Assembly: GCF_003664005.1 (NCBI RefSeq)
Contig: NZ_RCCJ01000001.1
Span: 310,001 to 374,000 of the forward strand
DNA: 64,000 nucleotides
From: Hydrogenivirga caldilitoris
GTDB taxonomy: Bacteria; Aquificota; Aquificia; Aquificales; Aquificaceae
Direction of reading: 5' to 3'
In this document: piece by piece, positions 1 to 64,000 of the stretch
Numbering within the stretch: position 1 is the stretch's first letter
Layout of the letters: each line of letters starts with the position of its first letter
Translations under genes and position numbers: made by a program
The notes under the pieces: generated by a model
What the model saw: only the letters and a program-made list of their open reading frames with translations
Told to the model about the DNA's origin: nothing
Database searches by the model: none

Positions 1-1772
1 TACTTCTTAAGCAGAAAGCGGAAGTTAAAGAGATTTATAACCTTTTCCTCCTCTGGGGTTATGTTGTTAAATCTGACACCAAGCTTAAAGAGTCCTGACT
101 CCTCTATCTTCTTTGAATACAGAACCTCCCCTTTGAGATTAAGCTTCCTGTCCTTGAAACTAATTTGTACCTCTATATTCTCACCCCTTTCAAAGCCTAT
201 CTGAGATAGGAGCGCTGTGCCTCTTTCGTGGAGGTCCTCAACGGTGACGGCTGTATGAGTGTTCTTGATTCTCGCTATGGCAGGAAAGTTCGCCGGAAAC
301 CTGAACCTCTCCCTTTGGTGTCTTTTGTGTAAGGTCCAGAACAGACATGCCCCGGCTATTCCAGTATTCAAAGAAGCCCAGAACATATTTGCCACGTAAA
401 GGTCCTTGTTTGGAAGAACTTTAAAGTTCACGAGGGCGTAGAGAATACCCACTGCTCCAGCGCTGAGAACCCCAAGCTGTGGCAGAACTTCCCTTAAAGG
501 TACTTCCCTTCCGTTTTCCTTACTGGTTACCCTGAATCCTGTCTTCCTTTTTAGGAAGCTAAAGACCGATTTTATAAAGGTAAAGAACCTTGCCATGTTG
601 TACTGTTCAAGGAGCAGAAACTTTCCATGACCCCTTGACATCTCATCAAAAGCCCACAGGGATAGGAGTATGTGGGGCAGGAATACAGGTAGAAACTCTT
701 TCAAGCCGACACTTATGGGAAATATCCCAGTAAGTAAGACGACTGCGGGAGCCGTGTAATATATCGCCTTCTGAAAACCGTCAAAGTAAGTTGTCATAGA
801 GGCAAGGTAGCTTATCCTCTGAGGCAGACTCAATCCCCTTCTAAAAATTGGGTTTTCTTTGCTGAAAAGAATTTGCATAGCACCTTTTCCCCACCTCTCT
901 CTCTGAGTTCTATAGGGAGAGAAAGTTGAGGGTGCCACTCCGTAAGCGAGGGTTTCTGGGTGGTACACCGACTTCCACCCTTTTGCATGAAGCCTTATGG
1001 CTGTGTGGATATCCTCCGTCACGGTTCCTGTGGCAAAACCGCCTATGCTTTTAAGAGCCTCTCTCCTTATGACTGCGCAGCTACCGCAAAAGAAGGCTGA
1101 ATTTATCCTGTCTTTACCCCTAAGTATCACCTTATAGAAGAGCGACTCCTCGTGCCATAACTTTCCTTTTGCAACCCTGTGCTCATAGGAATCTATATTG
1201 TAAAAATCCTGAGGGGTTTGAACGAAAGCTACCTTTTCATCCTCAAAGTATCCGAGGGTCTTGTGCAGGAAGTCCGGTTCAGGGACATGGTCGGCATCAA
1301 AGATAGCTATGAAGTCTCCTTCAGTGCTCTGAAGTGCGTTGTTAAGGTTGCCGGCTTTCCCTTCCGTATTCTTATCCCTGGCTATGTATTCACATCCCAG
1401 CTCCGCGCACAACCTTCTTATCTCCGGTCTGTTCTTGTCATCAAGGACGTAGGTCTTATGAGGGTACTCTATGGCGAGGGCTCCCTGTATGGTCTTTTTG
1501 AGTATATCAGGACTTTCGTTGTAGGTTGGTATGTAAACGTCAACCTTTAAACCAGCCTTTGGTGACTTTGGTTCTCTTTTTGGAAACTTCCAAACCATGA
1601 AGAAGAACATCAAGCCTGCTAAGAATCCGTAAACCTCAGCTCCGTAAACAAGAAGGGAAAAGAACATGGCATCCTTGTTCAAGGTACCGAGTCTCCAGAT
1701 AAGGTAGTAAAGGGAAACTCCTACCGATACAACAACTAAGGCTCTTCTCAGGCTATCTATATCCATGCGCAT
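1..1772 (-). CDS. Cellulose-synthase-like family 2 glycosyltransferase with C-terminal PilZ domain (3' end beyond window)
   Basis: About 590 codons are visible and the stop lies outside the window. Two N-terminal membrane segments precede a processive GT2 domain with the BcsA-type motifs DDKNRPE, FDADHVP, TEDIH and QRERWGKGA. More membrane segments follow, then a PilZ domain beginning at RERFR (the RxxxR c-di-GMP motif). The second PilZ motif, usually DxSxxG, reads DLHERG, so Ser is replaced by His. The enzyme probably polymerises a beta-linked glycan at the inner membrane; whether it is cellulose cannot be told without BcsB/BcsC partners. The start at ATG 1772 follows AGGAGG (1786-1781) and a sigma-54-type promoter, so it is transcribed apart from the amyloid-like operon behind it. 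Confidence 0.88.
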   Translation of the reverse strand, partial: MRMDIDSLRRALVVVSVGVSLYYLIWRLGTLNKDAMFFSLLVYGAEVYGFLAGLMFFFMVWKFPKREPKSPKAGLKVDVYIPTYNESPDILKKTIQGALAIEYPHKTYVLDDKNRPEIRRLCAELGCEYIARDKNTEGKAGNLNNALQSTEGDFIAIFDADHVPEPDFLHKTLGYFEDEKVAFVQTPQDFYNIDSYEHRVAKGKLWHEESLFYKVILRGKDRINSAFFCGSCAVIRREALKSIGGFATGTVTEDIHTAIRLHAKGWKSVYHPETLAYGVAPSTFSPYRTQRERWGKGAMQILFSKENPIFRRGLSLPQRISYLASMTTYFDGFQKAIYYTAPAVVLLTGIFPISVGLKEFLPVFLPHILLSLWAFDEMSRGHGKFLLLEQYNMARFFTFIKSVFSFLKRKTGFRVTSKENGREVPLREVLPQLGVLSAGAVGILYALVNFKVLPNKDLYVANMFWASLNTGIAGACLFWTLHKRHQRERFRFPANFPAIARIKNTHTAVTVEDLHERGTALLSQIGFERGENIEVQISFKDRKLNLKGEVLYSKKIEESGLFKLGVRFNNITPEEEKVINLFNFRFLLKK

Positions 1773-1797
1773 ATGTTTTACCTCCTGGTGTTATATG

Positions 1798-1813
1798 TGC
1801 AATTTTCATGCCA
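1798..1813 (-). promoter_or_regulatory. Predicted sigma-54 (-24/-12) promoter of the cellulose-synthase-like gene
   Basis: On the minus strand the sequence is TGGCAT-N4-ATTGCA. GG and GC are ten bases apart, as sigma-54 promoters require. The predicted transcription start is near 1787, just ahead of the AGGAGG ribosome site of the downstream gene. Sigma-54 (RpoN) and NtrC-type activators are known in Aquifex. The element closely resembles the one at 6829-6844. Confidence 0.7.
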
Positions 1814-1878
1814 GTAGCAAACTGTTGCTAATAAAGGCTTTTCTTTTAGGGCTATTTTTATCATGTGTATAGGATGTT

Positions 1879-1898
1879 TACACTATTCCGCAAGTGTA
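1879..1898. promoter_or_regulatory. Inverted repeat TACACT-N8-AGTGTA, possible activator site
   Basis: This is a perfect 6-base dyad about 70-85 bases upstream of the -24 element at 1811-1812, within the usual range for sigma-54 enhancer sites. Its sequence differs from the TGTAAR-N5-TTTACA dyads nearby, so it may bind another factor or be chance. Confidence 0.3.
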
Positions 1899-1920
1899 TG
1901 TGTCTGCTTAACGAATCCTG

Positions 1921-1957
1921 TGTAAACACTCTTTACAGAATGTAAGTCTTCTTTACA
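1921..1957. promoter_or_regulatory. Two tandem dyads TGTAAA-N5-TTTACA and TGTAAG-N5-TTTACA
   Basis: The dyads lie at 1921-1937 and 1941-1957, so their starts are 20 bases apart (two helical turns). They sit 110-145 bases upstream of the sigma-54-type promoter at 1798-1813. A third copy of the same dyad, again with a 5-base spacer, is at 6911-6927 upstream of the other sigma-54-type promoter. Spacing, tandem arrangement and recurrence suggest enhancer sites for one shared NtrC-family activator; the protein itself is not in the window. Confidence 0.5.
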
Positions 1958-1962
1958 CAAAG

Positions 1963-2991
1963 TCAAAACTTTATAGGTATCCTTAGCTCAACCATATAGT
2001 CAGGTGCATCCTCTGTAAGTCCTATGTAAACTGCAAAACTTACTGGAACTGAAGGTGACACAGCCATGCCTGCCCCAAACTTGAAGAGAGCCGAGTTTAG
2101 CGTTGAGTTCTGAACCCTCTTTTTCCCCGTACCGTTGTCTATGTATGTTGAGAGGGTGTAGTTCTGTATAAACTGGGTTGAGAGGGAGAAGGTGTAGCTT
2201 ATGGCATAAGCCATACCAAGGCTTAGGTTTATCGTATCCCCTGGGTAAACGTACTTAAGGAAACCGGTTTCCCCTTCATCTTCGGTATCACCGTCACCGT
2301 TTAGATCTGATTTAACAGTTTTGTTCACCTTCTCTTTAATGTTGTATATGTATCCTAACCCCCCGAACACCACAACTGGGTCAACGCCCTTTATGAGATT
2401 TATACCTGCTCTGACCGAGTAATAACCTGTTCCCGTTGGAACGTCGTTATTCGGGTCTATATCAAAGGGGCTTTTACCGGTCTTCGTCTTTACCCCGAGG
2501 TTCAGTATTACCGCCGGTCTGCTTACGGTTTCCTTCACTGGTTGAAAGCTCACACCAAGGGCTACGTCTCCAAACCCGAACCTCTCCATGTGTTTGTCTC
2601 CCGTTGACTGCCCTGTACCTGTTGGGACACCTACCATGTCATATCTGTAAACTATCGGCAAACTGACCTCAGCCTGGAAGTTATCCCTTATCCCGTATCT
2701 GAGCATGAAGGTGTTTATGAAGATGTTCCTCTTAGCGGTCTGTATACCAAACTTCCCCAGCGTAAGGAAAACGGGGTCAAGTATGGCGAAGCTCTCCAGG
2801 AAAATCTGGTTTGCCGAATAGTAAGTGTAGGTGAAGTTTTCTTCAAACTCAAACTGTCCACCCTTTAAAAGTACGTAGTCTCTCTCAAACTGTGTGAGTG
2901 CCTGTTCCGGCTTCTGGTTTGCAGTCTCCTGGGTAAAGGAAAACCCTGTCAAAAACAGGGTAAAAAACAATATTCCCCATACTCTTTTCAT
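1963..2991 (-). CDS. Outer-membrane beta-barrel, FapF-like secretion pore candidate
   Basis: This 342-aa protein has a cleavable signal peptide (about residues 1-20), a short polar, probably helical stretch at 25-43, then YVLLKGGQFEFEENFTYTYY. That opening resembles the barrel start of FapF and meta-pathway-type porins. Many alternating amphipathic strands follow, and the protein ends in Phe like most outer-membrane barrels. A loop at residues 229-240 has Asp/Asn spacing of an EF-hand or dockerin calcium loop. It is the last gene of the operon, 29 bases after the C39 peptidase gene, with a GGGGGAGG-type ribosome site. Inferred role: export channel for the repeat proteins. Another porin function remains possible. 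Confidence 0.65.
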   Translation of the reverse strand: MKRVWGILFFTLFLTGFSFTQETANQKPEQALTQFERDYVLLKGGQFEFEENFTYTYYSANQIFLESFAILDPVFLTLGKFGIQTAKRNIFINTFMLRYGIRDNFQAEVSLPIVYRYDMVGVPTGTGQSTGDKHMERFGFGDVALGVSFQPVKETVSRPAVILNLGVKTKTGKSPFDIDPNNDVPTGTGYYSVRAGINLIKGVDPVVVFGGLGYIYNIKEKVNKTVKSDLNGDGDTEDEGETGFLKYVYPGDTINLSLGMAYAISYTFSLSTQFIQNYTLSTYIDNGTGKKRVQNSTLNSALFKFGAGMAVSPSVPVSFAVYIGLTEDAPDYMVELRIPIKF

Positions 2992-3020
2992 ATCAACCTC
3001 CCCCTAAATTTTATAGAACT

Positions 3021-3716
3021 TTAAAAGTCTGTGCTGTATCTGTAAGTTGGAAGCATCTGATGAACAAGCTCACCTCTCAGATAACCTGCGCTTACCGTCT
3101 GCATATCCTTTTCTGTTATTGCGAGTTTGTTGTCAGTTTTCCCCTCTTTAGGCTCTATCACAAGGGCTATGTTTTTGTACCAGATTCTCTCAAATTCTTC
3201 TGGTGTGAGAATGGTGTTCCCGAAGGCTGGGTCTGCTATGAACACCCTACCCTTATAGACACCTCTGAACACGACAAAGTGTTTGTAGTTCCCTATGACA
3301 ACGGTGACAATCGCGGGCTTGTTCAATTTTACAAGTCCCTTTATATCCGTTTTTATGCCGTAAGCCTTAAATCTATAGCTCTCTGCGAATCTTTTCATAT
3401 CAAGCAGTGAAAAACCTTTCCTTTGAGCTATCTTCTCCTTGTCCCCTATCTCAAACATCCTGTGGGTAACCTTCTCCTCTTCTACGGGGACTCCCAGGTA
3501 GTAGTTGAAAATAGTTGCAACCGTGGCAGAACCGCAACTGTAGTCAAGCTTTTGTCTGACAACATTTGTAAACTTAAGCTCCTGCGCAGTTTTTACCTTC
3601 ACCTTCACAGAAGTGGCTACACCTGTATATGTTCCCAGTGGTAAGTACATACCCGACTTTGGGTCCATGTGGGAGCATCCTATAACAAAAAGAAAGAGAA
3701 AGGGGAGCCACCTCAT
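3021..3716 (-). CDS. C39-family cysteine peptidase, lipoprotein (FapD-like)
   Basis: This 231-aa protein has a lipobox ending VIGC at residue 14, so it should be lipid-anchored facing the periplasm. A complete C39 peptidase core follows: oxyanion Gln55, catalytic Cys61 in YSCGSATVA, His146 in KHFVVF and Asp162 in ADPAFG. C39 peptidases cut leader peptides after a double-glycine-type site. Stand-alone exported C39 proteins occur in the Fap amyloid system as FapD. The ATG overlaps the stop of the preceding gene in an ATGA, so the two are translationally coupled. The three secreted neighbours carry leader-like motifs that could be its substrates (inference). Confidence 0.85.
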   Translation of the reverse strand: MRWLPFLFLFVIGCSHMDPKSGMYLPLGTYTGVATSVKVKVKTAQELKFTNVVRQKLDYSCGSATVATIFNYYLGVPVEEEKVTHRMFEIGDKEKIAQRKGFSLLDMKRFAESYRFKAYGIKTDIKGLVKLNKPAIVTVVIGNYKHFVVFRGVYKGRVFIADPAFGNTILTPEEFERIWYKNIALVIEPKEGKTDNKLAITEKDMQTVSAGYLRGELVHQMLPTYRYSTDF

Positions 3717-4102
3717 GGCAGCGTGCTCCCGTTTATAGCGTTGAGAACTGTGTTTACGTTGAAGGTTGGGTTGGTCAGTGAGGATTCAATGATTATGAAT
3801 ATGTTGTAGGAGTTGTTTACCGCTGAGTTTGAAGCATTTACCGGATTCCAGGCGTTTGACTGGGCGTTGTCCGATATAAGCACGGAACCGCTCATATCAA
3901 TGTAGTCTTTTATGTTTATGTTCTGTACAAGGTTCCCCAGCGTGCTGTTGATTATGTCTCCTACAGCGCCGTTTATTATATTAAGCCCCTGGGCATGTAC
4001 CTCATCAAGCTCTCTGTCGGACAGATACTGAATCTCACCCGCCTTCGGGAAGGATAAAAGCAAGACTGTCAGGAGAGCCGAAAGTAACATCAACTGTCTC
4101 AT
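3713..4102 (-). CDS. Small secreted one-repeat protein, candidate minor/nucleator amyloid subunit
   Basis: This 129-aa protein has a signal peptide (about 1-21) followed by LSDRELDEVHAQG (27-39), nearly the same motif as in the 643-aa repeat protein. Residues 71-102 contain one degenerate copy of the big protein's repeat: SVLISDNAQSNAW aligns with SVQLNDNAQSYAS, and later SAVNNSYN aligns with SAVNSGTN. It is rich in Asn and Ser and has no Cys. A short relative of the major fibre protein beside the C39 peptidase fits the role of FapB or CsgB, which nucleate fibres. That role is inferred from architecture. The start is at ATG 4102 after AGGAGG. Confidence 0.7.
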   Translation of the reverse strand: MRQLMLLSALLTVLLLSFPKAGEIQYLSDRELDEVHAQGLNIINGAVGDIINSTLGNLVQNINIKDYIDMSGSVLISDNAQSNAWNPVNASNSAVNNSYNIFIIIESSLTNPTFNVNTVLNAINGSTLP

Positions 4103-4103
4103 T

Positions 4104-4439
4104 TTATTTCCTCCTCACGACATCTCCGCAGACCTGATAGATAATCAGCTCCTTCCCAGCAATCTGCCAAGATATCCTCATGTTTATAAGCGCGTTTCCT
4201 TTCTTGCTGTACTGCCTCTGGGCGTTTATGGCACTGGACACTATAAGGTCGTTCATAATTTTGGGGAGTCTCTTCTCCTCCTTGGGGTACTTCACCGTAT
4301 AGACGTAGCAAGTGCTGTCAATGAGCTCGTAAGATTTGAAGCCTCCGTCCCCAAAGGAGACAATAAACTTCTCCTGCGCTGAAGAAATGCCCAAAAATGT
4401 CGTTAGTACCAGAAGCAGTGTCGCTGTTGTAATTCTCAT
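4104..4439 (-). CDS. Small periplasmic protein of the amyloid-like operon, weakly RcsF/YbjQ-like
   Basis: This 111-aa protein starts at ATG 4439, preceded by GGAGGAG. A longer reading upstream would cross the terminator and is unlikely. A signal peptide (about 1-22) precedes a mature domain with two Cys, one in STCYVYT and one in YQVCGDVVRR. The stretch GNALINMR followed by a strand and CGDVV faintly recalls the YbjQ/RcsF-type fold, but this is a weak impression. It is the first gene after the terminator that follows the major subunit. It could be an assembly factor equivalent to FapA or FapE; the function is not recognised. Confidence 0.6.
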   Translation of the reverse strand: MRITTATLLLVLTTFLGISSAQEKFIVSFGDGGFKSYELIDSTCYVYTVKYPKEEKRLPKIMNDLIVSSAINAQRQYSKKGNALINMRISWQIAGKELIIYQVCGDVVRRK

Positions 4440-4454
4440 CTTCTCCTCCGTTTG

Positions 4455-4480
4455 AAAAAAAAGGGGGAAGGGGCACCCCC
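4455..4480 (-). terminator. GC-rich hairpin plus T8 between the major repeat protein and downstream genes
   Basis: In the transcript GGGGG, an 8-base loop and CCCCC are followed by eight U residues, starting a few bases after the stop codon of the repeat protein (4492). This is a classic intrinsic terminator, though with a short stem. Placed inside the operon, it would let the major subunit be made in excess over the assembly genes at 1963-4439, as is common in pilus and amyloid operons. Confidence 0.65.
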
Positions 4481-4491
4481 CATGCAAGTAT

Positions 4492-6423
4492 TCAGAATCC
4501 TATGGGTATAAAGAGTGACCCTATCTCAGCATTTCCAGCTATAGCTGTGTTGCCCGATGCCTGGTTGGAGAAGTTCACAGATGTCTGGACGTTGGTCTGG
4601 GTTACGGAGGAACCTGAGACTACACCGTTCACTACCGCAAGGTTGGTTCCACTGTTGACCGCAGAGGTTGCGGCGTTCACTATCATCCATCCTGAGGCAT
4701 AGGACTGAGCGTTATCGTTCAGCTGGACAGAGTTCATGTTGTTGTCCTGGTCCGTCTGGGAAAGGTCCGAACAGAAACAGTTCTCAATTATCTGTCTCTG
4801 CTTGTTCAAGTTAATTGCAACTGCAAGGGCGTTAGCCGTTGCATAGTTGTTGTGGTTGCTGGCAAACTGCTCGTTGGTTTGGGAAACCGTGCTGTCATCT
4901 ACATTTCCGTCAACAAATAGAAGGTTGAGACCTGAGTTAACAGCCGACTGAGCCATGTTGGTCATGAAAAGAGCACTTGCTGATGACTGAGCATCATCGT
5001 TGAGCTGGACTGAGTTGTTGTTGTTATTTTGATCCCCAATAGTGGCATGGACCGTGTGTACGTACTGACCGGGCTCACCCGCAATCTCAGCGTTGGTGGC
5101 AACCGCTATATCTTCTGACTCAGGGTTTCCATTGTAGGTTCTCGCTTCGTTGTCAAAGTTCCTTGCACTCTGATAGTTACCCTGATGAATCTCGGATGTT
5201 GACACGGTCGTTGCGGCCATTACGTTCATACCAGTGTTTCCGGCTGAGACCGCCGAGTTGGTCATATCAAGGGCGCTTGCACCGGACTGGGCGCTGTCGT
5301 TGAGCTGCACTGAGTTGTTGTTGTTGTCCTGCTCCTCTATGACTCCCAAGCCAACGAAATCGTCAGCTACCGCGTTATGTACGTTCTGAGTCTGCTTGTT
5401 GAGGTTGCCTGCCAGAGCTACACCGTTATCAGCTTCCGCACTCGCAACGTTTACATGGCTCTCCGCAGTTTGGGAGTTGTTCTGAGTCATTAGGGAGTTG
5501 GAAAGGTTAGCCATAGCCATTACGTTTAGCCCGCTGTTGTAGGCTGAGTTTGCAACATTCAGCATTGAAACGGCGCTTGCACCGGACTGGGCGCTGTCGT
5601 TGAGCTGCACTGAGTTGTTGTTGTTGTCCTGGTCGTATATATTGTTGGGCTCGCCTTCTGACTGGTACTGGTTGTTTATGTTCTGGGTAACACCAAGCTC
5701 CGCATTACCAGCTACTGCAATGGGTTGATCACCTGCTTGTGCCTCAGCATAGTTGCCCATGTTCTTAGCAACTTGGGTGTTGGTCTGATGTCCTTCCGTT
5801 GAATCCACATCACCCGCAACGAAGATGTTCATACCTGTGTTCACCGCAGATATGGCTGCGTTCTCTATCATGAGCCCTGAAGCACCGGACTGAGCGCTGT
5901 CGTTGAGCTGCACTGAGTTGTTGTTGTTGTCCTGTTCCCTGATATTTCCGTTGTTATCTATGGACTGGGTTTCCTTGTTGAGGTTTCCTGCTATAGCAAG
6001 CTCTTCCTCAGCATCTGCGTTGTTAGCCGTGTTTACGTGATTCATAGCAACCTGAACGTTTGTCTGAGAGAAGTAATAGTTGAAGTATTTGGTATCTCCG
6101 TTCTGGGGTGGTGGTTTGGGTCCAGGCTCGGGTCCATCGGCAAGCAAGTTTACTGCTGCGTTAAGGGCTGTCTTGGCAACGTTTATTATTCCTCCAGCCT
6201 GAGCCTCAAGCTGAGCATTGTCATTCAGCTGGACAGAGTCAAGGTTGTTATTCTGTCCGTTTATTTCTGCAAATTGCCTGTTGTCGTTTTCAATTACCTG
6301 AAGACCCTGTGCTGATACGTCCTCAAGCTCTTCCTCGTTGAGGACCTGCATGTCTCCTGCCAGCGCTCCGGCGCTGAGTACTCCCGCTGAGAATACTGCT
6401 GAAAGTAAAAACTTCTTACTCAT
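4492..6423 (-). CDS. Secreted Asn/Gln-rich repeat protein, candidate major functional-amyloid subunit
   Basis: This 643-aa protein starts at ATG 6423, eight bases after AGGAGG; an upstream GTG would overlap that ribosome site. A signal peptide (1-22, ending ALA) is followed by LNEEELEDVSAQG (28-40), a C39-leader-like motif. Six repeats of about 100 residues then start at the anchor SVQLND, with its Ser at 63, 170, 271, 371, 471 and 565. Each repeat has an Asn-rich lead-in (QDNNNNSVQLNDSAQSGAS), a SAVNSGxN block and a QTNxQ block. Alternate repeats carry GNLNKxTQ or NAE(I/L). The only Cys pair is CFC (549-551) in repeat 5. Composition and periodicity resemble FapC and curlin without clear sequence identity. 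No catalytic domain is visible. Confidence 0.8.
   Translation of the reverse strand: MSKKFLLSAVFSAGVLSAGALAGDMQVLNEEELEDVSAQGLQVIENDNRQFAEINGQNNNLDSVQLNDNAQLEAQAGGIINVAKTALNAAVNLLADGPEPGPKPPPQNGDTKYFNYYFSQTNVQVAMNHVNTANNADAEEELAIAGNLNKETQSIDNNGNIREQDNNNNSVQLNDSAQSGASGLMIENAAISAVNTGMNIFVAGDVDSTEGHQTNTQVAKNMGNYAEAQAGDQPIAVAGNAELGVTQNINNQYQSEGEPNNIYDQDNNNNSVQLNDSAQSGASAVSMLNVANSAYNSGLNVMAMANLSNSLMTQNNSQTAESHVNVASAEADNGVALAGNLNKQTQNVHNAVADDFVGLGVIEEQDNNNNSVQLNDSAQSGASALDMTNSAVSAGNTGMNVMAATTVSTSEIHQGNYQSARNFDNEARTYNGNPESEDIAVATNAEIAGEPGQYVHTVHATIGDQNNNNNSVQLNDDAQSSASALFMTNMAQSAVNSGLNLLFVDGNVDDSTVSQTNEQFASNHNNYATANALAVAINLNKQRQIIENCFCSDLSQTDQDNNMNSVQLNDNAQSYASGWMIVNAATSAVNSGTNLAVVNGVVSGSSVTQTNVQTSVNFSNQASGNTAIAGNAEIGSLFIPIGF
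4729..6237 (-). repeat. Six tandem ~300-base coding repeats within the repeat-protein gene
   Basis: Anchor codons (Ser of SVQLND) begin at 6237, 5916, 5613, 5313, 5013 and 4731, giving unit lengths of 321, 303, 300, 300 and 282 bases. At the DNA level 5281-5330 and 5581-5630 are identical and exactly 300 bases apart, and 5884-5934 differs by one base, while the rest of each unit has diverged. This indicates local homogenisation or recent duplication at the anchor. Confidence 0.85.
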
Positions 6424-6476
6424 GATTGACACCTCCTTAAAGTGCTCTTAAATTTTTTTGGTAGAAAGGCTCTCTT

Positions 6477-6492
6477 AGGCGCTCCGGCGCCT
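6477..6492 (-). promoter_or_regulatory. Perfect 6-bp hairpin in the leader of the major repeat-protein gene
   Basis: AGGCGC-N4-GCGCCT forms a perfect stem with a four-base loop about 55 bases upstream of the start at 6423. In the transcript direction no U-run follows, so it is not a terminator for this operon. It could protect the 5' end of the abundant subunit mRNA or mark a processing site. Confidence 0.35.
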
Positions 6493-6514
6493 CTTTTATT
6501 CTTTTTTTCGTTAG

Positions 6515-6553
6515 CTACTCGGGTGCCATGTGTTTGCCTCCTCTCCTCATATC
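6515..6553 (-). CDS. Possible 12-codon micro-ORF upstream of the repeat protein
   Basis: ATG 6553 sits 7 bases after a strong AAGGAGG (on the plus strand CCTCCTT) and opens a frame reading MRRGGGKHMAPE before TAG. It falls between the stop of the 83-aa gene and the repeat-protein gene. The strong ribosome site with nothing else to serve is the only evidence. It may be a leader peptide, a coupling ORF or the remains of a lost gene. Confidence 0.3.
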   Translation of the reverse strand, partial: DMRRGGKHMAPE

Positions 6554-6562
6554 TACACCTCC

Positions 6563-6814
6563 TTAAGGCTTGATTTCAATCTCAATCCTGTCTACCGTCC
6601 CTCCTCTCATGCTGTGGTTCTTTGCTTCGTCCCACAGGATTATCTTTGAGTCAGATACGGTATAAACCCTCTGCTCGTACCCTGCAAATACCTCATCAAG
6701 TATCGGGTCTCTTACACCTTGCAGGTTTGAGCCTTCACTCGTCCCCTCACCATCGGAACCGAAGGTGATACCAGCTATCAGAAACAGGCTGAGTAGAAAG
6801 GCTCTCCTTATCAT
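6563..6814 (-). CDS. Small secreted protein, first gene of the amyloid-like operon
   Basis: This 83-aa protein has a signal peptide (about 1-19, ending ITFG|SDG). An acidic Gly/Ser stretch follows, then PILDEVFAG (37-45), similar to the ELDEVHAQG and ELEDVSAQG motifs of the operon's repeat proteins. The C-terminal part is strand-like and charged. No family was recognised. No ribosome site precedes ATG 6814, and the sigma-54-type promoter at 6829-6844 predicts a transcript starting only about four bases upstream, so the message would be essentially leaderless. It could be an accessory such as FapA or a third co-secreted subunit. Confidence 0.6.
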   Translation of the reverse strand: MIRRAFLLSLFLIAGITFGSDGEGTSEGSNLQGVRDPILDEVFAGYEQRVYTVSDSKIILWDEAKNHSMRGGTVDRIEIEIKP

Positions 6815-6828
6815 GCTGAAAATATATG

Positions 6829-6844
6829 TGCAATTTTTGTGCCA
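6829..6844 (-). promoter_or_regulatory. Predicted sigma-54 (-24/-12) promoter of the amyloid-like operon
   Basis: On the minus strand the sequence is TGGCAC-N5-TTGCA, a match to the sigma-54 consensus with GG and GC ten bases apart. It lies directly upstream of the 83-aa gene. The element at 1798-1813 has nearly the same sequence. Expression would need an NtrC-type activator, for which the dyad at 6911-6927 is a candidate site. Confidence 0.8.
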
Positions 6845-6910
6845 AAACTCTAAGTTATTGGCAGATATAACATTTTAAGCTTTATGGGTTTTTTAAAAAC
6901 ACCCCAGGTT

Positions 6911-6927
6911 TGTAAAAAATTTTTACA
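6911..6927. promoter_or_regulatory. Dyad TGTAAA-N5-TTTACA upstream of the sigma-54 promoter
   Basis: A perfect 6-base inverted repeat with a 5-base spacer lies about 70-85 bases upstream of the -24 element. The same dyad occurs twice in tandem at 1921-1957, upstream of the other sigma-54-type promoter. A looser TTTACACAGTGTCAAA element is at 6990-7005. Candidate enhancer site for a shared activator. Confidence 0.5.
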
Positions 6928-7013
6928 TTCGGATACAGGTTTAAAAGAGAAAAGTGCTGAAATTGAACGGTTTGAAGGTAATGTTAAAAAACTTTACACA
7001 GTGTCAAAAAAAT

Positions 7014-8984
7014 TTACAGCTCTACAATTAAATTACCGAATTTATCCACCTCAGCGCTTGAACCGGGAGGAAGCACAGTTGTTGAAGAATACTCCACAAC
7101 TATAGCTGGTCCAAAAATCCTGTTGCCCCACCTGAGGCTTTCCCTTTTGTAAACTTCCGTTTTCACCGTATTGCCTTCAAAGAAGCTGTTAGTACTACCG
7201 AGCAGGGCTTCCGGATTCCTTTCTGGAGCTTTCTCCTCAAAACTTGGAATAACAGGCTTTGGGGTAGAAACCTGTGCCCTTAATCTTATGTTCACTATTT
7301 CTGTGTCCCTATCGTGGCTGTATCCGTAAAACCTCCTGTGCTCTCTGTGAAAAGTCTCCTCATACCCTTCACTGAAGGGTACAGTGAGCTCATAGGATTG
7401 TCCTGTGTACCTCATGTCAAGGTATCTATCAAGGAGCACATCGTTTGCTGTGAAGCCTTCCTTTTCCATATCCTCAATTGCCCTTTCAATTAGGGGCTGA
7501 AATAGTTCTTCCAGAGAGAGGTAATTCGTTTCTGAGCCTTTGAGCATAACTGTGAGGGAGTAATCTTTAACGCTGTCTGCCAGAAGCATGCCCATAGCGG
7601 AGAATATACCTGGATTGGGCGGTACGATAACCCTCGGTATCCCGAGCAACTTAGCAAGGAAAACCGCGTGCAGTCCTCCGGCTCCTCCAAAACTTACAAG
7701 AGAGAAGTTTTCAGGGTTGTAACCCCTCTCAACGGAGACCTTCCTGAGAGCCCTTTCCATGTTTGAGTTTGCAACTTCAATTATTGCATGGGCAAGCTCT
7801 ATGGGAGAAGTATTTAACATCCCCGCCAAACCCCTTAAAGGCTCATTAACTCTCTCAGGGTGCAGTTTCATCCTACCTCCCAGGAAATAGTCCGGCACAA
7901 GCCTTCCTAAAAAGAGGTTTGCGTCCGTGACGGTTATATCCCTCCCTCCTCTTCCGTAGCATACCGGTCCTGGCTCAGCTCCAGCGCTTACGGGTCCAAC
8001 TCTCAGCAACCCGCCTTCATCTATCCAGGCTATGGAACCCCCGCCCGCTCCTATCGTATGTATATCTATCATTGGAACCTTTACGGGAAGCCCGTTTATC
8101 TTTGTCTCCGTGGTTACGGTTGGGGCTTTGTCTATGAGAGAAACGTCCGTTGATGTTCCTCCCATATCAAAGGTTATCAGTCTCTCAAAGCCCGTGAGCT
8201 TTCCTATATGAAGCGCACTTATAACCCCTCCTGCCGGACCGGAGAGGACCGTTCTCACGGCTTCTCTTTTTGCAACCTCAGAGGAGATTATCCCTCCGTT
8301 GGACTGCATTATGTTCAGGCTGTCCTTTTCCTTCAGGTTCTTCTCTAGGTAAGATATGTATCCTTCCATCTTCGGGGAAACGTAAGCGTTTACCACGGTT
8401 GTTGAAGTCCTCTCAAACTCCCTAAACTCAGGGAGTATTTCATGGGATAGGGAGACGTGTATGCCAAGCTCTTCTCTGATAACTCTACCCACTTCCATTT
8501 CATGCACTGGGTTCGTATAAGAGTGGAGCAGGCAGACCGCAACGGACTCAGCTCCGGAACTCTTTAACTTTTCCACTATACTTCTTACCTCTGCTTCCTC
8601 AAGGTCCTCTAAAATTTCACCCCTGTAATTTATCCTTCCCCCCACCCCAAAACGTAACTCTCTGGGAACGAGGGTTTCAGGCTTCCTGTAATGTAGATCG
8701 TATAGTCTTTCCCTGTTCTGCCTCCCTATCTCAATTACATCTTCAAAGCCCTTGTTAGTTATCAGGGCTGTCTTTGCTCCCTTTCTTTCTAAGAGGGCGT
8801 TGGTGGCAACGGTAGAGCCGTGAACTATCCTTCTGCCCTCGCCTCCTATCTCTTCAAGACCAATGAGAACAGCCTCTGCTGGGTTCTTAGGTGTGGAAGA
8901 GACCTTAAGGACTTTAAACTTCCCCTCTCTGAAGAATATAAAGTCCGTGAAAGTTCCTCCTGTATCCACACCGATAAAGAGCAT
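7014..8984 (-). CDS. Hydantoinase A / 5-oxoprolinase family ATP-dependent hydrolase subunit
   Basis: This 656-aa protein has the two actin-like nucleotide-binding signatures of the HyuA family: VDTGGTFTDF at the N-terminus and TFDMGGTSTDVSL near residue 270. Relatives are N-methylhydantoinase A, 5-oxoprolinase and the acetone/acetophenone carboxylase beta chains, which activate their substrate with ATP. The usual partner HyuB is not adjacent, so the substrate cannot be named. Length is normal for a stand-alone HyuA. No ribosome site is seen; a TAAAAT hexamer ends 6 bases before the ATG, suggesting a leaderless mRNA. Confidence 0.88.
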   Translation of the reverse strand: MLFIGVDTGGTFTDFIFFREGKFKVLKVSSTPKNPAEAVLIGLEEIGGEGRRIVHGSTVATNALLERKGAKTALITNKGFEDVIEIGRQNRERLYDLHYRKPETLVPRELRFGVGGRINYRGEILEDLEEAEVRSIVEKLKSSGAESVAVCLLHSYTNPVHEMEVGRVIREELGIHVSLSHEILPEFREFERTSTTVVNAYVSPKMEGYISYLEKNLKEKDSLNIMQSNGGIISSEVAKREAVRTVLSGPAGGVISALHIGKLTGFERLITFDMGGTSTDVSLIDKAPTVTTETKINGLPVKVPMIDIHTIGAGGGSIAWIDEGGLLRVGPVSAGAEPGPVCYGRGGRDITVTDANLFLGRLVPDYFLGGRMKLHPERVNEPLRGLAGMLNTSPIELAHAIIEVANSNMERALRKVSVERGYNPENFSLVSFGGAGGLHAVFLAKLLGIPRVIVPPNPGIFSAMGMLLADSVKDYSLTVMLKGSETNYLSLEELFQPLIERAIEDMEKEGFTANDVLLDRYLDMRYTGQSYELTVPFSEGYEETFHREHRRFYGYSHDRDTEIVNIRLRAQVSTPKPVIPSFEEKAPERNPEALLGSTNSFFEGNTVKTEVYKRESLRWGNRIFGPAIVVEYSSTTVLPPGSSAEVDKFGNLIVEL

Positions 8985-8990
8985 GGGAAT

Positions 8991-8996
8991 ATTTTA
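8991..8996 (-). promoter_or_regulatory. -10-like hexamer TAAAAT six bases before the hydantoinase-family start
   Basis: TAAAAT, then ATTCCC, then ATG. The same string with one change (TAAACT-ATTCCC-ATG) precedes the ppx start at 31086. The spacing puts the transcription start at the start codon. Confidence 0.4.
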
Positions 8997-9016
8997 AAGG
9001 TGGAAGAAGCTGCTCA

Positions 9017-10168
9017 CTATCTCAACACCTTTATAAAAGCTTTAGCCCCCCAGGGGAATAGAAGGGAGGAGAGGGCGGCTCCAAGGAAGAGAACCACTCC
9101 CGTTCTCTCGTCTATCAGTCCAGAAAGTCTCGCTATTTCAATACCGGCTATCATCAGGGTGAAAGGATAGGAAAGGAGAACGGAGGAGAGGAAAGCTTCC
9201 TTCAGGGAAAAACCTCCCGGTATGAGTAAAAGGGAGGGGAGTAACCTTATAAGGAGCATAACCAGAAGAACCTGTCCAACCTCTTTGAGGAGGTCAAGGT
9301 CAAGGTTTGTAAGGTTCATTCCCATGCCTGTTTTTATGAAGAAGATCGGAATCAGGAACCCGTATCCTATGGAAGACAGCTTCTCTTCAAGGTCATGCTT
9401 CTTCCTTATGAAGTAGGAAAATACCATGCCTGCTAAAAATGCTCCCAGGACACTTTCAACACCCGCTATGTGGGCAAGAACTGCGGCTGTAAACATAAGG
9501 GCAAGGCTCAACCTTATCCCTATGGCACTTGGGTCTTCCTCGTAGGTTAGCTTCCTGACTATCTCGGGAAACCACCATATAAGGAGTCCTACGAGACGAA
9601 AAGCCAGGAAGAAGAGCAGGAAGAAAAGGGCTACCACTCCAAGTTCTTTGAAGATGGCAATCCACCCTGAGAAGTGCCCTACCTTTTCCATTAAGGTGAG
9701 GGCAAAGAGGCTAACTACTTCCCCTATCACGCCCAGAATGAGAACCCTCTTGGCTAAGGGTGTTTCCAGCATCTTCATATCTTTTAAAGTTGCTACCATC
9801 AATCCTACGGAGATGAGAGAAAGTATTATTGCTGTGGGTATTCCCGTCCCCAGTATGTAAGCAAGTATGAGAGCTACAATGAAAATAGAAAACACATAAC
9901 CTGAATATATAAAAAGGAGTTTAGTTTCTATCCTCTCAATAAGGTTAAAATCCACCTCAAGTCCTGCGAGGAACATAAGGATAAGGAAGCCGAATTCCGA
10001 GAGGAACATTAGTATCTCTGGGAGTTCCTGACCAGAGCCCAGGATGTGTCCGAGCAGGAGACCGAATATCAACTCCCCTACAGGAACGGGCATCTTCAGA
10101 ATGCGGGAAAATAGGGGTGCCGTGAATGCAGCGGCGAATACGGTCAGCAGAAGCATTTCAGCGCTCAA
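9017..10168 (-). CDS. CPA2-family cation:proton antiporter (Kef/NapA type)
   Basis: This 383-aa integral membrane protein has 11-12 predicted helices and the CPA2 pattern at the N-terminus: PVPVGELIFGLLLG, then FLAGLEVDFN. Such proteins exchange K+ or Na+ for H+ across the inner membrane. It has no cytoplasmic RCK domain of its own. The gene overlaps the preceding RCK-USP gene by 11 bases, so the transporter and its nucleotide-sensing regulator are made separately but coupled. The ion is not deducible from sequence. Confidence 0.88.
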   Translation of the reverse strand: MSAEMLLLTVFAAAFTAPLFSRILKMPVPVGELIFGLLLGHILGSGQELPEILMFLSEFGFLILMFLAGLEVDFNLIERIETKLLFIYSGYVFSIFIVALILAYILGTGIPTAIILSLISVGLMVATLKDMKMLETPLAKRVLILGVIGEVVSLFALTLMEKVGHFSGWIAIFKELGVVALFFLLFFLAFRLVGLLIWWFPEIVRKLTYEEDPSAIGIRLSLALMFTAAVLAHIAGVESVLGAFLAGMVFSYFIRKKHDLEEKLSSIGYGFLIPIFFIKTGMGMNLTNLDLDLLKEVGQVLLVMLLIRLLPSLLLIPGGFSLKEAFLSSVLLSYPFTLMIAGIEIARLSGLIDERTGVVLFLGAALSSLLFPWGAKAFIKVLR

Positions 10169-11474
10169 GATACACCTCCGGTATCAACAGGGTTGAAAGT
10201 TTTGTCTTCCTTGCAAGAACATGAGGTGTATAGGGAGAAAAGAAGCCTGACTTTCTTCCAGGGGTGTAACCTACAGCAAGAAGGTTAAAGTTACCTTTCA
10301 GAAGCTTTAAGGTTTCTCTTACCGGGTTTCCCTCCTTCCTCATAAGTTTTATCTCCACGTTTTCAGTTGCCCGCATCCTCTCAACGAAGTTTTTGAGGCT
10401 TTCAAGGAGTTCCTTTTCTTCTTTTGTCATCATCTTTTCAATGCTTGTTACGAAAAGTATGAAAACCTTACTCCCAAAAAGCCTTGCGAAATCAACAGCG
10501 TTTGGTAAGAGGAATCCAAGGGCGTCGGTGTTTGCCGATACAAGGATGTTCTCGTAAGGATGTGAACCCCTGAGTATCAACGATGGAGACCTCAGCTCTG
10601 TAAACACCCTGTCCACTGTGGACCCACCAAAGAAACTCCTTTCATCCTGCAGGAGGTAAAGACCAACCTCTTCTGAAGCCTTCAACTGGGAGCAATCCTC
10701 TTCAATCCATTCCCTTACCTTAACCCTCTCCTTTACATAATCAAACTCTTCGCCCGAAACGCCGCAGGCTATGCCTTTCACACCCCACTTGAGTGGGAAG
10801 TTTGGAACACCTTTAGTGACCATATTTATGAAGAGTTCTATCTGAGAGGGTTCGCCTACTATCAAAAGTCTATCGTTGGGTTGAACCCTCAGGTCGGTTC
10901 TTGGGAGTATTATGCTACCCTCTCTGTAAATCAGAGCTACCCTCACGTTCCTTAGTCTGAGCTCGCTAAGCCTCATGTATGTCGCAGGTGAGCTTTCTGT
11001 TATCAGAACTTCTGCAACCTCCCCCTTCCTCAAACCTATACCTACCGGATACTTTACGACTCCCTGCCCTTTGAGTAGGTTCTTAAGAATATTCCCGAGC
11101 ACGTCTGGAACGGATACAAGCTCTATCTTCAGCTCCTTGAATTCTTTGCCTTCAGGTCTTTCCTTAGCAACAAATATGAACGTCCCCTTAAAGCCGAAGG
11201 CTTTCCTGAGAACCCTTGCAATTGTAAGGGTGTCTTCCTCATTTAAAAAGGATATGACCGCTTCAAGCTCTTCAAGGTTTATCTTATCTTTCCACAGCTC
11301 AAGGTCTGTTGCGCTTCCAGGAACAACGCTCAGGTTTTCAATGCCCTTTTCCTTCTCAAGGAAGTTCCTGAGTTTCTCTCCTTCCTTTTCAACCACGATA
11401 ACGTCTGAAAACTGGGACACTATCTCTGTTATCTCCTCCACATATCTACCCAAACCAAGAAGTGCAATGCTCAT
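10158..11474 (-). CDS. RCK (TrkA-N/TrkA-C) regulator fused to a universal-stress-protein domain
   Basis: This 438-aa soluble protein has three parts. Residues 1-130 form a Rossmann RCK/TrkA-N domain (start IALLGLGRYVEEI, acidic strand end VVEKEG). Residues about 140-215 are a TrkA-C domain. The C-terminal ~130 residues form a UspA-like domain starting at LVSANTDALGFLLPNAVDFA. RCK domains gate K+ transporters in response to nucleotides, so this is probably the regulator of the overlapping antiporter gene. ATG 11474 overlaps the ArsA-type stop in an ATGA. The RCK-USP fusion is less common than RCK alone. Confidence 0.82.
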   Translation of the reverse strand: MSIALLGLGRYVEEITEIVSQFSDVIVVEKEGEKLRNFLEKEKGIENLSVVPGSATDLELWKDKINLEELEAVISFLNEEDTLTIARVLRKAFGFKGTFIFVAKERPEGKEFKELKIELVSVPDVLGNILKNLLKGQGVVKYPVGIGLRKGEVAEVLITESSPATYMRLSELRLRNVRVALIYREGSIILPRTDLRVQPNDRLLIVGEPSQIELFINMVTKGVPNFPLKWGVKGIACGVSGEEFDYVKERVKVREWIEEDCSQLKASEEVGLYLLQDERSFFGGSTVDRVFTELRSPSLILRGSHPYENILVSANTDALGFLLPNAVDFARLFGSKVFILFVTSIEKMMTKEEKELLESLKNFVERMRATENVEIKLMRKEGNPVRETLKLLKGNFNLLAVGYTPGRKSGFFSPYTPHVLARKTKLSTLLIPEVYLER

Positions 11475-12391
11475 ATTCCAAGCCTCCTTCCAAGTTCTAC
11501 CGAAACCTCCCTGAGCTGGTTTACTCCCTCTATATCCTTCTCCTTCATGGGAATCTCAACTATAGGAAACTCTTTGAACTTTTCCCTAATCTCTTTCATA
11601 TACTCCTTCTCCTGTTCTTTCCTCATGGTAAAGAACTCATCCCTTGTGGCGGGAGGAAGCACCTTGTTAACTATGATAGCCCCCACGTTTACCCTTAATT
11701 TCTTAAGGGAGTTTACCATTCTGTAAGTTTCCTCTATCGGCAATCTTTCAGGGTTTAGAACCGGGAAAAAGATGGTTTTCCTGGAAAGGAGGAGCTCAGA
11801 GAAGGCAAGGAACCTCTTCCTCCTCTCCTCAAGGATATGAATGGCTCTGTCTTCCTTCTCTTTACCGCTTGCAGACCAGAGCTTTTGGGCTGTTCTCTTC
11901 CTTTTAAGCAACTCTTCAAGCCATCTACCGATCCTGCTTGCAGTTTTTAACATTTGGAGGGTATGTCCCGTTGGAGCCGTATCTATGACGAAGTGTTCGT
12001 AGTCCCCGAAATGTCCCAGTATTAATTTGGTCAGCTCTTCAAGAGTTGCAGCTTCTTCCGTTCCTGGTGTCTCCTCAATACTATGAAAAGCTTCCTTTAT
12101 CTGGTCAAACACCTCTGCATTGACCAGAGGCTCTATACTCTCAAGGGCTTTCTTCATATAACCTCTAACAGCCTCATAGGGGTCAATTTCACAAACGTAT
12201 AGATTGGGTAACGCTTGAAAGATTCCTTCACCTTTAACCCCAAGGATATCCGATAGGGAGTGAGCCGGGTCTGTTGATATAATGAGGGTTTTTCTCCCTC
12301 TATCCGCAAGTGCAAGGGCTAAGGCAGAGGAAAGGGTTGTTTTCCCTACGCCCCCCTTTCCACCAAAGAAGAAGAGCTTTCTATCAAGCAT
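11471..12391 (-). CDS. ArsA/Get3-type anion-transporting ATPase family protein
   Basis: About 306 aa. A deviant Walker A (GGKGGVGKTTLSSALALALA), an STDPAHSLSD switch-I region and an IDTAPTGHTLQML switch-II region are all present, so it is a functional-looking SIMIBI ATPase. Bacterial members act in arsenite efflux or in poorly known membrane-protein targeting; no arsB or arsR is near. I chose ATG 12391 (MLDRKLFFFGGKGG), which matches family starts and follows TAAACT by 7 bases. ATG 12415 would add eight residues and has no ribosome site. It is coupled to the RCK-USP gene. Confidence 0.87.
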   Translation of the reverse strand: MLDRKLFFFGGKGGVGKTTLSSALALALADRGRKTLIISTDPAHSLSDILGVKGEGIFQALPNLYVCEIDPYEAVRGYMKKALESIEPLVNAEVFDQIKEAFHSIEETPGTEEAATLEELTKLILGHFGDYEHFVIDTAPTGHTLQMLKTASRIGRWLEELLKRKRTAQKLWSASGKEKEDRAIHILEERRKRFLAFSELLLSRKTIFFPVLNPERLPIEETYRMVNSLKKLRVNVGAIIVNKVLPPATRDEFFTMRKEQEKEYMKEIREKFKEFPIVEIPMKEKDIEGVNQLREVSVELGRRLGI

Positions 12392-12398
12392 TTCTAAA

Positions 12399-12404
12399 AG
12401 TTTA
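12399..12404 (-). promoter_or_regulatory. -10-like hexamer TAAACT seven bases before the ArsA-type start
   Basis: TAAACT-N7-ATG(12391) with no ribosome site. It fits the leaderless pattern seen at other gene starts in the window and supports choosing the internal ATG. Confidence 0.35.
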
Positions 12405-12441
12405 AACGCAGGCATGGAAGCCGGTAAAGGCTTTTATCCTT

Positions 12442-12909
12442 TCAGTATCCGAACATACTTCCCATATAGGCAAAGACCAGGAACCTCGGCAATCTGCCAA
12501 TGAAGGCGGCTAATAAAAAGGGAATTCTGGGCATCTCAAATATCCCTGCGAGCCAGCATATAGCTTTGAAAGGAACCGGGGTCAAAGCTCCCAGAAGGAC
12601 AGCGAAAACGCCGTATCTGTTCATGAAGGCTTCCCCTTTCAGGAAGTTTTTTTCACCTAAAAGCTTTTTAGTGAGAGGTTCTCCAAATATTAACCCCAGT
12701 GTATGGGCTGTAAGTCCCCCAAGAACGCTTCCCAGGGTTGCCACTAAGGAGGCGATAAGCGGGTTGAGCCCCAGGGCAGTTCCCCCAGCTATGAAAGGGT
12801 CAGGGGGGACCGGCTGAACGATGCTTTCAGAAAAAGATATAAGGAATATACCTATATAACCGTAATGCTCAACGAGGTTCTTTGCCCACAGCTCTAAAGA
12901 TTCAAACAT
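12442..12909 (-). CDS. DedA/YqaA-type (SNARE-associated/VTT) membrane protein
   Basis: This 155-aa protein has about four to five hydrophobic segments and the VTT pattern: SESIVQPVPPDPFI near the N-terminus, a Gly-rich ATLGSVLGGLTAHTLG stretch, and LTPVPFKAICWLAG with GRLPRF near the end. Family members are thought to move or flip lipids, including undecaprenyl-phosphate or phospholipids. The subfamily resembles YqaA. It is divergent from eno with only 20 bases between the two start codons. Confidence 0.85.
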   Translation of the reverse strand: MFESLELWAKNLVEHYGYIGIFLISFSESIVQPVPPDPFIAGGTALGLNPLIASLVATLGSVLGGLTAHTLGLIFGEPLTKKLLGEKNFLKGEAFMNRYGVFAVLLGALTPVPFKAICWLAGIFEMPRIPFLLAAFIGRLPRFLVFAYMGSMFGY

Positions 12910-12915
12910 TTAGGC

Positions 12916-12922
12916 TAAAATA
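12916..12922. promoter_or_regulatory. Overlapping divergent -10-like hexamers for eno and the DedA-family gene
   Basis: On the plus strand TAAAAT (12916-12921) ends 8 bases before the eno ATG. On the minus strand TATTTT (12922-12917) ends 7 bases before the ATG at 12909. With only 20 bases between start codons, neither mRNA can have an ordinary leader if transcription starts in the gap. Confidence 0.4.
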
Positions 12923-12926
12923 TTAA

Positions 12927-14499
<1,573 letters not shown>

Positions 14500-14946
14500 T
14501 TACCTTTTGACCTCTTCAAGTTTCCTGGCAGCAGCGTAAAGAACTGCCTCGGCAACAACTTGACCATCAACGGTGGCTGTTCCCTTCATCTTGGAGAGGG
14601 TTTTCTTTAAAGACAGGGTTTCAAGCTCCATAACGAGCTGGTCTCCAGGGAAAACAGGCCTTTTAAACCTGGCATCATCTATACCTGCGAAAACAACCGC
14701 ATACTTGCCTATCTCTAAATTGAGAGACTTTATCATAAGTATCCCTCCGACCTGAGCCATGGCTTCAAGGACGTAAACCCCGGGAAAGAGAGGGAATCCT
14801 GGGAAGTGTCCCTGAAACACAGGCTCGTTCACCGAAACGTTCTTAATCCCTACTATCCTCTTCCCCTCTTCGTATTCGGTGATTCTGTCAACAAGCAGCA
14901 GGGGATACCTGTGGGGCAGTATGTCCATTATCTCAAGTATGTCCAT
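14500..14946 (-). CDS. fabZ: 3-hydroxyacyl-ACP dehydratase
   Basis: About 148 aa in a hot-dog fold. [14 protein letters not shown] at the N-terminus and the active-site region [20 protein letters not shown], with its His and Glu, identify FabZ. This enzyme removes water from 3-hydroxyacyl-ACP in fatty-acid elongation. I start at ATG 14946 ([15 protein letters not shown]). A TTG six codons upstream is possible. TATAAT ends six bases before this ATG and no ribosome site exists, so a leaderless message is likely. The 3' end abuts the convergent FtsB-like gene. Confidence 0.95.
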
Positions 14947-14952
14947 GCAGGT

Positions 14953-14958
14953 ATTATA
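14953..14958 (-). promoter_or_regulatory. Perfect -10 hexamer TATAAT six bases before the fabZ start
   Basis: TATAAT-N6-ATG(14946). The hexamer overlaps the archease stop codon. Best-matching example of the leaderless-type arrangement in the window. Confidence 0.45.
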
Positions 14959-15367
14959 TATCAAAGATTACCTCTGCAACGTATCTCTCTCCTTCTTTGG
15001 CTACCTTTAATCTATGGTATGTGGCAGCTTTTATCACAAGTTTGGATGGGTGTTTTTGAGGGTCAAACTTTTCTCCCCTAAGTCTTACCTTTACACTGTC
15101 ATCTTCCAGCTTCAAAACCTCGCATTCGGAGGCAACAAAACCTTTGCTTTCGTGTAGGACAATCGCTTCATTTATAAGGTCCGCAAGGAGGAAGGGTAGC
15201 GGAGAACGGACTTGTATTTCATAGCTTTCCTTTTTCTCAACCGTAGCTATATCCGTCATCTCGTTAAAGGTCGCAAGGAGCGCTTTGCAGAAAACATCCT
15301 CCAGTGAGTTCCCCCAGACTCTTATTCCAGCGTCTGCAGTTATATCGTCTATGGTTTCGTAGAACAT
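14954..15367 (-). CDS. Archease family protein
   Basis: This 137-aa protein has the archease layout: an N-terminal [10 protein letters not shown] (family pattern HTADxxxxxxG), a central [12 protein letters not shown] and KAATYHRL near residue 118, with VIFDI at the C-terminus. Archeases activate the RtcB RNA ligase in RNA repair or tRNA splicing by promoting guanylation. No rtcB is visible in the window, so the partner must lie elsewhere. The start ATG 15367 is six bases after the stop of the PelB-like gene. fabZ follows, nearly overlapping. Confidence 0.88.
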
Positions 15368-15376
15368 AGTTTTTAT

Positions 15377-18304
15377 TTAAAACCATCTTCTGTAATCAAG
15401 TCTTAAGTTTGTTAGTGTTTCCTTTACGCCACCGGCGTTCTGATTAACATTAAATCCGATTGTAAAGTGATCTCTATCTATCAGGCTTCCGCCCAAACCA
15501 CCCTCAAGTCCGGCGAGGATTCCGTACCGGCTGTTTACTCCCAGATCTACGCCCAAGAAAGGTCTCCAAACCCTCGTGTAAGTTTCCTTGTTTATGTAAC
15601 CTATATAGACGCCAACACCGGCTGCCAGATAGTCTTCAGGGAGAACCTGATAAGAAGGGTCAGGTAATACGGAAACGGTATCTCCCAATTTTCCACTCGA
15701 GGAGTAGTTTGCTAACTGACCGTATCCCTGTATCCTAATGTCCGGATAGTTAAGCCTTAGCCAGCGTTCCAGATATAAGGTGAAGGAAGCCCCCTTACCG
15801 AGCTCCGTTCTATCAGAGGAGAGAAATTTACTCCCCTCCAGTTCCAGAGATAGACCCACCCTGTTCGTGATGTTATGGAAAGCGGACAACCGCAGGAAGT
15901 CCTTTACACCCCCAAGGTAAAGATATATGGTCTCGTATGTCTCAGTATTGATACCTGTAGTGAAGGTCACGGAAGTCCTCTTAAGCCAGTTAGTTTCGTA
16001 ACTACCAATCACAAAGGGATTAGCTTTCAATCTTTTGAACACACCTAATTGCAGGTCAAACCGGCTACGTTCAAACCTCTTTGTAAATTTTGCACTTACC
16101 TTAAAACCTTCGGGTGCGTATTTCACCACATCGCTGTCTTTACTGAGGGGAAACATCACATCTGCACCCAATTCTGCTCCCCACCCGAGCTGTAGGTCTC
16201 TGAGTATCAGGTGGAACGTCTCTCTTGTTTCCGAATAACCTTTTCTGCTGAGAAAGCCTGCAGAGACTCCCATGTTATTGCCATGTTCCATAGTTAGATC
16301 TCTGAGCTGTTTGTAGAGACGATAATCGTAGGGGCTGTGTTCAAGGCTCGCAAAGGCGGTGTTCAACGCTCCCTCATACGCAAACAACCTTCTGTACGCC
16401 TCAACCTTATCCCTTCTCGGCAGGATGTCCTTCTTCTCCGAAAGCAAATTTTTAATCCCATACCTTTCCTCGTAGTGAAGCATCCTGTTGAGCTTCATCC
16501 ACGCCTTTTCTTTATAGCCCCTGAATCTTACCAGCCGGCGTTCCTTATCGTACCTTCCTTTACTCAGAAGGTAGGAGAGGTAGACCTCTCTCCATACATC
16601 GGAGGGCAGGGTTCTCTGGGAAGCAAACAGAAGCCTCTCATAAGCGGGTGACTTCAGGAACTCGGAAGCCAGATACAGATAATCCCGCATGAAATCGGAA
16701 TCTTCAGCAACGACCGGGGATTTTTTTAATACTTCAGTCCTTTTGAGGAACTCTTTATGTCTGATCTTTCTTGCTTCGTCTTCCTTACCGACAGCAGTTA
16801 AAATCTCTGCAAGAACAAGCTTGTCGTCCATACCTGCCCTTCTATAGAGATCCATAGCTTTTTTACCGTATTGAAGTTTGATGTAAGCAAATATAAAGGG
16901 TTCCGGCAGTAGGGTTGAATACCGCTCAAATTTACGAATGGCGGTCTTCAGTTTCTCAGGGTTATCCATATCAAGAAGGGTGTACAGGTAGAAGGTGAGC
17001 AGGTCTGGAGAGAAGCCCTTTTCTAATCTGTCTTCCATAATTTCAAAAGCGGTATCTCTCCTGCCGGTTTTTAATAAGGCGCTCACGTAATAGATCAAAA
17101 GGTAATCCTTACTCAGCATTAGTTCTCTTTCACTATCCCCTTCAGCTAAGCTAAGTATGGTGTCCCACATCTCGCTCTTATAGGCTATGTTCAGGGCTGT
17201 CTCCAGCAGTGAAGGGATTTTAAACTTTTTCCATCCTTCAAGGCTCAGCCGGAGAGCCCTCTCCGGATCTCTGCGGGAAAGCACGAGGGAAGCTCTTTCG
17301 TAATCTTCCGCCCTCCCCTCACCTGTGCTTATAAGATTTAAGGAGGCTTTTAAAGCATCCTCATACTCCTCAAGCATCCATGCGAGGTCCGAGAAGGTTT
17401 CCCAAAATTCTCCCTCTTTAGGTTCCTTCTGCGCATGGGCTTTCAAAGTTTTATAGGCCTCCCAGTGTCTTTTTTCGGAGTAAAGGATATTTGCTTTTAG
17501 CAAAACGAGCGCTGTATCAACACCGTACCTGTTCTCAATTTCTTCGATAACTTCCAGAGCCTCTTTCTTTTGACCCGTATAAAAAAGTATCTCAGCAAGA
17601 AGATGCTTTGCCTCTTTATCCTCCTGTGCTCTTAAGAGCTTTATTATCTTTTCAACTTCACCGAGCCCTTTGTATACTTCAAGGGCTAACTTGTACGAAG
17701 GTTTCACCTCATCTATCAACTTTTCAGCTATATCGTATCTCTCCAGAGAAAGGGCTAAGGAAAAGGCTCTTTCCGCATACTTCTTATCTCCCGTCAGATT
17801 ATAAGCCTTTAGAGTTGGTTCTAGAGCCTCCTTACTCCTGTTATTCCATATAAGTAACGTGGCGTACCTATCCCACCAAAAGGGATCCTGGGGGAAGAGC
17901 TGTGTTCCTTTCTTTGCCAGTTTGATTGCCTCTTCCTGCTTTCCAGAGCCTATCAGGGCGGACAGGAGCAGCTTCATAAGATCGTTCATATCACCACCCT
18001 TTCCGTAAAGAACTATCCTCTCCGGTTTATAAAGGCATGTTCTCAAGAAGGAATCGCGGAACTCTTTGAAGCGACGGATCTCCTTTAGGAGAGTCCCTGC
18101 CCTCTCTTTAGTGTTGAAAAATCCGACCCTTATAGTGTACTTACCCTTTATCAGTTCTATCCTCGCATCGGGGTAGTTTTCCACGAGGGGGAAGACGCTC
18201 TTCAGGTCATTAAGGTGTTCAGAGCTGGCGAGCTGAAGGCAGTAATACACCTCTCCGAAAGATACGGTCACCAGTATAAGCACAAGTATCAGCAACCTAA
18301 CCAT
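15377..18304 (-). CDS. pelB: PelB-like outer-membrane export protein: signal peptide, SPOR-like and TPR repeats, C-terminal beta-barrel
   Basis: This 975-aa protein has a signal peptide (1-17), a SPOR-like segment about 20-85 (YYCLQLAS...YTIRVGFF), many TPR-like helical repeats about 110-650, and a C-terminal 16-strand-type barrel region about 690-975 ending RLDYRRWF with terminal Phe. In Pseudomonas PelB is one protein of about 1,190 aa with a membrane anchor, periplasmic TPRs and an outer-membrane porin that exports the Pel polysaccharide. Here the anchored TPR part is encoded by the preceding gene, overlapping by 8 bases. It is the last gene of the pel operon. Confidence 0.82.
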   Translation of the reverse strand: MVRLLILVLILVTVSFGEVYYCLQLASSEHLNDLKSVFPLVENYPDARIELIKGKYTIRVGFFNTKERAGTLLKEIRRFKEFRDSFLRTCLYKPERIVLYGKGGDMNDLMKLLLSALIGSGKQEEAIKLAKKGTQLFPQDPFWWDRYATLLIWNNRSKEALEPTLKAYNLTGDKKYAERAFSLALSLERYDIAEKLIDEVKPSYKLALEVYKGLGEVEKIIKLLRAQEDKEAKHLLAEILFYTGQKKEALEVIEEIENRYGVDTALVLLKANILYSEKRHWEAYKTLKAHAQKEPKEGEFWETFSDLAWMLEEYEDALKASLNLISTGEGRAEDYERASLVLSRRDPERALRLSLEGWKKFKIPSLLETALNIAYKSEMWDTILSLAEGDSERELMLSKDYLLIYYVSALLKTGRRDTAFEIMEDRLEKGFSPDLLTFYLYTLLDMDNPEKLKTAIRKFERYSTLLPEPFIFAYIKLQYGKKAMDLYRRAGMDDKLVLAEILTAVGKEDEARKIRHKEFLKRTEVLKKSPVVAEDSDFMRDYLYLASEFLKSPAYERLLFASQRTLPSDVWREVYLSYLLSKGRYDKERRLVRFRGYKEKAWMKLNRMLHYEERYGIKNLLSEKKDILPRRDKVEAYRRLFAYEGALNTAFASLEHSPYDYRLYKQLRDLTMEHGNNMGVSAGFLSRKGYSETRETFHLILRDLQLGWGAELGADVMFPLSKDSDVVKYAPEGFKVSAKFTKRFERSRFDLQLGVFKRLKANPFVIGSYETNWLKRTSVTFTTGINTETYETIYLYLGGVKDFLRLSAFHNITNRVGLSLELEGSKFLSSDRTELGKGASFTLYLERWLRLNYPDIRIQGYGQLANYSSSGKLGDTVSVLPDPSYQVLPEDYLAAGVGVYIGYINKETYTRVWRPFLGVDLGVNSRYGILAGLEGGLGGSLIDRDHFTIGFNVNQNAGGVKETLTNLRLDYRRWF

Positions 18305-19331
18305 TCAACAACCCCATCTTCTTGGCTACTTTTTCGGCTATGTTCCCCGCAAAAGCGGAATCTCCTGTGGCAAGCGCCGACTTGACCATAAAACTGGTGA
18401 ATTCAATGTCCTCAACGTAAGCGGTCGCATATTTCTTTATGATCCTCTTTGCCAGATTCACATTCTTTCTTCCGAGAGCATAGTTCACTGCCAGTTTTAT
18501 AAGGGCTTTTCTTTTCTCACCTCTCGCCTCTTCTATTAAAGAAAGCAGTAGAAAACCCACATCCCTCTTAACTTTTACAGATAACCACAGAATGTCGTTT
18601 ATGTACTTATCCCGCAGATCGGGATACTTCTGTAAAAGCTTTGTAAGAACACCCAGCGCCTCCCCGTAATTTTCTGTCTCTAATAGGGTTCTATACTTGA
18701 GCAGAGCCCCTTTCTTACTCTCCTCTCCAAGAATGTCTATAAAGGGAAGTGCTACTGAATACTCACCCATACTGACCGCGAGTTCTACCACTTTTTCTAC
18801 CCAATTACTATCTCCAGTTTTCTTTGCTATCTTCTGAGCCGCATAGAGGGAAACGCCTGGCAAGTTCATGGAAATACCTTCTCTGTAAACGAACTTAAGT
18901 ATCTCTATATCTTCACTTTTATTCGCCAAAGTATAGAGGGTTTTCCTTATATCACTCAGGACGGCTCTCCTTTCTTCATCTTCTTTAAGTGCAAAAAAGC
19001 TGGTCTTTTTTATTCTGTATATCAGCATAATGGCTTCTATCTCTTTATTTTTGTAGTTTGAAAGTGTTTCAGCTACCCGTATGGCTTTATAATATTCCCC
19101 TTTCATCAAGTAACTCTCCGCTAACACCCTGAGAAGATCCGGCTCCTTACTGAACTCTGTAACCCTTTCAAGGTACTTTATACGAAGATCTACGTTCGTT
19201 ATAGTATCGCTGGAAAGGATTTCTTTCATACGCCACCCCGGAAAGAGAGCCAGCATTACACCTATGAAAACAATCAAAAAAGCTATAAACTCCCTAAAAG
19301 GGAATATTTCAGTAATGACAGACCGCTTCAA
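18297..19331 (-). CDS. Membrane-anchored TPR protein, probable separate N-terminal half of PelB
   Basis: About 344 aa. One membrane helix near the N-terminus (FIAFLIVFIGVMLALFPGW) is followed by TPR-like helices throughout. I start at TTG 19331; a ribosome site AAGGAGG lies 14 bases upstream and the pelA overlap is then 23 bases. An ATG at 19388 would give an 80-base overlap and no ribosome site, and CTG 19337 is also possible. Position between pelA and the barrel gene, and the anchor-plus-TPR layout, match the N-terminus of Pseudomonas PelB, which contacts PelA. A distinct TPR accessory cannot be excluded. Confidence 0.65.
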   Translation of the reverse strand: MKRSVITEIFPFREFIAFLIVFIGVMLALFPGWRMKEILSSDTITNVDLRIKYLERVTEFSKEPDLLRVLAESYLMKGEYYKAIRVAETLSNYKNKEIEAIMLIYRIKKTSFFALKEDEERRAVLSDIRKTLYTLANKSEDIEILKFVYREGISMNLPGVSLYAAQKIAKKTGDSNWVEKVVELAVSMGEYSVALPFIDILGEESKKGALLKYRTLLETENYGEALGVLTKLLQKYPDLRDKYINDILWLSVKVKRDVGFLLLSLIEEARGEKRKALIKLAVNYALGRKNVNLAKRIIKKYATAYVEDIEFTSFMVKSALATGDSAFAGNIAEKVAKKMGLLNG

Positions 19332-22023
19332 TCTCAGCTCTGTAACCTCCTTTATAGGTTTGCAAGCCCGAGGGTAGCCTCTTCCCATTTATACTTACGT
19401 TGCAGGGACCCGTATCCAGTTTGACCTCTAACGGAACGTATGCCCTAATAGCGAGGTGTATCCTTCCGTTCTCTCTCTTTGCGGACTCAACCTGCCCGTT
19501 GGTTTCCTCAAGATTGAACCAGTTCACCTTCTCCTTTGTAAACTCCAGATAGTAATTTCCGGTGCCGTCAAGGTTTACGTATATATCGTTGCCCCTTTCA
19601 TAAAAGCCTATTACGCCTTTACTCTTCCTGAGATCCGGATAGCCCATACTCCTGTCAACCCTGAGCGTCCTCAAATGACCGGAGTTTTTTATCCTGAATC
19701 CATTCCCCTCCTTAAGTAAAGCGGTCTCTCTGAAGTCTAAGACCTGAGCGGCAAATTCCGAAAGGAACATCGGATTCGTCCTTTCCGAAAGAGCATACTC
19801 GTAAACTCTCTTGAGAGCATTCAGGGAAGCTTGTTTTTGAGCGGAGTAGAAGTGGTAATAAATGGATATGGGCTTAAGCCTGTAAGGTTTATCCGTGAGT
19901 TTAAAGGTCTGTATAACGTTCATGTAGCCCCAGAAAGGTCCCGTCCAGAGGTTCGTGTACACGTTCTCGTTCTGAATAGGAGCGTAAACCTGAAAGTAAG
20001 GTCCGAAGTTAACTCCCATAGGAGATATGTTTCTAAGGAAAGGCTCGGCTTCGGTTACTGTTGTATCTCCCCCGTTTACGTTGAAAATACCGAGTTTGTA
20101 AGTAAGCTCCACTTCCTCCCCATCAGGGTCACAAGACCCGGTCCACTGGAACACTTTTACCTTCTTTCCTGTTTCCTCTAAAAGCTGATTTATAAACTCA
20201 ACCGAACCTTTTATCTCCCTGACAGGATCAAAACTGTAACCCTTTACAGGCAGGTTATAACCGTATTGGAGCTTCTTTTCCGAATACCTGTCCGTTTGCC
20301 ACGTGAAGGGATGGGAGAAGGAGTGAGAGGCGGGCTCCACATTGGGTAGGGAGAATATACTTTTAGCTATAGCCCGGAGCTTTTCCGATCTGTCGGGATA
20401 CAATCCGTAAGGAGCCACATCCGCCTCTATTAGGGAAACGGTGTGAGGAATTCCGTAAGCCTTTATCACTTCATCCCTTATTACCTCACCTAAATTTCTG
20501 TTGGGCGAGAACTCCGCGTTGCCAAAGAAGGCATCTCCGTCTATGTGGGCTGTAAGTATCCTCCTGCCGTTCTCCGTCGTAACATCCAGTGCCGGGAAAG
20601 GATCCTTTAAAAACACCATCCTGAAAATCTCAAAGGGGTTATAAACCCAGAGCTCTTCATCGTTGAGTAAGGAGCCGTCCACTGCATAACCTCCCCAGTT
20701 GGTAAGGGCAAAGGGGACGTGCTCCTGTCCTAAAGAGTTCTGAGCCACCACAAGAGCTTTCCCCGCAATAGGTTTAATCAACCTGTCCGTATACCTGAGT
20801 ATCAGCGGTACTTCAAATCCTGCACCTTCGTAGAAACTTTTTACCCTGAAACCGGAAGGATCTACGTCCCTGTTTCTCTCAACCTTTAAACCGAAACTCT
20901 TAAAAACCTCATCATTAGAAAAGGGAAAGTCCTCTATGAAGAATAACCTGAGACCTTCCTCCTTCGCCTTTAAAAGCCACCTGTCAAGATTAACACTTCT
21001 GTGGCTTATACCCATAGATACGACTCCTAAATAGCCCGCTTCGGGATAAACCTCCGGAAGCTCTTCGTTCACATCGTAAATTTCAGGGATAAAGCCGAGA
21101 TACTCCAAGGGCATTTGAATTAACCTATTAACGTCGGCAACCTGTCTTACTTTAAAAACACTTGAGTCGTAAAGAAGTATCACCCTCCGTGGAATCAAAT
21201 CACACTCCGAGTGACCTATACGGGATAGCTCTCTATCAGCAACGTACGGGATAAAGCCGAGAGCCTTTATCTTAGAAACCAGCTCCTTAGCGAGTTTTCT
21301 ATCCTTAGGGTCAGCGTAGTCTATAACAACAACAGGTAGCCCGTAACTCTTTGCCCTGCTTAGATATTTAAGCAGATAACCCCTTTCCTCCTCGGTTACC
21401 TCCCCGTATTCCCTTTCCTTACCCAAACCCCGGAAGAGACTCTCCGCCACAACGCCATTTATAAGGTTGTGTACCCTTTCAAGTATCTCTTCACCTCTGT
21501 TCAGTATTATCAACTTGTCCGGATACCTTGCCCTCAGATTCTTTATAAGTTCTACTTCCGCTCTCTCAAATTCCACATACTCTTCGGGCTTTACCGCGAG
21601 TTTATATGAGTCAAGAGTATCCAAGAAAAAGCCGTCAAACCCGCTATCCGCTATGCGCTTAGCAACAACGTCAAGAATATAGTTCACATAACCTTCTTTA
21701 CGTAAATCGGCGATGTAGGAATCCCACACGGGATTTTTTCCTATTGCGTACTTCTTAATATCCTCGTAGTAATTCCTGAACTTTTCAATCTCACCAACGC
21801 TTATGTAACCTATCAACTTGGAATTTCTCCTTAAATAAAAGCTCTTGTTTTTTATAACTTCCATAATTGGCGAATCGGCATCCAAGATTATCCAGTCGTA
21901 TGTATGTAGGATCTCCTCCGGAAAAATCTTGTGGTGATATAAGAACAGAACACATTTAGGAGAGTTAGCAAAGCTCAGTGTAAAACTAATCAGCAAGCAT
22001 AAAAGTCCTGTAATGTACCTCAC
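19309..22023 (-). CDS. pelA: PelA: periplasmic Pel polysaccharide glycoside hydrolase and deacetylase
   Basis: This 904-aa protein has a signal peptide (1-19). Residues about 22-270 are a GH114-like alpha-galactosaminidase domain, with acid residues Asp135 (FFLDTLDSY) and Glu194 (VVAESLF). A middle region leads to a deacetylase domain from about 488 (LTAHIDGDAFF) with the HxxxH pair His567/His571 (SHSFSHPF), matching the metal-site pattern of PelA. PelA partially deacetylates and can cut Pel, a GalNAc-rich cationic polymer, in the periplasm. The start is GTG 22023, seven bases after AGGAGG. It overlaps pelG. Confidence 0.9.
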   Translation of the reverse strand: MRYITGLLCLLISFTLSFANSPKCVLFLYHHKIFPEEILHTYDWIILDADSPIMEVIKNKSFYLRRNSKLIGYISVGEIEKFRNYYEDIKKYAIGKNPVWDSYIADLRKEGYVNYILDVVAKRIADSGFDGFFLDTLDSYKLAVKPEEYVEFERAEVELIKNLRARYPDKLIILNRGEEILERVHNLINGVVAESLFRGLGKEREYGEVTEEERGYLLKYLSRAKSYGLPVVVIDYADPKDRKLAKELVSKIKALGFIPYVADRELSRIGHSECDLIPRRVILLYDSSVFKVRQVADVNRLIQMPLEYLGFIPEIYDVNEELPEVYPEAGYLGVVSMGISHRSVNLDRWLLKAKEEGLRLFFIEDFPFSNDEVFKSFGLKVERNRDVDPSGFRVKSFYEGAGFEVPLILRYTDRLIKPIAGKALVVAQNSLGQEHVPFALTNWGGYAVDGSLLNDEELWVYNPFEIFRMVFLKDPFPALDVTTENGRRILTAHIDGDAFFGNAEFSPNRNLGEVIRDEVIKAYGIPHTVSLIEADVAPYGLYPDRSEKLRAIAKSIFSLPNVEPASHSFSHPFTWQTDRYSEKKLQYGYNLPVKGYSFDPVREIKGSVEFINQLLEETGKKVKVFQWTGSCDPDGEEVELTYKLGIFNVNGGDTTVTEAEPFLRNISPMGVNFGPYFQVYAPIQNENVYTNLWTGPFWGYMNVIQTFKLTDKPYRLKPISIYYHFYSAQKQASLNALKRVYEYALSERTNPMFLSEFAAQVLDFRETALLKEGNGFRIKNSGHLRTLRVDRSMGYPDLRKSKGVIGFYERGNDIYVNLDGTGNYYLEFTKEKVNWFNLEETNGQVESAKRENGRIHLAIRAYVPLEVKLDTGPCNVSINGKRLPSGLQTYKGGYRAEIEAVCHY

Positions 22024-23359
22024 TTAAGAACCTCCTCACGAGAATCATACCGATTACCGACGAGATCAAAAGGGATAGAGCGTATCCGTAGCCGTAAAAG
22101 TAAGGACCGAGAATCTGGCTCAGCACACTGAGTAGAAGGTTACCAGAGGCAAATACACCGCTTATTATGAGGATATCCTTTCTCCTATCAAAGTAGGATA
22201 GCAAGGCGAATAGAACCATAAAGGAAAGCTGGAGCAAAGCACCTATAAGAAGGATATTGAACATCGGTATGTAGACCAGAGACAGCTTGAAAAGTTTAAA
22301 GACCGCTTCCTCTAAGAGCAGAATTAGAATAACGGCTATGCCTTGTGCCCTGAGAGTCTCATAAAAAGTCGCCTTTGCTCCCTCAATCATCTTATTACCG
22401 AGCCTGTAAAGATCTTCAAGTCTGCCCCACTCTCTTACAGCCCGGTAATAGTTGTCATACTCGGCGAAGAATTCAGCCTCGATCTTTAGGAAGAATATAG
22501 CAAGTCCGGGTACGAGGGATACGTAAGCAAATATGACAGGAATATCGTAAACCACAGATGATCTTATGTTTGCAAACACAGGGTCTCCTGTGTAGGGACT
22601 GAACCAGAAAACTAACTTGTCAGCCCATATACCAAAGTTATAAAAAAAGCCGGAGAGCAGAAGGGAATAATGAGACCTCCCTTTTTTCAAAAAGTCCAAT
22701 TCAAACAACCTGTCGGAGGTGTAATCCCTCACCACCCTGTAGGTAAGCAGAAACAGCAACAGACACTGACCCAGATAAAAAGATACAAAGGTAGCGAAGA
22801 GACTTATTCTTGCGGTAAATATCAACGCCAAACCTGTGAGCAGATAGGATACTGCGAAGGAAATCAGAATATGCTTATAGCTCTTAAGCCCTGTAAGGAG
22901 GGCGTTTGTTATCCACAATCCTCCAAGGACCGATACGGTAAAGCTGAAAACGAGATGATAGTAGTAAGGTTCTCCTTTGAACAAGTAAAGGGAAGCCAGC
23001 ATTGCCATAACCAGTGAGATAAACATGCCCAGGGAGAGAGCACCAAAATAGTTAGGTAGAACTCTATCTACCTCCTTTTCAAACAACCTGTCCGCTACAT
23101 ACCGGGTGAACATCAATTGAATCGGTCCGGAAATTATAAGGCTCAGAGCGACAGTATAAGTTATATAAACCTGATAGATTATCGGTATACTTGGGTCCCG
23201 GGCAACCGTACTTGCGATTAAGGAAAATATAAATATGGATGCAACTGCAATTACCCAGTTCCCGGCACTCAGAACCGCAGAGTATCCGGTCGCAGCCAGA
23301 AGATTTAAGAGACTTTCCCTCTGTAAAATTTTTTTAAGCTCAATGGAAATCCCTGCCAC
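21986..23359 (-). CDS. pelG: PelG: polytopic inner-membrane protein of Pel export
   Basis: This 457-aa protein has about 12 membrane helices. The opening GISIELKKILQRESLLNLLAA is typical of PelG, a MATE/Wzx-like protein that forms the inner-membrane synthase complex with PelD, PelE and PelF. It starts at GTG 23359, overlapping the pelF stop, and its 3' end overlaps pelA. The placement between pelF and pelA and the normal length make the assignment firm. Confidence 0.9.
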   Translation of the reverse strand: MAGISIELKKILQRESLLNLLAATGYSAVLSAGNWVIAVASIFIFSLIASTVARDPSIPIIYQVYITYTVALSLIISGPIQLMFTRYVADRLFEKEVDRVLPNYFGALSLGMFISLVMAMLASLYLFKGEPYYYHLVFSFTVSVLGGLWITNALLTGLKSYKHILISFAVSYLLTGLALIFTARISLFATFVSFYLGQCLLLFLLTYRVVRDYTSDRLFELDFLKKGRSHYSLLLSGFFYNFGIWADKLVFWFSPYTGDPVFANIRSSVVYDIPVIFAYVSLVPGLAIFFLKIEAEFFAEYDNYYRAVREWGRLEDLYRLGNKMIEGAKATFYETLRAQGIAVILILLLEEAVFKLFKLSLVYIPMFNILLIGALLQLSFMVLFALLSYFDRRKDILIISGVFASGNLLLSVLSQILGPYFYGYGYALSLLISSVIGMILVRRFLSEVHYRTFMLAD

Positions 23360-24842
23360 TTCCTACCCCCAAAAAACTTTCATACACGTTCTGGTAGTTT
23401 TTTAAAAAGGTTTCCATAGAGTAGAAGTTTTCAACTCTTCTCACCGCAGCTTCCTGACATCTGAACCACAATTCCTTATCTGTGAGCAATCGCTCATAGG
23501 CTTCCGCAAGTTTGCTCACATTACCAACGGAAACGACCTCACCTGCTTTACCTATTCTCTTATCCTCTTCGTTGAGTCCCCCGTATATAAGCTGTCTACA
23601 CGAACCGACGTCTGTGGTAACACACGGAACACCCGCCGCAAAGGATTCAAGAACCACTATGGGCATACCTTCACTAACGGAGGTCAGGGTGGTCAAACCT
23701 ATCGTGGGGAAGACCTCTTCAAGCTTTCTGAAACCGAGGAACTTAACCTTACCTTCAAGCCCAAGGGCTTTTACCAGCATACGACACTCTTGGGCATATG
23801 AAGGATCTTCGTCTTCCGGTCCCACTATCCATCCCTCCGCTTGAGGAAGCTTATCGGTTAGGAGTTTCATAGCCTTTATAAAGGTTTTCACATCTTTGAT
23901 TGGTGTAACCCTTCCTATCAGAGCTACTCTTTGAGGAACATCTTCGTCAGGTTTCCTGCGCAAAGGTCTGTACTTTGCTATGTCAACTCCGTTCGGTATA
24001 ACCTCCGTCTTTTCAGGAGGGCATCCCAGTTCTGTCTGAATGTTGCGGGCTCTTTCAAAAAGAGAGTAAACACGGTCGGCAGATCTGTAAGATATGTAGC
24101 CCAGGTTGATAAAGAAGTCTATCCATATCTTTCGAACGATATCTATATCGTATTTGTCCATCAGGAAGTCTCGGGCAGATCTAATTTGTGCGGAACTTAA
24201 TATGTCTATCTTCCTCTCCCGTGTATATATGCCGTGTTCGGTAACGATATAGGGTATTCCCTTGCTTATCCTCAAGAGAGCTCCGAGGAAACCGGCGTAT
24301 CCCGTTGAAGGGCTGTGGACAACTCCTATATCTTTATCCCTTAACTTATCAAGGGCATTAACGACCACCCAGAGAGGGGTCAAAATGTTCCTTACCGTCC
24401 AGAAAAAGTCTATGAAGGGAATATCTGGATCTAAGTTCTCGTAGAGCTCCTCAAGCATATACCATGTTTCCTTCCCGTAAAGAAAGTCGGAAAAAGAAAC
24501 CTCCTCCCTGTAAAAGTCGGGATCAGCCAGTTTGGGAGACGGGCTCTTAGAAAAGAGTGTAATCAGTTCCCTTACCTGAGGTTTACCTCTCCTCTCTTCG
24601 GGAGGGGGGAGACTCAGCTTTGAAAATAGGAAGAAGCTTTTTAGAAATACGAGGTTATCCGGCAGGTCGTATTTTATACCCTCGTAATCCTCCTCTCTGG
24701 AACCCAAAAACAGAACACCGAACTTTATGTCCTGCATTCCGGTTATCAGCTGGTGTATCCAGGTTGACACTCCTCCTCTTATATAGGGATAGGTACCCTC
24801 CGCTATGAATAGAACGTCTATCCTCTCACCCTTGTCTATCAT
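23340..24842 (-). CDS. pelF: PelF: cytoplasmic GT4 glycosyltransferase of Pel synthesis
   Basis: This 500-aa GT-B fold enzyme starts with DVLFIAEGTYPYIRGGVSTW, a PelF hallmark with the nucleotide-sugar-binding Gly-rich loop. It has the retaining GT4 EX7E pattern in SEGMPIVVLESFAAGVPC. PelF polymerises UDP-linked HexNAc and is recruited by PelD-E-G. Length and opening match the family. It lies four bases after pelE and overlaps pelG by 20 bases. Confidence 0.92.
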   Translation of the reverse strand: MIDKGERIDVLFIAEGTYPYIRGGVSTWIHQLITGMQDIKFGVLFLGSREEDYEGIKYDLPDNLVFLKSFFLFSKLSLPPPEERRGKPQVRELITLFSKSPSPKLADPDFYREEVSFSDFLYGKETWYMLEELYENLDPDIPFIDFFWTVRNILTPLWVVVNALDKLRDKDIGVVHSPSTGYAGFLGALLRISKGIPYIVTEHGIYTRERKIDILSSAQIRSARDFLMDKYDIDIVRKIWIDFFINLGYISYRSADRVYSLFERARNIQTELGCPPEKTEVIPNGVDIAKYRPLRRKPDEDVPQRVALIGRVTPIKDVKTFIKAMKLLTDKLPQAEGWIVGPEDEDPSYAQECRMLVKALGLEGKVKFLGFRKLEEVFPTIGLTTLTSVSEGMPIVVLESFAAGVPCVTTDVGSCRQLIYGGLNEEDKRIGKAGEVVSVGNVSKLAEAYERLLTDKELWFRCQEAAVRRVENFYSMETFLKNYQNVYESFLGVGSGRDFH

Positions 24843-24846
24843 AGCT

Positions 24847-25782
24847 TCACATCCAAACCCTTATAATAGAAGCGGCTTTGGGTTCCGAGGGCATTATTCC
24901 CCTGAACTTGTTAACCACCTCAAACATCCTCTTAAAATCACCCCGCTTGTAAAGGACCTCAAGCAGGTAAGGTATCAACCTTTCCTTAGGGAAACCTAAT
25001 CTTTCGGCTCTTTCTAAATGTTCCGCTGCATTATCATAATCTCCTTTATGCAGGTATATTCTTACAAGCAGGAACTCCATTCGGGGATCTTCCTTAAGCT
25101 CCAGAGCCTGAAGGGCATACTTCTCGGCTTCCGCGAGGTAAAACTCCTGCAACTCCCTATCGGCGATATTCAAGTAAACGATCTCCCAGTAAAGCTCAGC
25201 TAAGGAAAACAATACGGCGAACCGCTCCCTTTTCCCCTTTACCTTTTCCAAATCTTTCTTAAATAGGTTTATCCTCTCCACTATCTCCGATTCTATACGG
25301 GACAGGGTGGCAAAGGCTGTGAGCCTCACCTCATCCTCTTCATCCGCCACGGATTCCTTGAGATAACTTATGGCAACAGGGTTATATGTCTTGCTCATAT
25401 ACAGAACCATAACGGGATTCCTTATCTGTCCCAAAGACTCGCCCAGCTTTCTGCCTCTAAACTCAACCTCGGGGAGTAACTCCGGGCTCACATTATCGTA
25501 TATCACAGGGCTAACTCTCCTCTTAAGCATCAGGGTTATATAAAGCATTAGTCCTAAAACGTATCCTGCCGGTCCCGACAGAAATATCAGGAAGCTAAAC
25601 GTCCTGATTGACCCTTTTCTAAACTCTTGCTTAATCAGCAACCTTAAGGCAATTGCTATTAACCATGAAGCCAGCCCGTGAAAAACAAGATAAAGTAATA
25701 CACTCTGTATATTATGGAATTTTAAGACCAAAAGAAGCCCGGTTATTTCCGTAACTGTAGCTATCGGTATATTTTTAAACAT
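24847..25782 (-). CDS. pelE: PelE: membrane and TPR scaffold of the Pel synthase complex
   Basis: This 311-aa protein has two to three N-terminal membrane helices in the first ~90 residues. A soluble part rich in TPR-like helix pairs follows (for example YALQALELKEDPRMEFLLVRIYLHKGDYDNAAEHL, about 215-250). Pseudomonas PelE has two membrane helices plus TPRs and bridges PelD to PelF. The sequence itself is poorly conserved, so the name rests on topology and its position between pelD and pelF. It overlaps pelD by 8 bases. Confidence 0.8.
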   Translation of the reverse strand: MFKNIPIATVTEITGLLLVLKFHNIQSVLLYLVFHGLASWLIAIALRLLIKQEFRKGSIRTFSFLIFLSGPAGYVLGLMLYITLMLKRRVSPVIYDNVSPELLPEVEFRGRKLGESLGQIRNPVMVLYMSKTYNPVAISYLKESVADEEDEVRLTAFATLSRIESEIVERINLFKKDLEKVKGKRERFAVLFSLAELYWEIVYLNIADRELQEFYLAEAEKYALQALELKEDPRMEFLLVRIYLHKGDYDNAAEHLERAERLGFPKERLIPYLLEVLYKRGDFKRMFEVVNKFRGIMPSEPKAASIIRVWM

Positions 25783-27004
25783 TGTTTCTTACCTCTGTAA
25801 GTATGCTTTCAAGAGAGGGCTCTTTTACTTCATGGACCAGAACGAGTTCAAGATTGGTGTGTTTGTCCTGAATCCTTTTAGCAAAGCTCTTAGCGTTTAG
25901 GGGAGCTGTGAAGGGCAATAAGAAAATCACCAAGCCTTTAGTAGGGATATAGCACACCAAATCCAGCGAACGTACGGAGTGCTCAATCTCATACAGGTCC
26001 TCTTCCGTCAGATTTTGAGAGCTAAAGACCACTATACTGCTTAATACACCGAGCTTTCTTTTCAACTCCGCCATCTTGTAGAGCTCTTTTACAAACTCGT
26101 AATCACAGTATCTGCTTTCCTTCTTGTACAGAGGGGCTATATTCTTAGCGAAGGTGATATCCTCCACAATATACTGCATAAGTATTTGGATGTAGGTAAG
26201 TACTTCTTCGTTGAGATTGACAAAGAGCATGTCCTTGATCACAAGTAAATACCTATCCCTTTCTGAAGAAGCAACAATAACTGCAAGGTATCTTGATTCT
26301 GTATCATCCTCTCCTTCAAGTACCTTTTTAAGGGCTTTAGGAGGAAGATAGTAGCTTTCTTCCGATTCAATAGCCTCCTTTATTGGCGGACTTTCAAGAT
26401 CAAGGTTTTTTTCCATACCGCCTATACCGGCGATGTAATCTACCTTATCGTCTACGAGTTTAAATACACCCGCTTTGTATACCTGAAAGTTATAACTCAG
26501 TATAGATAGGAAAAACTCCACGAGGGCTTTATCCTCTTTATTTATCAACATCTTCTCCCTTAACTCCTTTATCATTCTTCTAAGACTGTAAGGTTTTACT
26601 ATGTAGTTAAACTCCAGCTGGTCGTGGGACAACTTAAGTAAGAAGAGCTCTTTTTTGAGCCTGTCAATATGCTCCTGTAGATAATCCCTTTCAAACTCGG
26701 CAGTTTTTATCCGTCTTGACCAGTAGTACCTGAACTCAGAAGCTATCAGGACTACGATAGTATTCCAAAGTAGTTCCGGAATGGGGAACTTCTCATAAAG
26801 TAGTACGGACGCTAAAGAGAGCAAGCCAACAAAAGGCAACCCTCCCCTGAAACCATAGTAAAGAGACAGAACCATAGATATGAGAATTGATGGAGAGAGA
26901 AGAGTATTGAAAAAGAAAGGATCTTCCCTTCTCAGAAGGAAGCCAATTATCGTATAAGCGACAGCGAATCCGAGAACTTCCAGAAGTATAAGAAAATTTA
27001 CCAT
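25775..27004 (-). CDS. pelD: PelD: membrane c-di-GMP receptor of the Pel synthase
   Basis: This 409-aa protein has about four N-terminal membrane helices (1-90), a coiled coil (about 100-135), a GAF-like domain and a degenerate GGDEF domain. The inhibitory-site motif RxxD is present as R345-SL-D348. Five residues later PTKGL stands where GGDEF would be. This is the PelD signature: no cyclase activity, but c-di-GMP binding through the I-site. It should switch on Pel polymerisation in response to c-di-GMP. It sits between pelC and pelE. Confidence 0.88.
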   Translation of the reverse strand: MVNFLILLEVLGFAVAYTIIGFLLRREDPFFFNTLLSPSILISMVLSLYYGFRGGLPFVGLLSLASVLLYEKFPIPELLWNTIVVLIASEFRYYWSRRIKTAEFERDYLQEHIDRLKKELFLLKLSHDQLEFNYIVKPYSLRRMIKELREKMLINKEDKALVEFFLSILSYNFQVYKAGVFKLVDDKVDYIAGIGGMEKNLDLESPPIKEAIESEESYYLPPKALKKVLEGEDDTESRYLAVIVASSERDRYLLVIKDMLFVNLNEEVLTYIQILMQYIVEDITFAKNIAPLYKKESRYCDYEFVKELYKMAELKRKLGVLSSIVVFSSQNLTEEDLYEIEHSVRSLDLVCYIPTKGLVIFLLPFTAPLNAKSFAKRIQDKHTNLELVLVHEVKEPSLESILTEVRNNV

Positions 27005-27007
27005 CCT

Positions 27008-27496
27008 TTACTGGAAAACTCCTCTTAAAAGTTTCTGTGTTACGGTGCCGAGGGACTCGTGTGCCCATCCCGTTGATGAAAGAGAAGCCCCATAAACCAC
27101 CTTATCCGTAGAGGTCTCGATAACATATACTGTTATGCTGACTGCCGGTTCTCCGTCTATCCCCGTCTTATACCTGTATTCATTTACGGTTCCGTATATA
27201 ACATAATCTGCATTATCTTTAGCCTTCTTTAGTATCTCTGAAAGCTCCTCCGATGTTGGGTCTGTAGATTTGTAATTCCATACTCTTTCAGAAACTCTGA
27301 ATCCTTTGGCTCTTAAGATTCCTTCCACTATGGAGGCAACGCTGTAGCCTGCCAACGGAGTATCGCTGTAGTTTTCAAAGGGCACGACCGCATACGTCTT
27401 TGAGCTATCAAAACTACGCCTGCCCGTATCAACAACTTTTGCACACGACAGGATAATTAAGGAGAAAAGAAAGAGAATATAGACACTTCTTCTCAT
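27008..27496 (-). CDS. pelC: PelC: outer-membrane lipoprotein of Pel export
   Basis: This 162-aa protein has a lipobox ending LSC at residue 18. The mature domain YAVVPFENYSDTPLAGYSVASIVEGILRAKG is similar to the TolB-N/CsgG-like fold used by PelC. In Pseudomonas twelve PelC molecules form an acidic periplasmic ring under PelB. It is the first gene of the pel operon. The start follows a purine-rich AAAGGGGGG ribosome site, and the upstream 77 bases separate it from divergent miaB. Confidence 0.85.
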   Translation of the reverse strand: MRRSVYILFLFSLIILSCAKVVDTGRRSFDSSKTYAVVPFENYSDTPLAGYSVASIVEGILRAKGFRVSERVWNYKSTDPTSEELSEILKKAKDNADYVIYGTVNEYRYKTGIDGEPAVSITVYVIETSTDKVVYGASLSSTGWAHESLGTVTQKLLRGVFQ

Positions 27497-27573
27497 TTAA
27501 CCTACCCCCCTTTAATCAAAGTATTAAATAATAAACTTGCTTACCCACTCGCCGTGCCCCAAAATTATATACT

Positions 27574-28899
27574 ATGGGTAAGAAATACTTTATAAAGACC
27601 TTCGGGTGCCAGATGAACTTCAACGACTCCGAGAGGATAAGGGGGATACTCCGTACACTTGGGTACGAGCCCACCGATAACTGGGAGGAAGCGGATCTTA
27701 TACTTTTAAACACCTGTACCATAAGGGAGAAGCCTGACCAAAAGGTTCTCTCCCATATAGGGGAATACAGGAAGGTTAAGGAGAAGAATCCCAATGCCCT
27801 GATAGCGGTCTCAGGATGTCTTGCCCAGAGGGCTGGATGGGAGCTCGTCCAAAAGGCTCCCGCTATAGACCTGATGTTTTCCTCCTTCAATATGCACCAG
27901 TTGCCTGAACTTATAAACCAGGCGCAAGCTGGTTACAAGGCTATTGCTATACTTGACGCACCTCCGGAGGACGAGGATGCTCTTTGGGAATTCCCCACTG
28001 AGAGAGATAACCCCTACTGTGCTTACGTAACCGTGATAAAGGGATGTGATAAAAACTGTACCTATTGCGTCGTACCAAGAACACGTGGAAGGGAGCGCTC
28101 CAGGTCCCTTGAGAGCATACTTGATGAGGTTAAGAAACTTGTTGATGAAGGTGTCAGGGAGATGCATCTGCTGGGGCAGAACGTAACTGCTTGGGGAAAA
28201 GACTTTGAAAATCCACTTCCCTTCTCCGAGCTTCTTTACCAGGTCTCAAAGATAGAGGGTGTTGAGAGGATCCGATTTACCACAGGACACCCGAGAGATT
28301 TGACTGACGACATCATAGAAGCCATTGCCGATATACCTCAGGTCTGCAACGCTCTTCATCTGCCTTTTCAAGCTGGTTCTAACAGGATACTTGAGCTTAT
28401 GGACAGGAAGTACACGAAGGAATTTTATCTTGAAAGAATAAACAGACTGAAGGAGGCTGTACCTGACATAGCCTTGTCTACAGATATAATCGTGGGTTTT
28501 CCCTCCGAAACCGATGAGGATTTTGAGCACACCCTTGATGTGGTTAGAGAGGTTGAGTTTGAGCAGATATTCTCCTTCAAGTACTCTCCAAGACCTGGAA
28601 CACCCGCAGCCGATATGGGTGGGCAGATTCCCGACGAGGTCAAGACGGAAAGGATGGGCAGGTTACTTGAACTCCAGAAGGCTATAATGTCAAGGCTTGC
28701 AAAAAGATACGAGGGAACCGTTCAGGAAGTCCTCGTTGAGGAGGAAAAACAGGAAGGCTTGCTTATAGGCAGGACTACTACGAATAAGTGGTCAACCTTC
28801 CGAGGAGGAAGGGAGCTTTTAGGAAAGGTTGTCAGGGTGAAGGTGGCAAACGCCTCCCCTTTTAACCTTGAGTGTGAGTTTATGGAGGTGGTGAGATGA
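27574..28899 (+). CDS. miaB: tRNA-2-methylthio-N6-dimethylallyladenosine synthase (methylthiotransferase)
   Basis: This 441-aa protein has three parts: an N-terminal UPF0004 domain (KTFGCQMNFNDSERI with Cys ligands at FGCQMN, NTCTIRE and SGCLAQR), a radical-SAM core with CDKNCTYC (CxxxCxxC) and a C-terminal TRAM region. It adds the methylthio group to i6A37 of tRNAs using two 4Fe-4S clusters. FGCQMNFNDSE and NTCTIREKPDQK fit MiaB better than MtaB or RimO. ATG 27574 follows no ribosome site. The 3' end overlaps the next gene in ATGA. Confidence 0.94.
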   Translation: MGKKYFIKTFGCQMNFNDSERIRGILRTLGYEPTDNWEEADLILLNTCTIREKPDQKVLSHIGEYRKVKEKNPNALIAVSGCLAQRAGWELVQKAPAIDLMFSSFNMHQLPELINQAQAGYKAIAILDAPPEDEDALWEFPTERDNPYCAYVTVIKGCDKNCTYCVVPRTRGRERSRSLESILDEVKKLVDEGVREMHLLGQNVTAWGKDFENPLPFSELLYQVSKIEGVERIRFTTGHPRDLTDDIIEAIADIPQVCNALHLPFQAGSNRILELMDRKYTKEFYLERINRLKEAVPDIALSTDIIVGFPSETDEDFEHTLDVVREVEFEQIFSFKYSPRPGTPAADMGGQIPDEVKTERMGRLLELQKAIMSRLAKRYEGTVQEVLVEEEKQEGLLIGRTTTNKWSTFRGGRELLGKVVRVKVANASPFNLECEFMEVVR

Positions 28900-29384
28900 T
28901 AGAGATGGTGGTTCACGGAGTGACTTTAGACCCTGTGTCCCAGATGCCCATAGTTGTCCTAAAGGCAAAGGATAACGAGGAAGTTATACTGCCCATATGG
29001 ATAGGAGCCTTTGAAGCAAACGGTATAGCGATGAAGCTTCAGGACGTTGAACCTCCCAGACCTATGACCTACGACCTGCTGAGGACGGTGATAACTGAGA
29101 TGGGAGGGAACGTTGAAAGAATTGTAATAAATGATTTGAAGGATAGCACCTACTACGCTGAGATACATATAGTCCATGGGAACAACACTCTAATAATAGA
29201 TTCAAGACCGAGTGATGCGATAAATGTTGCCCTCAGGTTTGGAGCTCCTATATTCGTTGCGGAGGAAGTGTTAGAAAAATCTCGTGTTCCTGAACCCGAA
29301 GAGGAGGACGAGAAGCAGAGGTTGAGAGAGTGGTTAGAAAATATAAGACCGGAAGACTTTGAGATAGGAGGAGGACACAGTTAA
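28896..29384 (+). CDS. Bifunctional nuclease (BFN/DUF151) family protein
   Basis: This 162-aa protein matches the DUF151 pattern: an N-terminal VHGVTLDPVSQMPIVVLK, then LPIWIGAFEANGIAMKLQ, and the conserved IDSRPSDAINVALRFGAPIFVAEEVL. Plant homologues have nuclease activity; the bacterial role is unclear. The C-terminal tail is acidic (EPEEEDEKQRLREWLENI), similar to the UVR-like tail of family members. It is translationally coupled to miaB and overlaps the convergent nth gene by 4 bases. Confidence 0.85.
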   Translation: MIEMVVHGVTLDPVSQMPIVVLKAKDNEEVILPIWIGAFEANGIAMKLQDVEPPRPMTYDLLRTVITEMGGNVERIVINDLKDSTYYAEIHIVHGNNTLIIDSRPSDAINVALRFGAPIFVAEEVLEKSRVPEPEEEDEKQRLREWLENIRPEDFEIGGGHS

Positions 29385-30049
29385 AGGCACTTTCCGCAGA
29401 ACCTTTCTATTGGGCATATATCACACCTGGGTTTGAGGGGTGTGCATATCCTCTGACCAAAGGCTACGAGTAGCCTGTTTATTACTATCCAGTATTTCTT
29501 GGGTAAAACCTTCATAAGCTCCTTCTCCGTTTCTTCCGGTGTTTTGGTTTTTATCAGACACCAGCGGTTCGTTATTCTGTGAACATGCGTATCTACGCAG
29601 ACCGCGGGTATGCCGTAGCCATCTGCCAGCACCAGGTTTGCCACCTTTCTTCCAACTCCGGGGAGCCTTAGCAGGTCCTCAAGCCTGTCGGGAACGTTTC
29701 CACCGAACTCCTCTATCAGAGTTTTTGCAAGTTTTTTGAGCTGCTTTGCCTTATTCCTATAAAAACCTACCGGGTATATGAGCTCCTCAATCTCTCCGAT
29801 TGGGATGCTGAGTATGTCCTCCGGTTTCTTTACACGTTCAAAGAGCTTTTTACATACCTTCGCCGTTGTCTCATCTCTGGTCCGTGTTGATAGAAGGGCA
29901 CATATGAGAACCTTGAAGGGGTCATGGGTGTGCTGTGCCACTAAGGTAACCACCGGAGCTTCCCATCTTTCATAGTTGTCTTTAAGTATTTCTATTACCT
30001 TTGGAATATCAGACCTTTTCATGAAGGAAGATTTTAAAATACTCCTCAT
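29381..30049 (-). CDS. nth: Endonuclease III
   Basis: This 222-aa DNA glycosylase/AP lyase removes oxidised pyrimidines. The helix-hairpin-helix LPGVGRKVANLVL contains the catalytic Lys, VDTHVHRITNRW contains the catalytic Asp, and the C-terminus carries the Fe-S ligands C-x6-C-x2-C-x5-C. ATG 30049 has AGAAGGG upstream, and an alternative ATG is at 30022. Its start overlaps the divergent gcvT start, so the two promoters lie inside each other's genes. Confidence 0.95.
   Translation of the reverse strand: MRSILKSSFMKRSDIPKVIEILKDNYERWEAPVVTLVAQHTHDPFKVLICALLSTRTRDETTAKVCKKLFERVKKPEDILSIPIGEIEELIYPVGFYRNKAKQLKKLAKTLIEEFGGNVPDRLEDLLRLPGVGRKVANLVLADGYGIPAVCVDTHVHRITNRWCLIKTKTPEETEKELMKVLPKKYWIVINRLLVAFGQRICTPLKPRCDICPIERFCGKCL
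30035..30040 (+). promoter_or_regulatory. -10-like hexamer TAAAAT seven bases before the gcvT start
   Basis: TAAAAT-N7-ATG(30048) with no good ribosome site. It lies inside the nth coding region on the other strand. Confidence 0.35.
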
Positions 30050-31076
30050 GAGAACACCCTTCTATGAAATCCATAAAGAGCTGGGAGCTCGCTTCACAGA
30101 CTTTAACGGTTGGGAGATGCCACTTCAGTATTCAGGTATAGTAGAGGAGGTTAGAGCTGTACGTGAAGAGGCAGGGGTTTTTGATATATCCCATATGGGT
30201 AGACTCTTGATATCCTCCGGGGACGCGTTTAACGTTCTCCAGCAGCTGACTACGAACAACTTGGAAAAACTTAAACCGGGGAAGGTTCAGTATAACCTGC
30301 TGACCAATGAGAGGGGAGGTGTTAAGGACGACATAACCCTTTACATGCTTTCCCAGGATAAGTTCTTTATATGCGTGAACGCCGGCAACAGGGATAAGGT
30401 CAAGGAATGGCTCGGAAGATACTTACCTGTTGAAGACCTATCTCAGCAAACGGTTCAGATAGCCCTTCAGGGAAGGCAGAGCCAGAAGCTTCTCAGCGAG
30501 TTTTACGAGGTCTCCAATCTTAGGTATTACCACTTTAAAACCTTTGGAGACACGATAATTTCAAGGACAGGTTACACAGGAGAGGACGGCTTTGAGATAT
30601 ACGCACCTGTGGAGGAGGGGCTTAAATTATTCAGGGAACTCGTTCAGAAAGCGAAACCCTGTGGTCTGGGTGCGAGGGACGTTCTTAGGATAGAGGCGGG
30701 CTTTCCCCTTTACGGACACGAGATTTCAGAAGACATAACACCCCTTGAAGCTAATCTGGACCGGTTTGTGGACCTTTCCAAGAACTTCGTGGGAAAGGAA
30801 GCTATGCTTAAAAGGGATTTAAGAAGGAAACTCTTCGGTCTTGAACTCCTGGAAAGGGGGGTTCCGAGAGAAGGCTATGAGATACTGAAGGACGGAAAAG
30901 TCGTAGGTGTGGTCTCAAGCGGAACCTTCTCCCCTACCCTGGATAAGGGTATAGCCCTGTGTTTCGTGGAACTTGATGAGAGGAGAGAGGGTAACGGGGT
31001 GCTTCTGAGAGTGAGGAACAGGTCTCTTAGAGGGGTTCTCAGGAACTACCCCTTTATTAAGCGCCCGAAAGGATAA
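30048..31076 (+). CDS. gcvT: Glycine cleavage system T protein (aminomethyltransferase)
   Basis: About 342 aa. RTPFYEIHKELGARFTDFNGW, YSGIVEEVRAVREEAGVFDISHMG and the folate-site region SRTGYTGEDGFEIY identify the T protein. It transfers the methylene from the H-protein-bound aminomethyl group to tetrahydrofolate. An upstream ATG at 30021 and non-ATG starts would extend it, but ATG 30048 gives the family N-terminus and follows a -10-like TAAAAT by seven bases. H and P proteins are not in the window. Confidence 0.93.
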   Translation: MRTPFYEIHKELGARFTDFNGWEMPLQYSGIVEEVRAVREEAGVFDISHMGRLLISSGDAFNVLQQLTTNNLEKLKPGKVQYNLLTNERGGVKDDITLYMLSQDKFFICVNAGNRDKVKEWLGRYLPVEDLSQQTVQIALQGRQSQKLLSEFYEVSNLRYYHFKTFGDTIISRTGYTGEDGFEIYAPVEEGLKLFRELVQKAKPCGLGARDVLRIEAGFPLYGHEISEDITPLEANLDRFVDLSKNFVGKEAMLKRDLRRKLFGLELLERGVPREGYEILKDGKVVGVVSSGTFSPTLDKGIALCFVELDERREGNGVLLRVRNRSLRGVLRNYPFIKRPKG

Positions 31077-31079
31077 ACT
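31074..31079 (+). promoter_or_regulatory. -10-like hexamer TAAACT six bases before the ppx start
   Basis: TAAACT-ATTCCC-ATG(31086). The stretch is almost identical to the one before the hydantoinase-family gene at 8984. Confidence 0.4.
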
Positions 31080-31085
31080 ATTCCC

Positions 31086-31997
31086 ATGCGTATAGCTACC
31101 ATAGATATAGGTTCTTACTCGGTCCGTTTAACGGTTGCGGAGCTTGTAAACGGTCAGATAAACTTAATCCGCGAGAAGGGTTACATCACCTCCCTCGGTA
31201 GCGGAGTTAAGGACACCGGCAGACTGCAGAGGGATAGGATTGAAGAAACCATACGCGTCCTTGAGGAATACAGTAAAGAGATAAAAGAGCTTGGTGTTGA
31301 TAAGGTTGTGGCTGTCGCGACAGAAGCTTTAAGGCGGGCTAAAAATTCAGAAGACTTCATAAAATTGGTGAGGGATAGAACAGGTATTGATATAAGGGTT
31401 ATATCACCTCAGGAGGAAGGGGAGCTCTCCTTCCTTGCAACTGCCTACTCTCTAAAACCAGAGGGGGAATTTCTGGTCGTTGACCAGGGGGGAGGTTCAA
31501 CGGAGTTCATATTTGGGAAGGGTAGGGAACTAAAGGACATAATCTCCCTCCCTATCGGGATAGTCAGTCTGACTGAGGATTTCCTCAAACATGACCCACC
31601 AACTGAAGAGGAGATAAACCGCCTTATGGCTTTCCTTGAAAGGGAAATAACACCCCTTAGAAGGGAGGTTAACGAGGTTGTTGGGCTCGGTGGAACCATA
31701 ACAACGGTGGCTGCTCTGGAGAAAGATATATACCCCTACGACCCCAAAAAGATTCACGGTACTGAGCTTACCCTTGAAGCCCTGAAGAGGTGGTTCAACA
31801 CCCTTGCCTCTATACCCTACAAAGAGAGGAGCGTTAGATATAAACAGATAGAGGATAAGAGGGCGGAAGTTATACTTCCAGGAATAGCCATGTTTATAAA
31901 GGTCCTTGAGGTTTTTGGGAAGGACAAACTCAGGGTTGGAGACTGGGGAGTTAAGCATGGGCTCATTGTTAAGGAAATGCTTTCCAGCAACTCTTAG
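31086..31997 (+). CDS. ppx: Exopolyphosphatase / guanosine pentaphosphatase family protein
   Basis: This 303-aa ASKHA-fold enzyme has phosphate-1 motif IDIGSYSVRLTV, ATEALRRAKN, EEGELSFLA, phosphate-2 motif VVDQGGGSTEFIF and GLGGTITTVAAL. It matches the short two-domain Ppx/GppA form, whose Aquifex aeolicus member is well studied. It degrades polyphosphate and/or converts pppGpp to ppGpp. It lacks the C-terminal HD-like extension of E. coli Ppx. There is no ribosome site. Confidence 0.92.
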   Translation: MRIATIDIGSYSVRLTVAELVNGQINLIREKGYITSLGSGVKDTGRLQRDRIEETIRVLEEYSKEIKELGVDKVVAVATEALRRAKNSEDFIKLVRDRTGIDIRVISPQEEGELSFLATAYSLKPEGEFLVVDQGGGSTEFIFGKGRELKDIISLPIGIVSLTEDFLKHDPPTEEEINRLMAFLEREITPLRREVNEVVGLGGTITTVAALEKDIYPYDPKKIHGTELTLEALKRWFNTLASIPYKERSVRYKQIEDKRAEVILPGIAMFIKVLEVFGKDKLRVGDWGVKHGLIVKEMLSSNS

Positions 31998-32018
31998 CTC
32001 TTATAATATTTAGCGGGA

Positions 32019-33515
32019 ATGAGAAACACGACTTACAACCTTATCGGTTTCCTTGTGCTACTCCTTCTGTCTATCTCTGTGGCTGTTTATAAACCCGTAA
32101 ACCTTGGTCTTGACCTGAAAGGTGGTATCTCCATGGTCCTTGAGCCTGATTACTCCAGGGCTGTTGAGCACGAGTACGAGAGGACAGCCCGATTCATTGA
32201 TAAAACCCTCAGGGAGAAAAATTTCAGGATTCTTGATGTAACAGCCCACAAAGACAGTATAGAAGTTGAGTATCTGGAGGAGAGGGAACTCCCTTCAATT
32301 GCTAATACCCTCAGAGAAACCTTGAAGGAAATCACAGTGGAACAGATGGGAGAGGGGATACTCTCGGTAAAGTTCACCGGTGTTTACCTTGAACAGTTAA
32401 AGAAGGATATAGTTGACCAAACCATAGAAGTTCTGCGCAACAGGATAGACAAACTCGGTGTAGCCCAGCCTGTGGTTACAAGACTCGGTAAGGAGAGAAT
32501 AGTTGTTGAGCTTCCTGGTTTCCTGGATATTGAGAGGGCTAAAAGGATAATTGGTAGCACCGCCTCTCTGGAGCTGAAGCTGGTTGTGGATAGCTCCCCT
32601 TTAAGAGAGGAGCTGGAGAAGAAACTAACCAAAAACACGGAGATACTCCCTTCAAGGGATGGAAAAGAGTGGTTTCTGGTTGATAAAGTCCCTGTAGTAT
32701 CAGGTTCGGACTTAAAAACGGCATATATAACTAAGGACGAGTTTGGGGCACCTGCGGTAGGTTTTGAGCTCAAAAGCGAAGCTGCAAGTAAATTCGGAGA
32801 GTTCACCTCCCAGAATATAGGCAAGAGGCTTGCTATCGTGCTTGAGGACAGGGTGGTCTCGGCTCCTGTTATAAGAAGCCGTATATCCGACAGGGGGCAG
32901 ATAACGGGAAACTTCACCCCTGATGAAGTCAGAGACCTATCCCTTATCCTAAGGACGGGGGCGCTACCTACCAGCCTCAACATACTTCAGGAGAAGGTTG
33001 TGGGTCCGTCCCTGGGTAAGGATGCTATAGAGCAGGGGATAAAGGCGGGCATCCTTGGTTTTATACTCCTCCTTGTGATAGTCATAGCCCGCTATAAGAG
33101 TGCAGGGGTTTCGGCAACCGTTTCAATTCTCATGAACGGGCTTCTCCTCTGGGCAGGTCTTGCAGGTCTGGGTGCTACTTTAACCCTTCCCGGAATAGCA
33201 GGGATAATCCTTAACATGGGTATAGCCGTTGACTCTAACGTCCTGATTTTTGAAAGGGTGAAGGAGGAGCTTAGACTTGGGAACACCCTTAGAAAAGCTA
33301 TAGAGCTTGGGTACAGGAGGACCCTCAGTGCTGTCTGGGATACCCACATAACCCTACTTGTGGCTTCTCTTATACTATTCCAGTTTGGAAGCGGACCTGT
33401 GAAGGGGTTTGCCACTACCCTTGCCATAGGTACAATCGCCAGTTTCCTTTCAAACGTTTATTACGCTAAGGTGTTTCTGGACTTTCTGGCAAAGAGAGGC
33501 TGGTTGAAGGTTTAG
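32019..33515 (+). CDS. secD: Protein translocase subunit SecD
   Basis: This 498-aa protein has one N-terminal helix followed by GLDLKGGISMVLEP, the D1 signature. A large periplasmic P1 region (about 60-320) follows, then five C-terminal helices with VVGPSLGKDAIEQG and GIAVDSNVLIFERVKEEL. With SecF it uses the proton-motive force to pull proteins through SecYEG. SecF is not adjacent on this strand and is not in the window. TATAAT lies 11 bases before the ATG. The 3' end overlaps the convergent pilus platform gene by 4 bases. Confidence 0.95.
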   Translation: MRNTTYNLIGFLVLLLLSISVAVYKPVNLGLDLKGGISMVLEPDYSRAVEHEYERTARFIDKTLREKNFRILDVTAHKDSIEVEYLEERELPSIANTLRETLKEITVEQMGEGILSVKFTGVYLEQLKKDIVDQTIEVLRNRIDKLGVAQPVVTRLGKERIVVELPGFLDIERAKRIIGSTASLELKLVVDSSPLREELEKKLTKNTEILPSRDGKEWFLVDKVPVVSGSDLKTAYITKDEFGAPAVGFELKSEAASKFGEFTSQNIGKRLAIVLEDRVVSAPVIRSRISDRGQITGNFTPDEVRDLSLILRTGALPTSLNILQEKVVGPSLGKDAIEQGIKAGILGFILLLVIVIARYKSAGVSATVSILMNGLLLWAGLAGLGATLTLPGIAGIILNMGIAVDSNVLIFERVKEELRLGNTLRKAIELGYRRTLSAVWDTHITLLVASLILFQFGSGPVKGFATTLAIGTIASFLSNVYYAKVFLDFLAKRGWLKV

Positions 33516-34735
33516 AACTGTCTACCTATCTGGGATATGAGGTCGTATATCGGTAGAAGCAAGCTTATCATTATTATCGCCATGAAGAGACCAACGGTGA
33601 TTATTATTACCGGCTCTATAATTTTGGCTATGTTTTGTGTTATGTAATCAAGCTTGTTGTAATAATATCTCGCCAGGTAATTTAACTGCTCGTCTAACCC
33701 ACCCGCCTCTTCACCGACAGCTATCATCCTTATCATCAAGGAAGGGAAGAGCTTTGTCTCCCTCATGCTGTCACTTATAGAGCTACCGCCCGATATCTTT
33801 TCCTTCATAAAGGACATAGCCTTCTTGAACACCCTGTTGTTGAAGGATTCCTGAAGGACAAGCAGTGTATCATACAGGGATACCCCTGCAGAGACCATGA
33901 GCCTCATGTATTCAGAAAAGAAAGCGTAGTTGAAGTTGTAAAGAATCATGTTTACTATGGGAAAGTATAAGAGAAGTTTGTCCGTAACGTATCTGAATCT
34001 TTCGTTCTTCCTTCTAAAGAACAGGAATAAGAAGGATAGGATAGCTATAAGGACAACTATAAAGACTATGTAGCTCTTAACGAATTCGGATACGGTGAGC
34101 ACGGCAACGGTTATACCTGGCAGCTCAACGTTTAAACCCTTGAATAATTCTGCCAGCTTGGGAAGCACGTAAACCAGCCAGAACACAAGGGCTATCGTTA
34201 TGGTCACAAGGGCAAAGGCAGGGTATATGAGAGCCTGTTTCACCTTGCTGACAAAATCTTCAATCCTCGCGTAGTGTTCAGATATGTCCTTGAAGACCCT
34301 GTCCAGGCTACCCGTTTCCTCCCCTATCCTTATAAGATTCACGGCTATCGGACCAAGGACGTTTTCATAACGAGCCATGGCATCGGAGATGGAGAGACCT
34401 GACTGTATTCTGTAAGCGACGTCCTGAAGCATGGCTTTTATAGCCGGGTTGTCCATATCCTCCGCCAGGTCCCAGAGACCGGCTCCCAAGGGAACCCCTG
34501 ACTGGGCAAGGAGGTGTAGGTTCTCAAAGAGGTCTACAAGGTCTTTCCTCTTCACCTGACGGAAGTGAAGAGCCTTCTGGACTTTACCCAGCAATTCGGG
34601 TCTGGGGGAGACCTTTACAGGAGTGAGTCTCAGAAAATCAAGGAATGATAGTAGCTGAACTTCATTGTCGGCTTCTATGGTACGGGTTACGATCCTTCCA
34701 GAGTTGTCAACAGCCCTTACGGAGTAGTACGGCAT
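33512..34735 (-). CDS. Type IV pilus/type II secretion inner-membrane platform protein (PilC/GspF/MshG)
   Basis: This 407-aa protein has two T2SSF domains, each with helices and the pattern GSLDRVFKDISEHY / GGLDEQLNYLARYY. An N-terminal extension and three membrane helices are present. It anchors the assembly ATPase. The stop of the ATPase gene overlaps its start by one base, so they are co-translated. In context it is the MshG equivalent of an MSHA-type locus. Confidence 0.92.
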   Translation of the reverse strand: MPYYSVRAVDNSGRIVTRTIEADNEVQLLSFLDFLRLTPVKVSPRPELLGKVQKALHFRQVKRKDLVDLFENLHLLAQSGVPLGAGLWDLAEDMDNPAIKAMLQDVAYRIQSGLSISDAMARYENVLGPIAVNLIRIGEETGSLDRVFKDISEHYARIEDFVSKVKQALIYPAFALVTITIALVFWLVYVLPKLAELFKGLNVELPGITVAVLTVSEFVKSYIVFIVVLIAILSFLFLFFRRKNERFRYVTDKLLLYFPIVNMILYNFNYAFFSEYMRLMVSAGVSLYDTLLVLQESFNNRVFKKAMSFMKEKISGGSSISDSMRETKLFPSLMIRMIAVGEEAGGLDEQLNYLARYYYNKLDYITQNIAKIIEPVIIITVGLFMAIIMISLLLPIYDLISQIGRQF

Positions 34736-36393
34736 CAGCCTACCACCCTCTTTACCTCTTCGGGAGTAGTTATACCCTTCAAGACCTTAAGCAGCCCGTC
34801 CTCCTTTAAAGTTCTCATACCCTTCTCCTTAGCCCTCTGAAGTATGGCAAGGGGCGGGTATCCTCTAACTATCATGTCTCCTATCTCCTCGTCAATCTTG
34901 AGAAGCTCAACCACAGAAAGCCTCCCTAAGTATCCGGTTCCCCTGCAGTGTTCACAGCCTCTCCCTCTGTGGAGGGTGACCTCATCACCTTCTAAGTATT
35001 TATCAAGGGATTCTTCCGAAAAACCGAACCTCTTCAGCTCTTCCCTTGTGGTCCTGTATTCTTCTTTACAGAACATACATATCTTTCTTATAAGCCTCTG
35101 GGCAGATATGGCGAGCACTCCGGAGGCTACCATGTACTCCTTGACCTTCAGGTCTATGAGCCTGGGTATGGTGCTTACGGCGTCGTTTGTGTGGAGGGTT
35201 GACAGAACAAGATGTCCTGTTATAGCAGCCCTGACTGCCATCTCAGCTGTCTCTTCATCCCTTATCTCACCTATCAGTATCACGTCCGGGTCCTGCCTGA
35301 GAAAGTGCCTGACAGCCCTTGCGAAGGTGTAACCCGCCTTCTCGTTCACCTGAGTCTGTTTTATGAATGGGAACCTGTACTCTATCGGGTCTTCAACGGT
35401 GAGTATATTCTTTCTCAGAGAATTTATCCTCCTGAGAGAAGCATAGAGTGTGGTTGTTTTACCCGAACCTGTGGGACCGGTAACCAGTATCATACCGTAG
35501 GGTTTTGATATGACCTCCTCAAACTCCTGGAGTATATCCTCCTCAAAGCCAAGATTCCTTAGGTTGAAGAGGGAGAGATTCTTGGGGAGGAGCCTCATGA
35601 CCACGTTTTCCCCGTAGGCTGTTGGGAGGGTTGATGACCTTACATCGTAGCTCTCACCTAAAAAGGTGTAGGAGAAACCTCCGTCCTGAGGCAGACGTTG
35701 CTCGGATATGTCCATGCCGCTCATGATTTTCACCCTTGAAACTATGGAGGGGTGTATGTCTCTCGGAAGGGAGAAGTAATGGTGGAGGACACCGTCTATC
35801 CTGTAAAAAACGTGGGATGCTGAGGTTTCGGGAGATATGTGAACGTCCGTTGCCCTCTCAATAATTCCCTCATTGAGTATCAGGTCAACGAGTTTAGGTA
35901 TATCTGCTTCGCCCGCTGAGGCTTTCTTAATGATATCCTCTATCTGCTCCTCAAGAGGTTTTTCAAGCTGCTCGTAGTAAATTTCAATACTTCTGAGTAT
36001 GCTTTCCTTGTCAGAAACGTATATCTCAACATCAAGACCGGTCCTTCTCCTAACAAGGTCAACGATGTTAACGTTGAAGGGGTCTGATACTGCAAGTTTT
36101 AACTTCCTTTCCTCCACTGAAAGGGGAAGAACCTCCAGTTGCTTTGCGGTCAGCCTGTCTATTAGCTTCAGAGCTTCTAAGGAGGGAGAGTATAAGGAGA
36201 GGTCTATAAACTCCTTCCCAGCCTGATAGGCTATTGCCTGGGCGAGCTCGGAGGGTGAAACGAAGGACAGGTCAATCAGGATGTTTCCAAGACTCTTTCC
36301 GTTTAATTTCTGAACATCAAGGGCAACTTCAAGCTGGTCACCCGTCAGATATCCCAGCTCCTCTAAAAGCTCTCCAAGCCTTTTACGCGCCAT
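34735..36393 (-). CDS. Pilus assembly ATPase (PilB/GspE/MshE) with MshEN c-di-GMP-binding domain
   Basis: This 552-aa protein starts with two 24-residue MshEN motifs separated by five residues: RLGELLEELGY...ALDVQ and SLGNILIDLSF...AIAYQ. This pattern binds c-di-GMP in Vibrio MshE. The ATPase core has Walker A GPTGSGKTTTLYASL, Walker B ILIGEIRDEETAEMA, a His box GHLVLSTLHTND, and a zinc-binding tetracysteine (CMFC...CEHC). It should power pilus extension and respond to c-di-GMP. The small ORF at 36401-36511 lies directly upstream. Confidence 0.93.
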   Translation of the reverse strand: MARKRLGELLEELGYLTGDQLEVALDVQKLNGKSLGNILIDLSFVSPSELAQAIAYQAGKEFIDLSLYSPSLEALKLIDRLTAKQLEVLPLSVEERKLKLAVSDPFNVNIVDLVRRRTGLDVEIYVSDKESILRSIEIYYEQLEKPLEEQIEDIIKKASAGEADIPKLVDLILNEGIIERATDVHISPETSASHVFYRIDGVLHHYFSLPRDIHPSIVSRVKIMSGMDISEQRLPQDGGFSYTFLGESYDVRSSTLPTAYGENVVMRLLPKNLSLFNLRNLGFEEDILQEFEEVISKPYGMILVTGPTGSGKTTTLYASLRRINSLRKNILTVEDPIEYRFPFIKQTQVNEKAGYTFARAVRHFLRQDPDVILIGEIRDEETAEMAVRAAITGHLVLSTLHTNDAVSTIPRLIDLKVKEYMVASGVLAISAQRLIRKICMFCKEEYRTTREELKRFGFSEESLDKYLEGDEVTLHRGRGCEHCRGTGYLGRLSVVELLKIDEEIGDMIVRGYPPLAILQRAKEKGMRTLKEDGLLKVLKGITTPEEVKRVVG

Positions 36394-36400
36394 TGGCTAC

Positions 36401-36511
36401 CTATCTTAGAATATGTTTCCTCTGAGGATATAAAGCTATAAACCCGACTATAAAGATACCCATAATAAAGGTAACTAAGCTGGATATGGACACAAGAAAG
36501 TCAAAACTCAT
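36401..36511 (-). CDS. 36-residue single-pass membrane protein upstream of the pilus ATPase
   Basis: ATG 36511 follows AGGAGG by 7 bases. The frame begins MSFDFLVSISSL, has one hydrophobic helix of about 20 residues, ends with a basic tail (YPQRKHILR) and stops at TAG seven bases before the ATPase ATG. The strong ribosome site, clean topology and operon position support a real gene. The helix plus Y-P-Q-R-K tail loosely recalls CcoQ of cbb3 oxidase, but the context is pilus assembly. Function not recognised; it may be an MshF-like or regulatory micropeptide. Confidence 0.65.
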   Translation of the reverse strand: MSFDFLVSISSLVTFIMGIFIVGFIALYPQRKHILR

Positions 36512-36553
36512 ATGCAAGCCTCCTGAATGTATAAAAATCGTATATTTTTCCCA

Positions 36554-37150
36554 TCACTTAAACTTGAAGTACAGGGTAGTAGTGCCCTCAGTGGAAGTGT
36601 AGTCATTTTCCGACCTTATCCATCCCGAATTGAAGAGCCCATCGTCATACTTTAGGTCAACATCCCGGGCTATGTCCGTTGGAATCCCCTGAAAACCTAT
36701 CCAGTGGTAGGTAAGCCCCTGAAAGGTTATGTAACCAACGGCAATGGGACCTCCAAAGGTATGGGTTGGGTTCTCCCTGCCTATTCCGGCTATGAACTCG
36801 CCAAGCCTGAGATGCTGCCACACCTTGCACTCTTCCGTATTCGTGGCGTCCGTACACTTGAAATCTAAGATTCCTAAGTTCGCGGTCTCTATCTTACCGT
36901 CCCCGTCTCCGTTGAAGAGCGTATCCACTCCCCACCTCTGGGAAACCTTATCGTCGTCCCCTGGTAGCTTTCCGTACCTGTCGTAGTATGAGTAGAAAAC
37001 AGCGACAAGCTCAAGGTAAGTCCTGTGAACACCCTTAATTTGCGCGTTCCTTATAAGCTCCTGCCCCTTGAGTATGAAACCCAGGAGTATCCCTATGATT
37101 ATCAGAACTATGGCAAGCTCTATAAGGGTAAAGCCTTTTGATCTACTCAT
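36554..37150 (-). CDS. Type IV pilin-like protein (MSHA type)
   Basis: This 198-aa protein has the prepilin start KG|FTLIELAIVLIIIGILLGFILKG, with Glu5 of the mature form, for cleavage by PilD. The helix continues into GQELIRNAQIKGVHR. A Gly/Asp-rich loop FNGDGDGKIE resembles a calcium-binding loop. Two Cys (CTDATNTEEC) could form a disulfide. It is larger than most major pilins. It shares the GQ(E/D)LIxNAxxK and GK(L/F)PGD features with the pilin at 38904 and overlaps the ligase gene. Confidence 0.85.
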   Translation of the reverse strand: MSRSKGFTLIELAIVLIIIGILLGFILKGQELIRNAQIKGVHRTYLELVAVFYSYYDRYGKLPGDDDKVSQRWGVDTLFNGDGDGKIETANLGILDFKCTDATNTEECKVWQHLRLGEFIAGIGRENPTHTFGGPIAVGYITFQGLTYHWIGFQGIPTDIARDVDLKYDDGLFNSGWIRSENDYTSTEGTTTLYFKFK

Positions 37151-38900
37151 TTCTCTTACCTCTGTAATAATCTACCATTACCTTTACCGCCTTTGCCACA
37201 ATCGTACTCTTAACTTCCTTTAGCTCAATGTAATTTGGATACAATCTCAATCCCTCCTCTACTACCTTCATAGATTCGTCCATAAGAGTAAGATTTTTAT
37301 TCCTTTCCCCAAGGAAAGAAAGCGCCAGCGCTTCAAGATAGAACACTTCCTTTAAGGGTCTTCTGATTTTCTCTTTCTCTGCCCAGAGAATAAAACTCTC
37401 TACCGCGTGGGTGCCCTTCTCTTTCAAAGCAACTTTTACCTTCTCTATCCAGTAAATAGCGTTAGCCCAGTTCTTTAAATAGGTATTCTTTCTTGCCCCT
37501 TCTATTAGCTCAGGACGGAATTTACCCTTTTCGGCTTCTACGGTAAAGAGGGTCATTCTCATATAGTCCACAAAGGTCTTGGAGAACCAGAATATACCAA
37601 TTAAAAGAAGAACCGTTGCCACAGCAACCGCAGATACCCTGGTCTTAGAGCCAATCTTCAATTCCTTCACGGTGCAACCGTGGGAGCTTATAAAAGAGAG
37701 CAGGACGATAAAGGTAAAGTAATGAACAACGGAAAGTTCCATGGGATACTCAACAAGAGCGTGAACTAAAAAGGGCATGAGGAGAGACGCATAGAGTCCA
37801 CCTTTCTGAATGCCTAAGCTCAAAATTTTTCTGAAAAAAGAGATGAAAACTAAAGAGAAGCCCAGCAGTCCCATGACTCCGCTCTGGACAGCTATAAAGG
37901 CTATCTCGTTGTGAGGGTGGCTGACAAACCCGCCCACATACTTGGAGTATTCCTTTTCCTTCTCTATTACCTTCGCCTGATAATACATGTATAGACTTTC
38001 AAAGTTTCCAAACCCGTGACCGAAAAGAGGTTTTTCTTTGAACATCTCCCAGGAGGTCTTCAACATAAGCACTCTCTGGGCGTTAGAAGACTCTCTCTGA
38101 AGTAAAGCCTTCTCATAGTCTTTCGAACCCCCGTAAAGAACTATCCCTAAAACCGCTCCTGTTAAAACCACCAAAGCCCAAAGAGCCAGCCTGTTTAGGA
38201 ACACTCTATAAATTCTGTACCTCGCAAGAAGCATCAAAAAAGCCCCGAAAATGAAACCCAGCCAAGCCGCTCTTGAGTTGGCAAAGACAAGGTTCATGGA
38301 GAGGGAAAACCCTATCACAAAGAGCGAACCTCGGAGAAATCTTCCCAAGGACGGTAATGTTATAAGATACAGAGAAACAAGCAAACCAAGAGCTACAAAG
38401 GTTCCAAAGAGGTTTTTCTGCTGGAAGACTCCCCACACTATACCCTCCTGAAACACAGGTGTTATAGGCAGGAATCTGAAGAACTCAGAAATCTGGAAGA
38501 GACCTATTACCGATTCGATTCCGGCAGATAAGAAAATTAGGAAAAGTATTCTGTCCTTTAGGGATTTATTCAATCCGAATTGATGGAGAGCTATCCATAT
38601 GAAGAATATGGCAAAGGTGTGGACGGACTGTATCAGGAAGAGTTCCTTGTTAAGGAGAGGATTAAACAGTATTGAGGATATGGAGAGAAGTATAAAAAGA
38701 AGGAACGGAATCCTACCGTCCGGGAGCGTTAGCCTTCCGGATTTTAAAACACTTAAAAGGGCAAGCCATAAGATAACGAGTATAAGTATCCAGATGAAGT
38801 ACTCACGGGGATGGAGGATAGTTCCTCCGAGGTTGGGAAGGAACAGGTGGACAAAGAGTATGTATATAAAGGAAAGGGGCAGGAGAAGGAACAGCCCCAT
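37143..38900 (-). CDS. Wzy/O-antigen-ligase family membrane protein, probable pilin O-oligosaccharyltransferase
   Basis: This 585-aa protein has about 11-12 membrane helices in residues 1-430. The large periplasmic loop contains GHGFGNFESLY and SHPHNEIAFIAVQSG, the HNE-type motif of Wzy_C enzymes (WaaL, PglL, TfpO). A C-terminal soluble TPR-like tail follows (EAEKGKFRPELIEGARKN onwards). It lies between two pilin genes and overlaps one, which favours pilin glycosylation over lipopolysaccharide ligation. The glycan is unknown. Confidence 0.82.
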   Translation of the reverse strand: MGLFLLLPLSFIYILFVHLFLPNLGGTILHPREYFIWILILVILWLALLSVLKSGRLTLPDGRIPFLLFILLSISSILFNPLLNKELFLIQSVHTFAIFFIWIALHQFGLNKSLKDRILFLIFLSAGIESVIGLFQISEFFRFLPITPVFQEGIVWGVFQQKNLFGTFVALGLLVSLYLITLPSLGRFLRGSLFVIGFSLSMNLVFANSRAAWLGFIFGAFLMLLARYRIYRVFLNRLALWALVVLTGAVLGIVLYGGSKDYEKALLQRESSNAQRVLMLKTSWEMFKEKPLFGHGFGNFESLYMYYQAKVIEKEKEYSKYVGGFVSHPHNEIAFIAVQSGVMGLLGFSLVFISFFRKILSLGIQKGGLYASLLMPFLVHALVEYPMELSVVHYFTFIVLLSFISSHGCTVKELKIGSKTRVSAVAVATVLLLIGIFWFSKTFVDYMRMTLFTVEAEKGKFRPELIEGARKNTYLKNWANAIYWIEKVKVALKEKGTHAVESFILWAEKEKIRRPLKEVFYLEALALSFLGERNKNLTLMDESMKVVEEGLRLYPNYIELKEVKSTIVAKAVKVMVDYYRGKRNE

Positions 38901-38903
38901 ACA

Positions 38904-39503
38904 TTAAGGTTTGCGGTCAAAGTAGTAGAGGGCACCTTTAGTAGTTGAGGTCCAATCTCCTGAAGTTGCAGCGGTAGCACTGGTTATAATGCCGCTGCCG
39001 CTATTTGCAGTCCCCCCACTTAGAGCTCTAACAACACCCGCTGTAGCACTGACCTCTCCATCAAAGGCTATGTCAAGGTTTCTGAGATAGTCTGCGTACG
39101 TTTCATCACCAGTTACAGTACCGCAATTGCTATCTCCACAAACCGCAATAACGTTCCTGTTGCTCGTGTCACTACCAGGATATATGTAGAACGTATAAGA
39201 GCCGAGCTGAACGGTGTTGCTTGTAGGAGCTTGTGCGAGATTGGTCCAGCAGGAATCACTACCACCTTTGGGGTCACTATCTATTATTCCGTCATTATTA
39301 CTATCTCCAGGAAACTTACCTTTCCTGTCAAAGCATGTCCACAGCGCAACTTCCCACTTTCTTACCTCATTCACTAGCTTCTTCATTCTCGCGTTCTGTA
39401 TAAGGTCCTGACCCTTTAGGACCATTCCGATGATTATCCCGATTATGACGAGAACTATGGCAAGCTCTATAAGGGTGAAACCCCTTTCCCTTCTCATGTC
39501 CAT
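38904..39503 (-). CDS. Type IV pilin-like protein, probable major pilin
   Basis: This 199-aa protein has the prepilin motif RERG|FTLIELAIVLVIIGIIIGMVLKG. The mature N-terminal helix is followed by GQDLIQNARMKK. GDSNNDGIIDSD is a dockerin-like calcium loop. Several Cys (CFD, CWT, CGDSNC) suggest disulfides. Ser/Thr/Gly-rich stretches near the C-terminus are plausible glycosylation sites. Strong AGGAGG before ATG 39503. It is first in the minus-strand half of the pilus locus, divergent from the MshI-like gene, with 80 bases between the two start codons. Confidence 0.87.
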   Translation of the reverse strand: MDMRRERGFTLIELAIVLVIIGIIIGMVLKGQDLIQNARMKKLVNEVRKWEVALWTCFDRKGKFPGDSNNDGIIDSDPKGGSDSCWTNLAQAPTSNTVQLGSYTFYIYPGSDTSNRNVIAVCGDSNCGTVTGDETYADYLRNLDIAFDGEVSATAGVVRALSGGTANSGSGIITSATAATSGDWTSTTKGALYYFDRKP

Positions 39504-39583
39504 ACCTCCTATTTCAGCTTCGTACTGGATATTATCGGATAGTCCGTTATTTATTTCAAGGAGATTATAATCCTTTGTTAAGG

Positions 39584-40945
39584 ATGGGGAAGGTAGCGAG
39601 CTTTTTGATTTCGGGGACTTACCAGAGGGTTGCGGTTCTCAAAGGGAAAGCTGGTAAGTTCAAGGTTGAGCTTGTTGATAAAGGTCCGTCCCTTTTGGAG
39701 GAACACGCAGATAAGGAGATGTTCCTCTCCGTTCTTTACCCGGAGCTTGTATCCGAAACTGTAGAGATACCCCCCGTCGGGGATGAAGATACAAAGCTTG
39801 TTCTTATAAAGAAACAGCTCCTTGAACGTGGAGGCATATCTGATGACCTCTTCCTGGTTTACAGGGAAGTTGAAAGCACACCCCAGAAGAAAGTCCTCAA
39901 GGTTTTTGCCATACCAAAAACTGTTGTTATTGAGGGGGGTTTGCTCTCCGAAGAAACGTTAAAGGAATCTCAATTCTTCACCGTATGTCAGTTTTCCCTT
40001 TCTGGCGTATCAAAGCTAATTTCTCCTGAGCTCTCTATTTTCCATGTTTTCTCCGATGGGGAAACACTCACCATGACCGTAAGCTCAGGAGATGATGTTC
40101 TCTATACGAGGTCGGTGAGTATCCCTCCCTACGCAAGGGAGTTAGGTTTTGAGGATTTTGTCCATGAGAATGTGAACATGACCTACATGTTCGTTGCCCA
40201 GAGGAGTGGCATACCTGTTGACCTTCTCCTGTTGAGTGGAAACCTTGTGGAATCCGAAGAGCTTACGCGCACCCTTGCGGAGGTTGTTGGCTCTGGTATA
40301 GCGACTCCGCTTCCTACAGGCACGTTCAGTGGGATAGACGGAAAGACCTTCAACGAGTTCCTCCCCTGTTTCGGCACGCTCCATCTTAATGGGAGTTACG
40401 ATTTCTCACCTGAAGAGATAAAGGAGAGGAGATGGTTTAAGAGGCTGGTGGGTGGAGCCGTGCTCTTTCTGACACTGCTGTTTGTGTCATTCTTGCCGCT
40501 CTTTGGAATGAGGCTTTATGAGATTTCCCTGACTTCTAAGAGCATCAGCGATGTAACACACCTCCTGAAAACCCAGACCAGCGGAATATTGAAGGACCCC
40601 ATCTTAGAGAGAGATACCTTCAATTACTATCTAAACTACCTTAACACCCTTGACAAAGTAAGAGCGGGAAATCCCCTGACTCTTCTAAAGGATATGGAAG
40701 GATTGCTCAGACTGGTAGATGCAAAAACTTACGCCTTGGGCAGGCAGAAGGATACCTTAACCCTATATATGGAGTTTGAAAAGCGCTTCCCTAAACTGAT
40801 TGACATGACCCTTTACAGGGAAGAGCTCATTAAGGAGCTTGAGGCGCTGAAGGCTAAAGGATACAGTTACAGGGTGGAGTCGGAGGTCAAGGACCTTAAA
40901 GAGAGCCGACTTTCCATGAAACTGAGGGTGGAGAAGAAACTATGA
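39584..40945 (+). CDS. Bitopic pilus assembly protein, GspL/MshI-like (PilM-PilN type fusion)
   Basis: About 453 aa. A cytoplasmic actin-like N-terminal part (about 1-285) is followed by a single helix (LVGGAVLFLTLLFVSFLPLFG) and a periplasmic part with coiled coil, the layout of GspL and MshI. It links the cytoplasmic ATPase to the periplasmic alignment complex. I start at ATG 39584; TTG 39575 would add three residues. A TATAAT at 39566-39571 suggests transcription starting close to the ATG. It overlaps the next gene in ATGA. Confidence 0.75.
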   Translation: MGKVASFLISGTYQRVAVLKGKAGKFKVELVDKGPSLLEEHADKEMFLSVLYPELVSETVEIPPVGDEDTKLVLIKKQLLERGGISDDLFLVYREVESTPQKKVLKVFAIPKTVVIEGGLLSEETLKESQFFTVCQFSLSGVSKLISPELSIFHVFSDGETLTMTVSSGDDVLYTRSVSIPPYARELGFEDFVHENVNMTYMFVAQRSGIPVDLLLLSGNLVESEELTRTLAEVVGSGIATPLPTGTFSGIDGKTFNEFLPCFGTLHLNGSYDFSPEEIKERRWFKRLVGGAVLFLTLLFVSFLPLFGMRLYEISLTSKSISDVTHLLKTQTSGILKDPILERDTFNYYLNYLNTLDKVRAGNPLTLLKDMEGLLRLVDAKTYALGRQKDTLTLYMEFEKRFPKLIDMTLYREELIKELEALKAKGYSYRVESEVKDLKESRLSMKLRVEKKL

Positions 40946-41430
40946 GGCTGAGGTACGTTCTTTACATAATGCTCCTCCTTCTTCTTTCCCTTCTCCTGTT
41001 CTTATATATGAAGTTAGGCGATACGAAGGCTCGCCTTGAAAGCAGAGAGAGGGAGCTTATGAAGCTGAAAGCAGAGCTAAGTATAAGGAAGGCTAATATT
41101 GAAGAGTTTAAAAGGAGGATAAGAGAGGAAGGGATAAAACCCCTCTCAGAGAGGGAAGCCCTTGACAGGCTCTTCAACTTCCTTGATAGCTTAAAGGGGT
41201 CGTACGATATGAAGGTTACCAGGGACATAAGAAAGGAGGGAAGTGTGTGGGTAGTTGACGTTAAGCTCAGTTTCAGACCTGTAAGCGGTGAGGAGATAGC
41301 CGATAGGTTAAGGAGTCTTTCGGGGGGTAGTTCTCCCCTTGTAGACCTCAAGGGTGTCCTTGTTCACACCCAGCCGGAACCGTATGTTGAGATAGAGGCT
41401 GTCCTCATGCAACCATTTTTTGGGAGTTAA
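40942..41430 (+). CDS. PilO/GspM/MshJ-like membrane protein
   Basis: This 162-aa protein has one N-terminal helix (YVLYIMLLLLLSLLLFLYM), a coiled coil about 27-65 and a small ferredoxin-like periplasmic domain. This is the standard layout of GspM, PilO and MshJ, which pair with the GspL-like protein. Sequence similarity is low, so the call rests on topology and gene order. Confidence 0.7.
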   Translation: MRLRYVLYIMLLLLLSLLLFLYMKLGDTKARLESRERELMKLKAELSIRKANIEEFKRRIREEGIKPLSEREALDRLFNFLDSLKGSYDMKVTRDIRKEGSVWVVDVKLSFRPVSGEEIADRLRSLSGGSSPLVDLKGVLVHTQPEPYVEIEAVLMQPFFGS

Positions 41431-41431
41431 T

Positions 41432-41878
41432 ATGAAGTTGACCAAGTATAAACTCATGCTTTTTCTGCCCGTGCCACTCAGTGCGATAGCAGGGTACTAC
41501 CTTGCCGGCATACTTGCTCTATTTATGGAAGCGAGTATAACTCCCAGAACCGATAAAGATTTTGCCCAACTTCCCGATTTTCAACTTATGAAGGTTGACT
41601 TTGACCCGGAGGTTGCTAATTTGCTGTCTTACATAAAGGTTAAGAGGATTAAAGAGGAAAAGATACCTCAGACGGTGGAGGCGCAGGCTGAACAACCTCC
41701 CCAGTATACCCTTAGCTTTACTTACGTTGGGGAGAAAAAGAAGTATGCGATAATCAACGATACGTTAGTAAAGGAAGGCGATATGCTTTCTATGGAGGAA
41801 AGGGTTGTAAAAATCACGAGAGAGGGTGTTCTTCTCTCGGGAAAGTGGGGTAAGAGATGGTTAAGAGTCTCGGAATAA
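41432..41878 (+). CDS. PilP/GspC/MshK-like periplasmic protein
   Basis: This 148-aa protein has one N-terminal helix (LMLFLPVPLSAIAGYYLAGILALF), a linker, and a C-terminal HR-type beta domain: YTLSFTYVGEKKKYAIINDTLVKEGDML...VVKITREGVLLSG. This is the pattern by which GspC, PilP and MshK connect to the secretin. ATG 41432 after GGGAG is preferred over an upstream TTG. It overlaps the secretin gene by 22 bases. Confidence 0.8.
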   Translation: MKLTKYKLMLFLPVPLSAIAGYYLAGILALFMEASITPRTDKDFAQLPDFQLMKVDFDPEVANLLSYIKVKRIKEEKIPQTVEAQAEQPPQYTLSFTYVGEKKKYAIINDTLVKEGDMLSMEERVVKITREGVLLSGKWGKRWLRVSE

Positions 41879-43386
41879 CTCTGGCACTTTTGTCGGTTCT
41901 TATGTTATCCTGCGCTCAGAAAGTGGAACCCAAGACCGAAGCGGTGGCGAAGGAGATAGACCAGAAGGAGAGAGAAATTAAAAGAGAGGCGATGATACCG
42001 TTGCCCCCTCCAAAGGCACCCCCGCCTGTAATTCCTTCAACCTACCAGGAGATAGACCCTTTTGAGGGAAAGACCTTCACCATGTCTGCGCTGTCAGCCC
42101 CTATCACAAAGGTTCTCTACGCGATAGCTGACGGTGCGGGTCTCAACCTCATACTTTCTCCAGAGGTTGACACCAAGAAAACAGTGACAGCAACCTTTGA
42201 CAGGGTTCCGATGAGGGAAGCTCTGAACATAATTATGGACATGACGGGTCTTTACTATGAGGTGAGGGGGAACGTCCTCTACGTGAAAGAGCTTATGACA
42301 AAAACCTTTAAGATTCCTTACATTCATACTACGACGAGCTTTACCAGCTCTCTTGGAGGGGATGTTCTCGGAGGAGCTCTGACCGCTGGGACTGTGGGTA
42401 CAACCACAACAACCACAGCAGGTGTAGGTGGAACGGGTCTCAGAGGGAACTTTGTCCTTGACTATAAAAATCCGGAGGGAGCCAACGACCTTTACAAACA
42501 GCTTGAAGAGAATATAAAAACTATGCTCTCTGAGAGGGGTAAATACGTTCTCAACAGGTTCACCGGAACGCTCATAGTTACAGATAACCGCAGAAACGTT
42601 GAAGAGATTGAAAGGTTTATAAAACAGTTCGTCAGGAAAATAGGAAGGCAGGTTCTTATAGAAGCTAAGATTGTGGAGATAGCCCTATCCGACACCTTCC
42701 AGTACGGGATAGACTGGGGTGCCTTCTTCAGAGACGTCTTTGGAACAGGTGCAAACCTCAGCCTTTCTCAGACCTTAGCTATACCTACGGGAGGCTACTT
42801 CAGTTTGAACGTTGTCTCTTCTGACTTTACAACCCTGCTCAACGCGCTCGCCACGTATGGAAAGGTTTACACCCTTTCAAACCCAAGGATAATGGTTTCC
42901 AACGCACAGACAGCCCTTATAGCTACAGGCGTAGTTACCCCCTTCTTTGAAAGGCAGGCTATTACATTTACAGGCACAACAACAACCCAGCTTCAGGAAA
43001 ATATCATAAGAACTAACGTTCTTGAAGGAGTCCTCTTAGGCGTTACTCCCTATATAGATGAGAACGGAGAGATAGTTATGAATATAATCCCTGTGTCAAC
43101 ACGCCTTGAGGGTACTAAGACCCTAGAGAACAACGGGCAAGTTCTTGCGGAAGCTCCGATACTTAATGTTAAGGAGACGGGCACGATAGTGAAAGTTAGA
43201 GACGGTGAGCTCGTGGTAATAGGCGGTTTGATAGGAGACGTGAAAAGCTTTCAGGAAAGAAAGGTACCGGGACTGGGGGACATACCTATAGTGGGATACC
43301 TATTCAAGAGCAGGAGCATAGTGAAAGAGAAGAGAGAGCTGATAATATTTCTGAGACCAAGGATAATTGATAGCGTAGAATTCTGA
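41857..43386 (+). CDS. Outer-membrane secretin (PilQ/GspD/MshL), lipoprotein
   Basis: This 509-aa protein has a lipobox ending LSC at residue 19, so it carries its own lipid anchor as MshL does. An N-terminal STN-like domain (MREALNIIMDMTGLYYEVRGNVLYV) and an N1 domain lead to the secretin barrel, with IEAKIVEIALSDTFQYGIDWG and the ending VVIGGLIGD...VPGLGDIPIVGYLFKS...LIIFLRPRI. It forms the pore through which the pilus passes. Confidence 0.93.
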   Translation: MVKSLGITLALLSVLMLSCAQKVEPKTEAVAKEIDQKEREIKREAMIPLPPPKAPPPVIPSTYQEIDPFEGKTFTMSALSAPITKVLYAIADGAGLNLILSPEVDTKKTVTATFDRVPMREALNIIMDMTGLYYEVRGNVLYVKELMTKTFKIPYIHTTTSFTSSLGGDVLGGALTAGTVGTTTTTTAGVGGTGLRGNFVLDYKNPEGANDLYKQLEENIKTMLSERGKYVLNRFTGTLIVTDNRRNVEEIERFIKQFVRKIGRQVLIEAKIVEIALSDTFQYGIDWGAFFRDVFGTGANLSLSQTLAIPTGGYFSLNVVSSDFTTLLNALATYGKVYTLSNPRIMVSNAQTALIATGVVTPFFERQAITFTGTTTTQLQENIIRTNVLEGVLLGVTPYIDENGEIVMNIIPVSTRLEGTKTLENNGQVLAEAPILNVKETGTIVKVRDGELVVIGGLIGDVKSFQERKVPGLGDIPIVGYLFKSRSIVKEKRELIIFLRPRIIDSVEF

Positions 43387-43387
43387 T

Positions 43388-44383
43388 ATGAGCCTCATTA
43401 TAGATGTTCTCAAGAAGTTCAAGGGAGGAGAGAGAAAGACATCCGTTTATCCCCTTTTAACAAAAAGTAAAAGGGAAAGGAATCCCTTAAATAGGAAGGC
43501 TCTCTTTTTGTTGGTTCCTATAACGCTTATAAGTTTCGTTGCAGCCTATTTTATAACCCAGCTCTTTATAGGAGAGCCGGTTCCCCCAATACCTGAAGTT
43601 AAAAGAACAGCTATGCAGGTTTCAGAAGTATCCAAACCACCTGTTCCAGAAAGTCCTCAACTGCCGCAGGGTCAGCCTATAAAGCAGGAGCAAGAGCATG
43701 ACAGGAAGGAGGAGATAGTCCGGGAGCCCGTGCGCTCAAATCTGGAGGAGAAGGTGCAGGTTGAGAAATTGACGGAGGATATAAACCAGAAAGAGAAAAC
43801 ACCTCCTCTCAAGCGCTCTACAGAGGTGGATTTCAATACGTTACTTTACGCAGCCGATAGGTACTTCAAGGAAGGGGACCTTCGCAGAAGTGCGGATTTA
43901 TACGAAAAAGCGTTGGGTATGAGGGTTACGGATGGCCTTGTAAATAACTTACTCGTGGTTTACGCAAGGCTTGGTGAGTATGAGAAGGCTGAAGAATTGC
44001 TCATGAGGTACCCCAAGGAGAGGTTTGCCTACTCCTATCTCATGGAGCTCGCACAGGGTGGGCATTTAAAAAAGGTCCTGAAAAGCTCTGAAAAGTTCCT
44101 ATACCTTGATAAGGGTGGTTACATACACTTTGTGAGAAGCTATGCATACGAGGGATTGGGAGACATGGGCAACGCCTTGGAAGAGATGGGTAAAGCTTAC
44201 GAAAAAAACCCAAGAAACCCTTACTTTGCCTATAACTATGCTCGCCTTCTGGAAACTTTCAGGAAGTACAAGGAAGCTTACAATATATATGTGAATCTTA
44301 ATACAGAGCAGCTTGATCCGAATTTAAGAAGTATAGTGAAGGAAAGGTTGAAATATATTGAGTATTATGGGCTTGTAAGATGA
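43388..44383 (+). CDS. TPR protein with N-terminal membrane anchor, MshN-like
   Basis: This 331-aa protein has a short cytoplasmic start, one membrane helix (ALFLLVPITLISFVAAYFI), a Pro/Glu/Lys-rich linker (about 60-150), then TPR-like repeats (LLYAADRYFKEGDLRRSADLYEKAL onwards). MSHA loci carry such a protein (MshN) after the secretin and near MshM. It probably helps assembly in the periplasm. It is coupled to the next gene by ATGA. Confidence 0.72.
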   Translation: MSLIIDVLKKFKGGERKTSVYPLLTKSKRERNPLNRKALFLLVPITLISFVAAYFITQLFIGEPVPPIPEVKRTAMQVSEVSKPPVPESPQLPQGQPIKQEQEHDRKEEIVREPVRSNLEEKVQVEKLTEDINQKEKTPPLKRSTEVDFNTLLYAADRYFKEGDLRRSADLYEKALGMRVTDGLVNNLLVVYARLGEYEKAEELLMRYPKERFAYSYLMELAQGGHLKKVLKSSEKFLYLDKGGYIHFVRSYAYEGLGDMGNALEEMGKAYEKNPRNPYFAYNYARLLETFRKYKEAYNIYVNLNTEQLDPNLRSIVKERLKYIEYYGLVR

Positions 44384-46374
44384 AGAAGGATAAGGGGCTT
44401 ACCCTTATAGAGCTCGCAATAGTCCTTATAGTTCTTGGAATACTTCTGGGTATAGGAGCGGGGATAATAGGCGTTCTGATAAAGCGGGTTAAATACAACG
44501 AGAGCAAAGAGATAGTGAATGCAGCTGTGGAAGGCATAATTGGGTATGCTACCTCTTCAAGGAGACTGCCCAACAGCTCAGAACTGAACTCCGCTGTTAG
44601 GTCTACGAAAGATGCCTATGGAAAGGACATAGCTTACGTCTATGACAGTAACCTGGCGAGCACTCCTGCTCCTATATATGGTTTCTGTGGTCTCACATCA
44701 ACTAACATAACTGTGAAAGTTTGTTCTGATACAGCCTGCACCACACCCATTCAAACTATAAACAATGTCGCCTTTGTTGTTATAAGTGGTGATGGAAACT
44801 ACAACAACCAAACGGCTGGAACTCAAGGGGTTAACTCTGCTACGGAAATAAAAGTTTACGAGTACGGCGTTCAGGTTGATGATTTTCAACAGCCTGGTGA
44901 TGATGACCCTGACAGGGTGGAACCCTACGATGATATCGTTAAGTGGGTTTCATTGAACGAGCTTCAGAGAGCCCAAGGGTGTGAATCCTTAACTATAGCA
45001 AGCCCAACCACCTTGCCTGCTGCGATTGAAGATAACGCTTATACCTACACACTGACAGCTAATGGAGGGAGACCTCCCTACACCTGGAGTGGAACTATAG
45101 GGAACGGTCTTACTTTAAGCTCCGATGGGACGATAAGCGGAACGGTAAATACAAATACGGCTACGAGTACGGGGGAGGTGCCCAGTTGCTCAACCTCCAT
45201 AAGTTTCACAGCAACGGTTACCGACAGTGCTGGGCAATCTGTATCTCAGAACTTTACCATCCCCGTGCAGGCAAGACCTGTTGAGATAATAACTAACACC
45301 CTTCCAGACGCTTACGAAGGCTCACCCTATTCGGCGGATATAGATGCGATTGGAGGAGATGGTAGTTACACCTTTTCAGGGAACAGCTTGCCCTCCTGGT
45401 TGACGTTAAACACAAGCACGGGCGTTCTTTCAGGTACACCCCCTACGGATTCGGATTGCTCGGAAGGTGTTTCAAACTTTTCTGTGACGGCATCCTCCTG
45501 TTCAAATACATACACTAAGGGCTACTCCATAACAGTGAGAGACCCCGACTGCACTTCAGGTAGCGGTGGTGTATGTCCCTCCATGAGTCTATCCCCTCCA
45601 AGTGGAACTGATTTTCCTGCTTCCGTTGGAAACCCTTTCAGCCAGACCATAACCCTGTCAGGAGGACAGCCACCGATTACCTGCACTCCCACCTCACCTA
45701 CGAATTGTAATAACCTTAGCTTTTCATGCTCTTCTTCCGGAGCCACCATATCTGGAACTCCGAACGCTCCCGGAACCTGCACTTTTTCAGCCCAGTGGCA
45801 GGATAGCTGCTCCCCAACGCCTCAGAGCATAACTGGAGTATATACAGTAACCATTACAGGAAGTAGTACGTCAAGCATTGTATTAGACACAACAAATAAT
45901 CCCCCTACTACGGGGAATAATGGCACATCTGGACAAACATACCCAGCAGGGGACTTTCATAATGATAGCAAGAACCTTTATGTGAGTTTGTTATGTGGTG
46001 CAGGGTGTCCAGGATATACATTTACAGCTTTTTCTCTATCCTGCTCTCCTTCTTGCCCCGATTTAGATAAATTCTCCTACAGTATAGAATCTCCTATTTA
46101 TTCCTATACCTGGACTGTGCAAGATGAGACCGTTTACAAAGCTAAAGATGACCCATCTTGTAGTGGGAACGGTTGCCCGTTGCCTATAACAAATAAATCT
46201 TTTTCTGCTGATGGAAAGCCCCCAGATCAAATAACTATGAACTCAAATGAAAGGCTGGCTTTGGAGATAAGATTTAAAAATCCTTTAACGGCAGGGCAAA
46301 ACTATAACTTTACACTGACACTTTACGATAATACTAATACACCTTACACATTCAGCTTTTCAGTTACACCCTAA
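44380..46374 (+). CDS. Very long pilin-like protein with Ig-like domains, candidate pilus-tip adhesin
   Basis: This 664-aa protein has the prepilin motif DKG|LTLIELAIVLIVLGILLGIGAG, then a pseudopilin-like region to about 205. Three He_PIG-type Ig-like domains follow (about 208-305, 306-390 and 400-500), each with the YT..GG.PPYTxSG / LPxxLTLxxxTGxLSGTP pattern. A Cys-rich C-terminal part completes it. Pilins are usually 120-200 aa; the large C-terminal fusion and many Cys suggest a disulfide-rich adhesin displayed at the tip, like MshQ or PilY1 partners (inference). The last ~500 bases look more A+T-rich than neighbours. Confidence 0.82.
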   Translation: MKKDKGLTLIELAIVLIVLGILLGIGAGIIGVLIKRVKYNESKEIVNAAVEGIIGYATSSRRLPNSSELNSAVRSTKDAYGKDIAYVYDSNLASTPAPIYGFCGLTSTNITVKVCSDTACTTPIQTINNVAFVVISGDGNYNNQTAGTQGVNSATEIKVYEYGVQVDDFQQPGDDDPDRVEPYDDIVKWVSLNELQRAQGCESLTIASPTTLPAAIEDNAYTYTLTANGGRPPYTWSGTIGNGLTLSSDGTISGTVNTNTATSTGEVPSCSTSISFTATVTDSAGQSVSQNFTIPVQARPVEIITNTLPDAYEGSPYSADIDAIGGDGSYTFSGNSLPSWLTLNTSTGVLSGTPPTDSDCSEGVSNFSVTASSCSNTYTKGYSITVRDPDCTSGSGGVCPSMSLSPPSGTDFPASVGNPFSQTITLSGGQPPITCTPTSPTNCNNLSFSCSSSGATISGTPNAPGTCTFSAQWQDSCSPTPQSITGVYTVTITGSSTSSIVLDTTNNPPTTGNNGTSGQTYPAGDFHNDSKNLYVSLLCGAGCPGYTFTAFSLSCSPSCPDLDKFSYSIESPIYSYTWTVQDETVYKAKDDPSCSGNGCPLPITNKSFSADGKPPDQITMNSNERLALEIRFKNPLTAGQNYNFTLTLYDNTNTPYTFSFSVTP

Positions 46375-46376
46375 CC

Positions 46377-47570
46377 TTACCTCACATACTTCCCGTTCAC
46401 CCAGCCTTCAATATCAATATCTCCTGAGGAGTATAGGACTTTTATCCAGTTTTCCTCACCCCTTTCTATCACCCTGAGCTCGTCCCCTTCCCTCAGGACA
46501 TAAACGACGGGAGACTCTGGGTCTGGCTTTTCCCTCATGTTGAGCATTGGGACGTTTACAACTACTCTATCACCCAACTGAACCTTTTGTTTCTCCGGTT
46601 GCCTGTCAACTGCCTTTGCAGAGAGGTAGGATGTTTCCTGAGCGCTCTTGAGATTTATATAGTCTATGAGTTTCTGAGCTCCAAGCAGAAGGAGCCCTGC
46701 AACTACCAGTCCACCAATACCAGTGTACAGTAAGGTTTTTAAAGGGTTTCTTTTACTTACTCTTATACCTATACTCTCGGCGGCTCTCTCCACATGTTCC
46801 GGTTTTATCTCGTGGGAAGTGTCCACAAAGGCAGCCATAAGAGCCCTTTCCATGAGTATGTTTATCAGTCTTGGTATTCCAAGGGAATACCTGTAAACCA
46901 GACTGTAAGTTTTCGGGTGTATCCTCACGTTTCCCCTTCCCGCCTTGACTATCCTGTAGTCTATGTAGGATTTGGTTTCATCTTCCGTAAAGTTCCTGAG
47001 CTTCACAAAGACCGTTATCCTTTGCTTTAGCTGTCTCAACTCTTTGGAGTTCAGCTTCTCTTCAAGCTCCGGCTGTCCAAGGAGTATTATCTGAAGGAGC
47101 TTGAGGTCGCTCGTCTCAAGGTTTGATAGGATTCTCAGCTCCTCAAGGGTTTCTGTAGGAAGGTTCTGAGCTTCGTCAATTATTATTATTACCTTCTTTC
47201 CTGCCTCCCTTTCCCTTACGAGAAAATCCCGCATCTTGGCGAAGAGCCTGTTCTTGGTTTCCCCCTCACTCTTTATGCCGAAGTCCTCAAGTATGGCTTC
47301 AAAGAGCTCTTCGGGAGATAGGTTTGGAAATAGAACGTAGGCGAACTTCACCTTTTCCTGGGGCAGTTCGTCTATGAACTTCCTTACCGTTAGGGTTTTA
47401 CCGGTCCCTGGCTCTCCTATAACTACGGCAAATCCCTCTTCACTTTCTGCCAGGTATCTTAAAGAGGATAGCGCTTCCTGATGTGATTCCGAGAGGAAGA
47501 AGTAACTCGCGTCGGGTGTTATTTTAAAGGGGTCGTCCCTAAGGGCAAAAAACTCAAGGTAATCTCTCAT
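46377..47570 (-). CDS. ExeA/GspA/MshM-type AAA ATPase with periplasmic SH3-like domain
   Basis: This 397-aa protein opens DYLEFFALRDDPFKITPDASYFFLS, typical of ExeA. Walker A is GEPGTGKTLT and Walker B is VIIIIDEAQNLP. A membrane helix (LLYTGIGGLVVAGLLLLGA) near 285 leads to a periplasmic SH3 domain (LNMREKPDPESPVVYVLREGDELRVI...GWVNGKYVR) that may touch peptidoglycan. It helps insert the secretin through the wall. It is convergent with the pilin-adhesin gene. No ribosome site; TAAAAT ends seven bases before the ATG. Confidence 0.9.
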   Translation of the reverse strand: MRDYLEFFALRDDPFKITPDASYFFLSESHQEALSSLRYLAESEEGFAVVIGEPGTGKTLTVRKFIDELPQEKVKFAYVLFPNLSPEELFEAILEDFGIKSEGETKNRLFAKMRDFLVREREAGKKVIIIIDEAQNLPTETLEELRILSNLETSDLKLLQIILLGQPELEEKLNSKELRQLKQRITVFVKLRNFTEDETKSYIDYRIVKAGRGNVRIHPKTYSLVYRYSLGIPRLINILMERALMAAFVDTSHEIKPEHVERAAESIGIRVSKRNPLKTLLYTGIGGLVVAGLLLLGAQKLIDYINLKSAQETSYLSAKAVDRQPEKQKVQLGDRVVVNVPMLNMREKPDPESPVVYVLREGDELRVIERGEENWIKVLYSSGDIDIEGWVNGKYVR

Positions 47571-47577
47571 CTATCTA

Positions 47578-47583
47578 ATTTTA
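47578..47583 (-). promoter_or_regulatory. -10-like hexamer TAAAAT seven bases before the ExeA-type start
   Basis: TAAAAT-N7-ATG(47570), with no ribosome site; part of the recurrent leaderless-type arrangement. Confidence 0.4.
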
Positions 47584-47621
47584 TAATTAACTAACGCAGT
47601 GTAAAATCAGGAGGTTTTATC

Positions 47622-48089
47622 ATGAATGAAGTTCAGAGTATGGAAGACAGGGTCGTTGTTATAGTGGAAGAGTTTTTTAAGGATATAGATAAAAAAGAGC
47701 CCTTTGAGACAGAGCTTATGGACTTCAGGCTCAGGCTCAGGGCAAAGCTCCTTGAGGTAATAACAGCCTTCCCAACCGAACCGGATGTAGCCAACAGAAG
47801 TCTTGACTATGCCCTTGACGGTATAGAAAGGGTTATAAAGAAGGAGATAGACCAAATAAACCTTGAATCGGAGGAGGTCCTGTACCGCACCATAAAAACC
47901 TTCCAGATAATGAATGAAGTATTAAAGGAGTTCATGCAGGAGGATAGGGTAAAGGACAAAAGGAGATTATCTTCAATAACGGGTTTCATAGGTAACACGG
48001 TGGAAAAGCTCAAGAGCGAGTATAAAAAGCGTTTCAGCGGCTTCCTTACCAGTCTTAAGAGATTGTTCGGTCTTGGCAGAAGCCTGTGA
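47622..48089 (+). CDS. Hypothetical helical protein
   Basis: This 155-aa soluble protein is highly charged, predicted mostly helical with coiled-coil tendency, and has no Cys. A basic C-terminus (KLKSEYKKRFSGFLTSLKRLFGLGRSL) looks like an amphipathic membrane-binding helix. It has a good ribosome site (AGGAGG, 7 bases before ATG) and overlaps the TauE/SafE gene start by 4 bases. No family recognised. Confidence 0.75.
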   Translation: MNEVQSMEDRVVVIVEEFFKDIDKKEPFETELMDFRLRLRAKLLEVITAFPTEPDVANRSLDYALDGIERVIKKEIDQINLESEEVLYRTIKTFQIMNEVLKEFMQEDRVKDKRRLSSITGFIGNTVEKLKSEYKKRFSGFLTSLKRLFGLGRSL

Positions 48090-48826
48090 TACCCAGCGTT
48101 CCTGACTTTCTGGTTTTCTTCCTTGCCTGGTTCTTTCAGGCTTTTACGGGATTCGGGGCAGGTATATTCATAGTTGGTACACTCTCCCTGCTTTACGACC
48201 CCCGTACCGTGATAGTGACTTCTGCGGTTGTGAACCTCTTCGGAACCCTGCTCATGTCAGGCATCCTCATCAGAAGGGTGAAGCCCCGCTTTGATATACT
48301 CTTTCCGCTTATGCTTGGCTCTGTCCCGGGTATATTCTTGGGAGCAGAGATTCTCCTTTACCTTGACAGAGATACCTTACGCCTAGTTATAGGGGTATTT
48401 ATCTTCTTGCTCGGGATTTACGACCTCCTGGTCCAGCGCAGACTCCTCAAGAAGTTCTCAATGAGAGAGAGTCTTTTAAATAGCCTTACGGCTGGATTTG
48501 TTGGCGGTTTCTTTGCCGGTCTCATAGGTATGGGTGGTCCTCCTCCCGTTGTTTACCTTAACCAAATCCTTGAAGATATTGACGAGTTTAAAACAACACT
48601 AACCCTGTTCTTCACCTCAAACATACTTTTCCGTGTGGTCTCCTATGGTATTCAAGGAGGGATTGAATACTTTGATAAGGGCTTGATATACGCTGGTCTG
48701 CTCTCCATACCTCTCGGAGTATATATAGGGTTATTACTTTCAAGGAAAGTCCAACCTTCCGGTCTTAAAGTGTTTATATCAACGAGTGTTATGTTTTTAG
48801 GAATTGTACTTGTAATTCAGAGGTGA
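48086..48826 (+). CDS. TauE/SafE family sulfite/organic-anion exporter
   Basis: This 246-aa protein has about eight membrane helices in two homologous halves. The halves carry the family patterns FTGFGAGIFIVGTLSLLYDPRTVI and LTAGFVGGFFAGLIGMGGPPPVVYL. Family members move sulfite, sulfoacetate or other small anions across the inner membrane; substrate unknown here. It starts at GTG 48086, overlapping the preceding stop. Confidence 0.88.
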   Translation: MIPSVPDFLVFFLAWFFQAFTGFGAGIFIVGTLSLLYDPRTVIVTSAVVNLFGTLLMSGILIRRVKPRFDILFPLMLGSVPGIFLGAEILLYLDRDTLRLVIGVFIFLLGIYDLLVQRRLLKKFSMRESLLNSLTAGFVGGFFAGLIGMGGPPPVVYLNQILEDIDEFKTTLTLFFTSNILFRVVSYGIQGGIEYFDKGLIYAGLLSIPLGVYIGLLLSRKVQPSGLKVFISTSVMFLGIVLVIQR

Positions 48827-48832
48827 ATCAGG

Positions 48833-48838
48833 TAAAAT
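48833..48838 (+). promoter_or_regulatory. -10-like hexamer TAAAAT eight bases before the CopD-like start
   Basis: TAAAAT-N8-ATG(48847) without a ribosome site. Same pattern as before eno. Confidence 0.3.
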
Positions 48839-48846
48839 GTTAACAA

Positions 48847-49275
48847 ATGTTTACTAAGGAGCTTTTCCTGTGGCTTCACGTTATTCTTGCAACCTTCTGG
48901 GTTGGTGGAATGATCTTCCTGTCCCTGGTTATAGCCCCTTACATAAAGGATAAACCCTTTAGGAATGAAGCTTTTCAGGAAGTTGGCAAGCGTTTCAGCC
49001 TGTATGGAACTATGATTACCCTGTCCCTACTCCTGGCAACAGGACTGGTTAACGCTTACCTATTACACGGGGGACTTACGAAACGTTCAATAATGGAGAA
49101 GCTGGGGCTCTTTGCTCTCATAGTTTTTATATCCCTGGTTCATGACCTCTGGGCTGGCAAGAGGGCTTTAAACTCAAAAAAGCACGCTCTCTGGGCTCGT
49201 TGGCTTGGACTCATAAACCTTCTTCTTGGCTTTGCAGCCGTCTATATGGGTGTGAGGATAAGGCTGGGGATGTAA
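48847..49275 (+). CDS. CopD-like four-helix membrane protein
   Basis: This 142-aa protein has four membrane helices. FLWLHVILATFWVGGMIFLSLVIAP is the conserved first helix of CopD/DUF2269-like proteins, with its His and Trp-x-Gly-Gly, and a second conserved His lies in LVHDLWAGKR. Such proteins may bind heme or copper in the membrane. Function is uncertain. There is no ribosome site. Confidence 0.65.
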   Translation: MFTKELFLWLHVILATFWVGGMIFLSLVIAPYIKDKPFRNEAFQEVGKRFSLYGTMITLSLLLATGLVNAYLLHGGLTKRSIMEKLGLFALIVFISLVHDLWAGKRALNSKKHALWARWLGLINLLLGFAAVYMGVRIRLGM

Positions 49276-49330
49276 CTGCCACCAAACTCCTCTTATAAGA
49301 TATATTTCTTTAATAGACTGGAGGTTAAGG

Positions 49331-50764
49331 ATGATTGAAAAACCCATGCTCATCGGTGGTGAGTGGAAGGACAGCCCCCAGAAGATAGAGGTCGTCTATC
49401 CATACACAGGCGAGGTGGTTGGCAGGGTAGCTCAGGGGACTGAGGAGGACGTGAACAGGGCTATAGAAGCCGCAAAGGAAGGTTTTAATGAGGTTTCCTC
49501 CCTAACAGCCTACCAGAGATACGAGATACTCATGAAGGCGGCAGAACTTCTCAAAAAGAGAGCGGAGGAGTTTGCAAAAACCCTCGTTTTAGAGGTTGGG
49601 AAAACGATAAGGGAAGCCAGGACGGAAGTAGCCAGGGCGATCCAGACCCTGATATTCTCAGCTGAGGAGGCGAAGAGGATAAACGGCGAGACCTTCCCGA
49701 TTGATGCCCACCCGAACGGTGCAGGTAAAGTCGGTTTTTATATAAGAGTCCCCGTGGGTATAGTCTCAGCCATAACACCCTTTAACTTCCCCCTCAACCT
49801 ATCTATGCACAAGGTAGCCCCCGCCTTAGCCTGTGGGAACGCAGTTATACTCAAACCCTCGGAGAGAACTCCCTTAACCCCCCTAATGCTTGGGGAGGTG
49901 CTCTTAGAGGCTGGTCTTCCCCCTAAAGCACTATCCATAATCCCCGGATACGGAGACGTAGGAAAGGCTATGACAACCCATCCCGATGTTAGGGTTGTCT
50001 CCTTCACCGGTAGCAAAAAGGTCGGGGAGATAATAACCCGTCAAGTTGGGATAAAGAAAGTGGTTCTTGAGCTCGGCTCCAACTCCGCTATTGTAGTTCA
50101 CAAGGACGGGAACATAGATAAGGCGGTGGAGAAGGCGGTTCTTGGAGGTTACGCCATAGCCGGTCAGGTATGCATTTCCGTTCAGAGGGTTTTCGTCCAC
50201 GAAGATATATTTGAAGAGTTCGTGGAAAAGCTCAAGGAGAGGGTCAAGAGCCTCAAGGTCGGAGACCCTATGGACGAGAGTACGGACGTGGGACCTCTCA
50301 TATCCGAGGGAGACGTTCTCAGGATAAGGGAGTGGATAGATGAGGCTCTGCAGAAAGGGGCAAGAGTTGAAGTGGGCGGTACAACCCCTTCAGGAAAAAC
50401 TGCTCTCTTTGAACCTACAGTTGTATCCCTTGTTCCCCCTGAGACTAAACTTTTCAGAGAGGAAGCCTTTGCTCCTGTTGTTGTGGTTGACCCCTACAGA
50501 GAGCTTGAAGAGGCTATAAACATGGTTAACGATTCGGAATACGGTCTCCAATTGGGAGTGTTTACCAACGATATAAAGGTTGCTTGGGAGTTTATAAGGA
50601 AGGCGGAAGTTGGAGGAGTACTGATAAACGAGGGACCCACCTTCAGGGTAGACCACCAACCCTACGGCGGCTTTAAGAACTCCGGAATAGGAAGAGAAGG
50701 ACCCAAGTTCGCCGTTGAGGACTACACCGAGATAAAGACGGTTATATTGGATCTGACATCATAA
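49331..50764 (+). CDS. NAD(P)-dependent aldehyde dehydrogenase (GapN/lactaldehyde/succinate-semialdehyde type)
   Basis: This 477-aa protein has normal ALDH length. ITPFNFPLNLSMHKVAPALA and FTGSKKVGEII bind the cofactor. The general base Glu is in VLELGSNSA and the catalytic Cys in AGQVCISVQRV. PYGGFKNSGIGREGP is near the C-terminus. The sequence resembles the non-phosphorylating glyceraldehyde-3-phosphate/lactaldehyde group, but substrate cannot be fixed from sequence. It has an SD-like GGAGG 7 bases before the ATG. Confidence 0.9.
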   Translation: MIEKPMLIGGEWKDSPQKIEVVYPYTGEVVGRVAQGTEEDVNRAIEAAKEGFNEVSSLTAYQRYEILMKAAELLKKRAEEFAKTLVLEVGKTIREARTEVARAIQTLIFSAEEAKRINGETFPIDAHPNGAGKVGFYIRVPVGIVSAITPFNFPLNLSMHKVAPALACGNAVILKPSERTPLTPLMLGEVLLEAGLPPKALSIIPGYGDVGKAMTTHPDVRVVSFTGSKKVGEIITRQVGIKKVVLELGSNSAIVVHKDGNIDKAVEKAVLGGYAIAGQVCISVQRVFVHEDIFEEFVEKLKERVKSLKVGDPMDESTDVGPLISEGDVLRIREWIDEALQKGARVEVGGTTPSGKTALFEPTVVSLVPPETKLFREEAFAPVVVVDPYRELEEAINMVNDSEYGLQLGVFTNDIKVAWEFIRKAEVGGVLINEGPTFRVDHQPYGGFKNSGIGREGPKFAVEDYTEIKTVILDLTS

Positions 50765-50779
50765 GAGGAATAAAAGACT

Positions 50780-50890
50780 CTGAAGAAAGCCTTCTTCACC
50801 TCCTTGATGATCTTCCTCCTTTCTTTGATCTTTGAGTTCGTGTATAAGAAGATAACAAGGCGGAGTTTCTCGGGAAGATCGGTAGGGTAA
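50780..50890 (+). CDS. Possible 36-residue single-pass membrane protein with CTG start
   Basis: A frame opening at CTG 50780 (AAGAGG about 10 bases upstream) reads KKAFFTSLMIFLLSLIFEFVY, then a basic tail, and stops at TAA 50888-50890. No ATG or GTG precedes the helix. The clean positive-inside small-membrane-protein layout, filling the gap between two genes, is suggestive; the rare start lowers confidence. Confidence 0.4.
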   Translation: MKKAFFTSLMIFLLSLIFEFVYKKITRRSFSGRSVG

Positions 50891-50919
50891 GATATTAACT
50901 TGGTTAAGGAGGTTCGTCA

Positions 50920-51282
50920 ATGAGCGTAAGGCATCAGATGAGGATGAAGGTGGAAGAATTATTCAAGCTTATGATAGAGGACGCAGACTTCCCTGGAGGT
51001 GAGGAAGTTAACGTTTACGTGGTTTTTGTTCCTCATGGAGGGGAGTTTGAGGAGGAGGACATAGAGGTTTCCGAGCAGACTGTTGATACTGAGGATAGAG
51101 AGAGTGTTAAGAAGTTTCTTGATAGGACGACAAGGGAATCTTTAGAGGCAGACGTAAAGGGACTCAGGCTCTACGGCTACGTTTTTGAAACCGGTAAAGG
51201 TCTTAAAATAATTACCCAGGATAATCAGGACTTTTCAGGGCTTATATTGACCAGAATTGAGCGTATGAGAGAGGAGGTATGA
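50920..51282 (+). CDS. Hypothetical acidic protein
   Basis: This 120-aa cytoplasmic protein has no membrane segment and no Cys. The middle is very acidic (GGEFEEEDIEVSEQTVDTEDRES) and the rest is mixed alpha/beta. It has a strong ribosome site (AAGGAGG, 8 bases before ATG 50920), and its stop overlaps the ispD start in ATGA, so it is translationally coupled to ispD. No family recognised. Confidence 0.75.
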   Translation: MSVRHQMRMKVEELFKLMIEDADFPGGEEVNVYVVFVPHGGEFEEEDIEVSEQTVDTEDRESVKKFLDRTTRESLEADVKGLRLYGYVFETGKGLKIITQDNQDFSGLILTRIERMREEV

Positions 51283-51917
51283 AAGCCTGCGTTATACTTG
51301 CGGCGGGAGAAGGTAAGAGGCTCGGACTGAGGAAGCAGTTTATAGAGATTCACGGCAAACCCCTGTTTATGTATTCGGTGGAGAAAGCTCTAAAGCTCTT
51401 TGATGAGGTTATCCTCGTCCTTCCAAAGGATGTTCTCCAAAGGGTCTCCCTTCCGGAGGGTGTAAAGAAGGTGGAGGGCGGGAAAGAACGGCAGGACTCC
51501 GTCCTGAACGGGATACTGGAAACCGAGGCGGAAATCGTAGTGATTCACGATGCGGCGAGACCCTTAGCCACCGAGGAGATGTTCAGGGAAGTCTCCAGCT
51601 TAGGGGATTACGACGGGAAGATAGTGGCGGTTCCCTCAAGGGACACCTTAAAGGAGGTCTCCCACGAGACAGTTTTGAGAACCATAGACCGCTCCCATAT
51701 ATGGCTTGCTCAGACCCCTCAGGGCTTTAAAAGGAAGGTTCTTTTGGAGTGCCACTTCAGGGCAAGGAACGAAGGCTTCTACGGCACGGACGATGCGAGT
51801 CTCTTAGAGAGATACGGCTACAAAGTGGGGGTTGTTATGGGCTCTTACTGGAACGTGAAGCTCACCTACAGGGAAGACATACCAATAATAGAGAGGCTCC
51901 TTTCCAAGGAGGTGTGA
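51279..51917 (+). CDS. ispD: 2-C-methyl-D-erythritol 4-phosphate cytidylyltransferase
   Basis: This 212-aa protein is slightly short for the family. The CTP-binding loop LAAGEGKRLGLRKQF, the catalytic-region IHDAARPL and the ending LTYREDIPIIERLL identify IspD. It makes CDP-ME in the MEP isoprenoid pathway. Start ATG 51279 after GAGGAGG. It is followed two bases later by an alpha/beta hydrolase. Confidence 0.93.
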   Translation: MKACVILAAGEGKRLGLRKQFIEIHGKPLFMYSVEKALKLFDEVILVLPKDVLQRVSLPEGVKKVEGGKERQDSVLNGILETEAEIVVIHDAARPLATEEMFREVSSLGDYDGKIVAVPSRDTLKEVSHETVLRTIDRSHIWLAQTPQGFKRKVLLECHFRARNEGFYGTDDASLLERYGYKVGVVMGSYWNVKLTYREDIPIIERLLSKEV

Positions 51918-51918
51918 G

Positions 51919-52680
51919 ATGAAAAGCTACGCCCCGAAGGCGGTTCTGTTCCTGCACGCCTTTCCTCTGAACAAGGATATGTTCGTCCATCAGTTCTCCG
52001 CTCTTGAGAGGGAGAAAATCCCCTACATAGCTCTTGACTACCCTGGCTTCGGAGAGGAACCACCCCCGAGGGGAGAGGTAAGCGTTGAGAGGCTCACGGA
52101 CTTCGTGGTCAGCAGACTGGACTCCCTCGGAGTGGAAAAGGTCGTGCCCGTCGGCGACAGCATGGGCGGATACATAATGTTTGACCTCTGGAGGAGGTAC
52201 AGGAAGCTGGTGGAAGGCTTTGTCTTCGTTGCAACCCGTGCGGAGGGAGAGACGGAGGAGGGAAAGAAGGCGAGGTATAACCTTATCGGGAGGGTGAAAA
52301 AGGAGGGGAAAGAATTCCTGATAGATATGATGCTTGAGAACCAGACCTCACCCCTTACTAAAAAAGACCCACAGAAGATGAACGCTCTCAGGTGCATGAT
52401 GGAGAAGGCAACGGTTGAGGGGATAGTGAAGACCCTCAGGGCTCTTGCGGAAAGACCTGATAGCACGAACCTCCTTAAGGAGATAAACGTTCCTACCCTC
52501 GTGGTTGCCGGGAAGGACGACGATAAGGTAACCCCTCCGGAGATAGTAAGGAAGATAGCTGAGGGAATAGAGGGGAGCATTTATGTTGAACTTGAAAACT
52601 CCGCCCATCTCCCTCCCTTTGAAAACCCGGAAGGGTTCAACAGGGTTCTTCTGGATTTCCTGAAAGATACAGCCCTGTGA
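51919..52680 (+). CDS. Alpha/beta-hydrolase fold protein
   Basis: This 253-aa protein has an oxyanion region LFLHAFPLN, nucleophile Ser in VGDSMGGYIMF (GxSxG-like), acid in VAGKDDDKVTPPE and catalytic His in ENSAHLPPFENP. It is likely a small-molecule esterase or hydrolase; substrate unknown. A good AAGGAGG ribosome site precedes ATG 51919. Confidence 0.88.
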   Translation: MKSYAPKAVLFLHAFPLNKDMFVHQFSALEREKIPYIALDYPGFGEEPPPRGEVSVERLTDFVVSRLDSLGVEKVVPVGDSMGGYIMFDLWRRYRKLVEGFVFVATRAEGETEEGKKARYNLIGRVKKEGKEFLIDMMLENQTSPLTKKDPQKMNALRCMMEKATVEGIVKTLRALAERPDSTNLLKEINVPTLVVAGKDDDKVTPPEIVRKIAEGIEGSIYVELENSAHLPPFENPEGFNRVLLDFLKDTAL

Positions 52681-52684
52681 AGAT

Positions 52685-52690
52685 TATATT
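52685..52690 (+). promoter_or_regulatory. -10-like hexamer TATATT six bases before the GGDEF-EAL start
   Basis: TATATT-N6-GTG(52697) with no ribosome site. It lies in a 16-base gap after the hydrolase gene. Confidence 0.35.
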
Positions 52691-52696
52691 AATAGA

Positions 52697-55600
52697 GTGG
52701 GGAAGGGAACTCTAAACTTTCTCGCCGGTGTTTACGTTCATGAGAATGAAAGGGAGCGGGAGTTAGTAGAGAAGATAAAGGAGGAGTTTGAGCGGGCACT
52801 CGGAAAGAGGATTAATCTTTTGATTCCCAAGAGTTACAGAGAAGAACTCACCCTCCACGAGACCGAGGATATAGACCTGTACTACGCAAACTCCCTTATG
52901 GCTTTTAAGCAGTTCAGAGAAGGGTACGTTCCCTTCCGGGTGAGAGGTAAGGAGACAGAGGTTTTTGCCTTGGCGGGTCGGTTAAAAGAGGACTTTGTTG
53001 TAGTGTCGGCTCCCTACCTTGAGGGTTACTTAGTCACTCTGTTCTTGATAAAGGAGCTTGACCTCCTCAGGCCGGAGATAATTTACACAGAACTTGAGGA
53101 GGAGGCTTACAGGGAAGTCCTTGAGGGCACCGCAGACCTATGTCTCATCCACAGAGAATCTTACGAGCTTTTCCGCCGCAAACACGGAGAGATACCTCTC
53201 TTAAAGGAGATTGAAACCAGCCTTTCCAACTACCTGACGGTGAAAGGGGAACTTTACAGGGAAGAGGAGGAAAAACTCTCGGGACTTGGGACCTGTGTAA
53301 AACTGGAACCCGAGGAGTTTAAGAGAGCACTGAGTTTCGGTTTCAGCATGGAGGAGCTGGCTAAGCTTAAGCTCTTCTTTGACGTTTCAAAGGCGCTCTA
53401 CCAGAACGAATACACAGGAACGGTGATATACAGAGACAGGATACTTTACGCCAGCAAGAATGTGGAGAAGATAACGGGTTACTCTTTAAGAGAGCTTCAG
53501 GAAATGAGCATCCTTGATTTCATTGAGGAGAGCGATGAGGTTAAGAGAGCGATGCTCAGAACTATTGAGGAGAGGAAGAGAGGGGGATACTTCCTTAAGC
53601 TGTATCCGACCCTTAAGATAAGAACGAGGCGAGGGGAGGCAAGATACATAAGGGTCTTTTCCAAGACGGTTATATACAACTACCAGCACTGCGGTATGCT
53701 CATTTTCCACGAGATTACTCCCGAAGTTATGCGCCAGAAGGTTTACAGAGCTCTGAGGAATATAAACAAAGCCATAACCACCGTCCTCACCCAGAAAGAA
53801 CTCTATCAGACGGTGTGTGAAACCCTCGTTAGGGAGTTTGATATAAAGTTTGCTTGGATAGGAAGGGTGGACGAGGAGGGAAATCTTGAGGAGCTCCACA
53901 GCTGTGGAGAGGGACTTGACTACTTAAAGCATGTAAATTTCAGCAAGGCTGCGCTTCTTTCTTCCAACTACCCCACGTGCGTAGCTTACAGGGAGGGAAG
54001 GGTGGTTATAAACCCCTCAACGGAGGAGAACCCGTCGGCGGAGACCTACAGGGAGGAGATGTTGAAGAGAGGGTTCCTTTCCTCCGCAGCCATACCCATA
54101 AAGCTGAAAGACAGGGTGGTTGCCGTTCTCAACGTGTACGCATCCGTTCCTAACTTCTTTGCAGAGGATGTTAGGGACCTCCTTGAGGAGATTCAGCGCG
54201 ACCTCAGCTTCGCCCTTGAAAAGATACACACGATAAGGGACAGCATACTCCTGAAACAGGCTGTAGAGAAGGCGAGGGAGGGAGTTCTTATAACCGATGG
54301 TGAGGGGAATATCCTTTATGTGAACGACTTCATATGCGAGCTGACGGGCTACAGCAGAGAGGAGCTGATAAGAAAGAACCCGAGGATTTTCAAGTCCGGA
54401 TACCATCCGAAGGAGTTTTACCAGCACCTATGGGAAACGATACTCTCCGGTAAGGAGTTTAACGCCGTATTCGTAAACAGGAAGAAGAACGGAGAGCTTT
54501 TTTACGTTGAGCAGAAGATAGTGCCCGTTGAACTGCCCGGCGGACACAGGAGGTTCGTAGCCCTTTGGAGGGACATAACCAAGGAGACGCTCCTCTCGGA
54601 GGAGAACGAGAGACTCAGGTATTACGACATTCTGACCGGACTTTTAAACTTCGGCGGTTTTAAAGTCAACGCTGAAAATCTTATAAGTGAGGGTGTGGGA
54701 ACATCCGCCCTGCTCCTCATAGACCTTGCCAACTTCTCATACATAAACAAGACCTACGGGAGCGAGGCAGGGGACAGGGTCCTGAAAGAGGTCGGTGAAA
54801 GGTTGAGGGCGAGGGTGAAGGAGAGGGACCTTGTAGGAAGGATAGGAGGGGATGAGTTTGGGCTTTTCCTTACAGAGCTAAAGGATGTGAAGGACATTTT
54901 TTCCATAATGGAGAGGATAAAAGCTGTTCTGAGGGATGAGATTAAGATTAACGGAGCTTCACTAACCCTAAACTTCCACGGAGGGGTGGCTATATTCCCT
55001 CAGGACGGAGAGGACTTCAAAACCCTGATTGAGAACGCCAGCGTAGCTTTAAGATTCTCAAAGGAAGAGGGTATAAACAACATCAAGCTCTTCAACAGGG
55101 AGCTTGAAGAGGAAGCAAAGAAGTTCCTTTACAGGGAAAGCCTCTTAGAGAGAGCCTTAAGGGAGAAACTTTTTGTTTTCCACTACCAGCCCTACTTTGA
55201 TACAAGGAACGGCAGGCTTGCCGGTTTTGAAGCCCTTCTCAGGATAAGGGAGAGGGACGGTACCCTTCACTACCCTGCCGAGTTCATAGACTACCTTGAG
55301 AAGTTCCAGCACCTGAGCGGTTATATAGATTGGGCTTTAAAGGAAGTTTCCTTAAAGATAAAGAGCTGGAACGTTCCCATAAGTCTGAACGTCTCTGCCA
55401 GAGCCTTCAAAGAACCCTCCTTCCCGGAGAAGGTCCTGAGCCATGCACGGGAATTGTCCCAACCCCTTATCGTTGAGATAACCGAAAGGCTCTACATGGA
55501 GGATATGGAGAGGTCAAGGAAGATAATAGGCAGACTGAAAGAGAGCGAAAAGGTCAGGATAGCGATAGACGATTTCGGGACAGGCTACTCCTCCCTGTCC

Positions 55601-55855
55601 TACATAAAGGATATAAATGCGGACATACTCAAGATAGACATGTCCTTCACGAAGGCTATGGTTGAGGACGAGAAGGCGAGAGCTGTAGTTGAGGCTATAG
55701 TCCACCTTGCAAGACTCCTCGGCATGAAGACCCTCGCTGAAGGTGTTGAGACTAAGGAGCAGTATGAACTTGTGAGAGATATGGGCATAGATTACGCTCA
55801 GGGCTTTTACCTCGCCAAACCTTTACCCGAGGAGGAAGCCGAGAAACTCCTGTAA
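52697..55855 (+). CDS. Cytoplasmic PAS-GAF-PAS-GGDEF-EAL c-di-GMP-turnover protein
   Basis: This 1052-aa protein has no signal peptide or membrane helix. Order: a PhnD-like substrate-binding fold (about 1-215), PAS (about 230-350), GAF (about 360-515), PAS (about 525-635), GGDEF (about 645-800) and EAL (about 810-1052). GGDEF is intact (RIGGDEF); the I-site reads KERD, with Lys instead of Arg. EAL carries its key residues: FEALLR, NVSARA, EITER, IDDFGTGYSS, LKIDMS, AEGVET, QGFYLAKPL. Both synthesis and breakdown are possible. It could feed the c-di-GMP receptors in the pel, pilus and PilZ genes (inference). Confidence 0.9.
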   Translation: MGKGTLNFLAGVYVHENERERELVEKIKEEFERALGKRINLLIPKSYREELTLHETEDIDLYYANSLMAFKQFREGYVPFRVRGKETEVFALAGRLKEDFVVVSAPYLEGYLVTLFLIKELDLLRPEIIYTELEEEAYREVLEGTADLCLIHRESYELFRRKHGEIPLLKEIETSLSNYLTVKGELYREEEEKLSGLGTCVKLEPEEFKRALSFGFSMEELAKLKLFFDVSKALYQNEYTGTVIYRDRILYASKNVEKITGYSLRELQEMSILDFIEESDEVKRAMLRTIEERKRGGYFLKLYPTLKIRTRRGEARYIRVFSKTVIYNYQHCGMLIFHEITPEVMRQKVYRALRNINKAITTVLTQKELYQTVCETLVREFDIKFAWIGRVDEEGNLEELHSCGEGLDYLKHVNFSKAALLSSNYPTCVAYREGRVVINPSTEENPSAETYREEMLKRGFLSSAAIPIKLKDRVVAVLNVYASVPNFFAEDVRDLLEEIQRDLSFALEKIHTIRDSILLKQAVEKAREGVLITDGEGNILYVNDFICELTGYSREELIRKNPRIFKSGYHPKEFYQHLWETILSGKEFNAVFVNRKKNGELFYVEQKIVPVELPGGHRRFVALWRDITKETLLSEENERLRYYDILTGLLNFGGFKVNAENLISEGVGTSALLLIDLANFSYINKTYGSEAGDRVLKEVGERLRARVKERDLVGRIGGDEFGLFLTELKDVKDIFSIMERIKAVLRDEIKINGASLTLNFHGGVAIFPQDGEDFKTLIENASVALRFSKEEGINNIKLFNRELEEEAKKFLYRESLLERALREKLFVFHYQPYFDTRNGRLAGFEALLRIRERDGTLHYPAEFIDYLEKFQHLSGYIDWALKEVSLKIKSWNVPISLNVSARAFKEPSFPEKVLSHARELSQPLIVEITERLYMEDMERSRKIIGRLKESEKVRIAIDDFGTGYSSLSYIKDINADILKIDMSFTKAMVEDEKARAVVEAIVHLARLLGMKTLAEGVETKEQYELVRDMGIDYAQGFYLAKPLPEEEAEKLL

Positions 55856-55866
55856 AGTAATATCTA

Positions 55867-56607
55867 ATGAAGAAGTTCATATACTCACTGAGCGAGGAAG
55901 AACTCGGAGAGCTCCTCGCACGCAAACCCCTCGCCCTTGAAGTTCTTCAGAGGGAAGGGAACACCTTGGTGGTAGCCTCCTATGAACCTTTAGAGGGTCT
56001 CTCACCCGAAAGGGTGGAGGAGGTCGGCGAGGACTGGAAGGACTGGAAGAAGGGTTTCGGACCCGTTGATGTGGATGACTTCGTGATAATGCCTCCATGG
56101 AAGAAGCCTGTCTTCATAAATCCGGGGATGGCTTTCGGAACGGGGCTACATCCCACAACGAGGCTCTGTATAAAGCTTATGAAAGAGTATATAGGTAAGG
56201 GAGATAGCGTTCTTGACGTTGGAACGGGGAGTGGGGTTCTTGGTATAGTCGCCAAGCTTTTGGGTGCAGGCAGGGTAGTGGGTATAGACGTAAGTGAAGA
56301 TGCGGTCAGGGAGTGTAAAGAGAACGCTAAGCTGAACAAAGTGGACATAGAGTGCAGGCTTGCCACACCTTCCCAAATAATAAATGGGTTTGACCTCATA
56401 GTTGCTAACCTTGAACTTCCTATATTCAGGGAGGAACTGGACAAACTCCTTTCGCTCTTCAAAAAGAGTGCTATCTTTTCTGGAATATACAGGGAAGAGG
56501 AACTTGATGAGTTTCTACGCATGCTCAGACACAGAGGTGTTAAAGTGGATAAAATATTAGAGGAGCAAGAGTGGTTCTGTGTAGGGGTGGGAGATGCAGG
56601 GAATTAA
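55867..56607 (+). CDS. prmA: Ribosomal protein L11 methyltransferase
   Basis: This 246-aa protein is shorter than E. coli PrmA in the N-terminal domain. The PrmA-specific PGMAFGTGLHPTTRLC, SAM-binding DVGTGSGVLGIVAKLLGA and the substrate-pocket motif VANLEL are present. It trimethylates L11. It overlaps the M23 peptidase gene by 14 bases. Confidence 0.9.
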   Translation: MKKFIYSLSEEELGELLARKPLALEVLQREGNTLVVASYEPLEGLSPERVEEVGEDWKDWKKGFGPVDVDDFVIMPPWKKPVFINPGMAFGTGLHPTTRLCIKLMKEYIGKGDSVLDVGTGSGVLGIVAKLLGAGRVVGIDVSEDAVRECKENAKLNKVDIECRLATPSQIINGFDLIVANLELPIFREELDKLLSLFKKSAIFSGIYREEELDEFLRMLRHRGVKVDKILEEQEWFCVGVGDAGN

Positions 56608-57880
56608 GAAATTTGTAAGGACGGTGGTTTTTGTTGCCCTGCTGGGCATAATCGGTTTTACCCTCTATAATCTATTCTTCTTAAAACCTAAAGTGTATAA
56701 CCTGCAGCAACTTGAAAAGCTGCCAAAGGAGAAGGTGGTCAATCTTGTGGTATCCCCTCGTGCCTATGTGGATAGGGTAAGCGTGGTTGCGATTCAGGGA
56801 AACAAAGAAATCCTGCTCTTTGAGGGAAAGCTTCCTAAAGAGGTGAACGAGGTAACCTTTACCGTTAAACCTGAGAGTTCAGGCTTAAAGGAAGGTGAGG
56901 CGAGAGTAGTGGTCAAGTTGAGAAGGTTCTATATCTTTGAGAAGAGCTTTGAGGTCAGAGCTATCGTTGATACGCAACCTCCGAGAATACATATCCTTTA
57001 CGCTCCCTACACGGTGCTTCAGGGGGGTTCGGGGGGAATAAAGGTAAAGCTGAGTGAGCCTGCCCAGCTGTACGTTGAGGTTGGAGGTAGGAAATTCAAA
57101 TCTTATAAGGTTAAGGAGGACCTCTACATATCTCTCTTTGGCGTGCCTGTTGACACCTCTCCCAGAGATGTCATAAAGGTTGTTGCCATTGACGAGGTTG
57201 GAAATGAGACTGTGATACCTCTCGGGACGGGCATAAAGAGGAATAACTTTCAGAGTTTAAGGATAGAGTTGAGCGGTAAAGAGAAGGTTATGTTGCCAAA
57301 ATTGGGGACTATACTTGGGGGAAACTATGAGGGCTCAAACTTCGTTGAGCTGTTCAAAAAGGTAAACGAAGAGGTCAGAGCCGAAAATGAAAGGAAAATC
57401 GCCGAGGTAGGAGGAAACTCCGCCCCACAGAGGTACTGGAGGGGCAATTTTATTCAGCTTAAGAATAGCAAGGTTATATCAAGGTATGGAGAGAAGAGGA
57501 CATACACTTACAGGGGTAAACCCATAAGCAGTAGCAGACATATGGGCTATGACCTTGCCTCCGTTAAGAATTCAAGGGTTCCGGCGGCAAACCATGGAGT
57601 TGTGGTGTTCGCTGGAGACTTAGGTATATACGGCAATACCGTCATAATAGACCACGGATACGGACTGATGAGCCTTTACGCCCATTTGGCTGACTTTAGA
57701 GTCAGTAAGGGGGATATGGTTAAGAAGGGACAGGTGATAGGCTATACGGATATGACAGGACTTGCCTTCGGAGATCACCTTCACTTCGGTATACTCATAG
57801 ACGGCTATGAGGTTACCCCCTTAGAGTGGTGGGACAGCAAGTGGATACGGACAAGGATTGAACCTGTATTCTCATACTAA
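56594..57880 (+). CDS. M23-family zinc metallopeptidase (peptidoglycan endopeptidase type)
   Basis: This 428-aa protein has an N-terminal membrane anchor (TVVFVALLGIIGFTLYNLFFL), long beta-rich periplasmic domains (about 40-250), and a C-terminal M23 domain with zinc ligands RHMGYD and HLHFG and the conserved YGNTVIIDHGYGLMSLYAHL. All catalytic residues are present. It probably cuts peptide crosslinks in peptidoglycan or regulates such enzymes. Its end overlaps the convergent phosphatase gene by 9 bases. Confidence 0.9.
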   Translation: MQGIKKFVRTVVFVALLGIIGFTLYNLFFLKPKVYNLQQLEKLPKEKVVNLVVSPRAYVDRVSVVAIQGNKEILLFEGKLPKEVNEVTFTVKPESSGLKEGEARVVVKLRRFYIFEKSFEVRAIVDTQPPRIHILYAPYTVLQGGSGGIKVKLSEPAQLYVEVGGRKFKSYKVKEDLYISLFGVPVDTSPRDVIKVVAIDEVGNETVIPLGTGIKRNNFQSLRIELSGKEKVMLPKLGTILGGNYEGSNFVELFKKVNEEVRAENERKIAEVGGNSAPQRYWRGNFIQLKNSKVISRYGEKRTYTYRGKPISSSRHMGYDLASVKNSRVPAANHGVVVFAGDLGIYGNTVIIDHGYGLMSLYAHLADFRVSKGDMVKKGQVIGYTDMTGLAFGDHLHFGILIDGYEVTPLEWWDSKWIRTRIEPVFSY

Positions 57881-58474
57881 GTGGCACAGGTTGTTGAGAT
57901 ATATGAGCCTGAAGCCCTCTCCATCAAATTCCAGAAGGCTTACTCCGGTGTTGTCCATGTGGACACTCCACAGGTTTTCAAGCCCAAGGCCAAGGGAAAG
58001 ACAGACTATACCGTGTAAAGTTCCGCCGTGACCTACAACCACGAGGTTGTCTTCCTCCCTCTTCTTCAGGTCTTCTAAAAAGCTGAGGATTCTCTTCTCA
58101 AAGTTCTCCATGGGTTCTTGAGTTGGAAGGGGATTCCTGACAGGGTTTTTGAGCCAGCCCAGCATCATCTCTCTCTCCTGGTCAAAGAGTTCCCAGAAGT
58201 TTCTCCCCTCCAGAAAACCGAAGGACATCTCCCGTATCCTCTCATCTATCTCCGGCTCAAGTCCGAGAACGTCCCCTATCGTCAGGGCTGTTTTGTATGC
58301 CCTCCTCTGGGGAGAACTTATAAGTGCCTGTATACCTTCTTTTGACAGAAACATAGCTACCATCCTCGCCTGGACAAAACCAAGGGGTGTCAGGTCGCTG
58401 TCCAGTCTGCCTTGAAATATACCCTTCTCGTTGAACTCACTCTGGGCGTGCCTTACGAGGTAAATTCTCTTCAT
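57872..58474 (-). CDS. Histidine phosphatase (dPGM superfamily), possible metal-independent phosphoserine phosphatase subunit
   Basis: This 200-aa protein has the phospho-His motif LVRHAQSEFNEKGIFQG, SSPQRRAYKTA, and the second His in VGHGGTLHGIV. The ending NNLCHLV recalls the C-terminal CH motif of the Hydrogenobacter phosphoserine phosphatases PspA/PspB, which belong to this superfamily. That suggests a role in serine synthesis, but phosphoglycerate mutase or another phosphatase cannot be excluded. It is coupled to the 87-aa gene by a 4-base overlap. Confidence 0.82.
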   Translation of the reverse strand: MKRIYLVRHAQSEFNEKGIFQGRLDSDLTPLGFVQARMVAMFLSKEGIQALISSPQRRAYKTALTIGDVLGLEPEIDERIREMSFGFLEGRNFWELFDQEREMMLGWLKNPVRNPLPTQEPMENFEKRILSFLEDLKKREEDNLVVVGHGGTLHGIVCLSLGLGLENLWSVHMDNTGVSLLEFDGEGFRLIYLNNLCHLV

Positions 58475-58734
58475 ATCTGCTCAAAGAGAACGTCTAAAAT
58501 CTGTGCCTGTATATCAACTTCCCAGTTTTGGTAATGCTCATCCTTGTTAACTATGAGAATTATTCCCAAGCTCTCAAGGTAAAGCACCATCTTAGCAAGG
58601 TTTACCAAACCGCACTCCCTTGCAGACTTCAAGTCTCTGAGCTTAACCCTCGGTATAGGTTTCTCTGAGTCACGAAAAAGCTCCAAAAGCTCCTGCTTCA
58701 GGTTATAGTAAAGCGTTTCAAAATCACAGGACAT
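58471..58734 (-). CDS. Hypothetical small protein
   Basis: This 87-aa soluble helical protein has Cys at positions 3 and 40. RVKLRDLKSARECGLVNLAKMVLYLESLGIILIV could be a winged-helix-like fold, but this is not established. It lies between murE (11 bases upstream) and the phosphatase gene (4-base overlap), so it is co-transcribed. An AGGAGG lies close to ATG 58734. No family recognised. Confidence 0.7.
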   Translation of the reverse strand: MSCDFETLYYNLKQELLELFRDSEKPIPRVKLRDLKSARECGLVNLAKMVLYLESLGIILIVNKDEHYQNWEVDIQAQILDVLFEQI

Positions 58735-58745
58735 ACGGACCTCCT

Positions 58746-60146
58746 CTAAATATATTTTTTAACCACCTGGGCATCACTGAAGGGATATTTTATCCCCTTA
58801 ACTTCCTGATAGTCTTCGTGCCCCTTTCCGAGTATGGCTACTATGTCACCCTTGTCTGCTAGCTCTACGGCTCTCTTTATGGCTTTTTCCCTATCCGGTT
58901 CAACGATAACCTTTTCATAGTTTCTTATACCCTTCAGGATATCCTTTATTATCATCTCTGGTTCTTCATCTCTGGGGTTGTCGGAGGTGACCACAACTAT
59001 ATCACTCAATCTGTCGGCTACCTCACCCATGAGAGGGCGCTTTGTCCTGTCCCTGTTCCCTCCAGCACCGAACACCGTTATGACCTTATTTAACGCCAGG
59101 TTCCTTATCGTTTTCAGGACATTCTCAATAGCGTCCGGTGTGTGGGCGTAATCCACAACGGCTATAAAACCTCTATCAGAGCGGTAAACCTCAAATCTTC
59201 CTGGAACATTCACCCCCTGAAGCGCTCTCTGGATAATGCCCGGCTCTATACCTGTCTTTAAGGCGTACCCTATCGCAGCCGATAAATTGTACGCCTGGAA
59301 ACCGCCTATCAGGTTTGTGGAGAATTTATAATTCTTCCCCTCAAAGGACAGCTCCAGTACGGAACCTTCAAAATCCGTTCTGAAAGAGCTTATTCTCAGA
59401 ATCCCTTCCCTGCCGTAGGTTATGATATTCCCCTTTATCTCCTCAGCGAGTCTTCTCCCGTAAGTGTCGTCCAGGTTTATAACCGCAAACCCGTAGCTGT
59501 ATAAATCAAAGAGTTTCTTCTTTGCTCTGTAGTAGCTTTCCATATCTCCATGGTAATCAAGGTGGTCTTGGGTAAGGTTGGTAAACACAACAGCTTCAAA
59601 CTTGGTTCCCCATACCCTGTGTTGGTCAAGGGCGTGGGAAGACACCTCAGCCACAACGTGGGTAGCTCCGTTATCAAACATCTCTTTGAGAGTTCTGTGC
59701 CAGGTTACAGGGTCCGGCGTGGTTCTGCCTGAGCCAAAGACTCTACTCCCCAGTCTGTACTGGATAGTTCCCATAAGCCCGGTCTTATAACCCGACTCTA
59801 CAAGAATTCTTTCAATTAGGTAGGTGGTGGTTGTCTTGCCGTTGGTTCCTGTTACTCCTATTACCTTGAGCTTTTCTGAGGGTTTACCATAAAACAGGCT
59901 GGCAAACTCAGCGAGAGCCTTACGTGAGTCTTCAACCTTTATTATCCTAGGGTCTTTAAAGCCCGGCTCCCTTTCAACCACAACTGCGAGTGCCTTCTTC
60001 TGGAGGGCTTCTCTTACGAAATCATGCCCGTCAAACCTCGTCCCCCTTACAGCGAAGAACACAAATCCCTCTTTAACCTCTCTGGAATCTGAGCTTACAC
60101 CCTTAACCCTTGGTAGGAGACTCTTGAGTTCTTCCGATAATTCCAT
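58746..60146 (-). CDS. murE: UDP-N-acetylmuramoyl-tripeptide synthetase (meso-DAP type)
   Basis: This 466-aa protein has Mur ligase motifs: ATP loop GVTGTNGKTTTTYLIERI, the GRTTPDP region, DHLDYHGDMESYYRAK, and VDYAHTPDAIENVL. The substrate loop DNPRDEEP is the signature of meso-diaminopimelate-adding MurE, implying a Gram-negative-type peptidoglycan. No murF/mraY cluster is adjacent. No ribosome site precedes ATG 60146, and an AT-rich -10-like stretch is just upstream. Confidence 0.96.
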   Translation of the reverse strand: MELSEELKSLLPRVKGVSSDSREVKEGFVFFAVRGTRFDGHDFVREALQKKALAVVVEREPGFKDPRIIKVEDSRKALAEFASLFYGKPSEKLKVIGVTGTNGKTTTTYLIERILVESGYKTGLMGTIQYRLGSRVFGSGRTTPDPVTWHRTLKEMFDNGATHVVAEVSSHALDQHRVWGTKFEAVVFTNLTQDHLDYHGDMESYYRAKKKLFDLYSYGFAVINLDDTYGRRLAEEIKGNIITYGREGILRISSFRTDFEGSVLELSFEGKNYKFSTNLIGGFQAYNLSAAIGYALKTGIEPGIIQRALQGVNVPGRFEVYRSDRGFIAVVDYAHTPDAIENVLKTIRNLALNKVITVFGAGGNRDRTKRPLMGEVADRLSDIVVVTSDNPRDEEPEMIIKDILKGIRNYEKVIVEPDREKAIKRAVELADKGDIVAILGKGHEDYQEVKGIKYPFSDAQVVKKYI

Positions 60147-60164
60147 GTGAGATTAATATTAAAT

Positions 60165-60917
60165 CTACTCAAGTCTGTAAACAATAGGCAATACCACGAA
60201 GACTTTTCTCTCCGGCTTTGGGAACTCCTTAGCCGCCAGCCTAACAGCCCTAAGGGCATTACTGTCCAGAATTTCAAAACCTGAGCTCTTCTCCACCAGG
60301 AGTTCTTCAATCTCACCCTCAGGCGTAAAAAGGAACCTGACCAGCACCGTTCCCTCCCATCCCATCCTGCGAGCTATGGGGGGATAGACCAAGTAACTCC
60401 TCACAACCTCCCTTATCAGGGACAGGTTCTCCTTAACGAAACTCTCTCCGTAGTCCCTTTCACTGGCTTTTGGTGAAGGTTCTTCTACAGGCTTTTCGGC
60501 AGGCTTGTTATCCGTATCTTGAGTGAGAACCTCCTGAATTTTATCCTCCTGCACCGTCTCCTTCTTACCTTCATCTTGGTTGGTGAGCTTAGAGTTTTTC
60601 ATCGTGACATCGGTTTCTGGGGTTGCCTCCTTTGGTACCGGAGATTTAAGAGCACTCTTTTCTACTCTAGTAGGTTTCGCTACAACCACCCGCTTTGGGG
60701 TTTTCTTCTTCCTTTTGGGGGTCTTCTTTTTTACAGCCCTCACCCGAGTATTTTGGGGTACGCTTGGTGGTTTTTCCCTTTCAACTTTCAGGTTGTTAAG
60801 GCTTACCGATATCGTATTTCTTTCCTCGTACTTTGGCTCCGGGACGAAAGAGAGGAAGGCAAAAATCACAAAGCTGTGCAGTATCACGGATAGCAGAAAG
60901 GCAACTTTAAATCTCAT
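60165..60917 (-). CDS. tonB: TonB energy-transducing protein
   Basis: This 250-aa protein has an N-terminal helix with the SVILHSFVIF signature His, a long Pro/Lys/Glu-rich spacer (about 50-150) and a C-terminal TonB domain (YPPIARRMGWEGTVLVRFLFTPEGEIEE). It couples ExbB/ExbD to outer-membrane receptors such as the one at 62439. It overlaps exbD by 11 bases. Confidence 0.93.
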   Translation of the reverse strand: MRFKVAFLLSVILHSFVIFAFLSFVPEPKYEERNTISVSLNNLKVEREKPPSVPQNTRVRAVKKKTPKRKKKTPKRVVVAKPTRVEKSALKSPVPKEATPETDVTMKNSKLTNQDEGKKETVQEDKIQEVLTQDTDNKPAEKPVEEPSPKASERDYGESFVKENLSLIREVVRSYLVYPPIARRMGWEGTVLVRFLFTPEGEIEELLVEKSSGFEILDSNALRAVRLAAKEFPKPERKVFVVLPIVYRLE

Positions 60918-61293
60918 CCTTCTTCACCAGCATGTTTATCTTCCTGAATCCCAGCCTGTTCAGAATGTCCATGACGCTCACAAGATTCTGAATTCTTGCT
61001 TCCCTGTCAGCCCTTATGTTGACTCCTATCTCCCTGTCAAGGGACTTCAACTCCTCCTTCAACTGGGCAAGGTGCACTTCTTTCTCCTCAAGGAACAGCT
61101 TCCCGTTTTCTTTTATGGTTATGTTTATTGCACCGTGGGTTTTTCCGGTTTCCCCGCTCTGGGCGGAAGGAAGGTTCACTGGTATCTCACCTTGGACTAT
61201 AAAGGTGGCTGTAGTTAAGACTATGGTCAGGAGAACAAGCATTATATCTACGAGAGGTATAACGTTGATGTAATCAAACTCTCTCTCTTCCAT
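60907..61293 (-). CDS. exbD: ExbD/TolR family proton-channel subunit
   Basis: This 128-aa protein has a single N-terminal helix with the proton-carrying Asp in [14 protein letters not shown], followed by a periplasmic domain ([10 protein letters not shown]...). ExbD rather than TolR is favoured because tonB follows. It overlaps exbB by 20 bases. Confidence 0.93.
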
Positions 61294-61708
61294 TCTCCGC
61301 CTCCCATAGGGCTAAAAGAACCTTCACCTTCCTCAAGAGGAGGTTGTAGAAAACCACCGAAGGAATCGCAACTAAAAGACCCACGGCGGTGGCTTTAAGG
61401 GCTAAGGCAAGACCAACCATTATCTCCTTCGTATTTACAAAGCCCTGAGAACCAATTGTGTAGAAGGTGAGCATTATCCCTAAAACCGTTCCCAAAAGCC
61501 CCACGTAAGGTGCGTTGGAACCTACTGTGGCTATTATGTGAAGACTCTTTGTAAGGGCTACTTCAAGCTCCTGTTTTGTCCTAAACTCCTTTATCCGAAC
61601 ACTTCTGAGGAACAGCCACCTCTCAATGGCTATCGCCACGGAGACAACGCTCATAAAAACCAGAACCCCTATTATCCCGTAGTCCACCAGCTCCTTTATT
61701 CCTTCCAT
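61274..61708 (-). CDS. exbB: ExbB/TolQ/MotA family proton-channel subunit
   Basis: This 144-aa protein has three membrane helices. The family core [22 protein letters not shown] and [20 protein letters not shown] is present. It is shorter than E. coli ExbB (244 aa), as common in this group. First gene of exbB-exbD-tonB. No ribosome site; TAAAAT ends seven bases before the ATG. Confidence 0.93.
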
Positions 61709-61715
61709 ATTGTTA

Positions 61716-61721
61716 ATTTTA
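61716..61721 (-). promoter_or_regulatory. -10-like hexamer TAAAAT seven bases before the exbB start
   Basis: TAAAAT-N7-ATG(61708), no ribosome site. It faces the separate -10-like TATAAT at 61748 of the divergent SCO1 gene. Confidence 0.4.
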
Positions 61722-61747
61722 TGATAAATTTCACGTTAAATTAATGT

Positions 61748-61753
61748 TATAAT
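61748..61753 (+). promoter_or_regulatory. -10 hexamer TATAAT of the SCO1-receptor unit
   Basis: TATAAT about 27 bases before the SCO1 GTG, leaving an ordinary leader with AGGAGG. No convincing -35 element was seen. Confidence 0.4.
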
Positions 61754-61780
61754 CAACACAAATTTAACAGGAGGTCTGAG

Positions 61781-62425
61781 GTGAAAAAACTTCCTCCCGA
61801 GGCTCGTCCCTCCTCCCCCCTCCCCAGCGGAGGGGTTTCTTTCAGGTGCTATCTGATTCCTCTGCTAGTGGTACTCCTGATCGCTTATATGAGCTCCTGT
61901 TCTAAAAAGGAAGAGTTCAACGGTGTTCTCTATGACAAACCTGCGGAGAACTTCTGTCTTACAGGTTGGAGTGGCTCAGAGAAGGAGCTATGTCTTGGAG
62001 ACTTTAAAGGTAAGGTGATCCTTCTATTTTTTGGTTACACTCGCTGTCCCGATGTATGCCCCCAGTCCCTTCAGGTGTTAAGCGAAGCCTTCAACGAGCT
62101 AACGCCTGAGGAAAGGAAGATGGTCAGGGTCATCTTTGTTAGTCTTGACTCTGAAAGGGATACACCCGAATACACCCAGAGATATGTTGAGTTCTTCAAC
62201 GAAAACTTTATAGGACTTGCGGGAAGCCGAGAAGAACTCAGGAGGATTTCAAAGAGTTACAAGATATTCTTCAAGAAGGTGGATATTACGCCTCACGGCG
62301 GTTACCTCATAGACCATACAGCCCTTATCTATCTGATAGACAAGGGCGGCAAGCTTAAACTTCTGTATCCAGTTACAAGGCAGAAACCCCAGCTCATAAC
62401 TCAGGACATAAAGAGACTTCTATAA
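61781..62425 (+). CDS. SCO1/SenC-type copper chaperone, lipoprotein
   Basis: This 214-aa protein has a hydrophobic segment ending in a lipobox-like YMSSC (about residue 39), then a thioredoxin-fold SCO domain with copper ligands CPDVC (in FFGYTRCPDVCPQSL) and His in IDHTALIYLID. SCO1 delivers copper to cytochrome c oxidase. It starts at GTG 61781 after AGGAGG. The receptor gene follows after 13 bases with its own AAAGGAGGTG site, forming a copper-linked pair. Confidence 0.9.
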   Translation: MKKLPPEARPSSPLPSGGVSFRCYLIPLLVVLLIAYMSSCSKKEEFNGVLYDKPAENFCLTGWSGSEKELCLGDFKGKVILLFFGYTRCPDVCPQSLQVLSEAFNELTPEERKMVRVIFVSLDSERDTPEYTQRYVEFFNENFIGLAGSREELRRISKSYKIFFKKVDITPHGGYLIDHTALIYLIDKGGKLKLLYPVTRQKPQLITQDIKRLL

Positions 62426-62438
62426 AGGAGGTGAAGAA

Positions 62439-64000
62439 ATGAGAAGGACCCTCGTGTTGCTGGTGGCTCCCCTGTCAGTCTCCTTTTCTCAGGAGCTCTT
62501 CCTTGAAAAGGTTGAGGTAAAGGCAAAGAGTGAGGTCTTTACTGAAATGGAGGTAAGGGAGAGCTTTGCTAAAGACCCTGGAGAAGCTCTTTCTGAATCA
62601 GAGGGTGTGTGGAAGCTCAGGAAGGGAGGCATAGCCAACGACGTGGTGATAAGGGGTTTTTCTGGAAGGAACCTGAACGTCCTCTTTGACGGAGCAAGAA
62701 TATACAATGCCTGCCCCAACAGGATGGACCCTCCCCTATTCCACGTAGACTTCGCAGAGGTGAAAAGTATAGAGGTTATCAAAGGTGCCTTTGATGTCAG
62801 AAACTACGGAAGCCTCGGAGGAACTATAAACATAAAGACCTTGGAACCTAAAAGGGGATTTCACGGAAAATTCAATATAGGTGTTGGCTCGTTCTCTTAC
62901 TTCAACCCATCGCTTAACCTCTCCTACGCTACCGATAAAGTTTACGGACTTGCGGGATACTCATACAGGTATTCAAAACCTTACAAGACTGGAGAGGGGA
63001 AGAGGTTTACCGAGTATCCGACGGGAATGAACGCCTACAAAGACTCTGAGAAGGACTCAACCGCCTTCAGTATAAACACAGCCTGGGCAAAATTAGGCTT
63101 CAAACCAGCAAAAGACTCGGCTGTAGAGCTCTCTTACACAGCCCAGAGGGCGAGGGATGTCCTGTATCCATATCTGATGATGGACTCACCCAAGGATGAT
63201 TCCGATAGGTTGAACCTAAGACTGAAATGGGCTTCACTGAAAGTTACAGCTTACTATTCATATGTTGACCACCTTATGAACAATGAAAAACGGGTTAACA
63301 CAATGTTTATGGAAACGAGCGCTAAATCCATGACTTATGGAACTAAGGTAGAGTACGAGTTAAATAACCTTGCGGTGGGTCTTGAGGCGTTCCTTTGGAA
63401 CTGGAAGTCTGTAACTGAAATGAGGGGGATGATGACTTCTATACAGAGCACGATACCCGATGTTGATACGACGGACCTTGGTATCTTTGGAGAGTATAGG
63501 AAGAAGGTAAACGACAAGACCAAGCTTGTGGCAGGTCTGAGATTGGACACGACCGAAACGAAGGCAGATAAAGGTAAGGCTAACACAAGCCTCTACTACG
63601 CTTACCATAACACCAGAGATACCTCTGAGAGAGACACCTACCCTTCTGGAAATCTTCAGCTCACTTACAGCTTAGGAAAGGAAACAGAGCTGTTCGCAGG
63701 TATTGGATACTCTGTCAGAGTTCCCGACGCTCAGGAGAGATACTTTGCCCTTGACAGGATGGGAAGCCAGTCCGACTGGGTGGGTAACCCCAACCTGAAA
63801 CCTTCCAAAAACACAGAGATAGATTTAGGAGTTAAGGTAAAAAACCCAAAACTGAACCTTACTGCAACCCTCTTTTACAGCTTCGTAAAGGATTACATAA
63901 CCGTATATAACCAGGACAAGGTTAATCCTGTAACTCTCATAGGGACGGGAACCCAAGCCCGTTCTTACGCAAACGTTGATGCCCAGCTCTATGGAGGGGA
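62439..64000 (+). CDS. TonB-dependent outer-membrane receptor, OprC/NosA copper-receptor type (3' end beyond window)
   Basis: The first 520 codons are visible. A signal peptide (1-17) is followed by a plug domain (GEALSESEGVWKLRKGG...VIRGFSGRNLNVLFDGARI) and barrel strands. The plug has Cys92-x3-Met96 (NACPNRMDPP) and a barrel loop has His278-x-Met280 (DHLMNN). In OprC the CxxxM and HxM ligands, about 180 residues apart, bind copper; here they are 186 apart. Coupling to SCO1 and divergence from exbB-exbD-tonB support copper uptake. The gene is truncated by the window edge. Confidence 0.87.
   Translation, partial: MRRTLVLLVAPLSVSFSQELFLEKVEVKAKSEVFTEMEVRESFAKDPGEALSESEGVWKLRKGGIANDVVIRGFSGRNLNVLFDGARIYNACPNRMDPPLFHVDFAEVKSIEVIKGAFDVRNYGSLGGTINIKTLEPKRGFHGKFNIGVGSFSYFNPSLNLSYATDKVYGLAGYSYRYSKPYKTGEGKRFTEYPTGMNAYKDSEKDSTAFSINTAWAKLGFKPAKDSAVELSYTAQRARDVLYPYLMMDSPKDDSDRLNLRLKWASLKVTAYYSYVDHLMNNEKRVNTMFMETSAKSMTYGTKVEYELNNLAVGLEAFLWNWKSVTEMRGMMTSIQSTIPDVDTTDLGIFGEYRKKVNDKTKLVAGLRLDTTETKADKGKANTSLYYAYHNTRDTSERDTYPSGNLQLTYSLGKETELFAGIGYSVRVPDAQERYFALDRMGSQSDWVGNPNLKPSKNTEIDLGVKVKNPKLNLTATLFYSFVKDYITVYNQDKVNPVTLIGTGTQARSYANVDAQLYGG

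Follow-up and report, generated by a model that had tools for sequence, protein, structure and literature searches.

A Predicted Pel Operon from Aquificota with a Two-Protein PelB Exporter and a SPOR Domain on the Outer-Membrane Half

We found that a 64,000-nucleotide stretch (the window; bases 310001–374000) of a closed 1.75 Mb genome from the phylum Aquificota contains what appears to be a complete Pel exopolysaccharide operon, with all seven functions present, in which the exporter PelB is divided between two proteins. We put the probability at about 0.8 that this is a c-di-GMP-controlled Pel operon with a two-protein exporter whose outer-membrane half, PelB2, is docked by a SPOR domain. 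Pel is a biofilm polysaccharide; if the operon makes it, the polymer would be partly deacetylated alpha-1,4-GalNAc. Eight open reading frames, separated by gaps of at most a few bases, occupy the minus strand from 27496 to 15377, each where the initial annotation had placed it: pelC-D-E-F-G-A, then a TPR protein (363 aa), then a TPR-barrel protein (975 aa). The features are as follows.

27008..27496, minus strand: pelC, outer-membrane lipoprotein (162 aa, lipobox ILSC; phmmer match to solved PelC)
25775..27004, minus strand: pelD, putative membrane c-di-GMP receptor (PF16963; RxxD motif, RSLD)
24847..25782, minus strand: pelE, inner-membrane protein with a C-terminal TPR (synteny and homology)
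23340..24842, minus strand: pelF, GT4 polymerising glycosyltransferase (NF038011 equivalog, E 1.9e-163)
21986..23359, minus strand: pelG, inner-membrane exporter (PF16933, E 7.3e-118)
19309..22023, minus strand: pelA, periplasmic hydrolase/deacetylase (phmmer to PelA structure 9cgy)
18297..19388, minus strand: pelB1, inner-membrane helix (31–48) and TPR solenoid, equivalent to the PelB N-terminus (hhalign, profile, model)
18297..18304, minus strand: overlap of pelB1 stop and pelB2 start, 8 bases (ATGGTTAG; read from the sequence)
15377..18304, minus strand: pelB2, signal peptide, SPOR domain, TPR solenoid and 16-strand barrel, equivalent to the C-terminal three quarters of PelB (PF24604, profile, model)
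18005..18253, minus strand: SPOR domain of pelB2, residues 18–100 (non-Pel SPOR profile, shuffles, model fold)

The initial annotation had read the locus as a complete Pel operon in the order C-D-E-F-G-A-B1-B2, and family and structure matches for all of its parts bear this out. The genes for the GT4 polymerase PelF and the exporter PelG are adjacent, and both proteins score far above the curated cut-offs. PelA aligns over its full length with the four-domain PelA structure 9cgy (residues 22–883, 862 residues, E 4.4e-140 by phmmer) and keeps the hydrolase stretch FLDTLDS and the deacetylase stretches HIDGD and SHxFSH. PelC matches the solved PelC entries 5t10, 5t0z and 9h80_C by phmmer (E 1.5e-20 to 2e-17). 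The GGDEF match of PelD to PF16963 is barely above the cut-off (28.2 bits against 27), and a phmmer search of the PDB did not match solved PelD at E 1e-3; the translation retains the RxxD motif ahead of a degenerate GGDEF position. This motif, and a genomic complement of about 24 GGDEF proteins, make c-di-GMP control of the operon plausible. The assignment of PelE rests on synteny and on homology to the gene that separates pelD from pelF in annotated betaproteobacterial operons; its profile matches the Azonexus gene in that position (E 3e-45). Promoter and terminator scans at the locus returned results at about chance level. After pelB2, at 14500–15367 on the minus strand, lie archease-like and FabZ-like genes (named from their translations), which are separated by 9 bases or overlap and may be co-read with the operon.

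All seven functions are shared with pelABCDEFG of P. aeruginosa (PelB, PDB 9h80; Pseudomonas PelA, PDB 9cgy), and the likeness extends to the full-length PelA match, the PelC match, the 16-strand PelB barrel and the N-terminal inner-membrane helix of PelB. The window differs in its gene order, in the cut through PelB, and in the SPOR domain on the outer-membrane half.

The cut was located by profile comparison. A profile made from 18 PelB1 proteins aligned with fused PelB at an hhalign probability of 98.7 (E 1.6e-16), with the membrane helix and the repeats that follow it both aligned. In P. aeruginosa PelB, the PelB1 profile found residues 53–244 (E 5e-17) and the PelB2 profile found residues 284–1178 (E 2.7e-99); the two profiles thus cover PelB end to end and meet near residue 250–284. 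The PelA-binding repeats, which are TPR9–14 in P. aeruginosa PelB (PMC12022489), fall within PelB2 in the profile alignment. The AlphaFold model of PelB1 (pLDDT 87.6) consists of a membrane helix (31–48) and a TPR solenoid, and that of PelB2 (pLDDT 88.9) of a signal peptide, a SPOR fold, a solenoid and 16 strands. The best structural match of the PelB2 model in the PDB was 9h80_M, the PelB chain of the PelBC complex, with BcsC and the solved polysaccharide barrel 4y25 among its neighbours, and the barrel family PF24604 was matched at E 3.7e-31. A Foldseek search of the PDB with the PelB1 model gave only generic TPR superhelices, so a structure search alone would miss its homology to PelB. We nevertheless judge PelB1, from the profile alignments, to be a true homologue of the PelB N-terminus, membrane helix included. 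The inner-membrane helix, TPR scaffold and 16-strand barrel of PelB are thus all present, shared between two proteins rather than joined in a single chain. The stop codon of pelB1 (TAG, 18299–18297) and the start codon of pelB2 (ATG, 18304–18302) have ATGGTTAG in common, an overlap of exactly 8 bases; the true start of pelB1 may lie downstream of 19388. The proposal that PelB is encoded by two genes overlapping by 8 bases, one for a TPR protein of the inner membrane and one for a TPR-barrel protein of the outer membrane, is upheld, because profiles match both halves of PelB. PelB1 is annotated today merely as a TPR protein, and the split provides a correction.

We examined how widely this arrangement occurs. 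PelF scored above the cut-off in 49 of 136 Aquificota genomes, and in every pel neighbourhood complete enough to judge PelB was split; none was fused. Whether other Aquificota share the split was a check proposed with the initial annotation, and the answer is that they do. The gene order in the phylum is usually that of the window, apart from the Thermocrinis group, in which pelB2 lies ahead of pelC, and some inversions. In a wider survey of eighty named PelF loci, mostly from outside Aquificota, the split and the gene order of the window also occurred together in Campylobacterota, one Elusimicrobia genome and some Deltaproteobacteria. Split PelB was found within a Pseudomonas-like A-B-C-D-E-F-G order in Geobacteraceae, Rhodoferax, Alcanivorax and one Moraxellaceae genome. 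Whole-genome samples gave a PelB N-terminus in a short open reading frame in 4/4 Desulfobacterota (the remaining matches being weak and of generic TPR type) and in 14 of 18 Campylobacterota (of the others, one was fused, two had a longer first piece and one was weak and ambiguous); in the Pseudomonadota sample, the 13 other genomes with a PelB N-terminus were all fused, none having the short frame. The start and stop overlap by 4 bases in 41 of 61 split pairs, and PelB2 of the conserved pairs bears a signal peptide. Split PelB thus appears, from the loci compared, to be the normal state in Aquificota and common in other phyla, a variant of wide occurrence and no peculiarity of this genome. Three minor observations arose from these surveys. 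Only 2 of 17 genomes of the window's genus have PelF above the cut-off. One genome (G114, contig 3, L058 9248–10735) carries an additional PelF that is highly divergent (about 27% identity), beside which no other pel genes were detected, and has a normal pel operon elsewhere. A record titled 'Acidobacteria bacterium' (RFFP01000022.1; L093/L039) holds the same stretch as G039, a genome placed in Aquificota, and its public title looks wrong.

The split itself is not new. A figure legend of 2020 mentions 'PelB fission ... in aquatic thermophilic species' (PMC7112194), and that survey, which very probably concerns the same group, also has split PelB and altered gene order in thermophiles; the text of it that we found calls the event fission and describes no break site, SPOR domain or wider distribution. 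In the open-licence literature, where searches covered SPOR and exopolysaccharide export, Geobacter pel and Aquificales pel, we found no earlier account of a SPOR-bearing PelB, or of split PelB beyond the 2020 legend, which is weak evidence of novelty. The following appear to be new: that the split is widespread, that it falls at a common site in nearly all lineages, that fused PelBs do not form a single clade, and that SPOR domains are linked to the split form. The exporters PgaA, BcsC and AlgK/AlgE, like PelB, combine a TPR scaffold with an outer-membrane barrel, and AlgK/AlgE likewise consists of two proteins (PMC12022489). Unlike split PelB, these systems have no inner-membrane-anchored TPR half homologous to PelB1, and they serve other polymers.

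Two readings would remove the split altogether, and the initial annotation had named both as possible refutations. pelB1 and pelB2 overlap and lie in different frames, as might be expected of a frameshift or sequencing error in a single PelB gene, but the same split in all judgeable Aquificota loci, in many species and in closed as well as draft genomes, together with the signal peptide of PelB2, leaves that reading with almost no credibility. It is also very improbable that the first TPR gene encodes an unrelated PilW-like accessory protein inserted between pelA and the exporter. Pfam and NCBIfam give it weak generic TPR matches only (PilW, E 0.002), but the PelB1 profile aligns with the PelB N-terminus across the membrane helix and the motif that follows, and on fused PelBs it lies in register with PelB2. 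A third proposal, that a longer split scaffold serves a wider periplasm, accepts the split and explains it by length. With about 866 residues, the scaffold is indeed longer than that of P. aeruginosa PelB, which has about 807 (PMC12022489); however, this difference of about 60 residues, or about two TPRs, is small, and no greater length is seen in the split PelBs of Geobacteraceae and Alcanivorax (PelB1 about 295–319 aa, PelB2 about 926–942 aa). We consider this proposal, which also came from the initial annotation, unsupported and very unlikely.

The direction of change is a separate matter. In almost all fused PelBs, the end of the PelB1 profile and the start of the PelB2 profile (at position 26–46, past the signal-peptide part) coincide at one place. 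The fused protein of L104 illustrates this: the end of PelB1 is joined to the first PelB2 TPR exactly where the split sister L103 has a stop, a start and a signal peptide. Fused PelB thus seems to equal PelB1 plus a PelB2 without its signal peptide, with one homologous break site in nearly all lineages, a correspondence that appears to be new. In a tree of PelF and PelG (123 rows), gene order changes twice and the fused or split state six times, and a single origin of the fused PelBs as one clade was rejected by the AU test (p 0.0003). If the split is ancestral and change irreversible, 7–9 fusions are needed; if the fused form is ancestral and change irreversible, it takes 10–11 fissions, close to a single site and each with the gain of a signal peptide. 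Fused Campylobacterota are nested among split forms in the C-first clade. Rooting with PelFG of Fusobacterium/Cetobacterium and Azospirillum/Cereibacter gave long branches, and because of these long outgroup branches at the base the tree does not decide between gain and loss of the split. The comparisons favour fusion as the common direction, firmly in the C-first clade and weakly at the root.

We give slightly less than even odds to the view that PelB began as a two-protein relay, with a TPR half at the inner membrane and a secreted, often SPOR-docked TPR-barrel half, and that the one-chain Pseudomonas PelB is a derived fusion, made several times by deletion of the pelB1 stop codon together with the signal peptide of the second protein and, where present, its SPOR domain. 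The suggestion in the initial annotation of an ancestral arrangement before fusion is thus favoured, though unproven, by the shared break site, by the scatter of fused PelBs over more than one clade and by the nested Campylobacterota fusions. The opposite course, in which PelB was originally one chain and was cut repeatedly, its outer-membrane portions acquiring signal peptides and in some cases SPOR domains, is possible but in our judgment somewhat less likely. It agrees with the term used in the 2020 survey text (PMC7112194) and with the fused majority in the Pseudomonadota sample. Breaks that look like true fission also exist at other sites, in a Nautiliaceae locus (L092) and in a three-piece PelB (G064) whose last piece has two SPOR domains, so that fission with gain of a signal peptide can occur. 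Against it, the break lies at the one homologous place in every other split form across two deep clades, the irreversible events it needs are more numerous, and fused forms nest among split ones in the C-first clade.

Several loci depart from the common pattern. The three-piece PelB (L080 15645–19255) consists of PelB1, a secreted TPR piece (529 aa) and a barrel piece (673 aa) that also carries two SPOR domains. In the Nautiliaceae locus (L092 15356–18765; 723 and 413 aa) the break lies just before the barrel, and the barrel piece opens with a weak SPOR-like stretch; a break in that position, leaving an anchored piece of 661–741 aa, is also found in L108 (7081–9066), G479 and G144. In the PelF and PelG tree the Aquificota families are not sorted by taxonomy (for example, G038 of family f1 groups with f2 genomes, and G039 joins the Sulfurihydrogenibium group), and they are interspersed with some loci of Campylobacterota and of the delta group. 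These placements against taxonomy suggest horizontal transfer of pel loci.

The SPOR domain of PelB2 is borderline by Pfam, scoring 17 bits in hmmscan and 21.0 in a genome search against a PF05036 cut-off of 21. It is nevertheless convincing: the orthologue in the same genus scores 34.7 bits, a profile built solely from non-Pel SPOR domains detects it (E 1.4e-5), none of 2000 shuffled sequences reached its score, and its model has the order beta-alpha-beta-beta-alpha-beta. A SPOR-like segment after the signal peptide, as the initial annotation described, is thereby confirmed. Q24 and R59 are invariant; in the SPOR domain of RlpA, a glutamine and an arginine contact denuded glycan (PMC6895207), and these two residues are retained in PelB2. 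SPOR domains are present in 17–20 of 59 split PelB2 proteins and in 0 of 33 fused PelBs, counts that come from sequences related by descent and are not independent trials; the figure of 20 includes L097, L107 and L133, judged by eye, and the weak case of L092, and L139 is counted as split because it has a separate PelB1 despite a fused-like length. The SPOR-bearing proteins, sometimes with tandem domains, come from several Aquificota lineages, Campylobacterota and Rhodoferax. Parsimony requires 11 changes among split forms. The domain is present in G101 and absent from its close relative G099, so gain or loss can be recent. About two thirds of split PelB2 proteins have no recognisable SPOR domain; we rejected the domain as an explanation of every split exporter, and it is evidently not needed for a split exporter to function.

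In the mechanism that we propose, PelF would polymerise a GalNAc-type sugar, PelD, PelE and PelG would carry the polymer through the inner membrane, and PelB1, with its inner-membrane helix and about eight TPRs, would take it over. PelA would trim and deacetylate the polymer on the TPRs of PelB2, and PelB2 and a PelC ring would pass it across the outer membrane, as in the export of Pel by PelB and PelC (PMC12141448). Through its SPOR domain, just after the signal peptide, PelB2 probably attaches the beginning of its solenoid to peptidoglycan without stem peptides; this docking would keep PelB2 aligned with PelB1 and substitute for the covalent link of one-chain PelB. We infer that PelB1 and PelB2 pair, that the SPOR domain binds the cell wall in this organism, and that the organism produces Pel; the two genes are retained together in Aquificota and other phyla. 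How Pel traverses the periplasm is unsettled, as is the question of a physical PelB bridge between the two membranes (PMC12141448). Natural two-piece exporters indicate that export does not require a covalent bridge, suggest that docking on the cell wall can take its place, and mark a point, ahead of the PelA-binding repeats, at which the scaffold can be cut. The split design offers a direct test in P. aeruginosa, and the thermophilic PelB1 and PelB2 are candidates for structural work.

Two further SPOR proteins were observed. One is a 223-aa protein encoded outside the pel operon (G006, C76 8687–8893; L189), whose SPOR domain is of the PelB2 sequence type (YCIQLLSS...PYARVE). The other, encoded upstream of the pel operon in G104 (L067 526–4410), is a 1294-aa protein with SPOR and TPR regions that matches the PelB2 profile at 2e-106 and is possibly a diverged second exporter.
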